From assembly GCA_023384575.1 (NCBI GenBank), contig JAHDVP010000021.1:1-64000 (forward strand): 64,000 nt of DNA. The letters run 5' to 3'. Each line of letters starts with the position of its first letter. Positions within the stretch are counted from its first letter, which is position 1. Below are positions 1-64,000 of this stretch, in pieces. The position numbers were made by a program, and so were the translations under genes. The notes under the pieces are model-generated. The model was given only the letters and a program-made list of their open reading frames with translations, did no database searches and had not been told where the DNA came from. This stretch comes from Acidobacteriota bacterium (GTDB lineage: Bacteria; Acidobacteriota; Vicinamibacteria; Vicinamibacterales; JAFNAJ01).

Positions 1-254
<254 letters not shown>

Positions 255-511
255 ATAAACCATATCGAACCCCGCACACGCGGGGGTCGGAACAAAACTA
301 CCGTTTGCAGGATATTCAGGAGTCACGCTCTTTCTCAATATTGCGGCGACACACCAGGCGCGCGCAGATGTCGCGCTCCCAGAGGCGTTTCGCGGGGCCT
401 CCGCGCCCCATCGACGTCGCGAGCTCTTCCAGGACGCGACGTCGAGCGCAACAACAGAATCTCCACCATCAGTCGATGGTGGCCGCGGCAGGCTCGCCTG
501 CCACGGACAGG
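255..511 (+). other. 23S-5S internal transcribed spacer
   Basis: About 257 bases separate the two rRNAs. I see no tRNA in it. It holds two perfect short hairpins, 463-482 (CCACCATC/GATGGTGG) and 487-502 (GGCAGG/CCTGCC), just before the 5S gene. These could be processing sites in the rRNA precursor. Confidence 0.6.
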
Positions 512-632
<121 letters not shown>

Positions 633-643
633 TTGTTCCCTCG

Positions 644-678
644 AGCCCGATGCGTTCCCCCGCATCGGGCTTCGTCTT
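644..678 (+). terminator. Rho-independent terminator of the rRNA operon
   Basis: A perfect 11-bp stem (AGCCCGATGCG at 644-654, CGCATCGGGCT at 661-671) with a six-base loop is followed by a T-rich tract (TCGTCTT). It lies 12 bases after the 5S gene. Confidence 0.9.
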
Positions 679-729
679 GTACACCCTGCCCCGGAGTGGT
701 CACGCGCCAAGCCTCGAAGCCCCTCCCCC

Positions 730-1872
730 TCACCGAGGCGTTCGCATCGTGACCGGATGGCTGGATCCGACCCGTTCGTAGACCGCCAGCGTGCCCTCCA
801 CCATCCGGTCGACCGAGTAGCACTCCACGAGTCGCCGGTATCCCGCCTCACCCATCGCGGCCGCGACACCCGGCGCCTCGAGGAGGCCCACGACCGCATC
901 GGCCAGATCCCCGGGAGCCTCGGGCGCGACGAGTACGCCCGTCTCGCCGTCGGCAATCACCTCGCGCAGCGCATCGACCCTGGTCGCCACCACGGGGCGC
1001 CTCGCCGCCATCGCCTCGAGGGCGACCAGCCCGAACCCCTCGAATCGCGACGGAATGACGACGACGTCGCAGGCGGGCATCAGGCGGCTCGCGCGGTCGA
1101 CCCACCCCGTGAAGACCACCTGTGCGTCGATGCCGAGCCGCCGCGCCAGCGCCTCGAGCGGCTGGCGCAGCGGCCCGTCACCGACCACGGCCAGACGGGC
1201 ACCGGGCACCGCGTCGACGATCCGCGGAAACGCCGCAAGCAGCACATCGATGCCCTTCTGTTCGATCGATCGACCGATGACCCCGACAAGTGGCTCGCCG
1301 GCTCGCGCCCCGAGGCGGGCCCGGGCTTCGGTGCGGTCGCCGACTCCCGGCGCCTCGACATCCAGGCCATAACGCACCGTCACGACCCGCCCGGTTGCCA
1401 CACCCTCCACCCGCACGACGAAGTCGGCCACCGCGTCGGAGATCGCCACGACCACATCCGCACGGGCCATCGACCAGCGCGTCAGCATCCGACAGGCCCA
1501 GCGACGGCGGAAACGGTCGGTGTTGTGGCGTGTCGACACGGCCGCCCGCACACCGGCGCGCCGCGCGGCCCAGAGCCCGAACACGTCGGCGTGCCACAAG
1601 TGCGTGTGGACGACGTCCGGCCTCAGGGCCGCGAGCCGGCGCGCCAGCGCCGGCCCCACGATCGGGTCGGCGTGGACGCGGATGGGCACGTACTCGAACG
1701 ACACGCCGCGGCTCCGCAGCCCGTCCCCGAACCCGCGATCTCCAAGCGTCGGATCGACGAGCACGATCATGTGGATGTCGTGGCCCCGCCGAGCGAGCGC
1801 CGGCAGCAACCGGAAGAGGTGTCCCTCCGATCCCGCGATGCCCTTGACCTTGCTCACGTGGACGACCCGCAT
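730..1872 (-). CDS. GT4-family glycosyltransferase
   Basis: A 380-residue protein with the GT-B fold of family GT4. The N-terminal Rossmann-like half begins MRVVHVSKVKG and has VHTHLWHAD near residue 90. The C-terminal half carries the phosphate-binding segment GRSIEQKG and the E-x7-E motif (EGFGLVALE). It is expected to be a cytosolic, retaining sugar transferase using a nucleotide sugar to extend a lipid-linked glycan. It is the last gene of a five-gene minus-strand block starting at 6654, 15 bases after the preceding gene. The sugar and acceptor cannot be read from the sequence. Confidence 0.88.
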   Translation of the reverse strand: MRVVHVSKVKGIAGSEGHLFRLLPALARRGHDIHMIVLVDPTLGDRGFGDGLRSRGVSFEYVPIRVHADPIVGPALARRLAALRPDVVHTHLWHADVFGLWAARRAGVRAAVSTRHNTDRFRRRWACRMLTRWSMARADVVVAISDAVADFVVRVEGVATGRVVTVRYGLDVEAPGVGDRTEARARLGARAGEPLVGVIGRSIEQKGIDVLLAAFPRIVDAVPGARLAVVGDGPLRQPLEALARRLGIDAQVVFTGWVDRASRLMPACDVVVIPSRFEGFGLVALEAMAARRPVVATRVDALREVIADGETGVLVAPEAPGDLADAVVGLLEAPGVAAAMGEAGYRRLVECYSVDRMVEGTLAVYERVGSSHPVTMRTPR

Positions 1873-1887
1873 GACCTCGAACGTCCC

Positions 1888-3024
1888 CTACTCGGCCGGC
1901 CTACCCGCGGTCTCGCCTCCGACAGCCGACGGCCGGCGGAGTCCTTCGACGAGTTCGACCAGTCGCCGCATCCTGTCGTGATAGGTGTGACCCGCGAGCA
2001 CGTGACGCTGCCCGGCGCGCGCGATCCGTCGGCGCTGTTCGTCGTGCGCAAGATAGTAGCCCACGAGCGAGCGAAGGTGGCCCGGGTCCTCGTAGACGAC
2101 CAGGTGCTCGCCGGGCACGAACCAGCGGCGCGCGGCCGGGCAGTCGTCGGTGATCTGAAGGGCACCGACACCACAGACCTCGAACAACCGCATGTTCCCG
2201 CCATCGCGCATCGTGTCGCCGTGCGGGTTGGGGACGATGCGCGAGGCCGCGAGGGCACGCAGCATCGCCGGCCCGACCAACGGGCCGCGGTGGAACCGCC
2301 GCAGTGAAGGCGGCACTTCGTGGACGCTCCAGATGGCCAGGTCGAAGTCGCGCAGGGCCTCGAGTGCCTCCACGCGCTTCCGGTACAGTGCGGCGGGCAC
2401 GAGGGTCCCGGCGAAGCCGACGTCGCACTCGAACTCTGTTCCTGCAGCCTCTCGCGCTGCCACGCAGAGCTCGACGTCGGCCGCGGACATCGGCAGCAGC
2501 TCGGTGCGGCGCGCGCCGAGCTGCCGCCACTGCGCGGCGTGACCAGCGTCGTTGGCGATGACGAGGTCGTAGACTCGGGCGGCCGCGCGCTCGATCGGTC
2601 GCGCGAACACCACGGGCGAATCGCCGCACGCATAGACGACGAGGGCCCCGGTCTCCCGCTTCACCGTCTCCAGCGTGGCCGCGGTGACGTCGGTGTTGTT
2701 GCCGATCACGACGACGACGTCCGGCGGTTCGCGCCTCGCGAGCTCGACGAGCCGACCGTTGCGGCGCCTGCGCCCCGGCGACAGCCATGGCACCCGTGAC
2801 ACCAGTGCTCGGACGGCACGGGCGAGCGACCGCCGCTCGGTCATCACGAGCGGACGGAACTCGTCGAGTGAGTCCACGTTCCGCCAGAAGACCGACGTCT
2901 CGTGACCGAGGTCCTTCAAAGCCTTCGTCCACGACGCCTCGGCCTGCGCGCTCGGGAACTCGTCCGGCAGTCGCGACCGACCGGGATCCGGATGATGCAG
3001 CGACGCCACGAACAGGAACTTCAC
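1888..3024 (-). CDS. CgeB-like glycosyltransferase (Glyco_trans_1_2 type)
   Basis: A 378-residue protein starting at a GTG preceded by a purine-rich ribosome site (GGACGA). This GTG overlaps the stop of the upstream flippase gene (GTGA), which decides the start against the much longer open frame upstream. The C-terminal half has GNMRLFEVCGVGALQITDD, the signature of the CgeB/Glyco_trans_1_2 group, in which proteins often report low similarity to ordinary GT4 enzymes. It probably adds a sugar in the same surface-glycan pathway. Substrate unknown. Confidence 0.8.
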   Translation of the reverse strand: MKFLFVASLHHPDPGRSRLPDEFPSAQAEASWTKALKDLGHETSVFWRNVDSLDEFRPLVMTERRSLARAVRALVSRVPWLSPGRRRRNGRLVELARREPPDVVVVIGNNTDVTAATLETVKRETGALVVYACGDSPVVFARPIERAAARVYDLVIANDAGHAAQWRQLGARRTELLPMSAADVELCVAAREAAGTEFECDVGFAGTLVPAALYRKRVEALEALRDFDLAIWSVHEVPPSLRRFHRGPLVGPAMLRALAASRIVPNPHGDTMRDGGNMRLFEVCGVGALQITDDCPAARRWFVPGEHLVVYEDPGHLRSLVGYYLAHDEQRRRIARAGQRHVLAGHTYHDRMRRLVELVEGLRRPSAVGGETAGRPAE

Positions 3025-4529
3025 CGGCTCGTCCTTCGTGGCATCAGCTGGCGCAACCCGCCGCCAAGCGCACGCCACTCGTCGTCGGATACGCCCCGCG
3101 CGAGGCGTACGCTCGCTGCGTACGCCAGAGCGAAGACGACGGCTCCCACGAGGGGAGAGGTGTGTCCCGCCGCGAGCAGCGCCAACACGGCGGCGACGGC
3201 GGCGGCCGCACCGACCCGGACGAGGCGACCGACCAGCAGACCCCAGGATTCCCGCAGCTCCACCCGAACCGCCCACCCCATGGCGACGAGCGCCAGTCCC
3301 TCGGTTGCGATGGACGCCCACCCGGCGCCGGCGACGCCGAGCCGTCGAATCAGCACGCCGAGCAGCAGCAGGTGGAGCCCGAGCGTCGCCCCGCGCACGA
3401 CGAGCAGTGTCCGCTGACGGCGCTGGCACATCAGGACCTGCCCGAGCACTCCGGTGATCGCGCCGGCCACGGCGCTCCAGAGCAGCAGGGTCAGTACGGG
3501 TGACGTCCCGGAATAGGCGGCGCCGAACACGCGGGCGACGCCCCACTCTCCGAAGAGCGTGGCACCCACGGCGACGGGCACGGTCAGGACGAGACCGACG
3601 GCGCCGAGCCGCTCCATGAGCGTCAGGAACAGGCGGTGCTCGCCGCCGACCCATGCCCGCGCCATGGCGGGCAGGGCGGTGAGCAGCAGCGTGCCGACGA
3701 ACAATTCCGTGACGCCGAACACGACCACGAACGCGGCCTGGAGTTGGCCCGTCGCGGCGGGTCCGAGCAGCGAGGTGGTGAAGAGCTTGTCGATGTGCAG
3801 CCTGGTGAGTCCGACGAGGGCGATGGCCGCCACGGGCCAGCCCTCTCGCAGCAGGCTGCCCGCGAGCGATCGCCGCACGGGCCACGTCGGTGCGAGGCCG
3901 AGCGCGCGCCAGTAGGCCGTGGCGCGCAGGAGCGACGCGGCCAGGATCGCCAGGTACACTCCCCAGAGCGCGAGGCCCCCGGTGACCAGTGCCGTGCCGG
4001 TCGTGGCCAGCGCCACCGCGTGCAGCGCCGTCAGCAGGGCTGCGGCACGGAGGCGTCCGGCCGCCACGAGCTGCGCGTGACAGATGTTGCCGAGCGTGTC
4101 CGTCACGAGCACGACGCTGGCCAGCGCGACGAGGAGACCCGGGACGGCCATGCCCGGCGACGCCAGGATCACGAACGACGCCCCCAAGGCCGCGACCACC
4201 GCCAGGGCGGGCTGAACGACCAGCGTCGTCGCGAGCACGGGGCTGGCGAGCCGCGGCCGCGCGGCCACGTCACGCGTGACCACCACGCCGAGGCCGGCGT
4301 CGGAGAGCGTCGCGGCGAGCGCCAGCACGGCGCCGATGGTGGCGTAGAGGCCGAGACCGAACGGCCCGAGGTGCTGGGCCACCACGACCTGCCACCCGAA
4401 CATCGTGAGCCCGGACACCACCTTCGACACCCACAATGCGGTGGCGTTGCCGGCCAATCCCCGGGCCAGAAGGCTGGCTGAAGGTGGCGTGTCGGGAGGG
4501 AGCGGTGTTGGCTCTCCCGTGCGCTTCAT
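3021..4529 (-). CDS. Wzx-like polysaccharide flippase (MATE/MOP superfamily)
   Basis: A 502-residue, strongly hydrophobic protein with about 12-14 membrane segments spread along its whole length, matching the polysaccharide/lipid-linked-oligosaccharide exporter group. The early segment (ALWVSKVVSGLTMFGWQ) followed by a glycine-rich stretch (LGPFGLGLYATIG) is typical of the family N-terminus. Its likely job is moving an undecaprenyl-linked glycan across the inner membrane. The ATG overlaps the upstream gene's stop (ATGA), and the downstream gene is also coupled (GTGA). No Wzy-type polymerase is recognised beside it. Confidence 0.85.
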   Translation of the reverse strand: MKRTGEPTPLPPDTPPSASLLARGLAGNATALWVSKVVSGLTMFGWQVVVAQHLGPFGLGLYATIGAVLALAATLSDAGLGVVVTRDVAARPRLASPVLATTLVVQPALAVVAALGASFVILASPGMAVPGLLVALASVVLVTDTLGNICHAQLVAAGRLRAAALLTALHAVALATTGTALVTGGLALWGVYLAILAASLLRATAYWRALGLAPTWPVRRSLAGSLLREGWPVAAIALVGLTRLHIDKLFTTSLLGPAATGQLQAAFVVVFGVTELFVGTLLLTALPAMARAWVGGEHRLFLTLMERLGAVGLVLTVPVAVGATLFGEWGVARVFGAAYSGTSPVLTLLLWSAVAGAITGVLGQVLMCQRRQRTLLVVRGATLGLHLLLLGVLIRRLGVAGAGWASIATEGLALVAMGWAVRVELRESWGLLVGRLVRVGAAAAVAAVLALLAAGHTSPLVGAVVFALAYAASVRLARGVSDDEWRALGGGLRQLMPRRTSR

Positions 4530-5734
4530 CGGGCGACGCCCTCGACGGCGCACTGCTCGTACACGCGGTCCAACTGCGGAATGACGGCCTGCCACCCATG
4601 GCGTTCCGCAGCGAGCGTCCTGGCACGGCGAGCCATTTCGGCTCGCCGCGCGTGGTCGCGCACGACCGTCAACAGGCCGCCAGCGAGCGAATCGGCCGTT
4701 CGGTCGACCAATAGACCGGCTCCGGCGCGTTCGATGCCATCGAGATGTGTCTCCCGGGCCGCGACGACCGGCACACCGGCCGCGAGCGCTTCGAGCACAG
4801 CCATCGGCAGCCCCTCGCCGTAGGAAGGCAGCGCCATGACGTCGGCCGCCGCCAGTGCCGCGAGCTTCGTGTCGCCGACGAGCAGCCCCGGCATCGAGAC
4901 ACGGCGGTCGCAGCCGAGTCGAGACACCTGCGCCTCGACCGCCCGCCGGACTCCTGCATCCGGCCCGGCAATCAACAGGTGAACGGGGTGTCCTCCGGCC
5001 GCGAGCTTCTCCCCGGCCTCGACGAGGAGGTCCACGCCCTTTCGCGCATCGAGCCGGCCGAGGAAGAGCGCGACCGGCCGCTCCAGCGGCAGGCCGAGCC
5101 GCCGGCGGGCCGCCTCCTTCGCGGGCAGACGACCGTAGCGCTCGACGTCGACACCGTTCTGCACGACCGAGCAGCGGCCGGCGAGTCGCGGCACCCGCCA
5201 CCGCCGGCACACGACGGCAACCTCCGCGGCCTCGGCCCGCGTGAGTGCCACGACGTGCGTCGTCCGTTCGAGCGTGGTCCTGGCGAGGCACTGGTCCCAC
5301 GCGTACTTGGCCCATCGGCGTCCCGTGAGATAGGGCAGCGTGCCGTGCGGCGACAGGACGATCGGCACGGTCAGGCGCGACGCGATGCAGGCAGCGACGA
5401 GCGTTTCGACCGTGCGAAGCTCGTGACAGTGCACGACCGCCGGGCGGAGGTCCTCGAGACATGCGCGGGTCGCCGCGCCGAAGCCAACCGGCCACGAGAG
5501 GTTGAGCGCCCCCCTCAGCCACGGCGATCTCGTCCGGACACGGACGACATCGACGCCGTCGACGATCCGACGTTCACTCGGGCCGCGCTCGAACGGACCC
5601 AGCGTGTCGGTGGTGACGACCGCGACGCGATGTCCGGCGGCGGCCTGCGCCCGCGCCAGCCCCGAGACGGCTTCGACGACACCGCCCCACGCCCAGGCCG
5701 GCGCGTAGTAGGGCGTCACGTGGACGATCTTCAT
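4526..5734 (-). CDS. GT4-family glycosyltransferase
   Basis: A 402-residue GT-B enzyme. The N-terminus is MKIVHVTPYYAPAWAWGG with a glycine-rich acceptor loop. The donor half has GRLDARKGVDLL and the E-x7-E motif (EGLPMAVLE) followed by ALAAGVPVVAA. The start is fixed by an ATGA overlap with the upstream methyltransferase. The length and the N-terminal VEAVSGLARA segment fit polysaccharide-assembly GT4 enzymes. It is presumably cytosolic or membrane-associated and acts on the same glycan that the adjacent flippase exports. Confidence 0.88.
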   Translation of the reverse strand: MKIVHVTPYYAPAWAWGGVVEAVSGLARAQAAAGHRVAVVTTDTLGPFERGPSERRIVDGVDVVRVRTRSPWLRGALNLSWPVGFGAATRACLEDLRPAVVHCHELRTVETLVAACIASRLTVPIVLSPHGTLPYLTGRRWAKYAWDQCLARTTLERTTHVVALTRAEAAEVAVVCRRWRVPRLAGRCSVVQNGVDVERYGRLPAKEAARRRLGLPLERPVALFLGRLDARKGVDLLVEAGEKLAAGGHPVHLLIAGPDAGVRRAVEAQVSRLGCDRRVSMPGLLVGDTKLAALAAADVMALPSYGEGLPMAVLEALAAGVPVVAARETHLDGIERAGAGLLVDRTADSLAGGLLTVVRDHARRAEMARRARTLAAERHGWQAVIPQLDRVYEQCAVEGVAR

Positions 5735-6654
5735 GGCGAGCGTATCGGCCCTCGTTTTCGGGCCGTCAGCGTGACGCCGGAACCGCGCCAGGCGCCGAGG
5801 GCGACGAGCCGGCGGTCGACGGCGGTGATGGCCTTGATGACGGCAGCGGCCAACCGCGGTGGAAGTGCGATCTGGCAGGCCAGGTACCCGGCGATCGCCG
5901 GGTGCCAGTTCGTCTCGGTGATGGCGAAGCGTTCGCCGATGGCGCCGATCCAGTCGACGCGACGCCCCGCACCTTCCATCGGCGAGAGCCCTTCGGCCTC
6001 CATGCTCGCGCGGACACGGTCGGGCGCCCGCAGTCCGAACCGCATCAGGCCGTGCCACTTCTGCCTGAACGCCATCTCTGACGGCAGCATCAGCAACACC
6101 GCCCCCGCGGCCAGCGCTGCGGCGGTCGAGTCGTGACCGACGAAGTCCGATACCCACAGCCGCCCACCGGGGCGGAGCGACCGATCGATGAGGTTCAGAA
6201 CCGGCTGCGCATCGAGCAGGTGATGGAGGACACCCACGGCCACGACGAGGTCGGACGTGCCGGCGTCGATGTCGGGGCGATTGAGGTCCGCCAGCAGATA
6301 GCGGAGGCTGCCCGGCAGCGTCGCGGCCACCGACGCGTGATACCGTTCTGCCACGGCGAGCGCCTCGCGGCTGGCATCGAGCGCGACGACGCGCGCACCC
6401 CGGCGTGCCAGTGCGACCGAGAGCCAGCCCGAACCGCAGCCGAGTTCGAGCACTCGCATGTCAGGGTGCACCGAAGCGAGCAGGGCGTCGATGTCGCGGC
6501 CGCGCACCAGGCGGTTGAGCGGTGTCGAGCGGAGGACCTCCCAGTCGGGTGCGTGCGTCGCGGCCTCGTCACGGGCGACTCCGCCCCAGAACGCTGCCTC
6601 GCCGGCAAGCCGATCGGCGTACCCTTCAGGGGGCGGAGGTGGAGGACGCGTCAT
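5731..6654 (-). CDS. SAM-dependent class I methyltransferase
   Basis: A 307-residue protein with motif I (VLELGCGSGWLSVALARRG, about residues 71-89) and post-I acidic segment (VVALDAS), followed by LVVAVGVLHHLL and RPGGRLWVSDFVG. Methyl transfer from S-adenosylmethionine to a sugar or a glycan precursor is the natural role in this locus. The ATG at 6654 overlaps the start codon of the divergent gene (CATG at 6652-6655). It has no clear ribosome site, and its N-terminal polyproline run (PPPPPP) is the antisense of the neighbour's ribosome-binding sequence. A start further upstream, inside the neighbour, is possible. Confidence 0.82.
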   Translation of the reverse strand: MTRPPPPPPEGYADRLAGEAAFWGGVARDEAATHAPDWEVLRSTPLNRLVRGRDIDALLASVHPDMRVLELGCGSGWLSVALARRGARVVALDASREALAVAERYHASVAATLPGSLRYLLADLNRPDIDAGTSDLVVAVGVLHHLLDAQPVLNLIDRSLRPGGRLWVSDFVGHDSTAAALAAGAVLLMLPSEMAFRQKWHGLMRFGLRAPDRVRASMEAEGLSPMEGAGRRVDWIGAIGERFAITETNWHPAIAGYLACQIALPPRLAAAVIKAITAVDRRLVALGAWRGSGVTLTARKRGPIRSP

Positions 6655-8035
6655 GTCGGCCCCGCGGTGGGAACATCGACTGTGGCTCTCGGTGCTCGGA
6701 CTGGCCGTCGCCGTGCGGGCCGCCGTCTGGCTGAGCTTTCCAGGCATCTTCGATTTCGTCGCGACGGGCACCGTGCACGGGTCGGAGGCCTACGACGCCT
6801 ACGCGGTCAACCTGCTGTCCACTGGCGTCTACGGCCGGGACGCCGGCGTGCCAGACGCCGCGCTTCCGCCACTCTACAGCCTGCTGCTCAGCGCCATCTA
6901 CTTCGTGGCCGGCCGGTCGGCGCTCGCGGTGGCTGCTGTCCACACGGCCTGCGATCTGGCGTCGATGGTGTTCCTGCGGCGCATCGCCAGCGCGTTGGGC
7001 TGCGCGCCGCCCGCGGGCACGCTCGCGGCGCTCGGCATGGCGATCTATCCGTACCTGGTCTTCCAATCGCTGACGGTCAACGACACCTCGTTCTTCATCC
7101 TCCAGTTGCACGCGTTCACGTGGCTGGCCGTCCGCCTCGGCCACCCCGACCGTCGTACCGGCGTCGTGTGGTGGGTCGTGGCCGGCGGGGTGGTGCTCGG
7201 CCTGGCCACGCTCACCCGGCCGGTCATCCTGCCGCTCCTGGGATGGGTCGTACTGTGGTGGACGCTCCGCCTGCCCGTGCGAGATGTCGCCCTCAGGACC
7301 GTGGCCATCGCTGCGTCGGCGACGCTGGTGATCGGCGCCTGGGCCGCCAGGAACGCCCGCGTGTACGACGAGACCGTGGTCATCGCGACCAATGGCGGGT
7401 CGAACTTCTGGCAGGGCAACAACCCCCGCGCGCACGCCTACCTGGCCGCCGGGTACGACGTGCAGTGGATCTCGCCTGGACCGCTCGGGGGGATCGACTT
7501 CAGGGATCCGGCGGCGAACCGCGAGTTCATGGCCGAGGGGCTTCGCTTCTGGCGCGACCATCCAGGCGAGATCCCGGCTCTGCTCTGGACGAAGTTCCTC
7601 GTGCACTGGAGCATTGACGTGACGCCCCGGCGGCAACCCGCCTCGGACGCGGCAGTCACCCCCCGCGGTGAGGACGTGCGCCAGGTCGCTCAAGGCGACA
7701 CCGTCGCGTTGTCCGGTCTCGGGCCGGGCCACGCCGTGTCGGCGTATGCCGAGCCGTTGTTCGATCGCTACGGTCGTCTCGTTCACCGGACCTTCTGGGG
7801 CCTCTCGCTCCTGCTGGCGTTCGTGGGAGTCTGGGCGACGCGTCGCGGCTGGCGCGACGTGTCGCTGCTGTGGTGCGTCCAGATCAACATGACGCTCGCG
7901 TACATGGTCTTCCACCCGTCCACACGCTATCGGCTGCCGAGTGATCCATTGCTCATGGTGTTCTCGGCCGCCGGCATCGTCGTCCTCGTGGCGTGGGCGG
8001 TTCGCGCGGCCCGACGCGTCCGGCCCGTCCGCTGA
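6653..8035 (+). CDS. GT-C type membrane glycosyltransferase (GT39/ArnT-like)
   Basis: A 460-residue integral membrane protein with about ten hydrophobic segments. After the first segment comes an acidic luminal loop (GSEAYDAYAVNLLSTGVYG) resembling the catalytic loop region of PMT/ArnT family enzymes, which transfer sugars from polyprenyl-phosphate donors on the periplasmic side. The ATG at 6653 has an excellent, doubled ribosome site (GGAGGTGGAGG at 6635-6645). It runs opposite to the methyltransferase gene and shares the CATG start tetranucleotide with it. Exact donor and acceptor are unknown. Confidence 0.75.
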   Translation: MSAPRWEHRLWLSVLGLAVAVRAAVWLSFPGIFDFVATGTVHGSEAYDAYAVNLLSTGVYGRDAGVPDAALPPLYSLLLSAIYFVAGRSALAVAAVHTACDLASMVFLRRIASALGCAPPAGTLAALGMAIYPYLVFQSLTVNDTSFFILQLHAFTWLAVRLGHPDRRTGVVWWVVAGGVVLGLATLTRPVILPLLGWVVLWWTLRLPVRDVALRTVAIAASATLVIGAWAARNARVYDETVVIATNGGSNFWQGNNPRAHAYLAAGYDVQWISPGPLGGIDFRDPAANREFMAEGLRFWRDHPGEIPALLWTKFLVHWSIDVTPRRQPASDAAVTPRGEDVRQVAQGDTVALSGLGPGHAVSAYAEPLFDRYGRLVHRTFWGLSLLLAFVGVWATRRGWRDVSLLWCVQINMTLAYMVFHPSTRYRLPSDPLLMVFSAAGIVVLVAWAVRAARRVRPVR

Positions 8036-8056
8036 GAGGGCCATCGAGCCGCCGCC

Positions 8057-9019
8057 TCAGTCTTCGCGCGTCCGCCACGGACTCCGCGCGGGCACGCTGC
8101 CGATGTCCATGACGATGGCCTGCAGGATGAGCTGCAGGCCGACGACCAGCGGCAGCAGCGCCAGGACGATGGTGCCGGTCGGCGTCGGCTCGCCGGTGCC
8201 GGCGCGCGCCAGCCAGTTCTGGAGGCCGAAGGCCGACCCGACGAGCGTCAGCGCGACGCCCGACACGAGGAAGAGCGCCACGGGCGTGAAGTCGCGCACG
8301 AAGTGCTGGAACGCGATGCGGCGCACGAAGGCCCGCACCAGCCAGACCGGGAACGTCGCGACGGTCCGGCCAAGCGATAGCGAGCTCTGCTCGCCACGAT
8401 AACGTGACGGGATGGAGATGTCCTGCGCGACGGCTCCGGCGAGGTAGGCCTCGCAGAGCAGCGACGACTCGAAGAAGTACCCGGGCCCGAGCCTCGAGAG
8501 CTCGATCTCCTCGAGGAGTTGCCGGCGGACGGCGACGAAGCCGTTCGTCGGATCGAAGACGTTCCAGTAGCCGGACGCGATCTTGGTGAGGAACGACAGG
8601 GCCACGTTGCCGAGCCGCCGCAAGACGGGCATGCCTCCGAGGTGCCTCCGGCGGAGGAATCGGTTTCCCTTCGTGAGATCGGCCTCGCCGCTGGCGATGG
8701 GGCGCAGCAACCGCGGCAGGTGCGCGTGATCCATCTGGCCGTCGCCGTCCATCTTCACGACGATGTCCGCCCCGCGGCCGAGGGCGTGCTCGTACCCGGT
8801 GATCATCGCCGCGCCGAGGCCGAGGTTGTCGTCGTGGCGAAGCACCTCGACCCTCGCGTCGCCGACCGAGGCGGCCGCGCTGGCGATGTCGTCCGGTGAG
8901 CCGTCGTCGACGACGACGACGAGGTCGACGAGCGGAGGCATCGCCCGGAGGACGCCGGGCAGGTGCGCGGCGACCTTGTAGCAGGGCACGACGACGGCCA
9001 CCCGCTGGTCCTGGAACAT
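8057..9019 (-). CDS. GT2-family polyprenyl-phosphate glycosyltransferase (GtrB/DPM1-like)
   Basis: A 320-residue protein. The GT-A domain has VAVVVPCYKVAAHL, VVVDDGSPDD and the metal-binding VKMDGDGQMDHAHLP, then DPTNGFVAVRRQLL. Two C-terminal membrane segments (about residues 235-310) anchor it. This architecture is that of enzymes loading a sugar onto undecaprenyl or dolichyl phosphate, which would supply donors to the GT-C proteins of this locus. I chose the ATG at 9019. A GTG at 9043 would add eight residues, but it sits upstream of the apparent promoter region between the divergent genes. It converges on the gene ending at 8035. Confidence 0.85.
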   Translation of the reverse strand: MFQDQRVAVVVPCYKVAAHLPGVLRAMPPLVDLVVVVDDGSPDDIASAAASVGDARVEVLRHDDNLGLGAAMITGYEHALGRGADIVVKMDGDGQMDHAHLPRLLRPIASGEADLTKGNRFLRRRHLGGMPVLRRLGNVALSFLTKIASGYWNVFDPTNGFVAVRRQLLEEIELSRLGPGYFFESSLLCEAYLAGAVAQDISIPSRYRGEQSSLSLGRTVATFPVWLVRAFVRRIAFQHFVRDFTPVALFLVSGVALTLVGSAFGLQNWLARAGTGEPTPTGTIVLALLPLVVGLQLILQAIVMDIGSVPARSPWRTRED

Positions 9020-9027
9020 TTCGAGGT

Positions 9028-9033
9028 CATAAT
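9028..9033 (+). promoter_or_regulatory. Possible -10 element (CATAAT) ahead of the plus-strand glycan operon
   Basis: CATAAT lies 11 bases before the ATG at 9045, in the only non-coding gap between two divergent genes. No convincing -35 hexamer is visible. It would give a nearly leaderless transcript. Confidence 0.35.
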
Positions 9034-9044
9034 CATGCCACACG

Positions 9045-9185
9045 ATGGACCGTCCACCAGCGAGCGCACCCGACCTGTCGGTCGTGATCTTCGTGCGGAT
9101 CTGGTGGCGGCTGCGCCGCGGCGTGTACGACGCGGGGCTCGATCACGTCGTCGGACCGGCGGCATCAGGAGACGGACGCCGATGA
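9045..9185 (+). CDS. Small ORF (46 residues), head of the glycan operon
   Basis: A short open frame starting MDRPPASAPDLSVVIFV and ending in an ATGA overlap with the next gene (stop 9183-9185, ATG 9182). Most of its third codon positions are G or C, as in real genes here. Residues 10-15 (DLSVVI) look like the start of a GT2 enzyme, but the rest (RIWWRLRRGVYDAGLDHVVG) does not continue that fold. It could be a real small protein, a leader that couples translation, or the fused ends of a deleted gene. I do not recognise a function. Confidence 0.4.
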   Translation: MDRPPASAPDLSVVIFVRIWWRLRRGVYDAGLDHVVGPAASGDGRR

Positions 9186-10375
9186 CCTTGCTCGTCGTGT
9201 GCTCGTCGCTCGACCTGCGGGCACCGCTGTCGGCGACACCTGCCTGGTGGCAGCTGCTGAAGGGGCTGTACGAAGCCGGCGCGCACCTGCTGGTCACGAC
9301 CTACCATGGCGCGACGCCGCAGGCGCCGTGGTGGCAGGCCTTCCCGAACCCCCTGCGGATCGCGGGCGACACCTTTGCCGGAGTCCGGGAGGTCGCGCGT
9401 CGCGTGAGGGGTGACGCACGGGGGCGGTCGGCGACGGGCTCCCGGCGTCGAGTGCCCGTCGAGGGCCTCGGGGATCGGCTCGTGAGGACGATGGCCCACG
9501 GCCTGGCGGCGCCCGTGTGGACCCGCCATCTGTCGTCCATTCTCGCGCGGCACGACGACGTCGAGGCCGTCCTGATGTTGTCGGTGCCGCCCAATCACGT
9601 GCGCGGCGTCGCGTCGGCCCTCCGCGCGCGCTTCTCCCGGCCAGTGATCTTCTACGATGGAGACGCGCCGGCCAGCCTGCCGGCCTGGAGCGGTTTCGCG
9701 ACGGGGTTCCGCATCTACGATGGCGCGGATCTGGCGGAGTTCGACGCGGTCGTGTCGAATTCGGAGGGGGTGGTCGCCGACCTCGCGGCGCTCGGTGCGC
9801 GGCGGGTCCAGACGGTGCACTACGCTGCCGACCCCGAGATTTACCGGCGCCTCAGCGTGCGCCAGGACATCGACGTGTTCTTCTTCGGGCATACCACCGA
9901 GTACCGTGAGGAGTGGCTCGACTGGATGATTGGGCGCCCGTCCGTGGCCATGCCGGCGGCGCGGTTCGCCGTGCGCGGGCGGCGGCTCGATGGCCTCGGG
10001 TCGGCCGAGCGGCTGCCCTATCTGTCGTTCTCGAAGCTGCGCGAATACGTCTCCCGCAGCCGGGTGAACCTGGCAATCACCCGTCGTACGCACGCCGACG
10101 TCTTCGCCTCGTCGACCATGCGACCCTTCGAGCTGGCGATGATGGGCGCGTGCACCGTCGCCAATCCCTGTCTCGGCATCGAGCGCTGGTTCGACCCGGG
10201 CCGCGAGATCGTCGTCGTCGGGTCGACCGACGAGGCGCTGGACCGGTATCGGTTCCTGTTGTCGCACGAGAGTGAACGCGAGGCCATCGGTCGGGCGGCG
10301 AGACGGCGGGCCGTCGCCGAACACACGTTCGTGCACCGGGCCCGCGACCTGCTGTCCATTGTCCGGGACTGCTAG
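9182..10375 (+). CDS. CgeB-like glycosyltransferase
   Basis: A 397-residue protein beginning MTLLVVCSSLDLRAP. The C-terminal half (STMRPFELAMMGACTVANP, then GIERWFDPGREIVVV) carries the arrangement of the Glyco_trans_1_2/CgeB group. The middle (QDIDVFFFGHTTEYREEWLDW) is also typical of that group. It opens the eleven-gene plus-strand chain reaching 22275, and its start overlaps the stop of the small upstream ORF. It is probably a cytosolic sugar transferase in the glycan pathway. Substrate unknown. Confidence 0.75.
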   Translation: MTLLVVCSSLDLRAPLSATPAWWQLLKGLYEAGAHLLVTTYHGATPQAPWWQAFPNPLRIAGDTFAGVREVARRVRGDARGRSATGSRRRVPVEGLGDRLVRTMAHGLAAPVWTRHLSSILARHDDVEAVLMLSVPPNHVRGVASALRARFSRPVIFYDGDAPASLPAWSGFATGFRIYDGADLAEFDAVVSNSEGVVADLAALGARRVQTVHYAADPEIYRRLSVRQDIDVFFFGHTTEYREEWLDWMIGRPSVAMPAARFAVRGRRLDGLGSAERLPYLSFSKLREYVSRSRVNLAITRRTHADVFASSTMRPFELAMMGACTVANPCLGIERWFDPGREIVVVGSTDEALDRYRFLLSHESEREAIGRAARRRAVAEHTFVHRARDLLSIVRDC

Positions 10376-10383
10376 ATGAAACC

Positions 10384-12162
10384 ATGATGCGTGTCGCGGC
10401 GCTCGTGGGCCTCACGGTGTGCGGCGCGGGTTTCGCGGCCGCGTTCGTGGCGCGACCCCGCTCGGCCCCGATGCTGTTCATCGCGACGACCGTCGCGACG
10501 AGCCTGGGCGTGTCGACGCTCGTGATGTTCTGGTTGTTGGTCCTCCGCGCGGGTCGTGTCGACCGAGGGTCGATCCTCCTGTGCTGCGCGCTCGTCGCCC
10601 TGGCCGGGGCCGTGGCCTGCGTCCTGACGGCGCGGCCGATCGCGACCGTCGAGAGGCCGGCCGACCGGCGTCGAACGCTCTCGTGGGTGGCAGTGCCCGT
10701 CGCGATCACGTGCGTCGCCATCGGGCTGAACGCCTGGCTCTGGCCGTTCGGTGACGGCGATGCGCTGGCCGTCTACGGTCCCCTCGGTCGGGTCATCGTC
10801 GCTTCGGCCTCGCTCCCGGTCGGCGAGCGGCTGTACGAAGCGTACCCGCCGCTCGTGCCGCTGCTGTACGCCGCCGTGGAGTGGCTGCATGGCAGCCCGA
10901 GCGAAGCCTGGTCACGCGTCCTGACGACGACGTACGCCCTCGGCTGCGTCGTCGCGGCGTGGCATCTCGCCCGCGACATGGCGTCGGTCCGCGCGGCATG
11001 GCTCGCTTCGCTGCTGGTCATCAGCACGCCGGCGTTCGCGCGATGGGCGTCGAGCGGGTACGCCGACCTGCCGGCGGCGTGCTACGTCACGCTCGCGACG
11101 CTCTTCGCCTGGCGTTGGTGGACCGACCGAGAGCGATCGAGCGCCGTGGCGTGCGGTCTCGCGTGCGGCCTGGCCCTGTGGACCAAGAACAGCGTCATCA
11201 CCCTCGGCGCGACCGCCGTCCTGCTCCCGCTGGCCTGGGCCTGGACTGGGCGGCCCCGCAGGGACGAGGGCCGCCGATCGGCGGCCGACCTGGCGCTTGG
11301 TGCGCTCGCCGGCGTGGCGGTCGCCGGACCCTGGTACCTCCGGAACCTGGTGGTGTTCGGCTTCGCGCTGCCCCCGACCGCCTGGACCGACCAGGCGCAG
11401 CCCGGCCTCGCGTCGTTGCTCGTGGGCCTGGCGCCGGCGCACGGCTTCGGCGTCCTGGGCTGGCTGTCGCTCGTCCTCGCGGGGGTCGTCGTCTTGCGCG
11501 TAGCGCGCGACCGCTCGCCGGCGGGGGCACAGGCGGCGCTCGTGGGCGCGGTGTGTGGACCGTTCTTCCTGGCGTGGTGGTGGTTTGCGAGCTACGATCC
11601 CCGGTTCCTCGTCACGATCGTTCCGGTGGTGGCGGCCTATGGCGGGGCGGTCGTCGACGGCTGGATGGCCAGGGCCTCGGCCCGGCGGTGGTGGGGGCGT
11701 CCGGCGGCGGCCATCGCGATCCTGGCGGTGGCCCTGTCCTGGGGCGTCACCCTCAGACGGGCCCTCGAGCACAAACGGCACGTGCTGCGGGCGCCCTGGA
11801 TGGACGACGTCGAGCGGCACAGGCTCCAGGTGGGTGGACTCTACGAGGTAGGTCGGCTGATCGACGAGCTGCCCCCGGGCACGCGTGTCGCAGGGGTGCC
11901 GACGATGGCGCGATACTACATCGCGCCCGAGCGTCTTGGCGACGTCCGCTGGGTTGGCAGCCCACCGTTTCCCGACGGGCGGCTGGATGCCATCGTCACG
12001 CGCGACGGACGGGCGGAGGACGATCCCGTCGCTGGCTCGTCGGCACGCCCGGGGACGTGCGATGGAGAGGTCATCCTGAGCACGGCCGACGGGTTCGTCG
12101 TGTGTCTGGTGACCGTCGCCAGCGACGGGGTCGGGGGCGACGGGGAGCGTGGGTCATGGTGA
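10384..12162 (+). CDS. Large GT-C-like membrane protein (putative glycosyltransferase)
   Basis: A 592-residue integral membrane protein with many hydrophobic segments through about residue 460, followed by a soluble C-terminal part. The loop with PFGDGDALAVYGPLGRVI resembles the acidic first periplasmic loop of GT39/GT83-type enzymes. GLALWTKNSVITL and GPWYLRNLVVFG are segments commonly seen in these proteins. It probably adds a sugar from a polyprenyl-phosphate donor at the periplasmic face. The last residues overlap the next gene by 7 bases (12156-12162). Confidence 0.65.
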   Translation: MMRVAALVGLTVCGAGFAAAFVARPRSAPMLFIATTVATSLGVSTLVMFWLLVLRAGRVDRGSILLCCALVALAGAVACVLTARPIATVERPADRRRTLSWVAVPVAITCVAIGLNAWLWPFGDGDALAVYGPLGRVIVASASLPVGERLYEAYPPLVPLLYAAVEWLHGSPSEAWSRVLTTTYALGCVVAAWHLARDMASVRAAWLASLLVISTPAFARWASSGYADLPAACYVTLATLFAWRWWTDRERSSAVACGLACGLALWTKNSVITLGATAVLLPLAWAWTGRPRRDEGRRSAADLALGALAGVAVAGPWYLRNLVVFGFALPPTAWTDQAQPGLASLLVGLAPAHGFGVLGWLSLVLAGVVVLRVARDRSPAGAQAALVGAVCGPFFLAWWWFASYDPRFLVTIVPVVAAYGGAVVDGWMARASARRWWGRPAAAIAILAVALSWGVTLRRALEHKRHVLRAPWMDDVERHRLQVGGLYEVGRLIDELPPGTRVAGVPTMARYYIAPERLGDVRWVGSPPFPDGRLDAIVTRDGRAEDDPVAGSSARPGTCDGEVILSTADGFVVCLVTVASDGVGGDGERGSW

Positions 12163-12809
12163 AGCGGCCGGCGCCGACGTTGGTGGACATCCTCGACACC
12201 CCGTGGAAGGTGGGCCTCGAGCTGCGCCGCGCAGCGGTCGTCCCGATCGTACGCGGGTCGTTCGCCCTCCATGGGGTGCCGTGGAGCCGAGGCGGCCGGT
12301 TCTACGGGCTGCCGTCCATCCAGCGTCACCGTCGCAGCCGAATGATCATCGGCGCCCGGCTCGAACTGAGGAGTGCCTTCGCGTCCAACCCGCTCGGCAT
12401 CAGGCAGCGCTGCCTGCTGGCCACCTGGCGCGCTGGCGCCGTGCTCGAGATTGGCGACGACGTCGGCATGAGCGGGACGGCCGTGTGCGCTGCGACGAGC
12501 GTGCGCATCGGCCATCGAGTGATGATCGGTGCGAACTCCGTGATCACCGACACGGACTTCCATCCCCTCTCCGCTGCCGACCGGCGGCTGCGCCCATCCG
12601 ACGGGCCGACGGCGCCGGTCGTCGTCGGCGACGATTGCTTCCTGGGGATGCACGTGATCGTGCTCAAGGGGGCATCGATCGGCGCGGGCAGCGTCATCGG
12701 CGCCGGGAGCGTCGTCGTCGGCAGCATCCCGCCAGGGGTCGTCGCGGCGGGGAACCCCGCGGTGGTCGTGCGTCCGATCTCGGACCTCGACACGGGAGCG
12801 CTCAGGTGA
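12156..12809 (+). CDS. Hexapeptide-repeat acyltransferase (WbbJ/maa-like)
   Basis: A 217-residue left-handed beta-helix protein. Hexapeptide repeats run through GDDVGMSGTAVCAATSVRIG, then the catalytic-region loop DTDFHPL, then VVVGDDCFLGMHVIVLKG and the final coils ending in the family tail PPGVVAAGNPAVVV. Such enzymes transfer acetyl or another acyl group from a CoA donor to a sugar hydroxyl, so it probably O-acetylates the glycan. Its ATG lies inside the end of the previous gene, and its stop overlaps the next GTG (GTGA). Confidence 0.88.
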   Translation: MVKRPAPTLVDILDTPWKVGLELRRAAVVPIVRGSFALHGVPWSRGGRFYGLPSIQRHRRSRMIIGARLELRSAFASNPLGIRQRCLLATWRAGAVLEIGDDVGMSGTAVCAATSVRIGHRVMIGANSVITDTDFHPLSAADRRLRPSDGPTAPVVVGDDCFLGMHVIVLKGASIGAGSVIGAGSVVVGSIPPGVVAAGNPAVVVRPISDLDTGALR

Positions 12810-14638
12810 GCGACCCGTCGCTCCGCATCGCGACGTTGCTGGCCATGTTCGTCCTCGCCGACACACTGGTGACGGTGCTCGTGGGGTTCAGGCCGATCCT
12901 GACGGTGCCCTTCGTCATCGGACTCGTGATCGTCGGGATCACGGCCGCGCGGCGGGCCAGTCGGGGGCATCCGTCTGAGCGCCTGCCACACGGAAGCCGG
13001 TGGGTGATCGTCCTGGTCGCGCTGGCGCTTCTCGTTCCCGTGGTCTGGCTGCCAGTACCGCTCGACACCGATGGACAGGGGTTCGGCCATCTGGCGCTCG
13101 CTGTGCGGGAGGGCGGCACGCTGACCACGCTCGCCCCGTGGCGTCCGGGCATCTCGTACCTCTATGCTCCAGGAGCGCTGGTGCTCCTGGCGCGCGTGTC
13201 GTCGCTCGTGCCCTGGCTGGCAATGAGCGAGGTCATGCTGTGGGTCGGGCATGCCGCCGGGCTGCTCTTCGTGTGCGTGGCGGGCGCGTGCGGCGCGGAG
13301 CTCGGCGCGTCGTTCGAGCGCCAGCACGGTCGGGAGGTGAGCAGCGGCGCCCCGACACGCCGCTGGCGGGCCGCGGCGACCCTCGCTGCGGCCGGGAGCG
13401 TTGGATATTGGACGGCGCTGATCGACTCGCACTACACGTCGACCCTGGCCCTGACGTTCGTCGTCGCGTGGATGGCCTGGTGGCTGCGCGCGCTGCGCAC
13501 GTTCGACCGCGGCGCTGTCGTGGCGTCGGGCTGTGTGCTCGCGGCGGTCGTGGCGACCCACCAGGACACCGCCATCATCGTGGCGCTGGGGGGCGCCCCG
13601 CTCGTGTTCGCCGCCGTGAGCGAGGCCGGACGGGGCCGGCGCGTGCGCGCGGTCGGTGTCGCTGCCGCCTGCGCGGTCACTGCGGCCATGGTCCTGGGGC
13701 CATGGCTCGTGCACATCGGGGCACTGCTCGCATCGGACATCGCATCCCCCTTCGAACCGAATGCCCGGTACTGGCGGCAGGCGGTGCTCTTTCACGGTGG
13801 GATCTGGACGCTGGCCGCGCTCGTCGCCGTCGTGGTGTGGCGACGGCGGCCACTCGCGTGGGCGTGTGCCGCGTGGATCGCGCTTCTGTCCGACTTCGCC
13901 ATGACGGGAGGAATCGAGCGCCTGGTGCCATGGCTGGCGGCGCCGATCGTGCGCTTCGACTATCCCTTCAGTCTCGCCTGGCACGGGCCGATCGTGCCCT
14001 ACTTCCTGCTGGGCACGGCGTTGCTCGCCTGGCTGGACGCGCGGTTCCGCACGAGCCTTGCCGACTGGCCGGGCCCGCGGCTCGGGATGGCCATGGCTGC
14101 GGGCCTGATCGTGGTGGGCGCGACGCTGCCCCTGCTGGCCGACTGGACGCGGCCGCACGTCTCCTGGCATGGCGCGTTCGCGACGGCCAACGACGTCGCG
14201 GCACTTCGCTGGATTCGAGCCGAGACGCCGCGGTCGGCCCGCCTGTTGAACTATCCGGGCGACTACACGCGGCTGCGCGACTGGGAGGGCCACTGGACCC
14301 CCGTCATCGCCGAGCGCGACGCGGTGTACTTCCGGATGCAGCCGTTCTTCCTGCCCGGCGCGTCGCTCGATGCCGCCTACACCGAGCAGCGTGACCTGCT
14401 CGCCTTCTGGCGCGACCCGGCCGACCTGCGACACGCCGAGCGCCTGCAGACGGCGGCCATCGACTTCGTCGTCGTCCCCGAGGTGACCAACGACGCGGCC
14501 GCCGCGGCGGCGTGGCGCGGGGCCCCGCCGGCGCTGCTCGACGCCGTCCGGTCGCGACCTGCCGACGCGCCCTACCTGCGGAGGGTCTTCTCGGCAGGCG
14601 GCGCCGAGGTCTACGCGGTCGACGTGAGGGTCCCGTGA
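12806..14638 (+). CDS. Large GT-C-like membrane protein, function uncertain
   Basis: A 610-residue membrane protein with roughly a dozen hydrophobic segments and a soluble C-terminal tail of about 150 residues. After the second or third segment it has VPLDTDGQGFGHLALAVREG followed by APWRPGISYLYAPGALV. That is the loop pattern of polyprenyl-phosphate-dependent membrane glycosyltransferases, but similarity is weaker than for its neighbours. It starts at a GTG that overlaps the acyltransferase stop. The role in glycan assembly is inferred from position and topology. Confidence 0.6.
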   Translation: MSDPSLRIATLLAMFVLADTLVTVLVGFRPILTVPFVIGLVIVGITAARRASRGHPSERLPHGSRWVIVLVALALLVPVVWLPVPLDTDGQGFGHLALAVREGGTLTTLAPWRPGISYLYAPGALVLLARVSSLVPWLAMSEVMLWVGHAAGLLFVCVAGACGAELGASFERQHGREVSSGAPTRRWRAAATLAAAGSVGYWTALIDSHYTSTLALTFVVAWMAWWLRALRTFDRGAVVASGCVLAAVVATHQDTAIIVALGGAPLVFAAVSEAGRGRRVRAVGVAAACAVTAAMVLGPWLVHIGALLASDIASPFEPNARYWRQAVLFHGGIWTLAALVAVVVWRRRPLAWACAAWIALLSDFAMTGGIERLVPWLAAPIVRFDYPFSLAWHGPIVPYFLLGTALLAWLDARFRTSLADWPGPRLGMAMAAGLIVVGATLPLLADWTRPHVSWHGAFATANDVAALRWIRAETPRSARLLNYPGDYTRLRDWEGHWTPVIAERDAVYFRMQPFFLPGASLDAAYTEQRDLLAFWRDPADLRHAERLQTAAIDFVVVPEVTNDAAAAAAWRGAPPALLDAVRSRPADAPYLRRVFSAGGAEVYAVDVRVP

Positions 14639-15396
14639 CCGACGGCACCTATCGAGAGACCAGGCAGGCGTGGGCCAGGATCTGGGCCGAGGCCGACGTC
14701 GGCGTCGAACACGCCACCGGCGAGTACGCGCGGGCTCGGGCCATTCGCGATCGCTATCTCGCGTCGGTGCCGCCCGGCGCACGAATTCTCGAGGCCGGGT
14801 GCGGCGTGGGCACGGAGCTGGTGGCGCTCTCGAAACGTGGGATTCGGGCCATCGGTGTCGATTACGTGGTGGCGGCGCTCGAGTCCGCCAGGCGCGGCAA
14901 TGCGCGCCTGCGACTCGCCGCCGCCGACGTCCACGCGCTGCCGTTCGCCGACGAGACCTTCGACGCCTACCTGTCCTTCGGCGTGCTGGAGCACTTCGAG
15001 TTCGGCGCCACCCCCGCGTTGCACGAGGCGTTCCGCGTGCTCGTCCCGGGTGGTGTGCTGGTCGTCACCGTTCCTGCGCCGAACGTGATCTGGCGGGCCG
15101 TGCGCTGGCGCAACGCCCACCGCCGCCGCGACGCCGAGCCCGGCTACTTCGAGACCGCGTACTCGGCACGCGCGCTCGCCGCGCTGGTGGCCGACGCCGG
15201 GTTCTCGACGACCCGGCTCGAGCCGGTCGGTCACGCGTTCACGTTGTGGGGACTCGGCGGGCCGTTCCGCGGGACCGGTCACTACGAGACCACGCCTCTC
15301 GCGGAGCGTCTCGGCCGGTGGCTCGCGCGGTGGTGTCCAGGGGCCTGTGCCTTCGCGACGCTGGTGGTGGCGGCCAAGCGGGGAGCAGCGACGTGA
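14635..15396 (+). CDS. SAM-dependent class I methyltransferase
   Basis: A 253-residue protein with motif I (ILEAGCGVGTELVALSKRG, about residues 48-66), GVDYVVAALESAR, the acidic motif II region (FADETFDAYLSFGVLEHF) and VPGGVLVVTVPAPN. It is a Methyltransf_11-type enzyme. The start is a GTG overlapping the previous stop (GTGA). Within this operon it probably methylates a sugar residue or the end of the glycan chain. Confidence 0.85.
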   Translation: MTDGTYRETRQAWARIWAEADVGVEHATGEYARARAIRDRYLASVPPGARILEAGCGVGTELVALSKRGIRAIGVDYVVAALESARRGNARLRLAAADVHALPFADETFDAYLSFGVLEHFEFGATPALHEAFRVLVPGGVLVVTVPAPNVIWRAVRWRNAHRRRDAEPGYFETAYSARALAALVADAGFSTTRLEPVGHAFTLWGLGGPFRGTGHYETTPLAERLGRWLARWCPGACAFATLVVAAKRGAAT

Positions 15397-16256
15397 CATC
15401 GCCCGCCATCGACCTCTCGGTCGTCATCGTCAGCTTCAACGCGCGCGAGCACCTGGAGCGGACGCTGACGGCGGTCCAAGCCGATGTCGCCTGCCTGACG
15501 TCGGAGGTGATCGTCGTCGACAACGCGAGCGACGACGGGAGCGCGAACCTGGTCCGATGCCGGCACCCGACCGTTCGGCTGGTCGAGAACGGCTCGAATC
15601 GAGGGTACACGGCCGCCAACAACCAGGGCTTCGCGGTGGCGGGTGGTCGGTACGTTCTCGTCCTCAACCCGGACGCGACGCCGGCGCCGGGCACGCTGCC
15701 GGCCCTCGTCAGCGCCCTCGATGTGAGGCCGGAGGTCGGGATCGCGTCGTGCCGGCTGGTGTGGCCGGATGGCCGCACGCAGGCCAACGGCGCACGCGAC
15801 TGGACTTTGGGGGCCCTGCTCGCCGAGCACTCGTTGCCCGGTCTGGTGCTCGGGCGCGCCTGGTCGCGGCGGCGCCGCACCTACGCAGGGTGGGCACGAG
15901 ATTCCGAGCGCGACGTGGACGTCCTGCCGGGGTCGGTGCTGTGCGCCCGGCGCGACGTCCTCGCGCGGGTGGGAGGGTTCGACGAGCGGCTGCACCTCTA
16001 CTTCGGCGAGGACGAGTGGTGTGCGAGGGTGCGCGCGGCCGGGTACGCGGTGCGGTACCTGCCCCTCGGCGCGGTCGTGCACACGGAGGGTGTCAGCGCG
16101 CGGCGCGTACCGGCGATGGCACGCGCGTCCTACTTCGACGACATGTGGCGCTTCGCCGCGCTCCGATTCGGACCAGGCCGGGCGTGGTGTCTGCGGACTC
16201 TGGTGTGGCCGACACGGCTCGCCCTCTCATTGGTCGCGCGGCGGCCGCGCCGGTGA
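15393..16256 (+). CDS. GT2-family glycosyltransferase (rhamnosyltransferase-like)
   Basis: A 287-residue GT-A enzyme. It shows LSVVIVSFNAREHLERTL, EVIVVDNASDDGS, the NxGYxxANNQG segment and the acidic VLNPDATP. FDERLHLYFGEDEWCARVRA follows as the catalytic-base region. This pattern is typical of inverting WcaE/RfbF-type transferases, many of which use dTDP-rhamnose, but the donor cannot be fixed by sequence alone. The GTG start overlaps the preceding stop. Confidence 0.88.
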   Translation: MTSPAIDLSVVIVSFNAREHLERTLTAVQADVACLTSEVIVVDNASDDGSANLVRCRHPTVRLVENGSNRGYTAANNQGFAVAGGRYVLVLNPDATPAPGTLPALVSALDVRPEVGIASCRLVWPDGRTQANGARDWTLGALLAEHSLPGLVLGRAWSRRRRTYAGWARDSERDVDVLPGSVLCARRDVLARVGGFDERLHLYFGEDEWCARVRAAGYAVRYLPLGAVVHTEGVSARRVPAMARASYFDDMWRFAALRFGPGRAWCLRTLVWPTRLALSLVARRPRR

Positions 16257-16267
16257 GGCCTCGCCCC

Positions 16268-17419
16268 ATGCGCGTCGCCTTCTTCAGCACGTACACGGGA
16301 CTTGGCGGCGGCGAGACGAGCCTTCTGGCCCTGCTCGGCGCCCTCGACCGCGCTCGCCTCACCCCGGTGCTGGTGTGTCCGCGTGACGGTCCCCTGCCCG
16401 GGGCCGCGAGGGCGCGGGGCGTCGACGTGCGGATCGTGCCGTGGCGGGGTGCGTCCGCGTGGTTCCACCCGGCCGTGTGGGCTCGCCTGCCGCCCGTGAA
16501 GCGGATGACCGACTGCCTCGAGGCCCTGGGTCCGGCGTCCGTGCACACCGAGTTCCACGCGCTGCCCTTCGTCGTGCCCTCGGCGCGCCGCCTCGGGCTG
16601 CCGGTCGTCTTCACCTGTTACGGCTGGTGGTTCAGGCCGAAGCCCTGGCAGCGGGTACTCTATCGGCAGCGCCATCTCGAGATCGTCGCCATCTCCGAGG
16701 CCGTTCGCACGGGCTTCGTCGGCACACCGCCCTGGACCGATCCCGCGACGATCGAGATCGTGCCGCTCGGCGTCGACACGAACGTGCACCGCCCACGCCC
16801 GGCCGAGCGGCAGGCGCTCAGGGAGGCGTTCGGCCTTCCCCCGGCGGCGCCCCTCGTCACGCTCGTGGCTCGCTTCCAGCGCGTCAAGGGACACGACGTG
16901 TTCCTCGACATGGCCCGACGTCTCCTGAACCAGGTCGACGACGCGTGCTTTGCGATCGCCGGCGAGAACGTGTTCGACGTGGCCGCCGACGAGTCGTTCA
17001 AGCAGGAGGTCCTTCAGGCGGCGCGATCCGATCCGCGCCTCCGTGATGCCGTACGGTTCCTGGGCTTCGTTCCGCAGCCCGAGCGACTCATCTCCGCCTC
17101 CGACGTCGTGGTCTGCAGCAGCCGGTTCGAGAGCTTCGGCATGGTGCACCTCGAGGCGATGGCGGCCGGCGTTCCCGTCGTCAGTACCGATGTCGGCGGG
17201 CCTGCCGAGACGATCGTCGACGGCGAGACGGGCTTTCTCGTCGCCCCGGGACGGCCCGATCTCCTCGCCGATCGCGTGGCCCGCCTGCTGTTTGACCCCA
17301 CGCTCCGCGCAACGATGGGTCGCGCGGGGCGAGCGCGTGTCGTCGATCGATTCGAGGTCGCCCGGTACGCCGGCCGCATGACCGACATCCTCCTGCGTGC
17401 GCACGGAGCCAGGAGATGA
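16268..17419 (+). CDS. GT4-family glycosyltransferase
   Basis: A 383-residue GT-B enzyme beginning MRVAFFSTYTGLGGGETSLL with the glycine-rich acceptor loop. The donor half has ARFQRVKGHDVFL and the E-x7-E motif (ESFGMVHLE) followed by AMAAGVPVVSTDVGG. An in-frame GTG at 16253 would overlap the previous stop and add five residues. The ATG at 16268 has a purine-rich stretch at a workable distance, so both starts remain possible. Confidence 0.88.
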   Translation: MRVAFFSTYTGLGGGETSLLALLGALDRARLTPVLVCPRDGPLPGAARARGVDVRIVPWRGASAWFHPAVWARLPPVKRMTDCLEALGPASVHTEFHALPFVVPSARRLGLPVVFTCYGWWFRPKPWQRVLYRQRHLEIVAISEAVRTGFVGTPPWTDPATIEIVPLGVDTNVHRPRPAERQALREAFGLPPAAPLVTLVARFQRVKGHDVFLDMARRLLNQVDDACFAIAGENVFDVAADESFKQEVLQAARSDPRLRDAVRFLGFVPQPERLISASDVVVCSSRFESFGMVHLEAMAAGVPVVSTDVGGPAETIVDGETGFLVAPGRPDLLADRVARLLFDPTLRATMGRAGRARVVDRFEVARYAGRMTDILLRAHGARR

Positions 17420-18597
17420 CGGTGCTCTTCGTCTCGCGGTGCCTGCCGCTGCCGCGCTATTGCGGCGACCGCCTCATCCTGGCACACCTCCTGGCTGGCA
17501 TGCGCGCACGAGGGCATCGGCTGGTCGTCGCGGCGCTGACGCAGCCTGGCGACGCGGCGGCCGAGCGGGCATCGGGCGAGACCTGTGACAGGCTCGCCAC
17601 CGTCCCGGAGCGACCGCGGACCGCGACCGACTACCTGACTCGCCTCATCCGGCCGTTTCCGAGCGGCCCGTCGGCGTGCTGGCAGCCGGCGATGTGGGAG
17701 CTCGTCGCTCGGCTGGTGGACGAGGAGGCGCCCGACGTCGTCCACTTCCTCGGCGGCATCCAGGTCTGCGAGTACCGCGACGCCGCGCTCGGGCGCCCCC
17801 GGCTCATCACCCCGTACGAGAGCCACTCGCTCTGGCTCGATCGCGCCGCTGTCGATGCCAGCGGGTTCCGGGAACGCCTCGGGATCATGGCACGCCGCGT
17901 CGCGGTGCGGGCATTCGAGCGCCGTATCTACAGGGGTTTCGGCCGCACGGTCGTGTTGTCCGACGCCGATGCACGTTCGTTGCGCGCGCTCGACCCGTCG
18001 CTGCCCGTGGTGGTCGTGCCAAATGGCGTCGAGGCGCCTGACGGCGTCGCTCCGCTGTCGGTGCGAGAACCACTTCTGACGTTCGTCGGCAACTTCTCCT
18101 ACGAGCCGAATCGACGGGCCGCGCGCCTGCTCGCCGGGATCATCCTGCCGAAGGTGCGGGCGACGGTGCCGCACGCCCGTCTGGCGCTCATCGGAGTGCA
18201 CCCGCCACCCGAGGTCGTGGCCCTCGCCGGGCCGGCCGTCGAGGTGACGGGCGAAGTCGACGACGTGTTCGCCTGCCTGCAGCGGGCCCGGGTCTTCGTG
18301 TCACCCTTGACCCGGGGCGCCGGGATGAAGAACAAGGTGCTCGAAGCGCTCGCTGCCGGGACGCCGGTCGTCGCCACGAGGCAGAGCCTCGACGGCCTGG
18401 CCGTCGACGACGGCGTCCACGCACTGCCCGCCGAAGGTCCGGCCGAACTCGCCGACGCCGCCGTGCGCGTGCTGTGCGACGATCGCCTCGCTCGGCGACT
18501 CGCGACCGACGGCAGGAGACTGGTGCTGAGGCGCCATCGGTGGCCCGACGTCGTCTCGCAATACGAGCGCCTCTATCGTGAGCTGGTACCGGTATGA
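17416..18597 (+). CDS. GT4-family glycosyltransferase (exosortase-locus Stp1-like)
   Basis: A 393-residue GT-B enzyme that begins MTVLFVSRCLPLPRYCGDRL. It contains VGNFSYEPNRRAARLL and GAGMKNKVLEALAAGTPVVAT. These segments resemble the sub-group of GT4 enzymes found in exosortase-associated polysaccharide loci. No exosortase is present in the window, so this is only a similarity. It is coupled to its neighbours at both ends by four-base overlaps. Confidence 0.8.
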   Translation: MTVLFVSRCLPLPRYCGDRLILAHLLAGMRARGHRLVVAALTQPGDAAAERASGETCDRLATVPERPRTATDYLTRLIRPFPSGPSACWQPAMWELVARLVDEEAPDVVHFLGGIQVCEYRDAALGRPRLITPYESHSLWLDRAAVDASGFRERLGIMARRVAVRAFERRIYRGFGRTVVLSDADARSLRALDPSLPVVVVPNGVEAPDGVAPLSVREPLLTFVGNFSYEPNRRAARLLAGIILPKVRATVPHARLALIGVHPPPEVVALAGPAVEVTGEVDDVFACLQRARVFVSPLTRGAGMKNKVLEALAAGTPVVATRQSLDGLAVDDGVHALPAEGPAELADAAVRVLCDDRLARRLATDGRRLVLRRHRWPDVVSQYERLYRELVPV

Positions 18598-19919
18598 CCT
18601 CGAGGACGTGGAGCGCGTGCGTCAGCGGGCAGGGACCGATCGTGATCGTCCTGCTCGGTGCGGCGCTCGTGGCGCGTCTCTCGGTCGTCGCGCTCTTCGA
18701 TCCGTTCCTGTGGGTCGACGGAAGCGACGCTCCCTACTATCTCAGGGAGGGGTGGCGCCTGCTGCACGGACAGCTGGCCTGGTGGCCGCCCGTCGCGCCG
18801 CTCTATACGCAGTGGCTCGCGCTGTCGTGGCTGCCGTACTACGGTAGTCCCCCTCCAACCGACACCGCCATGATTCCCGCGGGACTTCTGGCGGGAGTTC
18901 GCGTGTGGCAGGTCGCCGCCAGCGTCGTGATGGTGGCCGCGCTCACCTGCCTCGCCTGGCGGCTCACTGACCGGCGCCTTGTGTGCGCGGTCGTCGTCGC
19001 CGGCCTCGGCCTGGGACCGGCCTTCGTGCTCGAGCCGTTCCGGGTGCTGACCGAGACGATGGCGCTCATGTGGCTGGGCCTCGCCCTCCTGTGGTGGGTC
19101 GCACCCGGCCGCACGGCCGCGCGAGCCGCGTTGGCGGGAATGGCGTTCGGCCTGGCCGCGCTCACTCGTCCGGTCATGTTCGGATTGCCGTGGGTCCTCG
19201 CGCTGCACGACTGGGCGGTGACCCGGCGCGCCCCGGTCGGCGGCCGATACCACGGCGCCGCGATGCTCGCAGTGTGCCTCGTCGTCGTCACGCCCTGGGT
19301 CGTCACGCTCCGGGTGACGACGGGGCACTGGGTGCCGCAGGGGTTCGGCGCCAACCTGTGGATTGGGGCCACCGGGGATGGCCGGTGGATGGGCACGTCG
19401 ACGATGGAGGAGCGCCGGCGGGAGTTCGAGGGAGGCCCCGACGACTACCTCGGTGAGGTGTCGAGGGTGGTCCGAGAGCGTCCTCTGACCTGGTTGGCCA
19501 CGCGCGCGCTCAACCTCGGCGCGGCACTGGCGCAGCCGCACTTCGCCCAGGAACTGGGCACCCGCTCGGTCCGGGCGGTCGCGCTGGCCTGGTGGCACGG
19601 CGATGCGACACCGGGCGAGCTCGCGCAGGTCGTCGCCGACCGGGCCGGGCTGACGAAGCTGGCGCTCTACGCATGGCACTGGACCGCCCTCGTCCTCGGC
19701 GTCTGTGGTCTCTGCGTCATACGATCGCGCGAGCGGCGCGCCGCGCGGGACCTGGCCCTCGTGGCCGCGTACTTCCTCGCCGTGCACCTTCTGATCTCGG
19801 CGAGCCCGCGGTACCTTCTGCCAATTCAGCTGCCGCTGTGGATCGGGGCGGGGCTCTTCGTGGCCCGGCTGCGTCGCCCGCCCGGGCCAGGCGTGTCACC
19901 CTCGGTTCCGACCCCCTGA
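18594..19919 (+). CDS. GT-C type membrane glycosyltransferase
   Basis: A 441-residue membrane protein with about ten hydrophobic segments. The first periplasmic loop is VDGSDAPYYLREGWRLLHGQ, an acidic segment comparable to that of GT39/ArnT enzymes. It is followed by the usual pattern of TETMALMWLGLALLWW and LTRPVMFGLPW. It probably uses a polyprenyl-phosphate sugar. The start overlaps the previous stop (ATGA), and the next gene begins 5 bases after its end. Confidence 0.72.
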   Translation: MTSRTWSACVSGQGPIVIVLLGAALVARLSVVALFDPFLWVDGSDAPYYLREGWRLLHGQLAWWPPVAPLYTQWLALSWLPYYGSPPPTDTAMIPAGLLAGVRVWQVAASVVMVAALTCLAWRLTDRRLVCAVVVAGLGLGPAFVLEPFRVLTETMALMWLGLALLWWVAPGRTAARAALAGMAFGLAALTRPVMFGLPWVLALHDWAVTRRAPVGGRYHGAAMLAVCLVVVTPWVVTLRVTTGHWVPQGFGANLWIGATGDGRWMGTSTMEERRREFEGGPDDYLGEVSRVVRERPLTWLATRALNLGAALAQPHFAQELGTRSVRAVALAWWHGDATPGELAQVVADRAGLTKLALYAWHWTALVLGVCGLCVIRSRERRAARDLALVAAYFLAVHLLISASPRYLLPIQLPLWIGAGLFVARLRRPPGPGVSPSVPTP

Positions 19920-19924
19920 GCGCG

Positions 19925-21064
19925 ATGCGGGTCTGCTACGTCTCACCGACCTTCGAGACGTTCGATGGCTGGGGCCGCTACAGTCGTGCGCTGGTGGACG
20001 CGAGCGCGGCTGCCGGCATCGATGTCGTCGTCGTGACCACCAGGGAAGCCGACACCACCGGCCTCGCGGCGGCCGCGGTGCGACGTGTGCTGCCGCCGCT
20101 CTCTCTGCGACGACTGCGAGGCCTTCTCCAGATCGCCGCGGTACCACGCCTGCGCCGCGCACTCGGCGACTGCGACCTCGTGCACGTGCTCGTCGAGCCG
20201 TGTCTGCCTGCCGTCGCGCTCGCGGCCGCGAGGTCGCAGCCCCTCGTGATGACGGCGCACGGCACCTGGGCCGTGCGACCCCTGGCGGGCGTGGTGGCCG
20301 GCGCGGTGCCGCGTCGACTGGTGAAGCGCCTCGACCTGCTCGTCTGCCAGAGCGCGGTCACGCGCGACGCCATGGCGGCCCGCGTATCGTTGCCGGATCA
20401 TGTCGTCGCGCCAGGCGGCGTCGCACTCGAGGCCTTCGAGGGTCCGGGCCGGCCCATTCCCCGCGTTCCCGCCGGCGCGCGGGTCGTCCTGACGGTCGGC
20501 GCCGTCAAACCCCGGAAGGGTCACGACCTCGCGCTCGAAGCGCTCGCCAGAGCGGCCGAGGTCGTCGGCCCTCTGCACTGGGTCGTCGTCGGTGATGTCG
20601 AGGCCAACCCCGGCTGGTTCCAGACGCTGGCCCGCCGCGCGTTGTTGGTGGAGCCCGCGCTGACGGTGCACTGGCTCGGGCGCGTCAGTCATGATCAGCT
20701 CGTCGGCTGCTATCGCCGCGCCGATGTGTTCCTGCTGACCCCTGCGGTAGTGGAACGTGCCTTCGAGGGGTTGGGTCTCGTCTTCCTCGAGGCGGCCGCC
20801 TGTGCCCTGCCGTCGGTCACCTGCCTTGGCACCGGCGCCGTCGAGGCCGTCCGCCACCTCGAGACCGGCCTCGTCGCCGCGGAGGACGACGCACGTGCCG
20901 CCGGAGAGGCCATCGTCCAGGTGCTGACAGACGAGGCCCTTCGCCGGCAGCTCGGCGAGTCGGCGCGCGCCTTCGCCCGGCAGATGACCTGGGAACACCT
21001 CGCGACGCGGCTGATTCGCGAGTACCGGCGGCTCGTGAGCCTGGTCCGTTCGGAGGGCGGATGA
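19925..21064 (+). CDS. GT4-family glycosyltransferase
   Basis: A 379-residue GT-B enzyme beginning MRVCYVSPTFETFDGWGRY. The donor half has VGAVKPRKGHDLAL and the E-x7-E motif (EGLGLVFLE) followed by AAACALPSVTCL. The catalytic elements appear complete. The donor is unknown. It ends in an ATGA overlap with the next GT4 gene. Confidence 0.87.
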   Translation: MRVCYVSPTFETFDGWGRYSRALVDASAAAGIDVVVVTTREADTTGLAAAAVRRVLPPLSLRRLRGLLQIAAVPRLRRALGDCDLVHVLVEPCLPAVALAAARSQPLVMTAHGTWAVRPLAGVVAGAVPRRLVKRLDLLVCQSAVTRDAMAARVSLPDHVVAPGGVALEAFEGPGRPIPRVPAGARVVLTVGAVKPRKGHDLALEALARAAEVVGPLHWVVVGDVEANPGWFQTLARRALLVEPALTVHWLGRVSHDQLVGCYRRADVFLLTPAVVERAFEGLGLVFLEAAACALPSVTCLGTGAVEAVRHLETGLVAAEDDARAAGEAIVQVLTDEALRRQLGESARAFARQMTWEHLATRLIREYRRLVSLVRSEGG

Positions 21065-22275
21065 GGCTGCTGCTGCTGAGCGATCGCGTTCCGCCGCACC
21101 ATCGGGGCGGCGCCGAGGTGGCGGTGTGGCGCCTGGCGGTGGCGCTTCGTCGGGCCGGACACGACGTTCACGTCGCCACGGCGACACCAGGGCCCGCGCG
21201 CGAGGAGCACCGCGATGGCCTGATGGTGCACTACCTGCACTCCCGGTACCCGGAGCGGTTCGCACCGTGGCTGACACTGTGCCAGCCGCAGACACTCGGT
21301 CCGTTCCGGCGCCTCTGCAGCCGGTTGCGTCCAGACGTCGTGCACGCGCACAACGTGCACCACGACCTGTCGTACGCGAGCCTCGTCGCGGCTTCGAGAC
21401 TGCGCATCGCCGTCGTCTTCACCAGCCACGACCTGATGCCCGTCGTGGGGGCCAATGTCGAGGCTCGCCGCTTCGGGTACCGCACGGGCCCTGACGGCGC
21501 CGTCCGACTGCCGTGGACCTACGAGCTCGGCCGGGCCCGACTTCGCTACAACCCGTGGCGGAGGACCCTCGTACGACTCGTCCTGGGGCGGGCGGTGCGG
21601 GTGCGCACCTGCGTCAGCGACGCACACCGGAAGATGCTCGCCGAGAACGGCTACCCGGATTTCGAGGTGGTGCACAATGCTGCCGACCCCGCGTACCTCG
21701 ACATCGCGCCGCCGGCCGAACCGCGCCCCAGGCGTACGCTGCTCTTCGGCGGACGCCTGACCGGGGCCAAGGGCGCCGTTTCGTTGGGGCGAATCATCGG
21801 CGAGCTCGCCACGCGGCGCGACGACGTCGATCTGGTGGTGCTCAGCCGGAACCCCGACGATCTGGCCCGGCTCGGACTGGCAAGCGGAGTCGCGCGGCGG
21901 GTTGGACACGGCGGGTGGCTCACGGGCGCCGGCCTCGTCCGGGCTTATCACGATGCCGACATCGTCCTCGTGCCGAGCGAGACGTTCGAGTGTGGCGGCT
22001 CGCTGATGGCCATCGACGCCATGGCCGCGGCGCGCCCGGTTGTCGCCTCACCGTACGGCGGCACGCCCGAGTACGTCGTCGATGGCGAGACCGGGTACCT
22101 GCGGCGGCCGGAGGACCCCGGCCCGATGGTCGACGCGGTCTCGCGCCTTCTCGACGACGAATCGGTCAGCCGACGGATCGGCGCCGCCGGCCGTGCACGC
22201 GTGGCCGAGCACTTCTCGCTGGACAGCCAGGTGCGGCGCTTCCTCGCCATCTACGCGCGAGTGGCGGCGTCGTGA
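21061..22275 (+). CDS. GT4-family glycosyltransferase with altered E-x7-E motif
   Basis: A 404-residue GT-B enzyme beginning MRLLLLSDRVPPHHRGGAEV with a standard acceptor loop. The donor half has GGRLTGAKGAVSLGR. The segment where the E-x7-E motif should fall reads ECGGSLMAIDAMAAARPVVA. The second glutamate is aspartate, and the first is displaced by one position or replaced by cysteine. It may still be active, because this motif varies in GT4 enzymes. It closes the plus-strand chain. Confidence 0.83.
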   Translation: MRLLLLSDRVPPHHRGGAEVAVWRLAVALRRAGHDVHVATATPGPAREEHRDGLMVHYLHSRYPERFAPWLTLCQPQTLGPFRRLCSRLRPDVVHAHNVHHDLSYASLVAASRLRIAVVFTSHDLMPVVGANVEARRFGYRTGPDGAVRLPWTYELGRARLRYNPWRRTLVRLVLGRAVRVRTCVSDAHRKMLAENGYPDFEVVHNAADPAYLDIAPPAEPRPRRTLLFGGRLTGAKGAVSLGRIIGELATRRDDVDLVVLSRNPDDLARLGLASGVARRVGHGGWLTGAGLVRAYHDADIVLVPSETFECGGSLMAIDAMAAARPVVASPYGGTPEYVVDGETGYLRRPEDPGPMVDAVSRLLDDESVSRRIGAAGRARVAEHFSLDSQVRRFLAIYARVAAS

Positions 22276-22292
22276 CCCGCCGCCAGTGGGCT

Positions 22293-23477
22293 TCAGCGAG
22301 GCTCGTCGGCGGCCCCAATCGCGGCGAGGATGCGCTCGGCGCGCGTGCTGAGGCGGTGCGACTGCGCCAACGCGCGCGACGCCTCGCCCATGCGCGCGCG
22401 ACGTGCCGGGTCGCGGTACAGCGTCGCGAGTGCGGTCGCCATCGCGGCGGCGTCGTCGGCCTCGACGAAGAGCGCCGCCCGGCCGTCGGCCATGGGCTCG
22501 ATGAGTGACGGCAGACGACTGGCGACGACGGGAAGGCCGGCGGCGAGGTACTCGAAGAGCTTCAGCGGCGAGGCGCACTCGGCGAAGTGGCGGGTGTCGG
22601 GAAACGGCAACGTGCCGACATCGAACGCCGCCAGCCACGTCGGGACGTCGGCGGGCGGTACCTGACCGGGTGCCACGAAACGCTCGCCCGGGAGTCCGCC
22701 CGCCAGCCACCGCCGGCGAAGCCCGTCGACCATATCGGATGGCCCGCCGACGACGGCCAGCGTGGTCGGAACGTCGGTGAGGCGGGCCGCCGCGTCGACG
22801 AGCAGGTCCACGCCCTTCGACATGCCGAGCGTCTGCAGGCGTCCGGCGTACCCGACGACGAACGCGTCGTGCGGCAGTCCGAGCCGCGTGCGGGCCTGAT
22901 CCCGCGCGGGCGGGTCGATCAAGCGCCGATCGCTCACGCCCGTTGGCGCGATCGTGGTGCGTGGGGCGCCGAGTTCGCGTGCGTAGGCCTCGAGCCCAGC
23001 CGTCACGGCGACGACGAGCCCCGCGCTGCCGATCGCCCTGGCGTGCAGCCGGCGTCCCTGCCAGGACTCGGCCATCTGGTGCAACTCGAGGACGAGCTTG
23101 TGACGTGGCCACGCCCGGCCGAGGACGGCCAGCACGAACGGGTCGCGGGTGTAGACGACGGCGTGGGCCGGGAGCGCTCGCAGCCGGCGTCGGAGGGCGA
23201 GCCCGAACGTCACGCTCATCAGGCGGAACGACCAGCCGACGTCCAACCCCGTCACGTCGATCGACGGCAGCCGGTCGAATGCGTAGGGCGAGTCCAGCCC
23301 GTAGTGCGTCCTTGGGTCGCCGAGTGCCTGACCGAGCGCCGGGCCGACGCGTCGGCGTGCTGCGAGCAGCGTCACGTCGACTCCGGCCGCCGCGAAGGCG
23401 GCACAGTTCTCGGCGATTTGCAGACCGTGCGCCATCACCGTTGGCAGGCGCGCGGTCGTGGCGTAGACGAGTGTCAT
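22293..23477 (-). CDS. GT4-family glycosyltransferase
   Basis: A 394-residue GT-B enzyme starting [20 protein letters not shown]. It has GRLQTLGMSKGVDLLVDAA and ASPLKLFEYLAAGLPVVASR, the donor-binding block of a GT4 branch in which the first glutamate of the E-x7-E motif is replaced. The start codon overlaps the stop of the upstream GT4 gene (ATGA). It converges on the end of the plus-strand chain with 17 bases between the stops. Confidence 0.85.
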   Translation of the reverse strand: MTLVYATTARLPTVMAHGLQIAENCAAFAAAGVDVTLLAARRRVGPALGQALGDPRTHYGLDSPYAFDRLPSIDVTGLDVGWSFRLMSVTFGLALRRRLRALPAHAVVYTRDPFVLAVLGRAWPRHKLVLELHQMAESWQGRRLHARAIGSAGLVVAVTAGLEAYARELGAPRTTIAPTGVSDRRLIDPPARDQARTRLGLPHDAFVVGYAGRLQTLGMSKGVDLLVDAAARLTDVPTTLAVVGGPSDMVDGLRRRWLAGGLPGERFVAPGQVPPADVPTWLAAFDVGTLPFPDTRHFAECASPLKLFEYLAAGLPVVASRLPSLIEPMADGRAALFVEADDAAAMATALATLYRDPARRARMGEASRALAQSHRLSTRAERILAAIGAADEPR

Positions 23478-24640
23478 CGCGCTGACGCGCCTCCGTCGGC
23501 GGTCGGCCTGTTGACGACGGCTTCGAAGACTTCCTCCAGGGCGAGGGCCACCCTCGTGGGGTCGAACCGTGCGAGCCCTGTCTGCGTGCCCGCCGCCAGC
23601 GTGGCGCGCCGCGCCGGCGAGAGCGCGCCGCGCAGGGCCGCGTTCAGCGCGCCGACGTCGGGGTGCGCGACGAGCAGTCCGTTGACCTCGTCCTGCACGA
23701 CCTCGGGGTTGCCGCCGCGGCAGCTGGCCACGACCGGCGTCCCGAGGCTCAACGCCTCGATCAGCGTGTGCGACAGACCCTCGTACGACGAGTACAGCAC
23801 CAGGTAGTCGGCGGCGCGAATCAGGGCCTTCGTCGCAGACGCCGGCTGGGGACCGACGAACTCGGCTCGCACCGCGCGTGCGCGGGCGCGCTCGACGAGG
23901 CGAGGCCGTTCCGGTCCGTCTCCCGCCACGACGAGGCGCACGCCAGGGAGATCGGCCACGGCGTCGATCACGAGGTCCACGTGCTTCCACGGGACGAGGC
24001 GGCCGGCGACGACGAGGACCCGCTCGTCGGCCGACCATCCGAGCGAGCGGCGAAGGCCGATCGGCGATTCGCGTGCGGCATCACCAGGGGGGGCGACGGC
24101 ATTCGGCACCACCGCCACGCGCCCTGGCGTGAGGGCCCACGACGTCACGAGCCGTTCGAGGTAACGACTCGGGACGACCACGCGGTCGGCGCGCCGCGCC
24201 TCGAGCCGCCGCCACTGCTTCAACCACTGTACGCGCCACGGATGACGCCGCCGCTCGAAGTCATCCAGCGGCTCGTCCACACCAATCCATCCCTTGACGA
24301 TCGCCCGCTCCCAGGCATAGTCGCCGGGGACCTTCATGACCACCGGCACGCCTCGCGGCGTGACGCGTGGCAGCAGCACCCCGAGCGCGAGCACGAGGTC
24401 GGCACTGGCTGCGAGGCGGCGATACGTGCGCGCGTACGCGGCGAGGCGGCTGACGGCGGTGCCGGCGCTGATCCTGTGCACGGGGGCGCCGACGTCCACG
24501 CCGGGGCCGCCCGCGTCGGAGAAGGCGACGACGCGCACGTCGTGACCGCGCGAGACGAACTCCGGCACCACGGCGCTGATGAACGTCGCCGGTCCGCCGA
24601 TCTCCGGCGGGGCGATGCCAGAGGCGATGAGGATACGCAC
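23474..24640 (-). CDS. GT4-family glycosyltransferase
   Basis: A 388-residue GT-B enzyme. The conserved N-terminal strand ([19 protein letters not shown]) directly follows a GTG at 24640. An upstream GTG at 24691 would add 17 unconserved residues, so I prefer 24640. The donor half has [13 protein letters not shown] and the E-x7-E motif (EGLSHTLIE) followed by [15 protein letters not shown]. It is divergent from the GDP-fucose synthase gene and shares a short intergenic region with it. Confidence 0.86.
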
Positions 24641-24704
24641 GACGCGATTGCCGGGGGCCTGACCGGTCCGGCCGGGGATGCTCCTGGCCACCGTCGGGCA
24701 AGGG

Positions 24705-24710
24705 TATGCT
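24705..24710 (+). promoter_or_regulatory. Possible -10 element (TATGCT) of the fcl gene
   Basis: TATGCT, preceded by GG, ends 16 bases before the ATG at 24727. No -35 match is evident. It resembles the short-leader elements seen before other first genes in this window. Confidence 0.35.
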
Positions 24711-24726
24711 AGTAGCGCAAACGGCG

Positions 24727-25692
24727 ATGCACAACCTCACCGGCCGGCGAGTCATGGTGACCGGCGGCGGCGGCTTCCTCGGAAGCCATGTCGTACGGCG
24801 TTTCGCGGCCTGCGGCGCCAATGTGGCCGTGCCGCGCCGGGCCGAGTACGACCTCGTGGATCGCGCGGCCACGGCCCGCGCGTTCCGCGAGTGCCGACCC
24901 GACGTCGTGGTCCACCTGGCGGCTCGCGTCGGGGGGATCGGCGCCAACGAGGCCGATCCGGCCGCCTTCTTCTTCGACAACGCCATGATGGGCCTGCACG
25001 TGGTCGAGGAGGCCCGTCTCGCCGGCGTCGACAAACTCGTCCTCGTCGGGACCGTGTGCGCCTATCCGAAGCACACGCCCGTGCCGTTTGGCGAAGCCGC
25101 GCTCTGGGACGGCTACCCGGAAGAGACCAACGCCCCGTATGGCCTCGCCAAGCGGATGCTCCTCGTCCAGGCGCAGGCCTACCGGCACCAGTACGGGTTG
25201 AACGCGGTCTTCCTGCTCCCGGCCAACCTCTACGGCCCAGGCGACCACTTCGATCCCGATCGGTCGCACGTGATCCCCGCCCTGATCCGCAAGTGCGTCG
25301 ACGCGTGCGAGGCGGGGCGCGGTGAGATCGAGGTGTGGGGCGATGGGACCGCGACCCGCGAGTTCCTCTACGTCGAAGACGCCGCGGATGGCATCGTCGA
25401 GGCCACGCGGCTGTACGATGGCGCCGAGCCCGTGAACCTCGGCAGCGGCGAGGAGATGAGCATTCGCGATCTCGCGGTACGGGTCGCCGCGGCCACGGGC
25501 TTCACAGGGACGTTCCGGTGGAACTCGTCGCGTCCGAACGGCCAGCCGCGGCGGCGGCTCGACACGACCCGCGCGCGGCGGTCCTTCGGGTTCGTCGCAC
25601 GTACCTCATTCGACGACGGCCTCGCGCGCACCGTCTCATGGTACCTGGCCAGTCGGGTGGCCAGGTTCACCGGCCCTCCAGCCACTGCCTGA
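24727..25692 (+). CDS. fcl: GDP-L-fucose synthase
   Basis: A 321-residue extended short-chain dehydrogenase. The NADP-binding motif is [12 protein letters not shown] near residue 10. The active-site segment [14 protein letters not shown] contains the catalytic cysteine equivalent, and YGLAKRM supplies Tyr-x3-Lys. [21 protein letters not shown] is the substrate-loop region typical of this family. It converts GDP-4-keto-6-deoxymannose to GDP-L-fucose by epimerisation and reduction. The partner dehydratase (Gmd) is not in the window. An ATG at 24706 is in frame but would start inside the promoter-like element. The glycan probably contains fucose or a related 6-deoxysugar. Confidence 0.92.
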
Positions 25693-25773
25693 CCGTCGGC
25701 CAGGCGAGCCGAATCGCGCCTCTTGGAGCGTGGTGCGACTCGAAAACGAGGCTTCCGTTCGCGTTGTCCGCAT

Positions 25774-25845
25774 CGAGCAATGAGCGATGAGCTCTGAGCT
25801 CGGTGACCGGCACGCGAGGGCTCACTGCTCAACGCTCAGCACTCA
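25774..25845. repeat. Inverted array of heptad repeats (TGAGNNN x4 facing x4)
   Basis: The left side holds four 7-base units (CGAGCAA, TGAGCGA, TGAGCTC, TGAGCTC) at 25774-25801. The right side holds the reverse complements of TGAGCCC, TGAGCAG, TGAGCGT and TGAGTGC at 25818-25845. The two sides can pair into a long imperfect hairpin with a 16-base loop. It lies in the non-coding gap between fcl and the MgtC gene. Confidence 0.75.
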
Positions 25846-25868
25846 CAGGGGTATCACGGGCGACGCCC

Positions 25869-25898
25869 CTGGCGAGTTTCCGTCTGGCGAGTTTCCGT
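25869..25898. repeat. Two tandem copies of a 15-bp unit
   Basis: CTGGCGAGTTTCCGT occurs twice, back to back, at 25869-25883 and 25884-25898, just upstream of the MgtC-family gene. It may be a slippage product or a paired binding site. Confidence 0.8.
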
Positions 25899-25934
25899 CT
25901 CGACAAGACGGCCCAGTCGCGATACAAGCAGGAC

Positions 25935-27188
25935 GTGCCGCTGGTCGATTTCGCCATCGCCCTGTTCATCGGTGCACTCGTCGGCATCGAACGCGAGCAT
26001 CGGAAGATCGTCGAGGCCGAACACGCCGTCGGGGGGCTGCGCACCTTCATCCTCATCGCCGAAGCCGGGGCCCTCGCCGCGTGGCTGGCCCGCAGCTTCG
26101 ACTCGCCGTGGGTGTTCATCGCGACCGGCCTGTTGGTCATCTCGGCGCTCATCACGAGCTTCGCCCTCCAGTCGCCGGGCGAGCGCGGTCCGCAGGGCCT
26201 CACGACGCTCGTGGCGGCCACGACGGTCTACCTGCTTGGCGGCACCGTGATCATGGGCCATGCCGAGGTCGCCGTCGCGCTGGCCATCGCGACGTCGGCC
26301 ATCCTCGCCTACAAACAGCCGCTCCACGCGATCGTGCATCGGCTCGACGCAGACGATCTCTACGCCGGCCTCAAGCTGCTCATCGCGACGTTCATCGTGC
26401 TCCCGGTGATTCCCAACGCGCCCGTGGACCCGTGGGGGGCGATCAACCCGTACAAGATGTGGTGGCTCGTGATTCTGATCTCCACGCTGTCACTGACGGG
26501 CTACGCGGCCACCCGGTGGCTCGGCCCGGGTCGAGGGACGGCGCTGACGGGCCTGCTCGGCGGACTCGTGTCGTCGACCGCCGCGACCCTGTCGCTCGCG
26601 CGGCAGAGCCGCGCCGGCCAGCCATCGCCCTCGCTCGTGGCCGCGGTGTCCGTCGGGTTGCTCCTCGCCTGGGGCGTGATGTTCGTCCGCGTCGTCGTCG
26701 AGGTCGTCGTCGTCAACCCCACGCTCGTCTGGCGCGTGATCTCGCCCATGACGGTCATGGCTCTGGTCACCGGCCTCGGCGCCCTCCTCCTGCTCCGGGC
26801 GAGCCGCGGGGCGCCCGCGTCGGCCGACCTCGAGCTGAAGACGCCGTTCAGTCTGACGGCGGCGATCCGGTTCGCCGTCGTCTTCGCGGCCGTGCTGCTC
26901 GTCGTGAAGCTCGCGGAGACCTACCTGCCCACGACCGGCCTGTACGCGGTCGCGGCGCTCGCCGGGCTCGCCGACGTCGATGCCATCACCTTGTCGGTGG
27001 CCGATCGCGCCCGCGACTCGCTCGACCACCTCACGGCAGCACGGGCCATCGTCATCGCAGCGACGACCAACACGCTGGCGAAGGGCGCCCTCGTCGCAGC
27101 GCTCGGCGCCCCGCCGCTTCGCGCACGCATCCTCCTCACGGCCGTGGTCATCGGTGCCGCGGGCCTCGTGTCGATGCTCGTCCTCTGA
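25935..27188 (+). CDS. MgtC/SapB family membrane protein with DUF4010 domain
   Basis: A 417-residue integral membrane protein. The N-terminal third has the MgtC signature (LFIGALVGIEREHR, about residues 8-21, and GGLRTF). The C-terminal two thirds form a DUF4010 domain with about eight hydrophobic segments, including LGGLVSSTAATLSLARQ and TNTLAKGALVAALG. I chose the GTG at 25935 because it has an AGGA just upstream. Upstream in-frame sequence runs through the tandem and heptad repeats and is not conserved-looking. MgtC-like proteins are linked to magnesium homeostasis and membrane stress, but the DUF4010 fusion has no firm function. Confidence 0.87.
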   Translation: MPLVDFAIALFIGALVGIEREHRKIVEAEHAVGGLRTFILIAEAGALAAWLARSFDSPWVFIATGLLVISALITSFALQSPGERGPQGLTTLVAATTVYLLGGTVIMGHAEVAVALAIATSAILAYKQPLHAIVHRLDADDLYAGLKLLIATFIVLPVIPNAPVDPWGAINPYKMWWLVILISTLSLTGYAATRWLGPGRGTALTGLLGGLVSSTAATLSLARQSRAGQPSPSLVAAVSVGLLLAWGVMFVRVVVEVVVVNPTLVWRVISPMTVMALVTGLGALLLLRASRGAPASADLELKTPFSLTAAIRFAVVFAAVLLVVKLAETYLPTTGLYAVAALAGLADVDAITLSVADRARDSLDHLTAARAIVIAATTNTLAKGALVAALGAPPLRARILLTAVVIGAAGLVSMLVL

Positions 27189-27238
27189 AGCCGGAGGCTG
27201 CGTGCGGCTGCACGAGCGGTCGTCGGCGCCCCGAACGC

Positions 27239-28126
27239 TCAGGGCCGTGACGTCCTGAGAGTCCACTCCGGCGGGAGCCGGAGGTCTCCTTGCCGCCGGC
27301 CGGCGAAGGCGAACGTCCGCAGCGACAGGATGCCGCCGTGGAAGCCCTCGTAGATCACGTGACAGCGGTCGCCCTGCAGCCGGCTCCCGAGCGCGAAGAA
27401 GAGCGGGTCGAGATGCTCCGATGTCGGCGCGGCGAGATGCGCCATGGGACCCTGACGGCGATAGTTGAGGATCGCGCCGGTGTCGTCCGCCTCCAGCCGA
27501 TCGCGCATCCAGCTGTCGAAGGCCATCGCCCACGCCTCGGTCGGCGGCCTCGGCTGGTCGAAGCGCGCCCGCGCCTCGTTGTGGACGATGCCTCCGCTGG
27601 CGAGCAGCACGACGCCGTCGCGCCGGAGCGGCGCGAGCGCTTCGCCGATGGCCAGCATCTCGTCGGGCGCGATCGGCGCGGGCAGCGACACCTGCACGGT
27701 CGGGATCCGCGCGCCGGGAAACAGCAGGGCCAGGGGCAGCCAGACCGCTGAATCGAGCCCACGTCCCTGATCCAGCAGGGCCCCGAGACCCCGCCCGTTC
27801 AAGAGGGTGGCAACCCTCGACGCCTCGGCAGGCGCGCCGGGGAGCGTCGGCACGCCGGCATCGACCCAGGCCGGGAACCCCGCGTAGTCGCGAATCCGTT
27901 CGGGTTGCCGGCTCGCGGTCACCCTGATCGGGCGCATGGCGGTCCAGTGGGCCGAAATGGCGACGACGGCGCGCGGCACGCCGAGGCCCAGGCCAAAGCG
28001 CCTCAGAGTCTGCTTGAAGCCCTCGTCGTTCGTCACGAGGGGCGAGCCGTGTGAGACAAACAGCACCGGCGTCCGCCACCAGTCGCGGGCCCGGCGCTCG
28101 ATGCGGTCCGGCTGAGCGGTCATCAT
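27239..28126 (-). CDS. DODA-type extradiol aromatic ring-opening dioxygenase (YgiD-like)
   Basis: A 295-residue protein. The expected metal-binding histidines are seen in VSHGSP (near residue 26), ISAHW (near 60), GGIVHN and SEHLDPLFFALG. The overall length and order match the LigB-like/4,5-DOPA dioxygenase family. These are cytosolic, iron- or zinc-dependent enzymes opening catechol-type rings. The start is one of two adjacent ATG codons (28126 or 28123). It is transcribed alone, converging on the MgtC-family gene and divergent from the next gene. Confidence 0.88.
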   Translation of the reverse strand: MMTAQPDRIERRARDWWRTPVLFVSHGSPLVTNDEGFKQTLRRFGLGLGVPRAVVAISAHWTAMRPIRVTASRQPERIRDYAGFPAWVDAGVPTLPGAPAEASRVATLLNGRGLGALLDQGRGLDSAVWLPLALLFPGARIPTVQVSLPAPIAPDEMLAIGEALAPLRRDGVVLLASGGIVHNEARARFDQPRPPTEAWAMAFDSWMRDRLEADDTGAILNYRRQGPMAHLAAPTSEHLDPLFFALGSRLQGDRCHVIYEGFHGGILSLRTFAFAGRRQGDLRLPPEWTLRTSRP

Positions 28127-28196
28127 CGACAGGCTGTCTGCGTGCCAGCGGTTCGTACGGGCGTCGCGTCGACAGTCCGTCGGTGTCTCTGGCAGA

Positions 28197-28970
28197 ATGG
28201 CCTCTACTCTACACCGGGTCGTCGCATCCTGCCCGCCGGCCCCGCCAAAGGTGCCACCGTTGAACAGCATTCCCGTGGAGTACGCCAGCCGGCGTCCCAT
28301 CCGAGACCGCAACAAGCTCTACTACCGGGTCCTGCACTGGCCCATCTGGATCTTCGTCTTCTTCATCGCGCCGGGGCCGCTCACCTTCGACCTGTTCGAG
28401 CGGGGGTTCGACCAGCGGATGGCCGCCTGGCTCGGCGTGGTGCTGATCGTCACCGGCATTGCCGGGTGGCGGGGCCGCCTGCCAGGCGTCGAGCCGAGGC
28501 CCTACATCATCCGTTTCACGGAAGACCGGCCAAACCCCCTGTACCGACGCGTCTGCTACACGGTGGCGTGGAGCGAGGCCATCGCGTTTGCCGTCTTGAA
28601 CATTGCCGGCCTCGTGTGGGCCATCACCACGGGTCACTGGATTCTGAAGCAGATGTACGCGACCGCCTACTTTCCCATCGTCGGTACCGTTTGGGGACTC
28701 GGGGTGCTCGGCCGCCTGCCGCGGTGCAAGCCCTCGACCAAGGGGGAAGGGCACGAGCGGCGGTACTTCTACGGGACGGTCTGGGCGGTGTCCGTCGCGC
28801 AGCCCGTGTTGTGGGCGCTCTGGACCGTGGTGCCCACCGGTCGAGGTGGCGACGTCGTCAAGCTCGCGGTGTTTCTGGGCGTCCTGAGCGTCATGGGGCG
28901 TCTCGCGGTGACGGGCCGCCTGCCGCGCACGCGGCCGATTGTGCCGGGCGAACTGGCCGTGTCCGACTGA
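28197..28970 (+). CDS. Unknown membrane protein
   Basis: A protein of up to 257 residues with about five or six hydrophobic segments (for example WPIWIFVFFIAPGPLTF, MAAWLGVVLIVTGIAGW and SEAIAFAVLNIAGLVWAI). Between the first two segments and the third is a soluble loop, VEPRPYIIRFTEDRPNPLYR. The first 20 residues are not membrane-like, so translation may begin at GTG 28251 or TTG 28260 instead. I recognise no family. It is divergent from the dioxygenase and 59 bases upstream of a methyltransferase gene. Confidence 0.65.
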   Translation: MASTLHRVVASCPPAPPKVPPLNSIPVEYASRRPIRDRNKLYYRVLHWPIWIFVFFIAPGPLTFDLFERGFDQRMAAWLGVVLIVTGIAGWRGRLPGVEPRPYIIRFTEDRPNPLYRRVCYTVAWSEAIAFAVLNIAGLVWAITTGHWILKQMYATAYFPIVGTVWGLGVLGRLPRCKPSTKGEGHERRYFYGTVWAVSVAQPVLWALWTVVPTGRGGDVVKLAVFLGVLSVMGRLAVTGRLPRTRPIVPGELAVSD

Positions 28971-29029
28971 CGAGCACGGGCCGAGGTCGTCGGACGATTC
29001 GCCGGTCTCTTCGGATACAGTGGGGCGCC

Positions 29030-29797
29030 ATGGAAGGCTGGGAGGGCTGGGACGACTACGCGCCGTTCTACGACTGGGAGAACGCCCAGACGGTCGGCCG
29101 GCGCGACGTGGCCTTCTGGCGCCGGTTGGCGAGACAGACCGGTGGCCGTGTGCTCGAGCTCGGCTGCGGCACGGGGCGCATCACCGTGCCGCTCGCCAGG
29201 ACGGGCCTGCCGGTCGTGGGCATCGACCGCTCCGGGGCCATGCTGGCTCACGCCAGACGCCGCCTGAGCCGCGCCGCCCTTCGTGGGCGGGCCCACCTCG
29301 TGCGCGGCGACATCCGGAGCCTGCCGTTCGAGTCACGGCGGTTCGCGCTGGTCGTGGCGCCGTACGGCATCCTGCAGTCGTTGCTGTCGGACGAGGATCT
29401 CGCGGCCGCGTTGTCGGCAGCGGCACGCGTCCTGGCGCCCGACGGCACGTTGGGGATCGACCTCGTGCCGGACGTACCCCGCTGGAAGGAGTACCGCAGG
29501 AGGGTCAGCCTGTCGGGCCGCCGGGGACGCCACGGCCCGCCCGTCGCGCTCGTCGAGTCGGTGCGCCAACAGCCCGAGCAGCACCTCACGGTCTTCGACC
29601 ACGAGTACATCGAAGGCTGGGGCCGGCGCCGGCGGGTCCACCGCTTCTCGGTGGCGTTTCGCACCCTCCCCGTCAGGGCACTCATCGACCGGGTCGAGGC
29701 CCACGGGTTTCGCGTCGAGCACGTGCTCGGCGACTACGACGGCAAGCCCTGGGACGAACGCGCCGACACGTGGGTCATCCTGGCCTCACGGCGGTGA
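29030..29797 (+). CDS. SAM-dependent class I methyltransferase
   Basis: A 255-residue protein that opens MEGWEGWDDYAPFYDWEN. It carries motif I (VLELGCGTGRITVPLARTG, about residues 41-59), GIDRSGAMLAHARRR and FESRRFALVVAPYGILQSLL. This is the Methyltransf_25-type fold, common in small-molecule or unknown methylation. A TACAGT element at 29016-29021 ends 8 bases before the ATG and could be a -10 box. The target is unknown. Confidence 0.85.
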   Translation: MEGWEGWDDYAPFYDWENAQTVGRRDVAFWRRLARQTGGRVLELGCGTGRITVPLARTGLPVVGIDRSGAMLAHARRRLSRAALRGRAHLVRGDIRSLPFESRRFALVVAPYGILQSLLSDEDLAAALSAAARVLAPDGTLGIDLVPDVPRWKEYRRRVSLSGRRGRHGPPVALVESVRQQPEQHLTVFDHEYIEGWGRRRRVHRFSVAFRTLPVRALIDRVEAHGFRVEHVLGDYDGKPWDERADTWVILASRR

Positions 29798-29847
29798 TGT
29801 GGTAAGATTTACAGTCATTTTCAACGACTCCTCCAGCAAGGTGAGCA

Positions 29848-30597
29848 ATGTCGGGCCACTCCAAATGGCACACCATCAAGCACAAGAAGGGCGCGGCCGA
29901 CGCCAAGCGCGGGAAGATCTTCACGCGCATCATCAAGGAAATCACCGTCGCCGCCCGGACCGGTGGGGGTGACCCCGACTCGAACCCCCGGTTGCGCACC
30001 ATCGTGGCCGAGGCCAAGTCGGTCAACATGCCGGCCGACAACATCAAGAAGGCCATCCAGCGCGGGACGGGCGAGCTGCCCGGCCAGTCGTACGAGGAAG
30101 TCACCTACGAAGGATACGGACCGGGCGGGGCGGCGGTCATCATCGACGTGCTGACCGACAACCGCAACCGGACGGTGAGCGAGCTTCGGCACCTGCTCTC
30201 CAAGCACGGCGGCAACCTCGGCGAGACGAACTCGGTGGCGTGGATGTTCGACAAGCGTGGCTACATCGTCGTCGACAAGACCCGAGCCGAGGAGGATGCG
30301 TTGATGGCGGCCGCGCTCGAGGCCGGGGCCGACGACATGCGCGACGACGGCGACAGCTGGGAGGTCCTGACCGCCCCGGCGGCGTACGACGCGGTGCTCG
30401 AGGCCGTCAAGGGGCTCGGCATCGAGCCCGACGCCGCGGAGGTCACCATGCTGCCCCAGAACTACGTGAAGCTCGAGGGCAAGACGGCGCAGCAGATGGT
30501 CCGGCTCATGGACGTGCTCGACGACCACGATGACGTGCGCAAGGTGTGGTCGAACTTCGACATCGAGGAGAAGGAGATCGAGGCCTCGCTGGCGTGA
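29848..30597 (+). CDS. yebC: YebC/PmpR family protein
   Basis: A 249-residue protein with the full family signature at the N-terminus (MSGHSKWHTIKHKKGAADAKRGK) and the three-domain length usual for the family. YebC proteins were described as transcription regulators and, more recently, as ribosome-associated factors that relieve stalling. It is preceded by AAGGTGAG as a ribosome site and by a TAAGAT element (29803-29808). Placement just before ruvCAB is a very common bacterial arrangement. Its stop overlaps the ruvC start. Confidence 0.95.
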   Translation: MSGHSKWHTIKHKKGAADAKRGKIFTRIIKEITVAARTGGGDPDSNPRLRTIVAEAKSVNMPADNIKKAIQRGTGELPGQSYEEVTYEGYGPGGAAVIIDVLTDNRNRTVSELRHLLSKHGGNLGETNSVAWMFDKRGYIVVDKTRAEEDALMAAALEAGADDMRDDGDSWEVLTAPAAYDAVLEAVKGLGIEPDAAEVTMLPQNYVKLEGKTAQQMVRLMDVLDDHDDVRKVWSNFDIEEKEIEASLA

Positions 30598-31151
30598 GGA
30601 TCTTCGGCATCGATCCCGGGTCGGCGCGCACCGGGTTCGGCTGCATCGAATCCGACGGCAGCCGGTACCGCCTCGTCGCGGCCGGGGTCGTGACGCCGCC
30701 GCCGCGCGCGTCCTTTCCCGAGAAGCTGCTCGCCATCCACGACGGCCTGGCTGCGGAGATCGCCGCCGCGCGTCCCGACTGCGTCGCTATCGAGAACCTC
30801 TTCCATGCCACGAACGTGCGCAGCGCGCTCCAGTTGGGCCACGCCCGGGGCGTGGCGGTGCTCGCTGCCGTCGAGGCCGGGCTGCCCGTCGCCGAGTACA
30901 CGCCCGCCGACATCAAGCGCGCGGTGGTGGGCTACGGCCGCGCCGAGAAAGGCCAGGTCCAGCAGATGATGAAGCTGCTGCTCGGTCTCGAGGCCGTGCC
31001 GGCGCCGCACGATGTCGCCGATGCCCTGGCGATTGCCGTCTGCCACCTGCACCGGATCGGACCGCTGGCCAGGGCCGGAGTCGACGCGCGGTCCGCGGCG
31101 CGTCCGGGGGGCCGCCCGAGGCGCTGGCGCGACCTGAAGGTGGCCCCGTGA
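30594..31151 (+). CDS. ruvC: Holliday junction resolvase RuvC
   Basis: A 185-residue endonuclease. The acidic active-site residues are seen in [11 protein letters not shown] (Asp 6), [10 protein letters not shown] (Glu) and [15 protein letters not shown] (two Asp). It cuts Holliday junctions symmetrically, working with the RuvAB motor. The GTG start overlaps the yebC stop (GTGA). The final 20 residues are basic and not conserved. Confidence 0.95.
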
Positions 31152-31765
31152 TCGCGTTCCTCAGGGGGCGGCTGATCGAGAAGCACCCCAACCGGCTGGT
31201 CGTCGACGTGCACGGCGTTGGCTACGACGTGCAGGTGCCGCTGTCGACCTTCTACGACCTCGCGGCGCCCGGCGAGGACGTCGCGCTCCGGATCCACACC
31301 CACGTGCGCGAGGACCAGATCGCCCTGTATGGGTTCGCGACGCGGCTCGAGCTCGACCTCTTCGAGCGGTTGATCGGGGTTGGCGGCATCGGCCCGAAGA
31401 TCGCCCTCGCGGCGCTCTCCGGGATCGAGCCGCACGAACTGGTCCGGGCCGTCGGCTCGAACGATACCCGCCGCCTCTCGAGCATTCCGGGCATCGGCAA
31501 GAAGACCGCCGAGCGGATCAGCCTCGAACTGCGCGACAAGCTGCCCGCGCTGCCCGGCGTGGCCGCCGGGCCGGTCGCGGCCGGGCCGGCGGCCGACGCC
31601 GACAGGCGGGCCGACCTCGTTTCGGCGCTCGTCAACCTCGGCTACCCGCGGCCGTCGGCCGAGCGAGCCATCGACGGCGCCCTCGAAACCGAGGCGGACA
31701 CGGTCCCGTTCGAACACCTTCTGCGGCGGGCCCTGCGCTCGCTGGCCCGGTCGTCGACACGATGA
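31148..31765 (+). CDS. ruvA: Holliday junction DNA helicase subunit RuvA
   Basis: A 205-residue protein with the N-terminal OB-fold ([20 protein letters not shown], initiated at GTG). Two helix-hairpin-helix motifs follow ([16 protein letters not shown] and [19 protein letters not shown]). A C-terminal UBA-like domain ([19 protein letters not shown]) binds RuvB. It recognises the four-way junction and loads the RuvB rings. It is coupled to ruvC and ruvB by overlapping stop and start codons. Confidence 0.96.
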
Positions 31766-32778
31766 ACGATCGCCTCGTGAACGCCGTGCGGGCCGACGAG
31801 GACGTCCAGTACGAGGTGGGCCTGCGCCCGCGCGTGCTCGACGAGTACATCGGCCAGGACCGCGTCCGCGAGAACCTCTCGGTCTCGATCGCGGCCGCGC
31901 GGCAGCGCGGCGAAGCGCTCGACCACGTGCTGCTGTACGGCCCGCCCGGCCTCGGCAAGACCACGCTGGCCTTCGTGATCGGCAACGAGATGCACGTGCC
32001 GGTGCGGGCGACCGCCGGCCCGGTGCTCGAGAAGCCCGGTGACCTCGCGGCCATCCTGACCGACCTGCAGGAGCGCGAGGTCCTCTTCATCGACGAGATT
32101 CACCGCATGTCACCGGTGATCGAGGAGATCCTCTATCCGGCGATGGAGGACTACGAGCTCGACATCGTCATCGGCCAGGGGCCAGGGGCCCGGTCGGTGA
32201 AGGTCCCGCTGCAGCGCTTCACGCTGGTGGGCGCGACCACCCGGACGGGCCTCCTGACGTCGCCGCTGCGGAGCCGTTTCGGCATCGTCCACCGGCTGGA
32301 TTTCTACACCGTGCCCGACATGCACGAGATCGTGCGACGGTCGGCGCGGATTCTCGGGGTCCCGATCGACGACGACGCGGCGAGCGAGCTGGCCCGACGC
32401 TGCCGGGGGACGCCTCGCATCGCGAACCGGCTGCTGCGCCGCGTGCGCGATTACGCGCAGGTGCGCGCCGACGGGTCGATCACGCTCGACGTGGCGCACG
32501 CCGGACTGAAGCTGCTCGAGGTCGATGAGCACGGGTTCGACGAGGTCGATCGGCGGCTGCTGCGCGCCATCATCGACAAGTTCGGCGGCGGGCCCGTCGG
32601 CCTCGGTACACTGGCGGCCGCGATCAGCGAGGAGAAGGACGCCATCGAGGACATCTACGAGCCATTCCTCATGCAGATCGGGTTCCTCGAGCGCACGCCG
32701 CGCGGCCGGGTCGCGACCCCGCGCGCCTACGACTACTTCGGACTGACCGACCAGGGAAAGGACCAGCGACTGTGGTGA
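31762..32778 (+). CDS. ruvB: Holliday junction DNA helicase RuvB
   Basis: A 338-residue AAA+ ATPase. It has Walker A ([11 protein letters not shown], about residues 59-69), Walker B (LFIDEIHRM), the sensor 1 region ([10 protein letters not shown]) with the arginine finger (PLRSRFG), sensor 2 ([17 protein letters not shown]) and the C-terminal winged helix. It is the ring motor of branch migration. All key residues are visible. Confidence 0.97.
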
Positions 32779-33812
32779 CCGACACGACGCCATCTTCCCA
32801 GCGCAAGACCGCGCCGCCGGTGCGACGGGCGCAGATTCTCTCGCTGGCGACGTACGTGCCCCCGCGCGTGCTCACCAACGACGACCTCGAGAAGATGGTC
32901 GACACGTCGAACGAGTGGATCCTGCAGCGCACCGGGATCCGCGAACGCCACATCGTCGATCCGGGCGTCGCGACGTCCGACCTGGCGAAAGAGGCCGCTC
33001 TGCAGGCCATCGAGCGCGCCGGGCTCACCCCAGACGCGATCGACTTCATCGTCGTCGGCACGACGACGCCCGACACGGTGTTTCCGAGCACCGCGTGCCT
33101 GCTGCAGCACAAGATCGGGGCCACCCGCGCATGGGGATTCGATCTCGGCGCCGCCTGTTCGGGCTTCGTGTACGCGTTGACGGTCGCGGGGCAGATGGTC
33201 GCCAACGGTACGCACAAGTACGCGCTGGCCGTGGGCGCCGACGTGATGTCGAGCATCATCGACTACACCGACCGGGCGACGTGCGTGCTCTTCGGCGACG
33301 GCGCTGGCGCCGTCGTCGTCGGGCCGGCAGAGGACGAGGCCTTCGGGATCCTCGACTACGCACACGAGATCGACGGCAGCGGCGGTCCGGCCCTCTGTAT
33401 GCCGGCCGGCGGCAGCCGGCTGCCCGCCTCGCACGAGACGGTCGACCAGCGCCTGCACTACGTGCACCAGGACGGCCAGGCCGTGTTCAAGTTCGCCGTG
33501 CGCAAGACCGAGGAGATCTGCCGGCGCCTCCTCACCAGCAATGGCCTCGGGCCCGACGACGTCGACCTGCTCGTCTCGCACCAGGCCAATCAGCGCATCA
33601 TCCGCTCGGCAGCCGACCGCCTCGGCCTGTCGCAGGAGAAGGTCGTCATCAACATCGAGCGGTTCGGCAACACCACGGCCGCCACGATTCCGCTCGCGTT
33701 GACCGACGCCATCGCCGATGGCCGCCTGAAGCGAGGCGACCTCGTCGTGCTCACGTCGGTTGGCGCCGGGTTCACCGTGGGCTCGGTGCTGCTGCGGTGG
33801 TCCGTCGCCTGA
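32775..33812 (+). CDS. fabH: 3-oxoacyl-[acyl-carrier-protein] synthase III
   Basis: A 345-residue thiolase-fold enzyme starting fatty acid synthesis by condensing an acyl-CoA primer with malonyl-ACP. The catalytic cysteine is in [12 protein letters not shown], histidine in SHQANQRI and asparagine in FGNTTAAT, and [15 protein letters not shown] is the conserved N-terminal block. Two adjacent GTG codons (32772 and 32775) can start it. The second gives the GTGA overlap used throughout this genome. Linking fabH to ruvB in one operon is less common than plsX-fabH. Confidence 0.95.
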
Positions 33813-34166
33813 CGCCCGGATGATCCGCACGGGAGGTCGGTCCCGTCACCGGCTCCCCCGTCGGCGAGGGCCGGCCGATCGCAGGCGCGGTCATCCCCGT
33901 GGGTCCGGTCGGGAGCGCCTGCCGGGAACGCGCCGGCGCATCGACGGACTCCTGGCAGTCGTGACGGCGCTCGTGGCCCTCGTCCACGGCCACGGGTCGA
34001 CGCTCGTCTTACCAAGTCTCTCCGTGTCAGCACTTTGAAGTGTGCTGCTCGAGTGCCGAACCCCTCGCCACGCATTCGGCATCGACCTTGCTTCTTCTGT
34101 CCTGTCTCGTGTCAGTCGTCGTCATACTCGGTCCGGACACATCCGTTCGTTCAGGAGGAGAGGGTC
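33813..34166 (+). promoter_or_regulatory. Intergenic region with putative gltA promoter
   Basis: A 354-base gap without a supportable gene. It contains a 7-bp hairpin with a 14-base loop (TGCCGAA at 34054-34060, TTCGGCA at 34075-34081). A CATACT element at 34123-34128 could act as a -10 box about 38 bases before the gltA ATG. A strong ribosome site (AGGAGGAG) lies at 34153-34160. Confidence 0.45.
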
Positions 34167-35459
34167 ATGCCCAAAGACACCTTGTCGGTGGTCGACAACC
34201 GGACGGGCCAGCAGTTCGAGTTCGCCATCAAGGACGGCACGGTCTCGGCGCTGGACTTCCGCAAGATCAAGGTCGACAAAGAAGACTTCGGCCTGATGAC
34301 GTACGACCCGGCGTTCATGAACACGGCCAACTGCCGGAGTTCGATCACCTTCATCGACGGCGACAAGGGCATTCTCCGGTATCGCGGGTACCCCATCGAG
34401 GAGCTGGCCGAGGAGAAGGCGTTCCTGGAGGTCGCATGGCTGCTGCTGCACGGTGAGCTGCCGTCGCAGGAGGAGTACGACGCCTGGCGGGCGGACGTGA
34501 CCGTCCACACGATGGTGCACGAGAACATCAAGAAGTTCGTCGACGGCTTCCAGTACGACGCGCACCCGATGGGCATCTTCCTGAGCACGGTGGGCGCGCT
34601 GTCGACCTTCTACCCCGAGGCCAAGCACGTCGACGACCCGGCCAACCGCAAGCTGCAGATCCTGAGGCTCATCGCGAAGGTCCCGACCATCGCGGCCTAC
34701 GCCTACCGCCACCGGATGGGCCTGCCCTACGTGCTGCCCGACAACGACCTGAGCTACACCGGCAACTTCCTGAACCTGCTGTTCAAGATGGCCGAGGTGA
34801 AGTACCAGGTGAACCCCGTTCTCGAGCGGGCGCTCGACATTCTCTTCATCCTCCACGCCGACCACGAGCAGAACTGCAGCACGACGGCGATGCGGGGCAT
34901 TGGCAGCTCGCGCGTCGACCCGTACTCGGCGCTCGCCGGCGCCGCCGCGGCCCTGTATGGCCCGTTGCACGGCGGCGCGAACGAGGCCGTGCTGCACATG
35001 CTGAAGGAGATCGGCACGTTCTCCGCCATCCCCGGCTTCGTCGAGAAGGTGAAAAAGGGCGAGGGCAAGTTGATGGGGTTCGGGCACCGCATCTACAAGT
35101 CGTACGACCCGCGCGCCCGGATCCTCAAGGAGATGGCGTACAAGGTGTTCGAGCAGACGGGCGCCAACCCCTTGCTCGACATCGCGCTCGAGCTCGAGCG
35201 GATCGCGCTCAGCGACGACTACTTCATCAGCCGCAAGCTGTACCCGAACGTCGACTTCTACTCCGGGCTCATCTACCAGGCGATGAAGTTCCCCGTCGAG
35301 ATCTTCCCGGTCCTCTTCGCCATCCCGCGCACCGTGGGCTGGCTCGCGCAGTGGGAGGAGATGCTGCTCGACTCGGAGCAGAAGATCGCCCGGCCGCGGC
35401 AGGTCTACGTCGGCTCCGGGGTGCGGCACCTCGCGGGCGTCAAGGTCTCGAAGGCCTGA
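34167..35459 (+). CDS. gltA: Citrate synthase
   Basis: A 430-residue enzyme condensing oxaloacetate and acetyl-CoA at the entry of the TCA cycle. The active-site histidines are in GPLHGGANEAVLHML and MGFGHRIYKSYDPRA, and the catalytic aspartate is in NVDFYSGLIYQAM. HADHEQNCSTTAMRGIGSS and ARTVGWIAHW-like RTVGWLAQWEEM complete the pattern. The length and the N-terminal beta domain (residues 1-60) match the hexameric, Gram-negative type. It has its own promoter region and a terminator after it. Confidence 0.97.
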   Translation: MPKDTLSVVDNRTGQQFEFAIKDGTVSALDFRKIKVDKEDFGLMTYDPAFMNTANCRSSITFIDGDKGILRYRGYPIEELAEEKAFLEVAWLLLHGELPSQEEYDAWRADVTVHTMVHENIKKFVDGFQYDAHPMGIFLSTVGALSTFYPEAKHVDDPANRKLQILRLIAKVPTIAAYAYRHRMGLPYVLPDNDLSYTGNFLNLLFKMAEVKYQVNPVLERALDILFILHADHEQNCSTTAMRGIGSSRVDPYSALAGAAAALYGPLHGGANEAVLHMLKEIGTFSAIPGFVEKVKKGEGKLMGFGHRIYKSYDPRARILKEMAYKVFEQTGANPLLDIALELERIALSDDYFISRKLYPNVDFYSGLIYQAMKFPVEIFPVLFAIPRTVGWLAQWEEMLLDSEQKIARPRQVYVGSGVRHLAGVKVSKA

Positions 35460-35473
35460 CCTCTCCTTCGTCG

Positions 35474-35503
35474 GGGCCGCGCGGGGCACGTTCCGCGCGG
35501 CCC
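35474..35503 (+). terminator. Hairpin terminator after gltA
   Basis: A perfect 11-bp GC stem (GGGCCGCGCGG at 35474-35484, CCGCGCGGCCC at 35493-35503) with an 8-base loop. It sits between two convergent genes, 14 bases after gltA, and reaches the last base of the otsA fusion. There is no clear T tract, so it may work in both directions or be Rho-assisted. Confidence 0.6.
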
Positions 35504-38253
35504 TACCTCGGTTGTTCCGCCGCCAGGCTCGAGGAGTAGAGGAGCGGCCGGCTCCACAGGCTGTCGAGTCCCTCGAGGATGTCCGAGGCCCAACCGAAGA
35601 CGTCACGACCGGCGACGACCCGACGCAGCACGCTCATTCGCTCGGCCTGCTCCTCGACGGGCATGTCGATGGCGCGCGCGAGCGCGGCGGCGAAGCCGTC
35701 CGTGTCGTACGGGTTGATGATCAGGGCCCGCCCCAGCTCGTGCGCAGCGCCGGCCAGTTCGCTCAGCACCAGCACTCCCGCCAGATCGTCGCGCGACGCG
35801 ACGAACTCCTTCGCCACCAGGTTCATGCCGTCGTGCAGCGAGCTGACGACGCAGAAGCGGGCCATCCGGTAGAGCGCCACGAGGCTGCGGATGGGCAACG
35901 CCCGCTTGTGGTAGAACACGGGCGGTGAACCACCCGCCACACGGTGGCGGGCGTTGATCTCCCTCACCCGCTGGTCGATCTCGGCCTCGATGGCGCTGTA
36001 ACTCTCGAGCTCCGAGCGTGAGGGCACGCCCACCTGCACGAAGGTCAGCCGCCCACGCAGGTCGGGCCGCTGCTCGAACAGGCGGTCGAGTGCGGTCAGC
36101 CGCTCGGGGATGCCCTTCGTGTAGTCGAGGCGATCGACGCCCACACCGAGAATGGGAGCGGTGAGGCCGAATTCGCCAACCAGCCGCCGGTGCTCGTCCG
36201 CGAGCCCCGGGTCGCCGCCAAGTTGCTGGATCCGGTCGTAGTCGACGCCAATCGGGACCGAGACGACGGTCGTGCGCCGCTGATGGAATCTCACGACGGT
36301 CGCGTTCTCCTCGACCTCGCAGTCGAGCTCGTCCTGAGCCGCCAGCAGGAAGTTCCGCCGGTCGCGCTCCACCTGGAACGCGAGCAGGTCGTTGGCGAGC
36401 AAACCGGCGAGCATCTCGCGCCGCCAGGGACAGATGCGCAGCCGATCCGGCGAGGGCCAGGGGATGTGCCAGAAGAGCGCCGTCCTCGCGTCCTGTCGCC
36501 GAGCGCGCAGTCGAGGGGCGACGAGCGCCAGGTGGTAGTCCTGGATGAAGACCGGCGTGGCCGGATCGGCGAGCTCGTGGTGGATGGCCTCCGCGAACTG
36601 GTCGTTCACGAGCTGGTAAGCCTCCCAGTCCGCGCTGCGAAAGGCCGGGCGCACGTCGACCACGTGACAGAGCGGCCAGAGCCCCTCGTTGGCGAACCCG
36701 CCGTAGTACCGGGCGAATGTCTCCTCGCCGATCCAGATGCGCCGCAGCGAGTAGGTCGGGCGCTCGGGAGGCACGGCCACGTGGTCGCGGGCGTCGACGA
36801 CAGCCCGATCGGCCGACCCACTGCCGTGGGCGATCCAGACCCCCCCGCGCTCGCGCATCAGCGCATCGAGGGCCACGGCCACGCCTCCGGCTGTCGGAGG
36901 ACAGTGAACCGAGCCATCGTCCTGGTACGTGTGCACGTAGGGTTCACGGTTCGACACGACGACCAGCGGCTTGCGCGTGCGGGGCCCGATTTCGCCGCTT
37001 CGCTTGAGCGCGGCGCGAAACAGCACCGGGCCCACCGCCTCGTGCAGCGCGACCAGCGTCACGGCCAGCGCCTGGACCTGCGTGCCCCAGCCGGGGAACT
37101 CCGCGGCGACCAGCGACGCGAACCCGAGCGTGATCCCGGCCTGCGAGACGAGGCCCGTCCAGTTCCTCGTGGCCCAGGCCTCCAACCCGCCCAGCCAGCG
37201 GCCGAGCCGCGTGCCCGCAACCAGCAAGCCGGCCCTCAGTACGCTGACGAACAGCGCCAGACCGCCGACCGCCATGAGCGCGACGAGGTCGACCGAAGCC
37301 CCCGCCGTGACGAAGAACACGACGAACACCGGCAACGATCCCCGCGCGATGGCCACGCGGAGCGCGTCGCCCTCGGGCCGTGCCACGTTGCTCACCACGA
37401 AACCCGCCGTCAGCCCTGCCAGGATCGGTTCGAAGCCCAGGAGTGTGCCGACCTGGCTGAGGAGCACGCAGGCCGCCAGGAGGGCCAGTGTGAGCTCTTG
37501 CCCGACCACCCGCAGGTAGATCGTGAAGCCGGCCCCGACGAGCGCGCCGAAGGCCATCGATCCGGCCATCGTCCAAGCCAGCTGCAGCAGGAGGCCGGTC
37601 TCGGCGCGGACCGCCAGGGCCCAACGGGCACCTTCCATCGAGACCGCAAAGGCGAGCACCAGGAGCAGGTCGGCCACGACCGTCGTGACGAGCACCAGCT
37701 CGCTGAGCGGTCCCCGCGCGCGGCTGTCGGCGATGACCGCGATGCTCACGATCGGCGAGAAGCTCACGGTCACGGCGGCGACCACCGCCGCAGCGGACAG
37801 TCGCAGCCCACCGGTGGCCTCTGGCAGCAGCGGCAACCACGGCCAGACGAGCCAGAACGTGGCGAGCAGTCCGACGAACACGACGCCGACCGTCGAGACG
37901 CTCATCCACAGCATCCCGGCCGCCTTCCGCCGCAGGCGATCCACGTTCAATTCGAGGCCGGCGATGAAGGCGATGAGCGCGATGGCGATGCCGCTGAGCA
38001 ACAGAAGATCACGGGCCATCGGGCGCGTGATGAGGTTGGCCACGCTCGGCCCGCAGACGAGCCCGAAGAGCAGATACCCGGTCAACCGTGGCAGGCCGAC
38101 CCGTCGCGTGAGATCACCGGCCACGACGGCCGCCACGAGCGCGAAGCCCATCGCGAGCGCCGCCCCGTGGGCGTCGGGTGTCCTGCCTTCGCCCAGCGCG
38201 CGCAGCCCCACCACCGCGCCGACGACGAGGGCCAGCGCCCCAAGGCGCCTCAT
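35503..38253 (-). CDS. Fusion: CPA2-type cation/proton antiporter + trehalose-6-phosphate synthase (OtsA)
   Basis: A 916-residue single reading frame. Residues 1-413 form a complete CPA2 antiporter with about 12-13 membrane segments, a conserved membrane aspartate (Asp 195 in VVADLLLVLAF) and the family's final helix (LHEAVGPVLFRAALKRSG). After a linker of about ten residues, 428-916 form a complete GT20 OtsA. It has VSNREP (434-439), GGVAVALD, QDYHL (571-575), FWHIPWPSPDRL, VDRLDYTKG (706-714, with the Arg and Lys that hold phosphate) and DGMNLVAKEF. OtsA joins nucleotide-glucose and glucose-6-phosphate in the cytosol. The start overlaps the preceding antiporter stop (ATGA). No ATG lies near the junction, and the next in-frame Met (466) is inside OtsA. 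OtsA stands where Kef proteins carry a regulatory domain. Confidence 0.92.
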   Translation of the reverse strand: MRRLGALALVVGAVVGLRALGEGRTPDAHGAALAMGFALVAAVVAGDLTRRVGLPRLTGYLLFGLVCGPSVANLITRPMARDLLLLSGIAIALIAFIAGLELNVDRLRRKAAGMLWMSVSTVGVVFVGLLATFWLVWPWLPLLPEATGGLRLSAAAVVAAVTVSFSPIVSIAVIADSRARGPLSELVLVTTVVADLLLVLAFAVSMEGARWALAVRAETGLLLQLAWTMAGSMAFGALVGAGFTIYLRVVGQELTLALLAACVLLSQVGTLLGFEPILAGLTAGFVVSNVARPEGDALRVAIARGSLPVFVVFFVTAGASVDLVALMAVGGLALFVSVLRAGLLVAGTRLGRWLGGLEAWATRNWTGLVSQAGITLGFASLVAAEFPGWGTQVQALAVTLVALHEAVGPVLFRAALKRSGEIGPRTRKPLVVVSNREPYVHTYQDDGSVHCPPTAGGVAVALDALMRERGGVWIAHGSGSADRAVVDARDHVAVPPERPTYSLRRIWIGEETFARYYGGFANEGLWPLCHVVDVRPAFRSADWEAYQLVNDQFAEAIHHELADPATPVFIQDYHLALVAPRLRARRQDARTALFWHIPWPSPDRLRICPWRREMLAGLLANDLLAFQVERDRRNFLLAAQDELDCEVEENATVVRFHQRRTTVVSVPIGVDYDRIQQLGGDPGLADEHRRLVGEFGLTAPILGVGVDRLDYTKGIPERLTALDRLFEQRPDLRGRLTFVQVGVPSRSELESYSAIEAEIDQRVREINARHRVAGGSPPVFYHKRALPIRSLVALYRMARFCVVSSLHDGMNLVAKEFVASRDDLAGVLVLSELAGAAHELGRALIINPYDTDGFAAALARAIDMPVEEQAERMSVLRRVVAGRDVFGWASDILEGLDSLWSRPLLYSSSLAAEQPR

Positions 38254-39437
38254 GGCTCGTCTGCCCCAAGAGGCAGCAGCCAGAGCGCCAGCAGCTCGCT
38301 CAGCAGGGAGCCCAGGGCGACGACCGCCAGGACGAGTCCCCCCACTGCCGGGTCCGTCACCTGGTGCACGTTGAGCGCAAAGGCGATGCCGATGACACCT
38401 GGCGCCACCAGGAAGACACCCAGGTTGGCGGGCACATCGTGCCCGACCATGCGCGCGGCCAGCCGGCCGCCTGCAAGCTTGCCGATCAGCCGGGCGAGGA
38501 CGAACACGACGGTCAACGCCAGGACCCACCAGCTGAACGAGATCGTGGCTCCGGCGAGAATGAGCACGAGCACCACGACCGGATGCTGGATCGTCGCGAG
38601 CTGGCCCCGCAGACGTTCGTGGCCGCCGCCGGGGGCCCACGACCAGAAGAGGCCTGCCGCCATCCCCGCAAGCAGCGTCGACAGCCCCAGGTACGCCGCG
38701 CCTCCGCCGATGAGCAGCAGCATGCCGGCGACGAAGGCGATGCGTTCGGCGTCGCCTGCGCCCGCGTTGAGCAGGAGCCACGTCGCCCAGGCGACGACGA
38801 GACCGAGCCCGACGGTGGCGCCGACGAGCGCCAGGGCCATCCATGGCGTCGCGTCGCGTGTGACGCCGAGCAGCACGCCGCCCACGACGATTGGCAGCAC
38901 GTCGTCGAGGTCGGCGATCCGCGTGGCCAGTTGATGCCGCGGGGCGCGCGAGATCTCGGCGGCCCCGGCCGACGAGGCCGCAGCCGTGACGGCGAGCGCG
39001 ACGACCAGCAGCGTCACGGGAGCCGAGAGCCCATCGCCGGCCAGGGCGAACCACGCGCCGAACACGCCCGCCACGAGGGCCAGCGTCGTGGTCGTTTCTG
39101 CAGCCGACGCCAGGAACAGGCGCCGATCGATGCGGCTCCGCACGCCAAGACCAAGTCCCACGAACACGCCGAGCGCCGCGAGACCGATCGAGACGAGCGG
39201 CGAGGCGTGGGCGAGGACCGGTACCGAGAGCAGATTCAGGCCGCCCGGGCCCAGCATCATGCCGAGGGGGACGAAGACGATCGCCGGCGCGGCCGCTGGC
39301 GCGAGTCCGAGGGCCGCCCGGCTCCGGAGCAGCACGTCGAGGCGGGTCGGCGCCGGTGGAGACTCCCGGGGCAGGACCCGGGCGTCGAGCGGGTCGCGTC
39401 CTCCGACCTCTCGCGAAGGGCCGAACTCGGGCCTCAC
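38250..39437 (-). CDS. CPA2-like cation/proton antiporter
   Basis: A 395-residue membrane protein with a cytosolic N-terminal tail of about 40 residues and about ten hydrophobic segments. The paired acidic residues expected in the ion-binding helix are in IADLDDVLPIVVGGVLLG (Asp 178 and 179). The last half includes ARMVGHDVPANLGVFLVAPG. It probably exchanges sodium or potassium for protons. It begins at a GTG overlapping the treY stop (GTGA), and its own stop overlaps the start of the antiporter-OtsA fusion. The pair could form a heterodimer, since these transporters work as dimers. Ion selectivity cannot be read. Confidence 0.8.
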   Translation of the reverse strand: MRPEFGPSREVGGRDPLDARVLPRESPPAPTRLDVLLRSRAALGLAPAAAPAIVFVPLGMMLGPGGLNLLSVPVLAHASPLVSIGLAALGVFVGLGLGVRSRIDRRLFLASAAETTTTLALVAGVFGAWFALAGDGLSAPVTLLVVALAVTAAASSAGAAEISRAPRHQLATRIADLDDVLPIVVGGVLLGVTRDATPWMALALVGATVGLGLVVAWATWLLLNAGAGDAERIAFVAGMLLLIGGGAAYLGLSTLLAGMAAGLFWSWAPGGGHERLRGQLATIQHPVVVLVLILAGATISFSWWVLALTVVFVLARLIGKLAGGRLAARMVGHDVPANLGVFLVAPGVIGIAFALNVHQVTDPAVGGLVLAVVALGSLLSELLALWLLPLGADEP

Positions 39438-42421
39438 GGCGAGCCGGAGCCCCCCGCGGCGACGAGCAGAGCCACCGGGGCCACGCGGAGCGCTTCGCCG
39501 ACGAACAGCCACGACTCGTCCCGCCCCTGGGTGCGGCGCAGCCGTTCGCCGGTCAGCACGTTGACGAACTCCTGTCCGGGCAGCGCATCGGGCAGCAGCA
39601 CGCGGGAGGTCTTCCAATCGGTGCTTCGAGGCCAGCGTGCCTCGGCCCCGGCGAGCGTGGCAACGAAGCGGGGCACCACCGCGACGAGGGCCCGGGACCC
39701 GCTCACACGCGCCATCGCCACGACGTCGGCAGGGAGCGGCACATCGACCGCGAGGGGGACGTAGTCGCCAAGCAGGAACAGCTCGGGGTGGGCCCGACGC
39801 AACCGGAGACCGACGCTCGTGACGAGGAGCTTGATCCGCCCGTCCTCCCACCGTTCGGCCAGCTCGGCGACGCGCGCCGTGTCCTCGTCCGCGACCGGCT
39901 GCAGGGACGTGAGCCGATCGATCAGCGGGGCCAGTTCATCGAGCAGAGCCTGCCGGTGCGCGAAGTCGACGGGCCGCCGGTTGTCCGGGTCGACCAGCCG
40001 CAGGTCCCAGAGCTCGTTGCCCTGGTAGACGTCGGCCACGCCCGGCGACGCCATCTTCAGGACCAGTTGCGCGAGCGAGTTCACCATGCCGAGTGCGGCC
40101 ACGCGTCGCGCAAACGGCAGGAACGAGGAGAAGAAGCGGCCGCGACCGAGGTCGAGCAGGACACGGTCGACGTACCGGCTCACGGCTTCGTCGTAAGGCT
40201 GATTCGGACGGATCCAGCTCGTGTGCAGCTTGGCCTCCTTGATCGCCTTGTGCATGTACTCGCGGATGCGCTCGACGAAGGTGCCCGGCGGCGGGGCGGC
40301 GCTCGTGAAGCCGGGTGGCCAGCAGCCGACCAGCACCTGGAAGAAGCGGTATTCATCGTTGCGATCGGGCGCCCATTCATCCTCGACGCGCGCGCGGCAG
40401 TCGGCTGTGGCCCGCACCCATGTCGAGAGCGCCTTGCGCCACTCGGCCGGCAATTCGGACAGCACGTCGATTCGTGCCCGGACGTCCTCGCCGAGCTTCG
40501 TATCGTGGGTGGCGGTCGTGATCAGCTCGAACGGCCAATCGCGCAGCCTCGCCGCGTTCTGGGCATGGAACTCGTCGACCTCGCAGCCCCATCGGTCGGG
40601 CTCGCCACCGACCTCGTTGAGCGATACGAGCACGTTGTAGCGATAGAAGGCCGTATCCTCGATGCCCTTGGCCTGCACGGGTCCGGTGTACTGCTGGAAG
40701 CGCATGGCGAAGGCCCGGCGCCGCTCGAAGGTGGCTTCGTCAGTGGTGGCGAACGGGTCGCCCTGCGCGTCGTCGGGCGACGCCGCCAGCCTCGGGAGCA
40801 GGACCGCCCGCAGGAAGTCGAAGATCGACGCCTCCATCGCCGGGTTGCGCCGGCGAGCGAGATCCAGCGCGCGATCGACCACGGCGGCATCGTCGGCGGT
40901 CCAGCCGGCGTCGTTCACGTACGTCCGGTAGACCGGGAAGCACGCGACCACCTCACGCAGGACGTCGCGCAAGCTGTTCAGCGTGAAGTCGCGCGAGTGC
41001 CTGTTGCTCTCGGTCATCCGATCGAGCTCGTGCGCGAGCACGTTGAGCTCGCTCGCCATCGACGTGCTCATGATGAGCCGCTTGCTGTGGTACGCGACCT
41101 CGGGGAACGGCTGTGCCCGTCTCGTGAACTTGACGTAGGCTCGCGTCAGGAGCCTGGCGTGAGCGCGACGGACGAACAGCCCGTTGACGGCGTTGAGGTA
41201 GGTGTACCCCGTCGTGCCGTGCACCGCCCAGTCGCGTGACAGGCTCTCGCGATCGGTGAGGATCTTCTCCGCGACGACGTAGAGCGGGTGGCCGCCGTGT
41301 TCGGCCGGTCTGGCTCCCGTCGAGTCGGGCGCCAGTCCCTGGAGGTGCTGGAAGTACGTCGTCGGGTCGTAGAGGCCGTCGGCGTGGTCGATCCTGACGC
41401 CGGTCACGGCGCGCTCGCGAATCAGTTTCGCGAGCAGCGCGTGTGTCGGCCCGAACACGCTCGGATCCTCGACCCGAAGGCCGCCGAGCTCGTTCACATC
41501 GAAGAAACGGCGGTAGTTGACCTCGTGGGCCGCGGTGCGCCAGTACGCCAGCCGGTAGGCCTGGACCTCGAGCAGCTCGTGGAGCAGGTCGAAGCTCTCG
41601 GGGCGCGACGGGTCGCCGTTGGCGTGAACGATCGCGCGCTCGATGTGAGCGATGATGTCACTCGACTCGGCGGTGAGACGCTGGAGCCGCTCGCGTAGCA
41701 CCTCCTTCTCGCGCCGGCGTTCGGCAATGCGCTCGGGGTCGCGTTCGGTGTAGGCCGGCAGGTTGTGCAGACCCGTCAGGATGCTCAGGAACTCCCTCAC
41801 GTGCGGGTGGTCCTCGCCGAGCGTCGAGGTGAGACCGTCGAGGCCGTGCCGGAGAACGATGGGGGCCCGCCTGGGGTTGATCGGCAGCTCGGTCTCCCAG
41901 TAGCGGAGGACCAGTGCGCCCCCCTCGTAGGCCAGCCTGAGCTCTCCTCGCTCGAGCACGCGACCGTATTGATCGCCCAGCAGGGGAAGCAGGACCTTTC
42001 CCTGGAGATCGACCTTGACGGGATCCCAGTCGATGTCGAAGTAGTGGGCGTACGCCGAACACGATCCGTTCTCGAGGACGTCGCGCCAGTACGGGTTCGA
42101 CGCCGGGTCGACGCCCATGTGGTTGGGCACGAAGTCGACGAGGTGTCCCATGCCGGCTTCCCGCAGGCCGTCCATGAGCGCCTGGAAGTCCTCGGCCGTG
42201 CCGAGCTCCGGATTCAGCTGGTTGTGGTCGACGACGTCGTACCCGTGCCCGCTGCCTGGTCGCGCCTTGAGGAACGGCGACGAGTAGAAGGCGCCGGCAC
42301 CGAGGCGTGCGAGGTAGGGCACGAGGGTCCGCGCCGACTGGAACGTCAGCCCGCCGTAGAACTGCATGCGGTAGGTGCCCGAAGGGAAAGCGAACATGCG
42401 CTCGTCGGAGCGGGACTGCAT
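39434..42421 (-). CDS. treY: Maltooligosyltrehalose synthase
   Basis: A 995-residue GH13 enzyme that turns the reducing-end glucose of a maltodextrin into a terminal trehalose unit. The start of the barrel is TYRMQFYGGLTFQSAR, then FVPNHMGV, the catalytic aspartate in VTGVRIDHADGLYDP, the acid in YVVAEKILTDRE and, near the C-terminus, LVLKMASPGVADVYQGNELWDL. All are hallmarks of TreY. It is longer than the archaeal enzymes (about 720), as in many Gram-negative bacteria. The N-terminus could also start at the ATG nine codons later. It is followed by treZ upstream and an antiporter gene downstream. Confidence 0.95.
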   Translation of the reverse strand: MQSRSDERMFAFPSGTYRMQFYGGLTFQSARTLVPYLARLGAGAFYSSPFLKARPGSGHGYDVVDHNQLNPELGTAEDFQALMDGLREAGMGHLVDFVPNHMGVDPASNPYWRDVLENGSCSAYAHYFDIDWDPVKVDLQGKVLLPLLGDQYGRVLERGELRLAYEGGALVLRYWETELPINPRRAPIVLRHGLDGLTSTLGEDHPHVREFLSILTGLHNLPAYTERDPERIAERRREKEVLRERLQRLTAESSDIIAHIERAIVHANGDPSRPESFDLLHELLEVQAYRLAYWRTAAHEVNYRRFFDVNELGGLRVEDPSVFGPTHALLAKLIRERAVTGVRIDHADGLYDPTTYFQHLQGLAPDSTGARPAEHGGHPLYVVAEKILTDRESLSRDWAVHGTTGYTYLNAVNGLFVRRAHARLLTRAYVKFTRRAQPFPEVAYHSKRLIMSTSMASELNVLAHELDRMTESNRHSRDFTLNSLRDVLREVVACFPVYRTYVNDAGWTADDAAVVDRALDLARRRNPAMEASIFDFLRAVLLPRLAASPDDAQGDPFATTDEATFERRRAFAMRFQQYTGPVQAKGIEDTAFYRYNVLVSLNEVGGEPDRWGCEVDEFHAQNAARLRDWPFELITTATHDTKLGEDVRARIDVLSELPAEWRKALSTWVRATADCRARVEDEWAPDRNDEYRFFQVLVGCWPPGFTSAAPPPGTFVERIREYMHKAIKEAKLHTSWIRPNQPYDEAVSRYVDRVLLDLGRGRFFSSFLPFARRVAALGMVNSLAQLVLKMASPGVADVYQGNELWDLRLVDPDNRRPVDFAHRQALLDELAPLIDRLTSLQPVADEDTARVAELAERWEDGRIKLLVTSVGLRLRRAHPELFLLGDYVPLAVDVPLPADVVAMARVSGSRALVAVVPRFVATLAGAEARWPRSTDWKTSRVLLPDALPGQEFVNVLTGERLRRTQGRDESWLFVGEALRVAPVALLVAAGGSGSP

Positions 42422-42427
42422 GCGGTA

Positions 42428-42433
42428 GATATA
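42428..42433 (-). promoter_or_regulatory. Possible internal -10 element (TATATC) before treY
   Basis: On the minus strand TATATC directly follows the treZ stop codon and ends 6 bases before the treY ATG. This is the only A/T-rich patch around, and the treY start has no clear ribosome site. It may drive a sub-operon of treY, antiporter and antiporter-OtsA. No -35 match was found. Confidence 0.25.
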
Positions 42434-44388
42434 TCAGCTATTGCTTCGTGGAGCGTCGGCTTCGAGGATGATGGCGCCGGGGCGACGGAAGTGCGCGACC
42501 GGTCCCGTCAGATGGGCCTCGAGGGGCGGCGGTGTCGGGTCTGGGCAGAACGTCCCATCCTCCGTCGACAGGACGAGCGCCCATGGCGGCGCTTGTGCCG
42601 GAAACCACGCCCTGGCCGCGCGAACGAGCGGGGCGCCGTCGGTACGCCCCGCACCCGTCAGGCGGATCAGCGCGAGCAGGAGAGTCCCGTCGATCCCCTG
42701 CCTCAGCACGCCCACCGCGCCCTCGTCGAGCGCCGTCGCGACGAACCGCCACGGTGCGGGCGATGCGTCGGCCGGGCCGACCCGCCACGGTCCCCGGCAC
42801 CCGGGGTGCGACCGTCGGAGAACGAGCAGGGCGCGGTACAGGCGGACGACGCCCGCATGCGGTTCGCGGTCCCGTTCTGCCCAATCGAGCCGACTTCCGG
42901 CAAATGTCTCCTCGCTCTGCGGATCCGGGATGCGCTCGCGCACATCTGGCGACGAGAAGGCCGCGAAGTGACGGAACTCGTGGCGGCGCCCCTCCGTCAC
43001 GAGCCGACCGAGCTCCGGGCCATGATCGGTGAAGAAGCGGAACGGCGAAGTGGCAGCCCACTCCTGGCCCATGAAGAGGAGCGGCGTCTGCGGCGCGACG
43101 AGCAGGAGCGCACTCGCCGCGCGCCACGTCGCGAGGTCGACCTGATGGTGCAGCCGCTCGCCGAACGCGCGGTTGCCGATTTGATCGTGGTTCTGGATGG
43201 CGACGACGAACGCCGTCGGCGGCAGCCCGGCCGGGTCGGTGCCTCGCGGCTCGTCGAGGTGCACTGACGGCTGGCCGGTGAAGAACCACCCCTGCGACAC
43301 CGTCGTGGCGAGATCGGCCGTCGTGCCCGTGAAGTCGCGGTAGTACCCCTCGGCATCGCCTGCGACGTGGCGACGGACCTGGTGATGGAAGTCGTCGGCC
43401 CAGACCGCGTCGAGTCCCCACCCGCCCGCCGCGACGGGCCGCACCATCGTCGCCAGGTTGCGGTGATCTTCGGCGATCACCTGCACGCGCCGACCCGTGA
43501 CGTGGCGCGCCACCGCTTCGCTGAGATCGGCAAGGAAATGACGTGCCGAGTCGTCGACGAGGGCGTGGGTGGCGTCGAGGCGCAGGCCGTCGAGGTGGTA
43601 TTCGTGGAGCCAGTGCAGCGCGTTCTCGATGAGGAATCGGCGTACCTCGTCGCTGCCTTCCGCGTCGAGGTTGATGCCGGCGCCCCAGGGGTTGCGGTGG
43701 ACCGGCGAGAACACGGCCGGGGAGAACGCCGCGAGATACGCCCCGTCGGGACCGAGGTGGTTGTAGACCACGTCGAGGTGGACGGCCAGGCCGCGGTGGT
43801 GCGCCTGGTCGACGAAACGGCGGAAGTCGTCGGGCGTACCGTACGCGCGCGCCGGCGCGAAAAGCGCCGCGCCGTCGTACCCCCAGTTGCGACGCCCGGG
43901 GAAGTCGGCGACCGGCATCACCTCGATGGCCGAGACGCCGAGGTCGACGAGCGCCTCGAGCCGATCGATGGCGGAGGCGAACGTGCCCTGGGGAGTGAAG
44001 GTGCCCAGGTGCAGCTCGTACAGGACGAGATCGGCCAGGTCGATCCCCGTCCACGCCGCGTCGGTCCAGGTGAACGCCTGGGGATCGACGACCTGCGACG
44101 GGCCGTGCACCCCGAGCGGCTGGAACCGCGACGCCGGGTCCGGAAACCACGGCCCCTCGTCCAGCCGATAGCGGTAGAGGGCACCGGCCCCGACGCCGGG
44201 AACGACGACCGAGAACCGCCCCGGGCCCTCTGGCGGGACGTCGAACTCCGGGCCGCCCTCACCGCTCGACTCGATTCTGAGCGTGACGCGCTCGGCCACC
44301 GTCGACCAGAGTCGGAACGTGGTGCCGTCCGCGGTGGGCCACGCACCGTACGACGGTGGCCAGCCAGGGGGCGGGGCGGTGGGCGTCG

Positions 44389-44392
<4 letters not shown>
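42434..44392 (-). CDS. treZ: Malto-oligosyltrehalose trehalohydrolase
   Basis: A 652-residue GH13 enzyme that releases trehalose from the product of TreY. It has an N-terminal beta-sandwich (residues about 15-100, beginning [15 protein letters not shown]) and [16 protein letters not shown]. The barrel signatures are [15 protein letters not shown], the nucleophile in [14 protein letters not shown], the acid in VIAEDHRN and [11 protein letters not shown]. The start codon overlaps the stop of treS-mak (ATGA). It lies next to treY, as usual. Confidence 0.96.
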
Positions 44393-47715
<3,323 letters not shown>

Positions 47716-47765
47716 GTGCGTCCTGCATGGCGGGGGGACGGCCGGCCGCACGCCCCGCGAGGCGT

Positions 47766-49798
47766 CTACTGCGGGGCCGTGTCGCGGCGAATCCTGAGCA
47801 CGTGCGCCGCGCGGAAGCCCGGGTCCATTCGCACGTAGTTCCACTCACCGCGCCAGTGGTAGCTCTCACCGCTCAGCAGATCGTCGACCCAATAGCCGGC
47901 CGGGTCGAGCCCCCAGTGTCCGATCGGCACCTGGACCCAGCCCTGCTGCATGTTGAACGGGTCGATGTTCACCGCCACCAGCAGCACGTTGGACTGGTCG
48001 TCGGTCTCCTTGCTGTAGCAGACGATCTGCGGGTTGTCGGTCTGGTGGAAGCGCAGGCTCCAGTCTCGCTGCAGCGCCGGGTTGGCGCGGCGGACCTCGT
48101 TCACGCGTGCCACGAGCGGCTTGATGTGTCCGGGCCGGTCCCAGTCCCAGGCTTTGATCTGGTACTTCTCCGAGTCCTGGTACTCCTCGGTGCCCGGGAC
48201 CGCGCGGTTCTCGCACAGCTCGAAGCCACTGTAGATGCCGTAGGTCGCTCCCAGCGTCGCGGCCAGGACGAGCCGGACCTCGAAGGCCGGTCGCCCGCCC
48301 CGCTGCAGGTAGGCGTGCAGGATGTCCGGCGTGTTCGCGAACAGGTTCGGCCGCATGTACTCGCGCACGCCCGTCTGCGTGAGCTCCGTGAAGTACTCCT
48401 CGATCTCCGGCTTCGTGTTCCGCCAGGTGAAATAGGTGTACGACTGCGAGAACCCGAGCTTGGCCAGGTGGCGCATGACCTTCGGCCGGGTGAAGGCCTC
48501 CGACAGGAAGATCACACCGGGGTGCTGCCGGCGGACCTCGGCCAGCATCCACTCCCAGAAGCGGAACGGCTTGGTGTGCGGGTTGTCGACGCGGAAGATG
48601 CGGACGCCGTGTTCGACCCAGAAGAGTACGATCTGCTTCAGCTCGTCCCAGAGCGCCGGCCACGTCTCGCACTCGAAATCGAACGGGTAGATGTCCTGGT
48701 ACTTCTTCGGCGGGTTCTCGGCGTACTTGATCGTCCCGTCCGGACGATGCCGGAACCACTCGGGGTGCTCGCTGACGTACGGGTGATCCGGCGAGCACTG
48801 GTAGGCGAGGTCGAGCGCGATCTCGAGGCCGTGCGCCCGCGCCCGTTCGACGAAGCGGTCGAAATCGTCGATCGTGCCGAGCCCGGGCTCGACGGCCATG
48901 TGCCCGCCCTCCGGCCCGCCGATGGCCCACGGACTGCCGGGATCGCCGGGGGCCGCGGTGAGCGTGTTGTTCGGGCCTTTGCGGAACGCCCGCCCGATTG
49001 GATGGATCGGTGGCAGGTAGAGCACGTCGAACCCGAGGGCCGCGATCTCGGGCAGCCGGGCAGTCGCTTCGTCGAATGTCGCGCTCCGCGTCGGATCGGC
49101 GCCCGCCGATCGCGGGAACATCTCGTACCACGCACCGTACCGGGCGCGTTCCGGCTCGACCATCACGCGGAGCACGGGCGAGTTCACGGCGGCGACGCGC
49201 TCGGCGCACCTGACCACCGCCTCGGTCAGGGGCGCCTCGAGGCCCGCCGCCACCCGCTCGTCGAGATCTCCCGGCCCTGACAGGCGGGCCGCCGCCTCCT
49301 CGAGGATCGCGCGGTCGCCGGCCTGCGGGGTCCCCTCCGCGCCGGCGCGCGTCCGCCCGGCGGCCTTGCGGCGGGGGCGAGTGCGCGCCGCCGCCCGACG
49401 CAGCAGTTCAGCCCCCTCGAGCAGCTCGCTCTCGACGTTCTGCCCGGCGCCGAACTTCTTCTCCACCTCGTGCTGCCACGACCCGAACCGGTCGACCCAC
49501 GCGACGATGTCGAACTCGAACCAGCCGACGGCCTCGACCACGAAGCGGCCCGTCCAGCGATCGTTCACGACGGGACGCATCGTGGTCTCGTGCCAGTCGC
49601 TTCGCTGCTCACCCGCGGCGTCGATCTCGCGCCACCGGAGCAGCGCGCGGATCTGGTCGTGTCCATCGGTGAAGATGTCCGCCTCGACGACGACCGGCTC
49701 CCCGGGGGTCCGCTTCACGGGGTACCGACCGCCGTCGACCTGCGGCTCGACCGACTCGATCACAACGCGCTGCGGCGACACCGGCTTTCGATGCATGC

Positions 49799-49802
<4 letters not shown>
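47766..49802 (-). CDS. glgE: Alpha-1,4-glucan:maltose-1-phosphate maltosyltransferase
   Basis: A 678-residue GH13_3 enzyme that adds maltose from maltose 1-phosphate to alpha-glucan chains. The N-terminal immunoglobulin-like domain holds [19 protein letters not shown], and the signature [12 protein letters not shown] is near residue 222. The nucleophile is in [16 protein letters not shown] and the acid in [13 protein letters not shown]. There is a low-complexity basic stretch of about 20 residues near 135-155. The GTG start overlaps the glgX stop (GTGA), and an ATG two codons later is also possible. Confidence 0.96.
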
Positions 49803-51948
<2,146 letters not shown>

Positions 51949-51952
<4 letters not shown>

Positions 51953-53244
51953 CGGCCGCTCCCCGCGGCCGCGAGATCCTCGAGGACGGCCTCGGCCGCC
52001 CGCCGACCTGCGACGAGCGCACCGTTGATCGAAGCGTTCTCGACGTGGTCGCCGCACACGTAGAGCCCGTGTCCCAGGCGCACGTCGCGCCGCCCGTCTC
52101 CCCATGCGCCAGGAGACTGATCGAACTGTGCCCAGGGAATGCGATAGGTCCGCAGCACCCGCCACGTACCGACCTCAGCGGCTCCGAACCAGCCCGACAG
52201 CTGGCGCCGCACCTCCTCTTCGAGGGCCTGATCGCTCGCGGCCGGCGCGCCGACGACCGCTGCCGACACGAGCTCCTGGCCAGCCGGCGCGTACCCGGGG
52301 GCGACGCGGCTCGGGACCGTCAGGTTCAGCACCGGACCGGTCCCCTCCCCGTCGAGCGCGAGGATCGGCCGCCGGTAAGGGGCGCGCGGCGCGGCGAAGT
52401 ACAGGCACGCGACCGATCTCGCCGTCGGGGCGGCGGGAGCTTGGGTGAGCGCGGCGGCCTGCTGCACGTTCGTGGCCACGACCACGGCGGCCGCCGTCAC
52501 CTCGTGGCCGCCATCGAGCACGACCCCCGACACCGCGTCGCCTTGGCGCCGCAGCGCGCAGACTCGGCAGCCGAGCCGCACCGCCCCGGCCGGGAGCCTC
52601 GCGGCGAGCTGCTCGGGAATGGCTTGCATGCCGCCGGCAGGCACGGTCGTGTGGCCCTCCGCCAGCATCTTGTAGACGAAATAGAACAGGCGGTTCGTCG
52701 TGCCCAGCGCCGTGTCGAGGAAGATACCGCCGAGCAGGGGTCGGAAGAAGCGGCTGACGATCCGGGGCGAAAAGCCGAGCGCGGCCAGCTCGTCGCCGAT
52801 CGAACGCTCGGGCAGCGCGAAGATCTCGTCCACCGTCATCCGCACCGCGCGCTGTCGCAGGGTCAGCACCCGCAGCTTGTCGCCAAGTGAGCCGACCGGA
52901 GCGCCTACTGCCGCCAAGGCACCAAGTGGCGAGCGCAGCGGGTCGACGATCCGGTGGAATCGGCCCTCCACGCGCACGAGCGCCCCGGGTTCGAAACGGT
53001 GCAGCCGCAGCGCTTCGAAGTCCAGCACACGACGCGCCTCAGGATAGGCCGTGAAGAAGACCTGGAACCCGCGGTCGAGGCGAAATCCCTCGACCTCGTC
53101 GGTGCGGACCCGCCCCCCGACGCCATTGCCGCTCTCGACCACCAGGACCGGGCGTCCGGCTCCGGCGAGGACTCGGGCGCACGCCAGCCCCGAGAGGCCG
53201 GCACCGACAACGACAACGGGATGGGCAGACGAGTGATGACTCAC
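51949..53244 (-). CDS. FAD-dependent amine-oxidase/phytoene-desaturase-like oxidoreductase
   Basis: A 431-residue flavoprotein. The dinucleotide-binding motif is at the N-terminus ([21 protein letters not shown] with [17 protein letters not shown] further on), and the FAD-closing motif is at the C-terminus ([29 protein letters not shown]). It belongs to the broad amine oxidase/protoporphyrinogen/phytoene group. The substrate is not evident. It is the first gene of the trehalose/glucan operon, starts at GTG and its stop overlaps the glgX start, so the two are translated together. The CarH-like regulator 6 kb away might hint at carotenoid chemistry, but that is a guess. Confidence 0.85.
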
Positions 53245-53599
53245 GGCGGTCGGGAGCGGCGCCGCCAGAACCCGCGATGGACAGGCCTCGGACGCCAGCG
53301 TGTGGGTTCCAGTTTACCTTGATGCGTCAAAACGGCACTGAGCGGACGGGAGGACAGACGAGCAGTGAAGTCGGTTCTGGCGTGACGAGCCAATCGCGGG
53401 AGGGAGCGCTGGTGACGAACCTTCCACCCCGGTGCTCGGCCCCTTCGGTGAGATTGGCCGACAGACATTCGACGGGCGCGGCAACACCGAAGGCGCCGCC
53501 ACACTGAGCGGCGTCGGCCGAGCAGCCCGTTTCTCCATCGGCGCGACCGAGGTCGATCGCCGGCGGGGAGACGTGGCGCGACAGTGTGGGCGGGAGTGG
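53245..53599. other. Intergenic region upstream of the trehalose/glucan operon
   Basis: No intact gene is supportable here. On the minus strand, TTGACG (53325-53330) and TAAACT lie about 70-85 bases before the FAD-gene start, but they are only 8 bases apart, so they do not form a standard promoter. TTGACGCATCAA is a small palindrome. The rest looks like decayed sequence leading into the pseudogene. Confidence 0.4.
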
Positions 53600-53770
53600 G
53601 CGGGCTCTGGAATCCTGGTCCATCACGCGGCGCCGGACGCCCATCAGATCACTGAACTCGGCGTCATCGTGTTGGGCCAGGCCACCGGCAGGCAGTCCGA
53701 TGACGAGGTGATTGTGTTCGACGCCACGGGGATCGCTATCCGGGACGTCGCGGCCACGGCGATGGCCTAA
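53600..53770 (+). pseudogene. Ornithine cyclodeaminase C-terminal remnant
   Basis: From about 53648 the plus strand encodes ITELGVIVLGQATGRQSDDE and VIVFDATGIAIRDVAATAMA up to a TAA at 53770. This matches the C-terminal strand-helix block of the ornithine cyclodeaminase/mu-crystallin family (about 320 residues when complete). Sequence before this does not continue the family, so only about 40-55 residues survive. The left boundary is approximate. Confidence 0.7.
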
Positions 53771-53809
53771 TCGCCGAGCCGTCCGCGAGGGGGTTGGAAC
53801 GGGCTGGGA

Positions 53810-53861
53810 CCGACGTGCGTAGCGTGTCGAGCGGGTTGGCCGACATGTGGACGCACGTCGG
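53810..53861. repeat. 11-bp inverted repeat with 30-base loop
   Basis: CCGACGTGCGT (53810-53820) and ACGCACGTCGG (53851-53861) are perfect reverse complements. They lie 35 bases beyond the hicA stop and 40 bases after the cyclodeaminase remnant. It could be a weak terminator or the remains of a mobile-element end. Confidence 0.5.
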
Positions 53862-53895
53862 CTCGGGGCTTTAGCACTGAGCCTCTGGCCCCCCG

Positions 53896-54114
53896 TCAGG
53901 TCCCCTCCCACTGCTTCCGCGTGATCCCGGCCTGCCGAAGGACAATCGCCAGCAACTCCGGCCCAATGTCGCCTTTGTGGGGATTGGGGATGGTAAGCAC
54001 GAGGTCGCCCTTCACCATGAACTCGTGCTTGCCGCCGGAGAACGGCCCGTCGAAGCCGAGACTCCGCAGGCCCGAGACAAGGACTCGGCGCCTGGTCGGC
54101 CCCCACGGAGGCAT
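53896..54114 (-). CDS. hicA: HicA-type mRNA interferase toxin
   Basis: A 72-residue basic protein with a double-stranded-RNA-binding-like fold. It shows the conserved histidine in FSGGKHEFMVKG (His 30), then LTIPNPHKGDIGPELLAIVL and the closing RQAGITRKQW. Both blocks are typical of HicA, which cleaves mRNA when not held by HicB. The length is normal. The ATG overlaps the hicB stop by one base (TGATG), so the antitoxin gene comes first, the reverse of the E. coli order. Confidence 0.85.
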   Translation of the reverse strand: MPPWGPTRRRVLVSGLRSLGFDGPFSGGKHEFMVKGDLVLTIPNPHKGDIGPELLAIVLRQAGITRKQWEGT

Positions 54115-54353
54115 CAGCTGGCCTTGCGTACCTTGACCGTGACGCCATCGAGCGAGGGCACGGCCAGACCCCGAGCCACCCGCACGAGCAGCCATTCCTC
54201 GATGACCTCGGCGAGGTCTCGACGGCAGCCCTCGAGCGTGGCGCCCGTGGCGACGACGCCGCGGAGCCCCCGCACCGTCGCGGCGAAGGTCCCGTCAGGG
54301 AGCAACTCGTAGCGGGCGCGTCCCAAGGCGCGTTCGATGTAGTCGGTGATCAT
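54114..54353 (-). CDS. hicB: HicB-type antitoxin
   Basis: A 79-residue protein. The partial RNase H-like fold of HicB is seen in RARYELLPDGTFAATVRGLRG followed by ATGATLEGCRRDLAEVIEEW. The C-terminal tail (LAVPSLDGVTVKVRKAS) is short and has no recognisable DNA-binding helix, so it probably neutralises HicA but may regulate transcription weakly. It is directly upstream of hicA. Confidence 0.82.
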   Translation of the reverse strand: MITDYIERALGRARYELLPDGTFAATVRGLRGVVATGATLEGCRRDLAEVIEEWLLVRVARGLAVPSLDGVTVKVRKAS

Positions 54354-54630
54354 GCCTTCAGGATTCTACAGCGGAGCGCCTACCGCGGCGCCGTCTCCAC
54401 AACGTCTCCACCACAACCCCGGTCGATTCCTGGGGACTCCCGTGGACTCGGGTGAACAGCCTGCTCGCCGCCAAGCGTCGTAGCATCAACAACTTGAAAG
54501 CAGAAGTCACGTGTCCATCGGCGGCGTGTAGAGTTCGTAGCGGCCGCCCCGTCACATCATCTCCCTGCCAGCAGTGCAGTGAGACCGCGACGGTCGCCAG
54601 CCTCGCCAATGCCTCATCGGCCGTCGACTC

Positions 54631-55058
54631 GTGGGGCGCGAGGACCTGCTGCGCGGTATCGGAGAGGCCGGGCGTCACCTTGCGGAGTTCGAGGCCAGCG
54701 AAGCCGCGGCGGGGAACCTCTCTGTGTGTCTGCGCTGGGCCGTTCGGCCACAGACGTCCTTCCCGGTGGTCGAGCGCATCGAGCTGCCGCTGCACGTGCC
54801 GGAACTCGTCGGCGCGACGGTCGTCGTGACGGGGTCGGGACGCCGCCTCCGCGAGATCGTGAACGAACCGTCGGCCAACCTCGCGTGCGTGGTCATAGAC
54901 GAGGGCGGACGGACCGGCCGATTGCACACGTCGCACCGTCGGCGGTTCGAGCGCGTCACCAGCGAGTTCAACTCGCACCTCGCCGTGCACCACGACCAGA
55001 TCCGCACCACTGGCACCAACTTCCATGCGGTGCTCCACGCGCAGCGGATGCACCTGAA
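54631..55058 (+). pseudogene. Class II aldolase/adducin-family gene, 3' truncated
   Basis: About 143 residues of an aldolase are readable from a GTG at 54631: HLAEFEASEAAAGNLSV, LPLHVPELVGATVVVTGSGR, then EFNSHLAVHHDQIRTTGTNF and HAVLHAQRMHL. This is the N-terminal part of a rhamnulose-1-phosphate-aldolase-like enzyme, including the metal-site His of VLHAQ. The frame is cut at about 55056, where IS630 sequence begins. The C-terminal half, with the remaining metal ligand, is missing, so it cannot be active. Confidence 0.72.
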
Positions 55059-55294
55059 CCGCCCGAACACGCGATGGTGCTGAGTGTCGATGAGAAGACG
55101 TCGATTCAGGCGCTGGAACGCACCCAGCCACCGTTGCCACTGCAGAGCGGCCGGACGGTCCGTCACACGCATGACTATCGCCGGCACGGCGTCCTCGACC
55201 TCTACGCGGCCCTGGAGGTCGCCACCGGCCGCGTCACGCACCAGTTCAGTCCCACCCACAGGTCCGCGGACGTCCTCCGGTTCACGAAGATCGT
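55059..55294 (+). mobile_element. IS630-family transposase fragment
   Basis: One plus-strand frame reads PPEHAMVLSVDEKTSIQALE, RTQPPLPLQSGRTVRHTHDY and RRHGVLDLYAALEVATGRVT, ending FTKIV near 55290. This is the central DDE block of IS630-type transposases (with the DEK...QAL.RTQP signature). Both ends of the transposase are missing and no terminal repeats are seen, so it is a dead fragment that joined the truncated aldolase. Confidence 0.8.
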
Positions 55295-55301
55295 CTCGCC
55301 C

Positions 55302-55571
55302 TCACGCTGCGAGGAGCGGAGCGAGATCAGCCTGACTGGCCGGCGGGTGCCCCAGTTCCTTGAGCACGGCGTTCAGGGCTGCCAGCGATACCTTGGCGGG
55401 CGCCGTGATCTCGATCCCGATCGCCCGGCCCTCGGTCGTGAAGTCGATGACCAGCCCAGGTTCGACCCGACGAGTCCTCGCGCTCTTCTCACCCGCCTCT
55501 CGCGGCAGATAGTAGTACGCGGCCATCGGTCGGCCGTGGCGAAACGTCACTTCCAGATAGGGTTCCTTCAT
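55302..55571 (-). CDS. DUF2283-family protein
   Basis: An 89-residue protein with VEPGLVIDFTTEGRAIGIEI followed by TAPAKVSLAALNAVLKELG, the DUF2283 pattern. Members often sit beside small DUF4258-like genes and have been suspected of being antitoxin-like. Here the start overlaps the stop of such a partner (ATGA at 55568-55571). It has no known biochemical role. The coding sequence is intact. Confidence 0.78.
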   Translation of the reverse strand: MKEPYLEVTFRHGRPMAAYYYLPREAGEKSARTRRVEPGLVIDFTTEGRAIGIEITAPAKVSLAALNAVLKELGHPPASQADLAPLLAA

Positions 55572-55858
55572 CGTGACTCCTGATCCACAGGATACGCCGT
55601 GATCACGACAACCAGTTGACGACGTTCATCTGGCTCAACGATAACTCCCCAGGGCCGCCCGGCATGCCGAGCGTCGACAACGAACCGGCCGTCGAGAAGA
55701 TCCGCGCAGTAATCAGTGGCGTACTCGAGCATGCGGCGCAGGTTCGATTCGTCGAACTAGCGGTCCTCCATACGCTTCAAGAGGTGGGCACTCAACTCCA
55801 GTTCCCACTCCCACCACGGCGGCCATTGACGTGTCGTCAGAGTCCCTCCAGCTATCCA
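55568..55858 (-). pseudogene. DUF4258-like partner gene interrupted by an amber stop
   Basis: Reading the minus strand from 55858, one frame gives RQWPPWWEWELELSAHLLKR then MEDR, an in-frame TAG (55757-55759), and then FDESNLRRMLEYATDYCADL and, further on, RPWGVIVEPDERRQLVVVIT ending AYPVDQESR at 55568. Sequence on both sides belongs to one small family. There is no good start codon: an in-frame TGA comes just before residue 1. I treat it as decayed. The part after TAG could only be expressed by readthrough or from a non-standard start. Confidence 0.6.
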
Positions 55859-55993
55859 TCACGATCGTCAATTAAGATCTGCCGAACATTCGCGCAGAAG
55901 CCGCGGCGCCCGAATGCCCGGATGATGCCACACTTTGCCTCGGCGCCGTCGGCTTCATGCGCCTGTTGGACCAAATCCGCCTGCGGCGGATAG

Positions 55994-56374
55994 ATGAAGC
56001 CCGCACACGCACTTTCAGAATTTCGGGGCCGCTACTACAGCCACCTCAGCGCGGAAGAGTCACACTACTTCAGCCTGCTGAGCCGTTACGGCGATGCCGT
56101 AAGAGAGACCATCGACGCGTTGATTGACAGACAGCGTCTCATGAATGAGGGAAGCAAGAGTGGTCGCGGAAACGCGATGACGTGGCCGGGCGCGTTGGCG
56201 GATCTCCTTACGCAGCCATGTCTCGACGTCTACGGCCACCGCTGCCTCCCCTTGCTCTTTGAGTGGCGCGCGAAGATCCTCGCTGAATCCGGGCGTGCCA
56301 CGGACGCGGTGGACCTCTTGAACCGACGCATGGAGAAGGCCTCAGACGAAGCTGAACGCGTTCGACTCGCGTGA
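55994..56374 (+). CDS. Unknown protein, first of a coupled pair
   Basis: A 126-residue protein, probably all helical (HLSAEESHYFSLLSRYGDAV, then TQPCLDVYGHRCLPLLFEW and NRRMEKASDEAERVRLA). I recognise no family. Its codon use is less GC-biased than neighbours, which suggests transfer. The stop overlaps the GTG of the next gene (GTGA at 56371-56374), so the two are probably translated together. Confidence 0.5.
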   Translation: MKPAHALSEFRGRYYSHLSAEESHYFSLLSRYGDAVRETIDALIDRQRLMNEGSKSGRGNAMTWPGALADLLTQPCLDVYGHRCLPLLFEWRAKILAESGRATDAVDLLNRRMEKASDEAERVRLA

Positions 56375-57087
56375 AGGACTTCTACTTCGTTCGGCGCGCC
56401 GGGTCCGGGATCCAGATCCAGCTCGACGGCCGCTCCCATCAGGGCGACGCGATTCCACTCGTCCTCGATGGCACACGCATGCACTTCGTGCGCTACTCCA
56501 CCCGCCCGCTGATCGCTACGTGGAACCCCGCCCCAGGCGCCCACGCTGTGGTACTTGCCCATGACGACGCGCTGGCGCCGCAGGAGACTGCCGAGGTCGA
56601 GGCCCGCGGCGTCCGCTACACGCTGGACGCCAACGGTCCCTTCTACGAAATCCGCTGCATGTCGCGGCCGGGCGACGGCCAGGAGGTGACCGTCGAATTC
56701 TCGCCTCCGGTCCCGCACCTGCTGGCCCTTGCTGACGACACCGACGCGGTCGGTGCGTTTCGCATCACCCGAGCGATCGAGCGCGGCGAACGTTACCAGG
56801 CGGGTGCCCCAGACAGCGGGGCCATTGGGGTGGCACGCCGCGCAGGCCGGCCGTTTCGCCAGGAGCCGGCGGCCGGATTGTCGGAGTGTGGCTCACTCCG
56901 ACGGCGGTGGAGCACCCGCCGCGGACGTCGCCGTGGCGTCTCCTCGTCCCAGCAGGTGTCGCAAAGCCGCTTCGAGCGACCGATGCCTGAACCGGTAGCC
57001 AGTCCGCTCGAGCACGCCTGGGTACACCTTCGCGCCGCCCACGAGGGTGTCGGCCAGTTCGCCATACGCAGCGCGCAGCACGGGTGA
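56371..57087 (+). CDS. Unknown beta-rich protein, second of a coupled pair
   Basis: The open frame is 238 residues. The first 130-140 look genuine (DFYFVRRAGSGIQIQLDGRS, FVRYSTRPLIATWNPAPGAH, VRYTLDANGPFYEIRCMSRP). The rest becomes low-complexity and arginine-rich, and it overlaps the convergent epimerase gene by 195 bases, so the native C-terminus has probably been lost and the frame runs on into antisense sequence. No family is recognised. It is not a clear enzyme. Confidence 0.45.
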   Translation: MKDFYFVRRAGSGIQIQLDGRSHQGDAIPLVLDGTRMHFVRYSTRPLIATWNPAPGAHAVVLAHDDALAPQETAEVEARGVRYTLDANGPFYEIRCMSRPGDGQEVTVEFSPPVPHLLALADDTDAVGAFRITRAIERGERYQAGAPDSGAIGVARRAGRPFRQEPAAGLSECGSLRRRWSTRRGRRRGVSSSQQVSQSRFERPMPEPVASPLEHAWVHLRAAHEGVGQFAIRSAQHG

Positions 57088-58305
57088 GGGCACACGGAGG
57101 ACCGCCGGGCGCCGAACGACTCGCGCCAGCGTTCGGGTGAAGACGGCGTTGGTGACCGCGTCGGGTGCGCACACGTTCACCGCGCCGGTGATGGCCGGAC
57201 TGCACAGCGCGTGCACCACCGCGCCCGCCACGTCGTCGATGCCGACCCAGCTCATGAACTGTCGGCCGGTGCCCACGCGTCCCCCGACGCCCGCGAGAAA
57301 AGCGGGGAGCAGGCCGGCGAGCGCCCCGCCGACAGGCGACAGCACGACGCCGATGCGGAGCACTACCACGCGGATGCCGGCGTCGCGCGCAGGTGCCGCG
57401 GCGTCCTCCCATTCGCGGCTGACCTCGGCGAGGAACCCACGCCCAGCAGAGCTCGTCTCGTCGAGGACATCGTTGCCGCGATCGCCGTAGAACCCCAAGG
57501 CCGAAGCGCAGATCAGCGTGTGGGGCGGGCGTGGCCAGCGGGCCACCGACTCGGCCAGCGCGCGAGTAGGACCGACGCGGCTGTCACGGATCTCTCGCTT
57601 CCAATCGTCGCTCCACCTCCGGCCGGCCACGTTGGCGCCGGCAAGGTGCACGATGGCGTCGAGTGGGCCGGCCTCCGGCGGGAGCCCTTCGGATGGGACC
57701 CACGTCGCCTCATCGGGTCCAGGGGCGGCCTGGCGGGTGAACCGCACCACGTCGTGCCCCCCAGTCGTCAGGAGGGGCACAAGCCGCGAACCCACGAGTC
57801 CGCGCGCGCCGGTCACGCCGATGCGCAGGCGCTCCACGTCGCGATGGCGCCCGTGCAACGCGAGATCGGCCTCTGTGACGTCATGGCGGTAGCGGAACAT
57901 GCGCTCGAGGCGCGGCACGACGGTGAACGGCGCCGTCCAGGACGACAGCGCGTCGAAGGGCAACGCGTACTCGATGTGATCGACGAGCTCGCACGCGTCG
58001 GGACCGGATGGCGTGATCTGGTGGCGGTGTACCCACCGGGCGAACGGGCCCGCGACCTGCTCGTCGGTGAACTCCCGCCCGGGCACGACATCCCGATGCA
58101 CGGCCACCCAGCGCAGACGGACGGGGCCGGCCCGCATGGCCAGCACCAGCCGGGCCCCGTTCTCGATTCCGCCGGTGCGCTCGACCGTCCGGACCCGCTC
58201 CCAGGGCGGCACGAGACGCTCGAACGCCCCGGGGCGCGCGTGCCAGGCGAAGACCTCGTCGGCCGGGGCGGGGAGCAGGGTGCGCCGGGTGAAGGTGCGG
58301 GGCAC
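56893..58305 (-). CDS. SRPBCC domain-TIGR01777 (YfcH) epimerase fusion
   Basis: A 470-residue protein. Residues about 1-155 are an SRPBCC/START-like ligand-binding domain (FTRRTLLPAPADEVFAWHAR ... ALPFDALSSWTAPF). Residues about 160-460 are an NAD(P)-dependent epimerase-like protein of the TIGR01777 family, with IGVTGARGLVGSRLVPLL as nucleotide-binding motif and FYGDRGNDVLDETSSAGRGF. The C-terminal DUF1731 segment (GGAKVYPGVLERTGYRFRH) is typical. This fusion is known. It lies 3 bases after the CarH-like regulator gene, so the two form an operon. TIGR01777 genes are often found in light-response loci. Confidence 0.88.
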   Translation of the reverse strand: MPRTFTRRTLLPAPADEVFAWHARPGAFERLVPPWERVRTVERTGGIENGARLVLAMRAGPVRLRWVAVHRDVVPGREFTDEQVAGPFARWVHRHQITPSGPDACELVDHIEYALPFDALSSWTAPFTVVPRLERMFRYRHDVTEADLALHGRHRDVERLRIGVTGARGLVGSRLVPLLTTGGHDVVRFTRQAAPGPDEATWVPSEGLPPEAGPLDAIVHLAGANVAGRRWSDDWKREIRDSRVGPTRALAESVARWPRPPHTLICASALGFYGDRGNDVLDETSSAGRGFLAEVSREWEDAAAPARDAGIRVVVLRIGVVLSPVGGALAGLLPAFLAGVGGRVGTGRQFMSWVGIDDVAGAVVHALCSPAITGAVNVCAPDAVTNAVFTRTLARVVRRPAVLRVPSPVLRAAYGELADTLVGGAKVYPGVLERTGYRFRHRSLEAALRHLLGRGDATATSAAGAPPPSE

Positions 58306-58308
58306 GGA

Positions 58309-59298
58309 TCAGGCGAGGCTGCTCTGCGCCGTCGCGCGAGCCCACTGGTCGAGCGCTCGGAAGTCGGTCAGCGTCTCGATGTCCCCGCCTGCCGGGGCGC
58401 CCTCGCCGCCGGCCAGCACATGGACGCACCGCGGAAGCAGCGACCTGAGCCGCGTGAGGTGACGGCGCGTGGCGGCGCCTCGCGAGGCGACCGAGATGCT
58501 CACCGCCACGGCCCTGGCGTTCACGTCGAGGGCCAGCTGCGCGACCTGGTCGACCGGGGTCTCGGCACCGAGATAGAGGACCCGGCAGCCGGCTGCGGCA
58601 ACGACCAGGGCGGCCATCTGCAAGCCCAGGGAGTGGCCCTCGCCCGGCAAGGTCGAGAAGACGACCAGCGGGCCGGGGGCGCGCTCCTCAAAGGGCAGGC
58701 GCAGCGTACGCAGCAGGTCGCCCACGCGCTCCGACGCGAAGTGCTCGTGGCGGATTTCGAGCCGTCCATCGCTCCACCGGTCGCCGATCGACCGGACGAG
58801 GGGGGCGATGCGCTGCTCGAGGAACTCGATGACCCCGAACCTGGCCCAGTCGGCGAGCAGGCCTCTCGTGAGGCCCTCCGCGTCGAAGGACGCGGTGGCG
58901 TCGATGAGCGCGGCGATGTCGGGGGGAGCGTCGGTCGAGGGCGCGAAGGGCCGTCGAAGCGTGACGGGCGTGACGTCGAGCAGGCGCGTCAGGTCTGCGT
59001 CCGAGGCCGACACCGTATCGCTTGCGCGGTGACCCCTGGCGAGGGCTTCCGCGATGCGACGCAGACGCGGCACGACGGCCGGGTGGTAACAGCGATGGCC
59101 TGACGGCTTGCGCTCGGGTTCGGGGAATCCGTAGCGGGCTTCCCAGGTGCGCAGCGTTTCGACGGGGATGCTGGTGGCGCGTGACAATGCGCCAATCGAC
59201 AGGCGCCCACCTGAGCCGGCGAGCCGACCGGCCGGCTCGCCGGCCCGGGCTCGCGTTGCTCGAGACGCGACCGATCGGGTGCGAAGAGGTCGGCTCAC
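58309..59298 (-). CDS. CarH/LitR-type MerR regulator with B12-binding domain
   Basis: A 329-residue protein. A MerR helix-turn-helix occupies about 33-90 (LSIGALSRATSIPVETLRTW). A four-helix cobalamin cap follows, with the CarH light-sensing signature W-x9-EH (Trp 175, Glu 185, His 186). The B12 fold has E-x-H-x-x-G (Glu 220, His 222, Gly 225). These are the features of adenosylcobalamin-based photoreceptors that repress carotenoid or stress genes in the dark and are broken by green/blue light. The first 30 residues are basic and poorly conserved. It starts at GTG and may begin a little downstream. Confidence 0.88.
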   Translation of the reverse strand: MSRPLRTRSVASRATRARAGEPAGRLAGSGGRLSIGALSRATSIPVETLRTWEARYGFPEPERKPSGHRCYHPAVVPRLRRIAEALARGHRASDTVSASDADLTRLLDVTPVTLRRPFAPSTDAPPDIAALIDATASFDAEGLTRGLLADWARFGVIEFLEQRIAPLVRSIGDRWSDGRLEIRHEHFASERVGDLLRTLRLPFEERAPGPLVVFSTLPGEGHSLGLQMAALVVAAAGCRVLYLGAETPVDQVAQLALDVNARAVAVSISVASRGAATRRHLTRLRSLLPRCVHVLAGGEGAPAGGDIETLTDFRALDQWARATAQSSLA

Positions 59299-59310
59299 GG
59301 CACGCAGTCG

Positions 59311-59338
59311 GACCGGGGCGCCAGCCGGCGCCCCGGTC
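59311..59338 (-). terminator. Hairpin terminator of the fasciclin gene
   Basis: A perfect 12-bp stem (GACCGGGGCGCC and GGCGCCCCGGTC on the plus strand, loop AGCC) lies 9 bases beyond the fasciclin stop and 12 bases before the CarH-like gene start. It has no T tract on the minus strand. It probably insulates the two genes. Confidence 0.6.
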
Positions 59339-59347
59339 GCATTTGCA

Positions 59348-59836
59348 CTACATCGGCGGCAGGATCACCGTGTCGATGACGTGAATGACGCCGTTTGAGG
59401 CCGCGATGTCCGTCGCGACGACCTTGGCGTTGTTCACCTTGACCCCGTCCTTGGTGTCGATCTTCACCTTGCTACCCTGGACGGTCGTCGCCTCGGTGAG
59501 CTTGACGACGTCGGCCGCCATGACCTTGCCGGCGACCACATGATAGGTCAAGACCTGGGTGAGCTTGGCCTTGTCGGCAATGAGGGCATCGAGATCGGCC
59601 TTCGGGATCTTCGCGAACGCCTCGTCGGTCGGCGCGAACACCGTGAACGGCCCCTTGCCCTTGAGTGTGTCGACGAGGCCGGCGGCGGTGAGGGCCGCGG
59701 CCAGCGTCTTGAAGTTCCCGGCCGAGACGGCGGTATCGACGATGTCCTTCTGTGCGCCGTATCCCTGAGCCGCGGCGGGAGCGGCCACGGCGGCCACCAG
59801 GGCCACGGCCGCGGCGAACGTGATGATCTTCTTCAT
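59348..59836 (-). CDS. Fasciclin (FAS1) domain secreted protein
   Basis: A 162-residue protein. A signal peptide covers about 1-23 ([20 protein letters not shown] then AAAQ). One FAS1 domain follows with the conserved H1 region ([17 protein letters not shown]) and [13 protein letters not shown], closing with [13 protein letters not shown]. These proteins are exported and linked to adhesion or surface interactions in bacteria. GGAGAG sits 8 bases before the ATG. A terminator follows. Confidence 0.93.
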
Positions 59837-60043
59837 GAGCGCTTCTCTCCTGACGGCCGCTCGGCGGCCGCGCATTGACGAGTGCCGACCAATGTGGACT
59901 CCGGCAGGATTGCGGCGCGGGAGCCCATTGTGACCTGCAAGCGTGAACGGGCCCGGCGTTGGGCCCGCCACCCTCCATGCGCACTGAGACGCGCGTCGCC
60001 CCGTGGAGGTCCCCGCTGCTCCCGCCAGCCTCCGCGATGCCGG

Positions 60044-60049
60044 TATCAT
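60044..60049 (+). promoter_or_regulatory. Possible -10 element (TATCAT) of queA
   Basis: TATCAT, preceded by GG, ends 14 bases before the queA ATG in the 227-base divergent gap between fasciclin and queA. No -35 element is visible. The leader would be only about 8 bases long. Confidence 0.35.
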
Positions 60050-60063
60050 GCGGGCGGTCCACC

Positions 60064-61107
60064 ATGCGTGTCGCCGACTTCGACTACGAACTCCCCGCCG
60101 ACCTGATTGCCCAGGCGCCCGCACCCGAGCGGGGCGCGTCGCGGCTGATGGTCGTCGACCGGCAGGCGGCGACCTTCCGCGCATCGGTCGTCTCGGCGCT
60201 TCCCGATCTGCTCCGGCCCGGCGACGTGCTCGTGGTCAACGACACGAAGGTGTTTCCCGCGCGCCTGCTCGGGCACCGCGTGCCGAGCGGCGGAGCGGTC
60301 GAGTGCCTGCTCCTCGGCCGGCTCGACGACGAACGATGGGACGCGCTCGTGCATCCGGGGCAGAAGCTCAAGCCCGGCGCCGAGGTGAGGTTCACGCGCG
60401 AGGGAGGCACGCTCGATGGCGAGATCGTGGGGCGCGCGTCGTTCGGGCGTCGGACCATCAGGCTGCGCGCGCCGGACGGCCGGGATGTCGACGAGGTGAT
60501 CGACGCCATCGGCCACGTGCCGCTCCCGCCGTACATCAAGCGCCCCGACGAGCGTGCCGATCGCGATCGCTATCAGACCGTCTTCGCGCGCGCCCGAGGC
60601 TCGGTGGCGGCGCCGACCGCGGGGTTGCACTTCACCGAGGCCATCCTCGACGCGCTCGAACGGCGTGGAGTCGAACGTGTCGCCGTCACCCTCCACGTGG
60701 GCTACGGTACCTTCGAACCCGTGCGCGTCGACGAGGTCGAGGCGCACCGCGTTGGCGAAGAGCGGTTCACCATCCCGGAACCTGTCGCGGCGCGCATCAA
60801 CGCGGCCCTCGACGAGGGGCGCCGCGTCATCGCCGTCGGCACGACGACGACGCGAGCCCTCGAGAGCGCCGCGAGTGCAGGGGGGCGCGTCGACCCCGGT
60901 AGCGGCACGACCGAGCTCTTCATCTACCCCGGGTTCCGTTTCCAGGTCGTCTCGGGGCTCTGGACGAATTTCCACGTGCCGAAGTCGTCGCTGCTCATGC
61001 TCGTGTGCGCCTTCGGCGGCCGCGACCTGGTGCTTGCGGCCTACCGGAAGGCCGTCGACGAACGCTTCCGCTTCTACAGTTACGGCGACGCGATGGTGCT
61101 ACTGTGA
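60064..61107 (+). CDS. queA: S-adenosylmethionine:tRNA ribosyltransferase-isomerase
   Basis: A 347-residue enzyme making epoxyqueuosine from preQ1-modified tRNA, in queuosine synthesis. Conserved blocks are [89 protein letters not shown] and [15 protein letters not shown]. The length is normal and all blocks are present. No tgt or queG is in the window. Confidence 0.97.
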
Positions 61108-61122
61108 GGGCCGGAGTCCACG

Positions 61123-62088
61123 ATGAGTGAGTACCGCGAGTTCGACCTGACGGGCATCGAGACCTACCCTCTCACGTCGCGCCCGAGCAAGGTGCGCGTC
61201 GCCGACTTCGCCACGCCCTTCGTGGCGGGCAGCGGGATCCCCGGCTGGCTGGCGTCGCTGCCGCGCATCCTCGCCGGCGCCGACTTCGTGGCGGCGGTCG
61301 AGGCCATCCGTGCCGCCAGACAGCGCGCGGCCCCAATCGTCTGGGGCATCGGGGGCCATGTCGTGAAGACAGGCCTCGGGCCCGTGCTGACCGACCTGAT
61401 GGCGCGGGGGTTCGTCTCTGCGGTGGCGACCAACGGCGCCGGCGTCATCCACGACTTCGAGATCGCCATCGGCGGCCAGACGTCCGAGGACGTCGATGCC
61501 GCGCTCGGGCCAGGCCAGTTCGGCATGGCGAAGGAAACGGGCGAGGAGTTGAACGCCGCCGTGATCGCGGGCGTCGGGCGTGGCGAGGGGTTCGGCCAGG
61601 CGGTGGGTCGGTGGCTGCTCGACCGACGCCCTCCGTACGCCTCGAGCAGTGTGATGGCCGAAGCCTCCCGTCTCGGCATCCCCGTAACTGTGCACGTTGC
61701 CGTGGGCACCGACATCATCCACATGCATCCCATGGCATCGGGGGCCGCCATCGGGGAGGCCAGCCTGCGCGACTTCCGTTGTTTCACGTCGATCGTCGCG
61801 GGCCTCGCCGGCGGGGTCTATCTCAACTGCGGGTCGGCGGTCGTGCTGCCCGAGGTCTTCCTCAAGGCCGTGGCCCTCGTGCGGAACCGGGGGATCTCGC
61901 TCGAGGGCCTGACGACGGTCTCGCTCGACTTCATCCGCCACTATCGTCCCCAGGTCAACGTGGTCCAGCGTCCGACGCAAGGGATCGGACGCGGAATCAC
62001 CCTCGTGGGGCCTCACGAACTGCTCATCCCCCTGATCGCCGCGGCGCTCGTCGAAGGCCAGGAGGGCGGGGGTGAGACGCAGACCTAA
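61123..62088 (+). CDS. Conserved protein of unknown function
   Basis: A 321-residue soluble protein, 15 bases after queA. It has well-formed conserved-looking blocks: IVWGIGGHVVKTGLGPVL, SAVATNGAGVIHDFEIAIGG, TVHVAVGTDIIHMHPMASG, GVYLNCGSAVVLPEVFLKAV and LTTVSLDFIRHYRPQVNVV. The glycine-rich NGAG and GSAVVLPE segments and paired histidines suggest a nucleotide- or metal-dependent enzyme. Homologues are, to my knowledge, widespread in Acidobacteria and related bacteria, often listed as unknown or loosely as deoxyhypusine-synthase-like. I do not assign a reaction. Confidence 0.7.
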   Translation: MSEYREFDLTGIETYPLTSRPSKVRVADFATPFVAGSGIPGWLASLPRILAGADFVAAVEAIRAARQRAAPIVWGIGGHVVKTGLGPVLTDLMARGFVSAVATNGAGVIHDFEIAIGGQTSEDVDAALGPGQFGMAKETGEELNAAVIAGVGRGEGFGQAVGRWLLDRRPPYASSSVMAEASRLGIPVTVHVAVGTDIIHMHPMASGAAIGEASLRDFRCFTSIVAGLAGGVYLNCGSAVVLPEVFLKAVALVRNRGISLEGLTTVSLDFIRHYRPQVNVVQRPTQGIGRGITLVGPHELLIPLIAAALVEGQEGGGETQT

Positions 62089-62090
62089 CC

Positions 62091-62297
62091 GGATCTCACT
62101 TGTGTTGAGGATGCCGGGCCCTGTGGAGACGACCGACACGCCACGCCTGACCGCCCGAGAAGGCTCAGGGGACCAGCGCGGTTGAGCGCTGGCGACAGGG
62201 CCCCGGCGCGACCCGCGCGGCCAGCGGCCCGCGGCGCCCTCGCAGGGCGGTCCGGTCGTCGGAACCGGGCGTGGCAGCATCAACACAAGTGAGATCC
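62091..62297. repeat. 207-bp element bounded by long inverted repeats
   Basis: GGATCTCACTTGTGTTGA (62091-62108) is repeated exactly in reverse complement at 62280-62297. The similarity continues inward with mismatches for about 34 more bases per side, including GACGACCG. The inside has its own hairpin (CCAGCGC/GCGCTGG at 62173-62192) and no open frame. It starts 2 bases after the preceding stop codon. It may be a MITE-like element or a structured RNA. Confidence 0.75.
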
Positions 62298-62455
62298 ACT
62301 CTAGACCAGCGAAACGGCACCGCACGCCGACGTCGTCATCGCGAACGCCGGCCTTCGACCAACGTGACCAGCGCCGGCACGCGCGCCCTCGAGCCCTGCG
62401 GCGTGCCCGCGATCTGGACCTGCCGGCCCTGCCGGCCCGAACGCCCGCTTGGCGG

Positions 62456-62461
62456 TATGAT
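62456..62461 (+). promoter_or_regulatory. Possible -10 element (TATGAT) of the peroxiredoxin gene
   Basis: TATGAT, preceded by GG, is one mismatch from the TATAAT consensus. It lies 22 bases before the ATG at 62484, with a GGAGG ribosome site between them. No -35 hexamer is evident. Confidence 0.4.
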
Positions 62462-62483
62462 GTCGGGCAGGAGGACTCCCCGC

Positions 62484-63008
62484 ATGCGCAAGTGGTGGAT
62501 GCTGGCCACGCTCGTGGCCGTGGTGGGTGGAATGCCAATCGAGGCCAGTGGACCGAACGTGGGCGACCTCGCGCCCGACTTCACGCTGCAGGCGTCGGAC
62601 GGCAAGACGTACAAGCTGTCCGACTTTCGCGGCAAGCAGGCCGTGGTCGTGGCGTGGTTCCCGAGGGCCTTCACGCAGGGGTGCACGATCGAGTGCAAGT
62701 CGCTCGCGGAGAACGGCCACTTGATCCGCAAGTACGACGTGACCTACTTCATGGCGAGCGTCGATCCCATCGAGGACAACACGAGGTTCGCCGCCGAGCA
62801 GAACGCCGACTTCCCGTTGCTCAGCGACCCGACGAAGGAAGTCGCTGCGGCGTACGGCGTGCTGAGTGAACGCGGGTTCGCCAGCCGCTGGACGTTCTAC
62901 ATCGACAAGGCCGGGCGCATCGCTGCCATCGACAAGGCCGTCAAGCCGGCGACCTCCGCCGAGGACATGGCGGCGAAGCTCGGCGAACTCGGCGTCGCGA
63001 CGCGCTGA
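62484..63008 (+). CDS. Exported peroxiredoxin (AhpC/TSA/BCP-like)
   Basis: A 174-residue thioredoxin-fold protein. An N-terminal export signal covers about 1-22 ([20 protein letters not shown]). The mature part has [20 protein letters not shown] and the peroxidatic site [12 protein letters not shown] (Cys 67). A second cysteine follows four residues on (Cys 71) rather than the five usual in Prx[22 protein letters not shown] is typical of the family. It would reduce peroxides in the periplasm. An upstream ATG at 62457 lacks the good ribosome site that the chosen start has. Confidence 0.9.
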
Positions 63009-63045
63009 CGCGCGACGCTTCCGCTCGCTGCCGTCGCCGACGCGA

Positions 63046-63067
63046 GAGCGCCAGGCTCGCGGCGCTC
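63046..63067. terminator. Hairpin between convergent genes
   Basis: A 7-bp stem (GAGCGCC at 63046-63052, GGCGCTC at 63061-63067) with an 8-base loop lies between the peroxiredoxin stop and the DUF937 stop. It may end transcription from both sides. There is no T tract. Confidence 0.35.
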
Positions 63068-63077
63068 CCGCGCCGAC

Positions 63078-63644
63078 CTACTTTCGCCCTCCGCCGAGAA
63101 AGCGGCCGGCCATGCCGAGCACGTCGTCGACAATCGACCCGTCGCGATTCTGGTCGAGCAACGGCGTGAGCATGTCGAGGATGCCGCCTCCAGACGGCGG
63201 CGCGGCGTCCGCCCGCGACGGCGCCCCGCCGCTGGACTGCTTGGCGAGCGTGCCCATCAGCACCGACGCCGCGAGGGGCAGCATCTTCTTCAGCACGTCT
63301 TCACCGACACCGGTCTGTGCCGAGGCGCGGCTGGCGACCCGTCGGCTCACGTCCTTGCTCCCGAGGACGTGACCGAGGATGGCGTTGCCGTCCATCACCG
63401 TCTCGGCGCGGCCGAGCTGAGACGGGTCTTCGACGTACCGGGTGTGCCGCCCCGAACCCAGGGCCGAGAGCAGGGCACTGAGGCCGTCCGGGCTCGAGGC
63501 GTTGCGCTGCAGGCCGGCCGAGAGGGCAGGGACGATGGCCGAGAGCGCAGAGGCCGTCTGCTGGTCGTCGAGGCCGAGCTGCTGGCCCAGCTGATGCGCC
63601 AGCCCGCCGCCCTGCGCGTTGAGAATGGCTTCGAGCACGTTCAT
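63078..63644 (-). CDS. DUF937 (YidB-like) protein
   Basis: A 188-residue protein starting MNVLEAILNAQGGGLAHQLG, with GLDDQQTASALSAIVPALSA, HVLGSKDVSRRVASRASAQT and the C-terminal GGGILDMLTPLLDQNRDGS then DDVLGMAGRFLGGGRK. It matches the YidB/DUF937 family of unknown function, which is soluble and mostly helical. AGGAGAG precedes the ATG at a good distance. Confidence 0.88.
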   Translation of the reverse strand: MNVLEAILNAQGGGLAHQLGQQLGLDDQQTASALSAIVPALSAGLQRNASSPDGLSALLSALGSGRHTRYVEDPSQLGRAETVMDGNAILGHVLGSKDVSRRVASRASAQTGVGEDVLKKMLPLAASVLMGTLAKQSSGGAPSRADAAPPSGGGILDMLTPLLDQNRDGSIVDDVLGMAGRFLGGGRK

Positions 63645-63741
63645 GGTTCGCTCTCCTGTTCTCTGAAGGGAATCGTTCCCCGGGTCTACCGAGCACGGCC
63701 GAGTCGTGACGAGGCCCTCCCGCGGCAGGTCCGGCCGGCGC

Positions 63742-64000
63742 TCATTGCCCTCGCCACGCCGCAACTGCCAGGCATGTCCACCCCGCGATGAACGCGAAGC
63801 CGCCAATCGGCGTAATCGCGCCCAGGGCGCGGATGCCCGTGAGCGTCAGGGCATAAAGACTCCCCGAAAACACGACCACGCCCGCGACGAAGAGCCAGCC
63901 CGCCGTCGTGACGAGCGACGATCCGGGCCACCGCGCCGCGAGCCACGCGACGGCGAGCAGGGCGAGCGCGTGGTACATGTGGTACCGCACCCCGATTTCG
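63742..64000 (-). CDS. DUF423 family membrane protein (5' end missing)
   Basis: The frame runs to the end of the window without a start: it reads [20 protein letters not shown], then [20 protein letters not shown] and [20 protein letters not shown]. These are the conserved [11 protein letters not shown] and GSLYxLxLTG motifs of the DUF423 (YgdD-like) inner-membrane family, with three visible hydrophobic segments of the usual four. The first segment lies outside the window. Function unknown. Confidence 0.9.

Follow-up and report, generated by a model that had tools for sequence, protein, structure and literature searches.

The window, by which the whole analysed stretch of 64,000 nucleotides is meant, belongs to an Acidobacteriota genome of the order Vicinamibacterales and carries a minus-strand run of genes in the order glgX, glgE, treS-mak, treZ, treY, UP and AP::otsA, with the fusion gene last (Table 1). 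Four of the junctions in the run are overlaps of 4 bases, glgE and treS share 79 bases, and a gap of 12 bases separates treZ from treY. Several routes of trehalose and glucan metabolism (TreYZ, TreS-maltokinase, GlgE and GlgX) are thereby gathered between positions 39434 and 52165, without otsB. A scan for promoters and terminators gave nothing above chance level.

Table 1. Genes, protein parts and likely transport-site residues of the fusion locus in the window.
Feature	Position	Strand	Details and evidence
AP::OtsA fusion gene	35503..38253	minus	916 aa, ATG start, TAG stop
AP antiporter domain, residues 1-418	37000..38253	minus	13-14 helices; PF00999, AlphaFold helices, alignment A1, helix hydropathy
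AP Asp195	37669-37671	minus	likely transport-site residue, predicted from alignment
AP Arg340	37234-37236	minus	likely transport-site residue, predicted from alignment
Linker, residues 419-429	36967..36999	minus	basic, SGEIGPRTRKP; alignment and AlphaFold model
OtsA (GT20) domain, residues 430-898	35560..36966	minus	catalytic motifs intact, invariant in 13 fusions; Pfam, alignment A1, Foldseek
UP	38250..39437	minus	395 aa, GTG start, LDDVLP motif; 4-base overlaps with treY and with the fusion gene; AlphaFold, Foldseek
treY, malto-oligosyltrehalose synthase	39434..42421	minus	TIGR02401 over cut-off
treZ, malto-oligosyltrehalose trehalohydrolase	42434..44392	minus	TIGR02402 over cut-off
treS-maltokinase fusion	44389..47844	minus	TIGR02456 and TIGR02457 over cut-off
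glgE, maltose-1-phosphate maltosyltransferase	47766..49802	minus	PF11896, PF21702
glgX, glycogen debranching protein	49799..52165	minus	TIGR02100 over cut-off

The last gene of the run is a single, stop-free open frame in which Pfam yields two matches only, and no KTN/RCK domain is among them. Na_H_Exchanger (PF00999) covers residues 40-388 at 73.2 bits (cut-off 26.2), and Glyco_transf_20 (PF00982) covers residues 430-896 at 361 bits (cut-off 32.5), spanning model positions 3-471 of 473, so that the GT20 domain is present nearly from end to end. An AlphaFold model of the full chain, built on a 13-sequence alignment, has a mean pLDDT of 79 and a pTM of 0.61 and passes from 13-14 helices through a short linker of low confidence into an OtsA fold. 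In this model the last membrane helix, which holds the LHEAVGPVLF segment just as an earlier sequence-only reading had placed it, runs up to residue 418, with the first strand of OtsA beginning at residue 430; the 12-13 membrane segments of that reading are refined to 13-14. The linker of about 11 residues differs in length by at most one residue among the 13 aligned copies, and GC content is nearly constant across the junction (72% and 69%). Pairwise dN/dS lies below 1 for AP, OtsA and linker alike, and both domains and the linker are under purifying selection.

The fusion was found in 28 of the 162 genomes of the order that were searched, the window's included, and is stop-free in all of them. 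The carriers fall into six families (f1, f2, f6, f10, f12 and f13, where such labels are anonymous codes). All copies but one are essentially full length, the exception starting at residue 148, where its contig begins, and the other 27 are 50-63% identical to the window's copy over the matched length. Furthermore, a junction-region scan of GTDB r220 contigs from 84,980 species returned 21 loci, about 20 of them across the junction and many of them in the same genomes as the 28-genome set. No fusion was found outside the order in a sample of 396 genomes across the phylum. Assembly or sequencing artefact and chance are ruled out by the 28 stop-free genomes together with the separate GTDB r220 contig scan. 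AP::OtsA is a genuine in-frame gene fusion conserved within one Acidobacteriota order, and the uninterrupted 916-residue frame claimed by the sequence-only reading, with OtsA tethered to a membrane protein, is upheld by the frame, the Pfam domains and the 28 genomes. One genome (G053, locus L047) holds a broken remnant whose recognisable residues, in two frames, are limited to about 305-531 and 847-907. Two contigs labelled Acidimicrobiia (L073 and L077) also carry the fusion; they correspond to genomes G129 and G036 of the window's order, and the labels look wrong.

It is conceivable that the full-length chain is not the working form and that OtsA arises by internal initiation or by cleavage of the chain. 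The two alternative starts named earlier, a GTG at Val433 (36955-36957) and an ATG at Met466 (36856-36858), were placed correctly, and the latter is present in 26/28 fusion copies. However, this ATG is conserved in the fusions because the same Met is conserved in free OtsA proteins too, and a start there would drop the SNR and GG substrate-binding motifs. The linker of the window's copy contains no start codon backed by a Shine-Dalgarno-like site, and across the 28 copies no junction start with a ribosome-binding site is conserved, Shine-Dalgarno-like matches being scattered. This junction comparison rules out an internal translation start as a conserved feature, and separate OtsA products are very unlikely overall.

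The OtsA half has its catalytic motifs intact. The SNR, GG, WP, QDYHL, HIPWP, RLDYTKG and DGMNLVAKE motifs are invariant or nearly so in the alignment of 13 fusions (A1), in agreement with the earlier statement that all OtsA active-site motifs are there; the invariant columns include, by motif, what we take to be the active site of E. coli OtsA (Arg9, Gly22, Trp85, Asp130, His154, Arg262, Lys267, Asp361 and Glu369). A Foldseek comparison of the modelled fold with 5jio, the trehalose-6-phosphate synthase of Mycobacterium thermoresistibile, gave a target TM-score of 0.89. The TIGR02400 (OtsA equivalog) cut-off is missed, at 414.5 bits against 564.85, and the score still exceeds that of the glucosylglycerol-phosphate synthase model (288 bits). 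By these profiles GT20 family membership holds, and the exact equivalog name OtsA is not earned by score. The fusion is the one GT20 of the window's genome and the sole OtsA in 10 of 13 fusion genomes checked, the window's among them; it must therefore supply OtsA activity in these genomes, if such activity is used. The substrates of OtsA, UDP-glucose and glucose-6-phosphate, are cytosolic, and a predicted cytosolic C-terminus is in keeping with the basic character of the linker.

The AP half is a divergent relative of the CPA2 antiporters by sequence, with its CPA2 membership unproven, as it misses the TIGR00932 cut-off (56.9 bits against 238.3). Asp195 is kept in the window and in most fusions and is lost in four f10 members. 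The sequence-only reading had called this half a complete CPA2 ion antiporter, which does not hold for every member, as the fused half lacks the Asp in f10. KTN/RCK is missing, and AP is probably one subunit of a UP and AP pair that the reading had missed.

At 27 of the 28 loci UP immediately precedes the fusion gene, and the remaining locus is cut by a contig end. It has no Pfam match, and a profile search against PDB sequences gave no match, unlike the fold search: the AlphaFold model (pLDDT 83.6) was matched by Foldseek to NapA (E 1.2e-7) and KefC (E 2.9e-6), indicating an antiporter fold. UP is homologous to AP, with an hhalign probability of 96. The hhalign alignment puts the conserved Asp residues of UP and AP one column apart; their equivalence is taken instead from the fold and from the resemblance of the motif to the KefC QD site. 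UP and AP are thus probably a two-gene antiporter, of which the fused AP would be one subunit rather than a stand-alone Kef-type transporter. At L044:7030-9794, distant UP-like and AP-like genes are adjacent (26% and 34% identity), and other parts of the phylum yield weak matches to UP. In L042 (G028), the UP of an unfused set is split over two reading frames, through sequencing error or as a pseudogene.

Among the pairs in which the transport-site Asp was readable in both genes (8 unfused and 25 fused), all unfused pairs keep it in both (8/8). In the fused pairs, UP has lost it in 13/25 (f2, f6 and f13) and AP in 3/25 (f10), a fourth AP loss being found in L093, where UP is unreadable. No fused pair has lost both (0/25); these counts alone are not significant, and the losses group together in the phylogeny. 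In pairwise comparisons, dN/dS is higher in whichever subunit lost the Asp: it is 0.33 for AP and 0.23 for UP in the f10 pair L026/L027, and 0.26-0.38 for UP and 0.12-0.21 for AP in four main-clade pairs with an Asp-less UP. This pattern is suggestive, being what would be expected if the complex required one functional site. Adjacency, homology and complementary residue loss together hint at a putative UP-AP heteromer.

The same residue losses bear on the main rival, a plain membrane scaffold, in which the antiporter part would fix OtsA to the membrane, close to UP or further partners, without any regulation between transport and synthesis. In f10 the Asp of AP is lost and AP evolves under relaxed constraint (dN/dS 0.33-0.59), and OtsA stays tight. 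Across 13 fusions AP is also less conserved than OtsA, with a mean pairwise identity of 0.51 vs 0.66. However, AP in the main clade, which includes the window, retains Asp195 and Arg340 at a dN/dS of 0.11-0.21, tighter than an anchor requires. A scaffold without coupling is unlikely, though it deserves serious consideration.

The neighbours of the fusion across loci are trehalose and glucan enzymes or otsB. A genome of the window's own family (G003) has an identical gene order from treS through the fusion, and most other carriers have the order pdz, UP, AP::otsA, with otsB next on the same strand in about ten. The only otsB of the window's genome is found on a different contig (C1, L037:4590-9371), in divergent orientation to an additional pdz-UP-AP set without fusion, whose UP and AP are paralogous to those of the window at 46% and 55% identity. 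The pdz product, encoded before most UP-AP pairs (L037:5516-6877, L022:7696-8913 and relatives), combines a hydrophobic stretch at its N-terminus with two PDZ domains and by eye resembles HtrA without its catalytic residues. The f10 proteins in the pdz position are about 240-255 aa, and the one tested (L025) has no Pfam PDZ match. The neighbourhood of the window would also suit a membrane part that moves trehalose or the sugar phosphate made by OtsA instead of cations. However, both subunits resemble cation/proton antiporters (PF00999; NapA, KefC), most keep the acidic and basic helix residues, and no member of this antiporter superfamily is known to us as a sugar transporter; we give sugar transport hardly any credence.

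Unfused relatives indicate how the fusion may have arisen. In L094 (G061, f15), free otsA-otsB is divergent from, and adjoins, pdz-UP-AP, and L034 (G005, f3), as far as it is visible, has free otsA-otsB divergent beside the end of pdz. This arrangement is the likely pre-fusion state, judging from gene order. In the OtsA tree, fused copies form two clades, a main clade (23) and an f10 clade (5), with the free OtsA of f8 and f14 between them. Two independent fusions can be read off this tree, but are not upheld, as a single clade of all fusions survives the AU test (p-AU 0.40 for OtsA and 0.25 for AP). The fusion may accordingly have arisen once or more than once. Since close free OtsA proteins lie between the fused clades, fusion is inessential to this OtsA type, which also occurs free in f3 and f15.

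These relatives are relevant to a further possibility, that independent domains of neighbouring genes were joined by stop loss and kept as harmless, or as a means of equalising amounts, with no functional meaning. The adjoining sets in L094 and L034 would leave few joining steps, and OtsA of the same type exists unfused in four families. However, the sets are divergent in the unfused relatives, so that a rearrangement beyond stop loss is needed, and six families have kept both the fusion and the length of its linker. A meaningless fusion of neighbours is rather improbable.

The reading that we favour, with a little less than even confidence, is a two-subunit cation/proton antiporter, UP and AP::OtsA, with an attached trehalose-6-phosphate synthase, in which exchange and synthesis come under shared control. 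The product would be one membrane protein, a CPA2-like AP subunit with a complete trehalose-6-phosphate synthase as its cytosolic C-terminus, and AP would pair with UP, made from the overlapping upstream gene. After osmotic upshift or drying, accumulated K+ (or Na+) would be exported in exchange for H+, and the attached OtsA would meanwhile make trehalose-6-phosphate from its two substrates. OtsB would then free trehalose, and a compatible solute would thereby take the place of the ions. Either the transporter's conformation or the local cation concentration or pH may gate OtsA, or OtsA may gate transport. The sequence-only reading had suggested that OtsA could sense the transporter or be sensed by it. 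In E. coli, potassium glutamate accumulates first after salt shock and trehalose then takes its place (Dinnbier 1988, as cited in PMC5066198); an OtsA-bearing cation/H+ antiporter would be well suited to the latter step. We infer the transported cation, transport itself, the heteromer, OtsA activity and coupling alike. Against the coupling model, the fused half in f10 lacks the Asp, so that coupling there would run via UP, and the window's operon is without otsB, which is located elsewhere in the genome. A more specific version, a heteromeric antiporter with a built-in osmolyte synthase whose working transport site has shifted between subunits by lineage, is tentative and may well be wrong.

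By analogy, the nearest precedent found for an antiporter with a cytosolic enzyme is KefC, which works with the enzyme subunit KefF, encoded by an overlapping gene (PMC10224563). However, KefF is a protein of its own, a quinone oxidoreductase that binds the KTN domain, whereas the enzyme here is covalently attached and would make an osmolyte precursor. The CPA2 antiporters NapA and KefC share PF00999 with AP, the fold match with UP, and the helix Asp and Arg; the present system differs in its two diverged adjacent genes, in the lack of KTN/RCK and in its C-terminal anabolic enzyme. In other systems OtsA stands alone or is joined to OtsB, and the rest of the phylum has open frames of about 750 aa, a length that fits an OtsA-OtsB fusion. 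Such fusions likewise place GT20 in the service of trehalose synthesis, but there GT20 is joined to the enzyme of the following pathway step, whereas here the partner is an antiporter subunit and OtsB is separate. Free GT20 enzymes (5jio, and 1gz5 of E. coli) share the whole domain, all catalytic motifs and the fold with the fusion, which adds about 418 antiporter residues at the N-terminus. No account of an antiporter-OtsA fusion was found in the open-access literature searched, in line with the earlier remark that none was known to that reader. What is new is the architecture; each of the two domains falls into a known family.

Replacement of K+ by trehalose in E. coli has been treated as separate steps of transport and synthesis linked by regulation. 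With an antiporter subunit and a trehalose-6-phosphate synthase in one chain, a direct physical link would become testable with one purified complex. The fusion also points to a two-gene antiporter family of which one member, UP, has no Pfam model, and it marks fusions of transporters with enzymes of compatible-solute synthesis as a class worth looking for. Ultimately, its conservation in 28 genomes of six families suggests that ion exchange and sugar synthesis may be physically coupled in these bacteria.

Follow-up and report, generated by a model that had tools for sequence, protein, structure and literature searches.

What usually marks a bacterial MITE is a pair of conserved ends around a middle that is dispensable. 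Correia/NEMIS of Neisseria, ERIC of the enterobacteria and RUP of pneumococcus, which the available part of PMC2229807 describes as bacterial MITEs with TA ends, are 100–200 bp long, lack a transposase gene, carry terminal inverted repeats, form a long stem-loop as RNA and lie scattered between genes. The window, by which we mean the whole 64,000-nucleotide stretch of acidobacterial DNA analysed here, contains an element that resembles them in these traits. Unlike them, however, it is more strongly conserved in the centre than at the ends, the centre holds several helices in which compensatory changes occur, and genomes with different arm sequences have this centre in common. It also resembles the IS630/Tc1-mariner insertion sequences in its TA target, with CTAG preferred (PMC2170065, as far as the available part of that source goes), but no transposase was found with the element's ends, and the ends of the resident IS630 relic differ. 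We give a probability of roughly 0.7 to the reading that this is a non-autonomous, MITE-like element of about 214 bp, which has come to occupy 41 or more places in its genome by insertion at TA, in most cases the TA of the rare tetranucleotide CTAG.

A sequence-only reading had described a symmetric 207-bp element at 62091–62297, with an 18-base perfect inverted repeat, that begins two bases past a stop codon. The perfect repeat (GGATCTCACTTGTGTTGA) lies at 62091–62108 on the plus strand and, as an exact match, at 62280–62297 on the minus strand; with up to three mismatches allowed, these are its two matches in the whole window, against 0.03 expected by chance. Its imperfect continuation is also real, although the arms are somewhat longer than the 52 or so bases proposed: the ungapped inverted repeat 62091–62155/62233–62297 is 74% complementary over 65 nt per arm. 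The stop codon, TAA at 62086–62088, is where it was said to be and ends a plus-strand gene of 321 amino acids (61123–62088, borderline Pfam match to deoxyhypusine synthase), which lies outside the element and stops at its edge. The symmetric 207 bp stand as a structure but not as the limits of the repeat unit. Since the alignment of full-length copies spans about 62084–62304, we place the unit (plus strand) at about 62088–62301, between a left TA at 62086–62087, the presumed target dinucleotide and at the same time part of the host gene's stop, and a right TA at 62302–62303, within CTAG 62301–62304. No target-site duplication had seemed obvious; these flanking TA dinucleotides are the likely one. 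In young copies the left position reads CTAG, TTAG or CTAA, and in the window copy it is CTAA, which holds the stop of the upstream gene, with CTAG on the right. The element, at about 214 bp, is short, has no coding capacity beyond a 51-codon chance frame and holds no transposase gene. Downstream, and again outside it, lies a gene of the AhpC/TSA family on the plus strand (62484–63008).

Folded as RNA in both directions, as had been suggested, each strand is far more stable than its shuffles: the plus strand reaches −133.9 kcal/mol (z = −6.9) and the minus strand −134.4 kcal/mol (z = −6.3), and none of 200 shuffles was as stable in either case. The basal stem pairs 62091–62124, including the inner part up to a GGA loop, with 62264–62297, and both arms carry compensatory changes in 16 copies of the same genome. 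Fold and alignment then place a symmetric GGA/GGA internal loop at 62125–62127 and 62261–62263, followed by helix P1 (5′ side GACGACCG, 62128–62135, pairing with 62253–62260) and helix P2 (5′ side GACCGCCC, 62149–62156, pairing with 62245–62252). The conserved centre, 150 nt at 62119–62268, was defined from alignment A2 and corresponds to the covariance model R1 described below. A hairpin directly past a stop codon might serve the upstream gene as an intrinsic terminator of unusual size. This is the least probable of the readings considered, close to negligible: there is no T run, terminator-like sites number zero in 61900–62500, as the earlier remark that this was no simple terminator would have it, and other copies face the opposite way.

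The sequence-only reading took a single genomic copy, along with no transcript and no conservation among relatives, to speak against both its ideas, a mobile element of the non-autonomous kind and a large folded RNA. The element is not single-copy: its host genome (G000, 5.89 Mb in 112 contigs) gives 51 blast matches, which merge into at least 41 dispersed places in both orientations; the figure is a lower bound because scoring covered only 40 of the 195 candidates from the first look. A pattern search finds the right-arm motif at six more places, on contigs C2, C4, C9, C22, C30 and C82. Nine of the places sit at breaks of the assembly, at the ends of contigs, and the family accounts for at least nine contigs that end inside a copy. 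Full-length copies are mostly 86–98% identical to the window copy, and they face in both orientations relative to the neighbouring genes. Internal-deletion derivatives with both ends kept also occur (for example L033, L036, L037 and the second copy in L023). Searches of plasmids, phages and viral contigs returned no match to the element.

The ends of these copies point to TA as the target. With blast pieces of E > 1e-12 excluded, and one left end dropped because its flank consists of N, the expected position reads TA in 6/9 left and 5/8 right ends of copies at least 93% identical, and in 7/32 left and 8/24 right ends of all copies, against 64 of 2052 control windows (3%) in flanks 20–60 nt away. 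The usual context of this TA is CTAG, which occurs five times in the 64,000-nt window where base composition predicts 175. Against the reading, both TA are intact in only three of the five full-length copies at least 93% identical (the window copy, L010 and L011); the palindromic 2-bp TA is a candidate target-site duplication. At 9/33 left ends the stop codon of a coding-like frame falls on the element's edge, and 3/24 right ends show such a stop codon on the opposite strand. We read these stops as insertion into a CTAG that happens to be, or to overlap, a stop codon. An ortholog of the upstream gene was present in 18 of the 29 other genomes searched, and in all 18 the element is absent from the 330 bases after its stop, one of them having a 23-base chance match; the element therefore arrived here by insertion, the relatives being too distant (61–73% protein identity) for an exact empty site. 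In relatives' copies no target duplication was readable by eye.

Mobility is thus well supported, by the many copies with defined ends in both orientations, the TA and CTAG at young copies, the absence in 18 relatives and the lack of coding capacity. The element is real and multi-copy, a mobile hairpin that is non-autonomous and confined to one lineage, and its nearest kin by type are the Correia, ERIC and RUP MITEs. Insertion at TA, mostly within CTAG, would spread it, and in GC-rich DNA CTAG may often persist as the TAG stop codon of genes, which would explain why copies sit at gene ends. When co-transcribed with the host gene, a copy would place a very stable hairpin 3′ of it, as in ERIC and Correia elements. 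The hairpin may be required for spread or maintained by it, since the arms vary by lineage yet stay complementary and the centre is constant.

Our best guess for the enzyme is a TA-targeting transposase of the IS630/Tc1-mariner type, which would duplicate TA and act by cut and paste in trans. The preference of IS630 for TA in CTAG is reportedly the subject of Tenzen and Ohtsubo (1991). The target found here fits IS630/Tc1-mariner chemistry. The available part of PMC2170065 describes an IS630-family member, ISY100, that inserts into TA and duplicates it. No transposase gene with matching ends was found in G000. Its one DDE_3 (IS630) gene is a frame-shifted, broken relic (L232:106–1106, contig C54) with CTAG on both sides, and its end sequences differ from those of the element, so that the element shares the target but not the ends of an IS630-derived MITE.

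To follow the element beyond G000, a covariance model, R1, was built on 13 copies from this genome and two from relatives. Of 162 genomes from the order, 11 contain the centre at E ≤ 0.01 (G000, G004, G011, G036, G042, G054, G114, G116, G117, G119 and G127); across 396 genomes drawn from the phylum there were four carriers, all within this order. First-look matches in G003, G005, G022 and others were too short to be counted as copies. An exact-pattern scan of a named genome collection returned nine stretches, of which six are relatives' copies and three (L193, L196 and L198) are apparently fortuitous hits in other DNA. The relatives' copies come from records labelled Vicinamibacteria or Acidobacteria, and one record labelled Acidimicrobiia holds an element that reads identically to the G036 copy; these labels suggest that the order is Vicinamibacterales.

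The arms of the relatives' elements differ in sequence from those in G000, but their pairing is kept. The 60 nt to either side of the centre form at least 20 Watson–Crick pairs with each other in 33 of 35 elements (34 from relatives and one from G000), and in 17 of 25 elements the two arms belonging together pair more strongly than a cutoff of mean minus two standard deviations, taken over 546 arm pairs combined across genomes. Common arms exist within groups of three copies each in G117, G042 and G011. Three copies in G117 (L163, L174 and L183) share a unit of about 204 bp with arms CCGGTTGAGTTGACGATGGCC in two copies and a variant in the third, and CTAG stands beside one end in two of the three. 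In G042, however, five further copies have arms unlike those of its three-copy group, two of the five being alike, and two neighbouring copies in G054 have differing arms. Among the copies of G000, too, the inside is the better conserved part (0.96–0.97, against 0.87–0.88 in the arms), which is the reverse of a classical MITE and counts against the MITE reading. Arms that differ between copies of one genome do not fit a transposase that reads the terminal sequence; rapid coevolution of the arms, or their correction by template switching, would remove the conflict.

A folded single-stranded DNA hairpin moved by a Y1/HUH tyrosine transposase (RAYT or TIRYT), in the manner of REP sequences, would be free of this difficulty, as recognition of the fold would allow free arm sequence. 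REP/REPIN and TIRYT-associated repeats are likewise imperfect palindromes with many intergenic copies, and Y1 transposases exist in the phylum; G000 itself has such a gene. Yet the element measures about 214 bp against 20–40 bp for REP/REPIN, and has TA at both ends, whereas insertion of the IS200/IS605 type is not known to duplicate its target. TIR-flanked relatives of RAYT have been described in Acidobacteria (PMC3733652, available part), but the Y1 gene of G000 has flanking repeats of its own, with a GGGGACAC motif, and no copy of the element beside it. Y1_Tnp genes are not associated with carriers, since they occur in 8/11 of these and in 93/151 non-carriers. We consider this mode of transfer unlikely. 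The Y1/HUH gene itself (L249:4962–5654, contig C28) is bordered by AAAAGGGGACACTCATCTTT and its near complement, borders that fit the GGGGWSAS-type TIR of the TIRtrons described for Acidobacteria in the same part of PMC3733652.

Compensatory change bears on what maintains the fold. Among 16 full copies of G000 (alignment A4, from which the shortened copy in L021 was excluded), 12 of 37 pairs in the arms and P1 change on both sides, in 27 cells against 10.9 when shuffled. Alignment A5 holds 39 centres, and of the 19 R1 matches in G000 its copies were restricted to four chosen loci (five matches), so that relatives stay in the majority. In it, 89.5% of cells pair and 32 of 43 pairs have changes on both sides; 267 cells changed on both sides, against 80.5 when shuffled and at most 75 when slid, and although the fit of A5 to the structure of R1 favours pairing, the slid controls lie far below. 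Both sides change in 8/8 pairs of P1 (helix 2 of A5) and 7/8 pairs of P2 (helix 3), which remain nearly all Watson–Crick across unrelated sequences such as GACCGCGC/GCGCGGTC and GAAAGCGC/GCGCTTTC. With this strong compensatory change and its presence in other genomes of the order, the folded centre is conserved in relatives, a lack of which the sequence-only reading had held to speak against its proposal.

Matched changes could also arise without selection on pairing, if template switching between the arms during replication (quasipalindrome correction) keeps them complementary and the centre alone is selected or inherited. According to the available part of PMC8604942, template switching homogenises inverted-repeat arms, and the matched changes in the arms of the G000 copies, the 12 pairs just given, are without strand bias (G–T 12 against A–C 11 on the plus strand). 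Arm helices 1 and 2 of G000 nonetheless keep 9–11% unpaired cells, and the process leaves the many copies and the conserved centre unexplained; we therefore regard it as an addition to mobility, not a replacement for it, and hold it possible but less than probable as the source of the arm complementarity.

Selection for an RNA would instead favour one strand. A new class of structured non-coding RNA, multiplying in the genome with a conserved centre and a free basal stem, its fold kept by selection for a host or element function, would agree with the presence of the centre across 11 genomes of the order, with the 267 changed cells and with the replacement of a hairpin module by a shorter one in L164, L189 and L176. 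On the plus strand G–T exceeds A–C in the relatives' arms (31 against 18; binomial p = 0.085) and in helices 1, 2, 3 and 6 (25 against 15; p = 0.15), but neither excess is significant and the rows are related. There is none in the arms of the G000 copies or in the 1 × 1 mismatches of the core (11 against 11), and the count for helices 4 and 5 (80 against 17) is biased because these were predicted on the plus strand and contain a constant U–G. The plus strand is the more stable one in just 12/25 elements, and copies face either way relative to the genes around them. The excess in favour of a plus-strand RNA is thus weak. Of the two halves of the initial proposal, the mobile element is the well supported one, and the folded RNA, with its weak strand asymmetry, may or may not apply; the fold may act as DNA or as RNA.

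No Rfam family accounts for such an RNA. At the gathering score nothing in the whole window matched except rRNA at its start; at E ≤ 10, the region 62000–62400 gave two chance-level matches of no use, and the loci of four relatives gave nothing but an unrelated 6S RNA. Overall we think a new RNA class rather unlikely as the explanation. HEARO/OMEGA RNAs are likewise large, structured, mobile and often intergenic, and an OMEGA (IscB/HEARO) guide RNA that stands alone could appear as a multi-copy structured sequence with no adjacent gene. The likeness is a general one, however: HEARO (RF02033) has no match in G000 or in any of the 162 genomes of the order, and the IscB domain RRXRR (PF14239) is absent from G000, near the element as elsewhere, which makes such a guide RNA highly improbable.

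A bolder reading would have the family recognised by its shape and not by its end sequence, as RNA or single-stranded DNA, through a conserved multi-helix centre and a basal stem of 20–50 bp that is free in sequence as long as it pairs. We put this forward tentatively, as less likely than not, for a family that some enzyme would spread in the Vicinamibacteria. None of the literature matches listed, judged mostly from their listings, describes the element. The family inverts the MITE norm, its middle being common across genera and its ends constrained to pair but not in their sequence. Should the fold be what is recognised, by the mobilising enzyme or by the cell, the copies would form a natural series of variants that separates shape from sequence, and what moves such hairpins would become directly testable.

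The centre is itself variable in places. In L164, L189 and L176 the module replaced is the GGTTGA...GACCC hairpin, a short simple hairpin taking its place as if modules were exchangeable. G054 has a second kind of centre within the same stem with its GGA/GGA loop, in at least three copies (L115:5214–5378, L159:4855–5019 and L160). In the same genome a 6S RNA (RF00013, 72.1 bits; L091:540–726, minus strand) lies slightly downstream of two adjacent elements.
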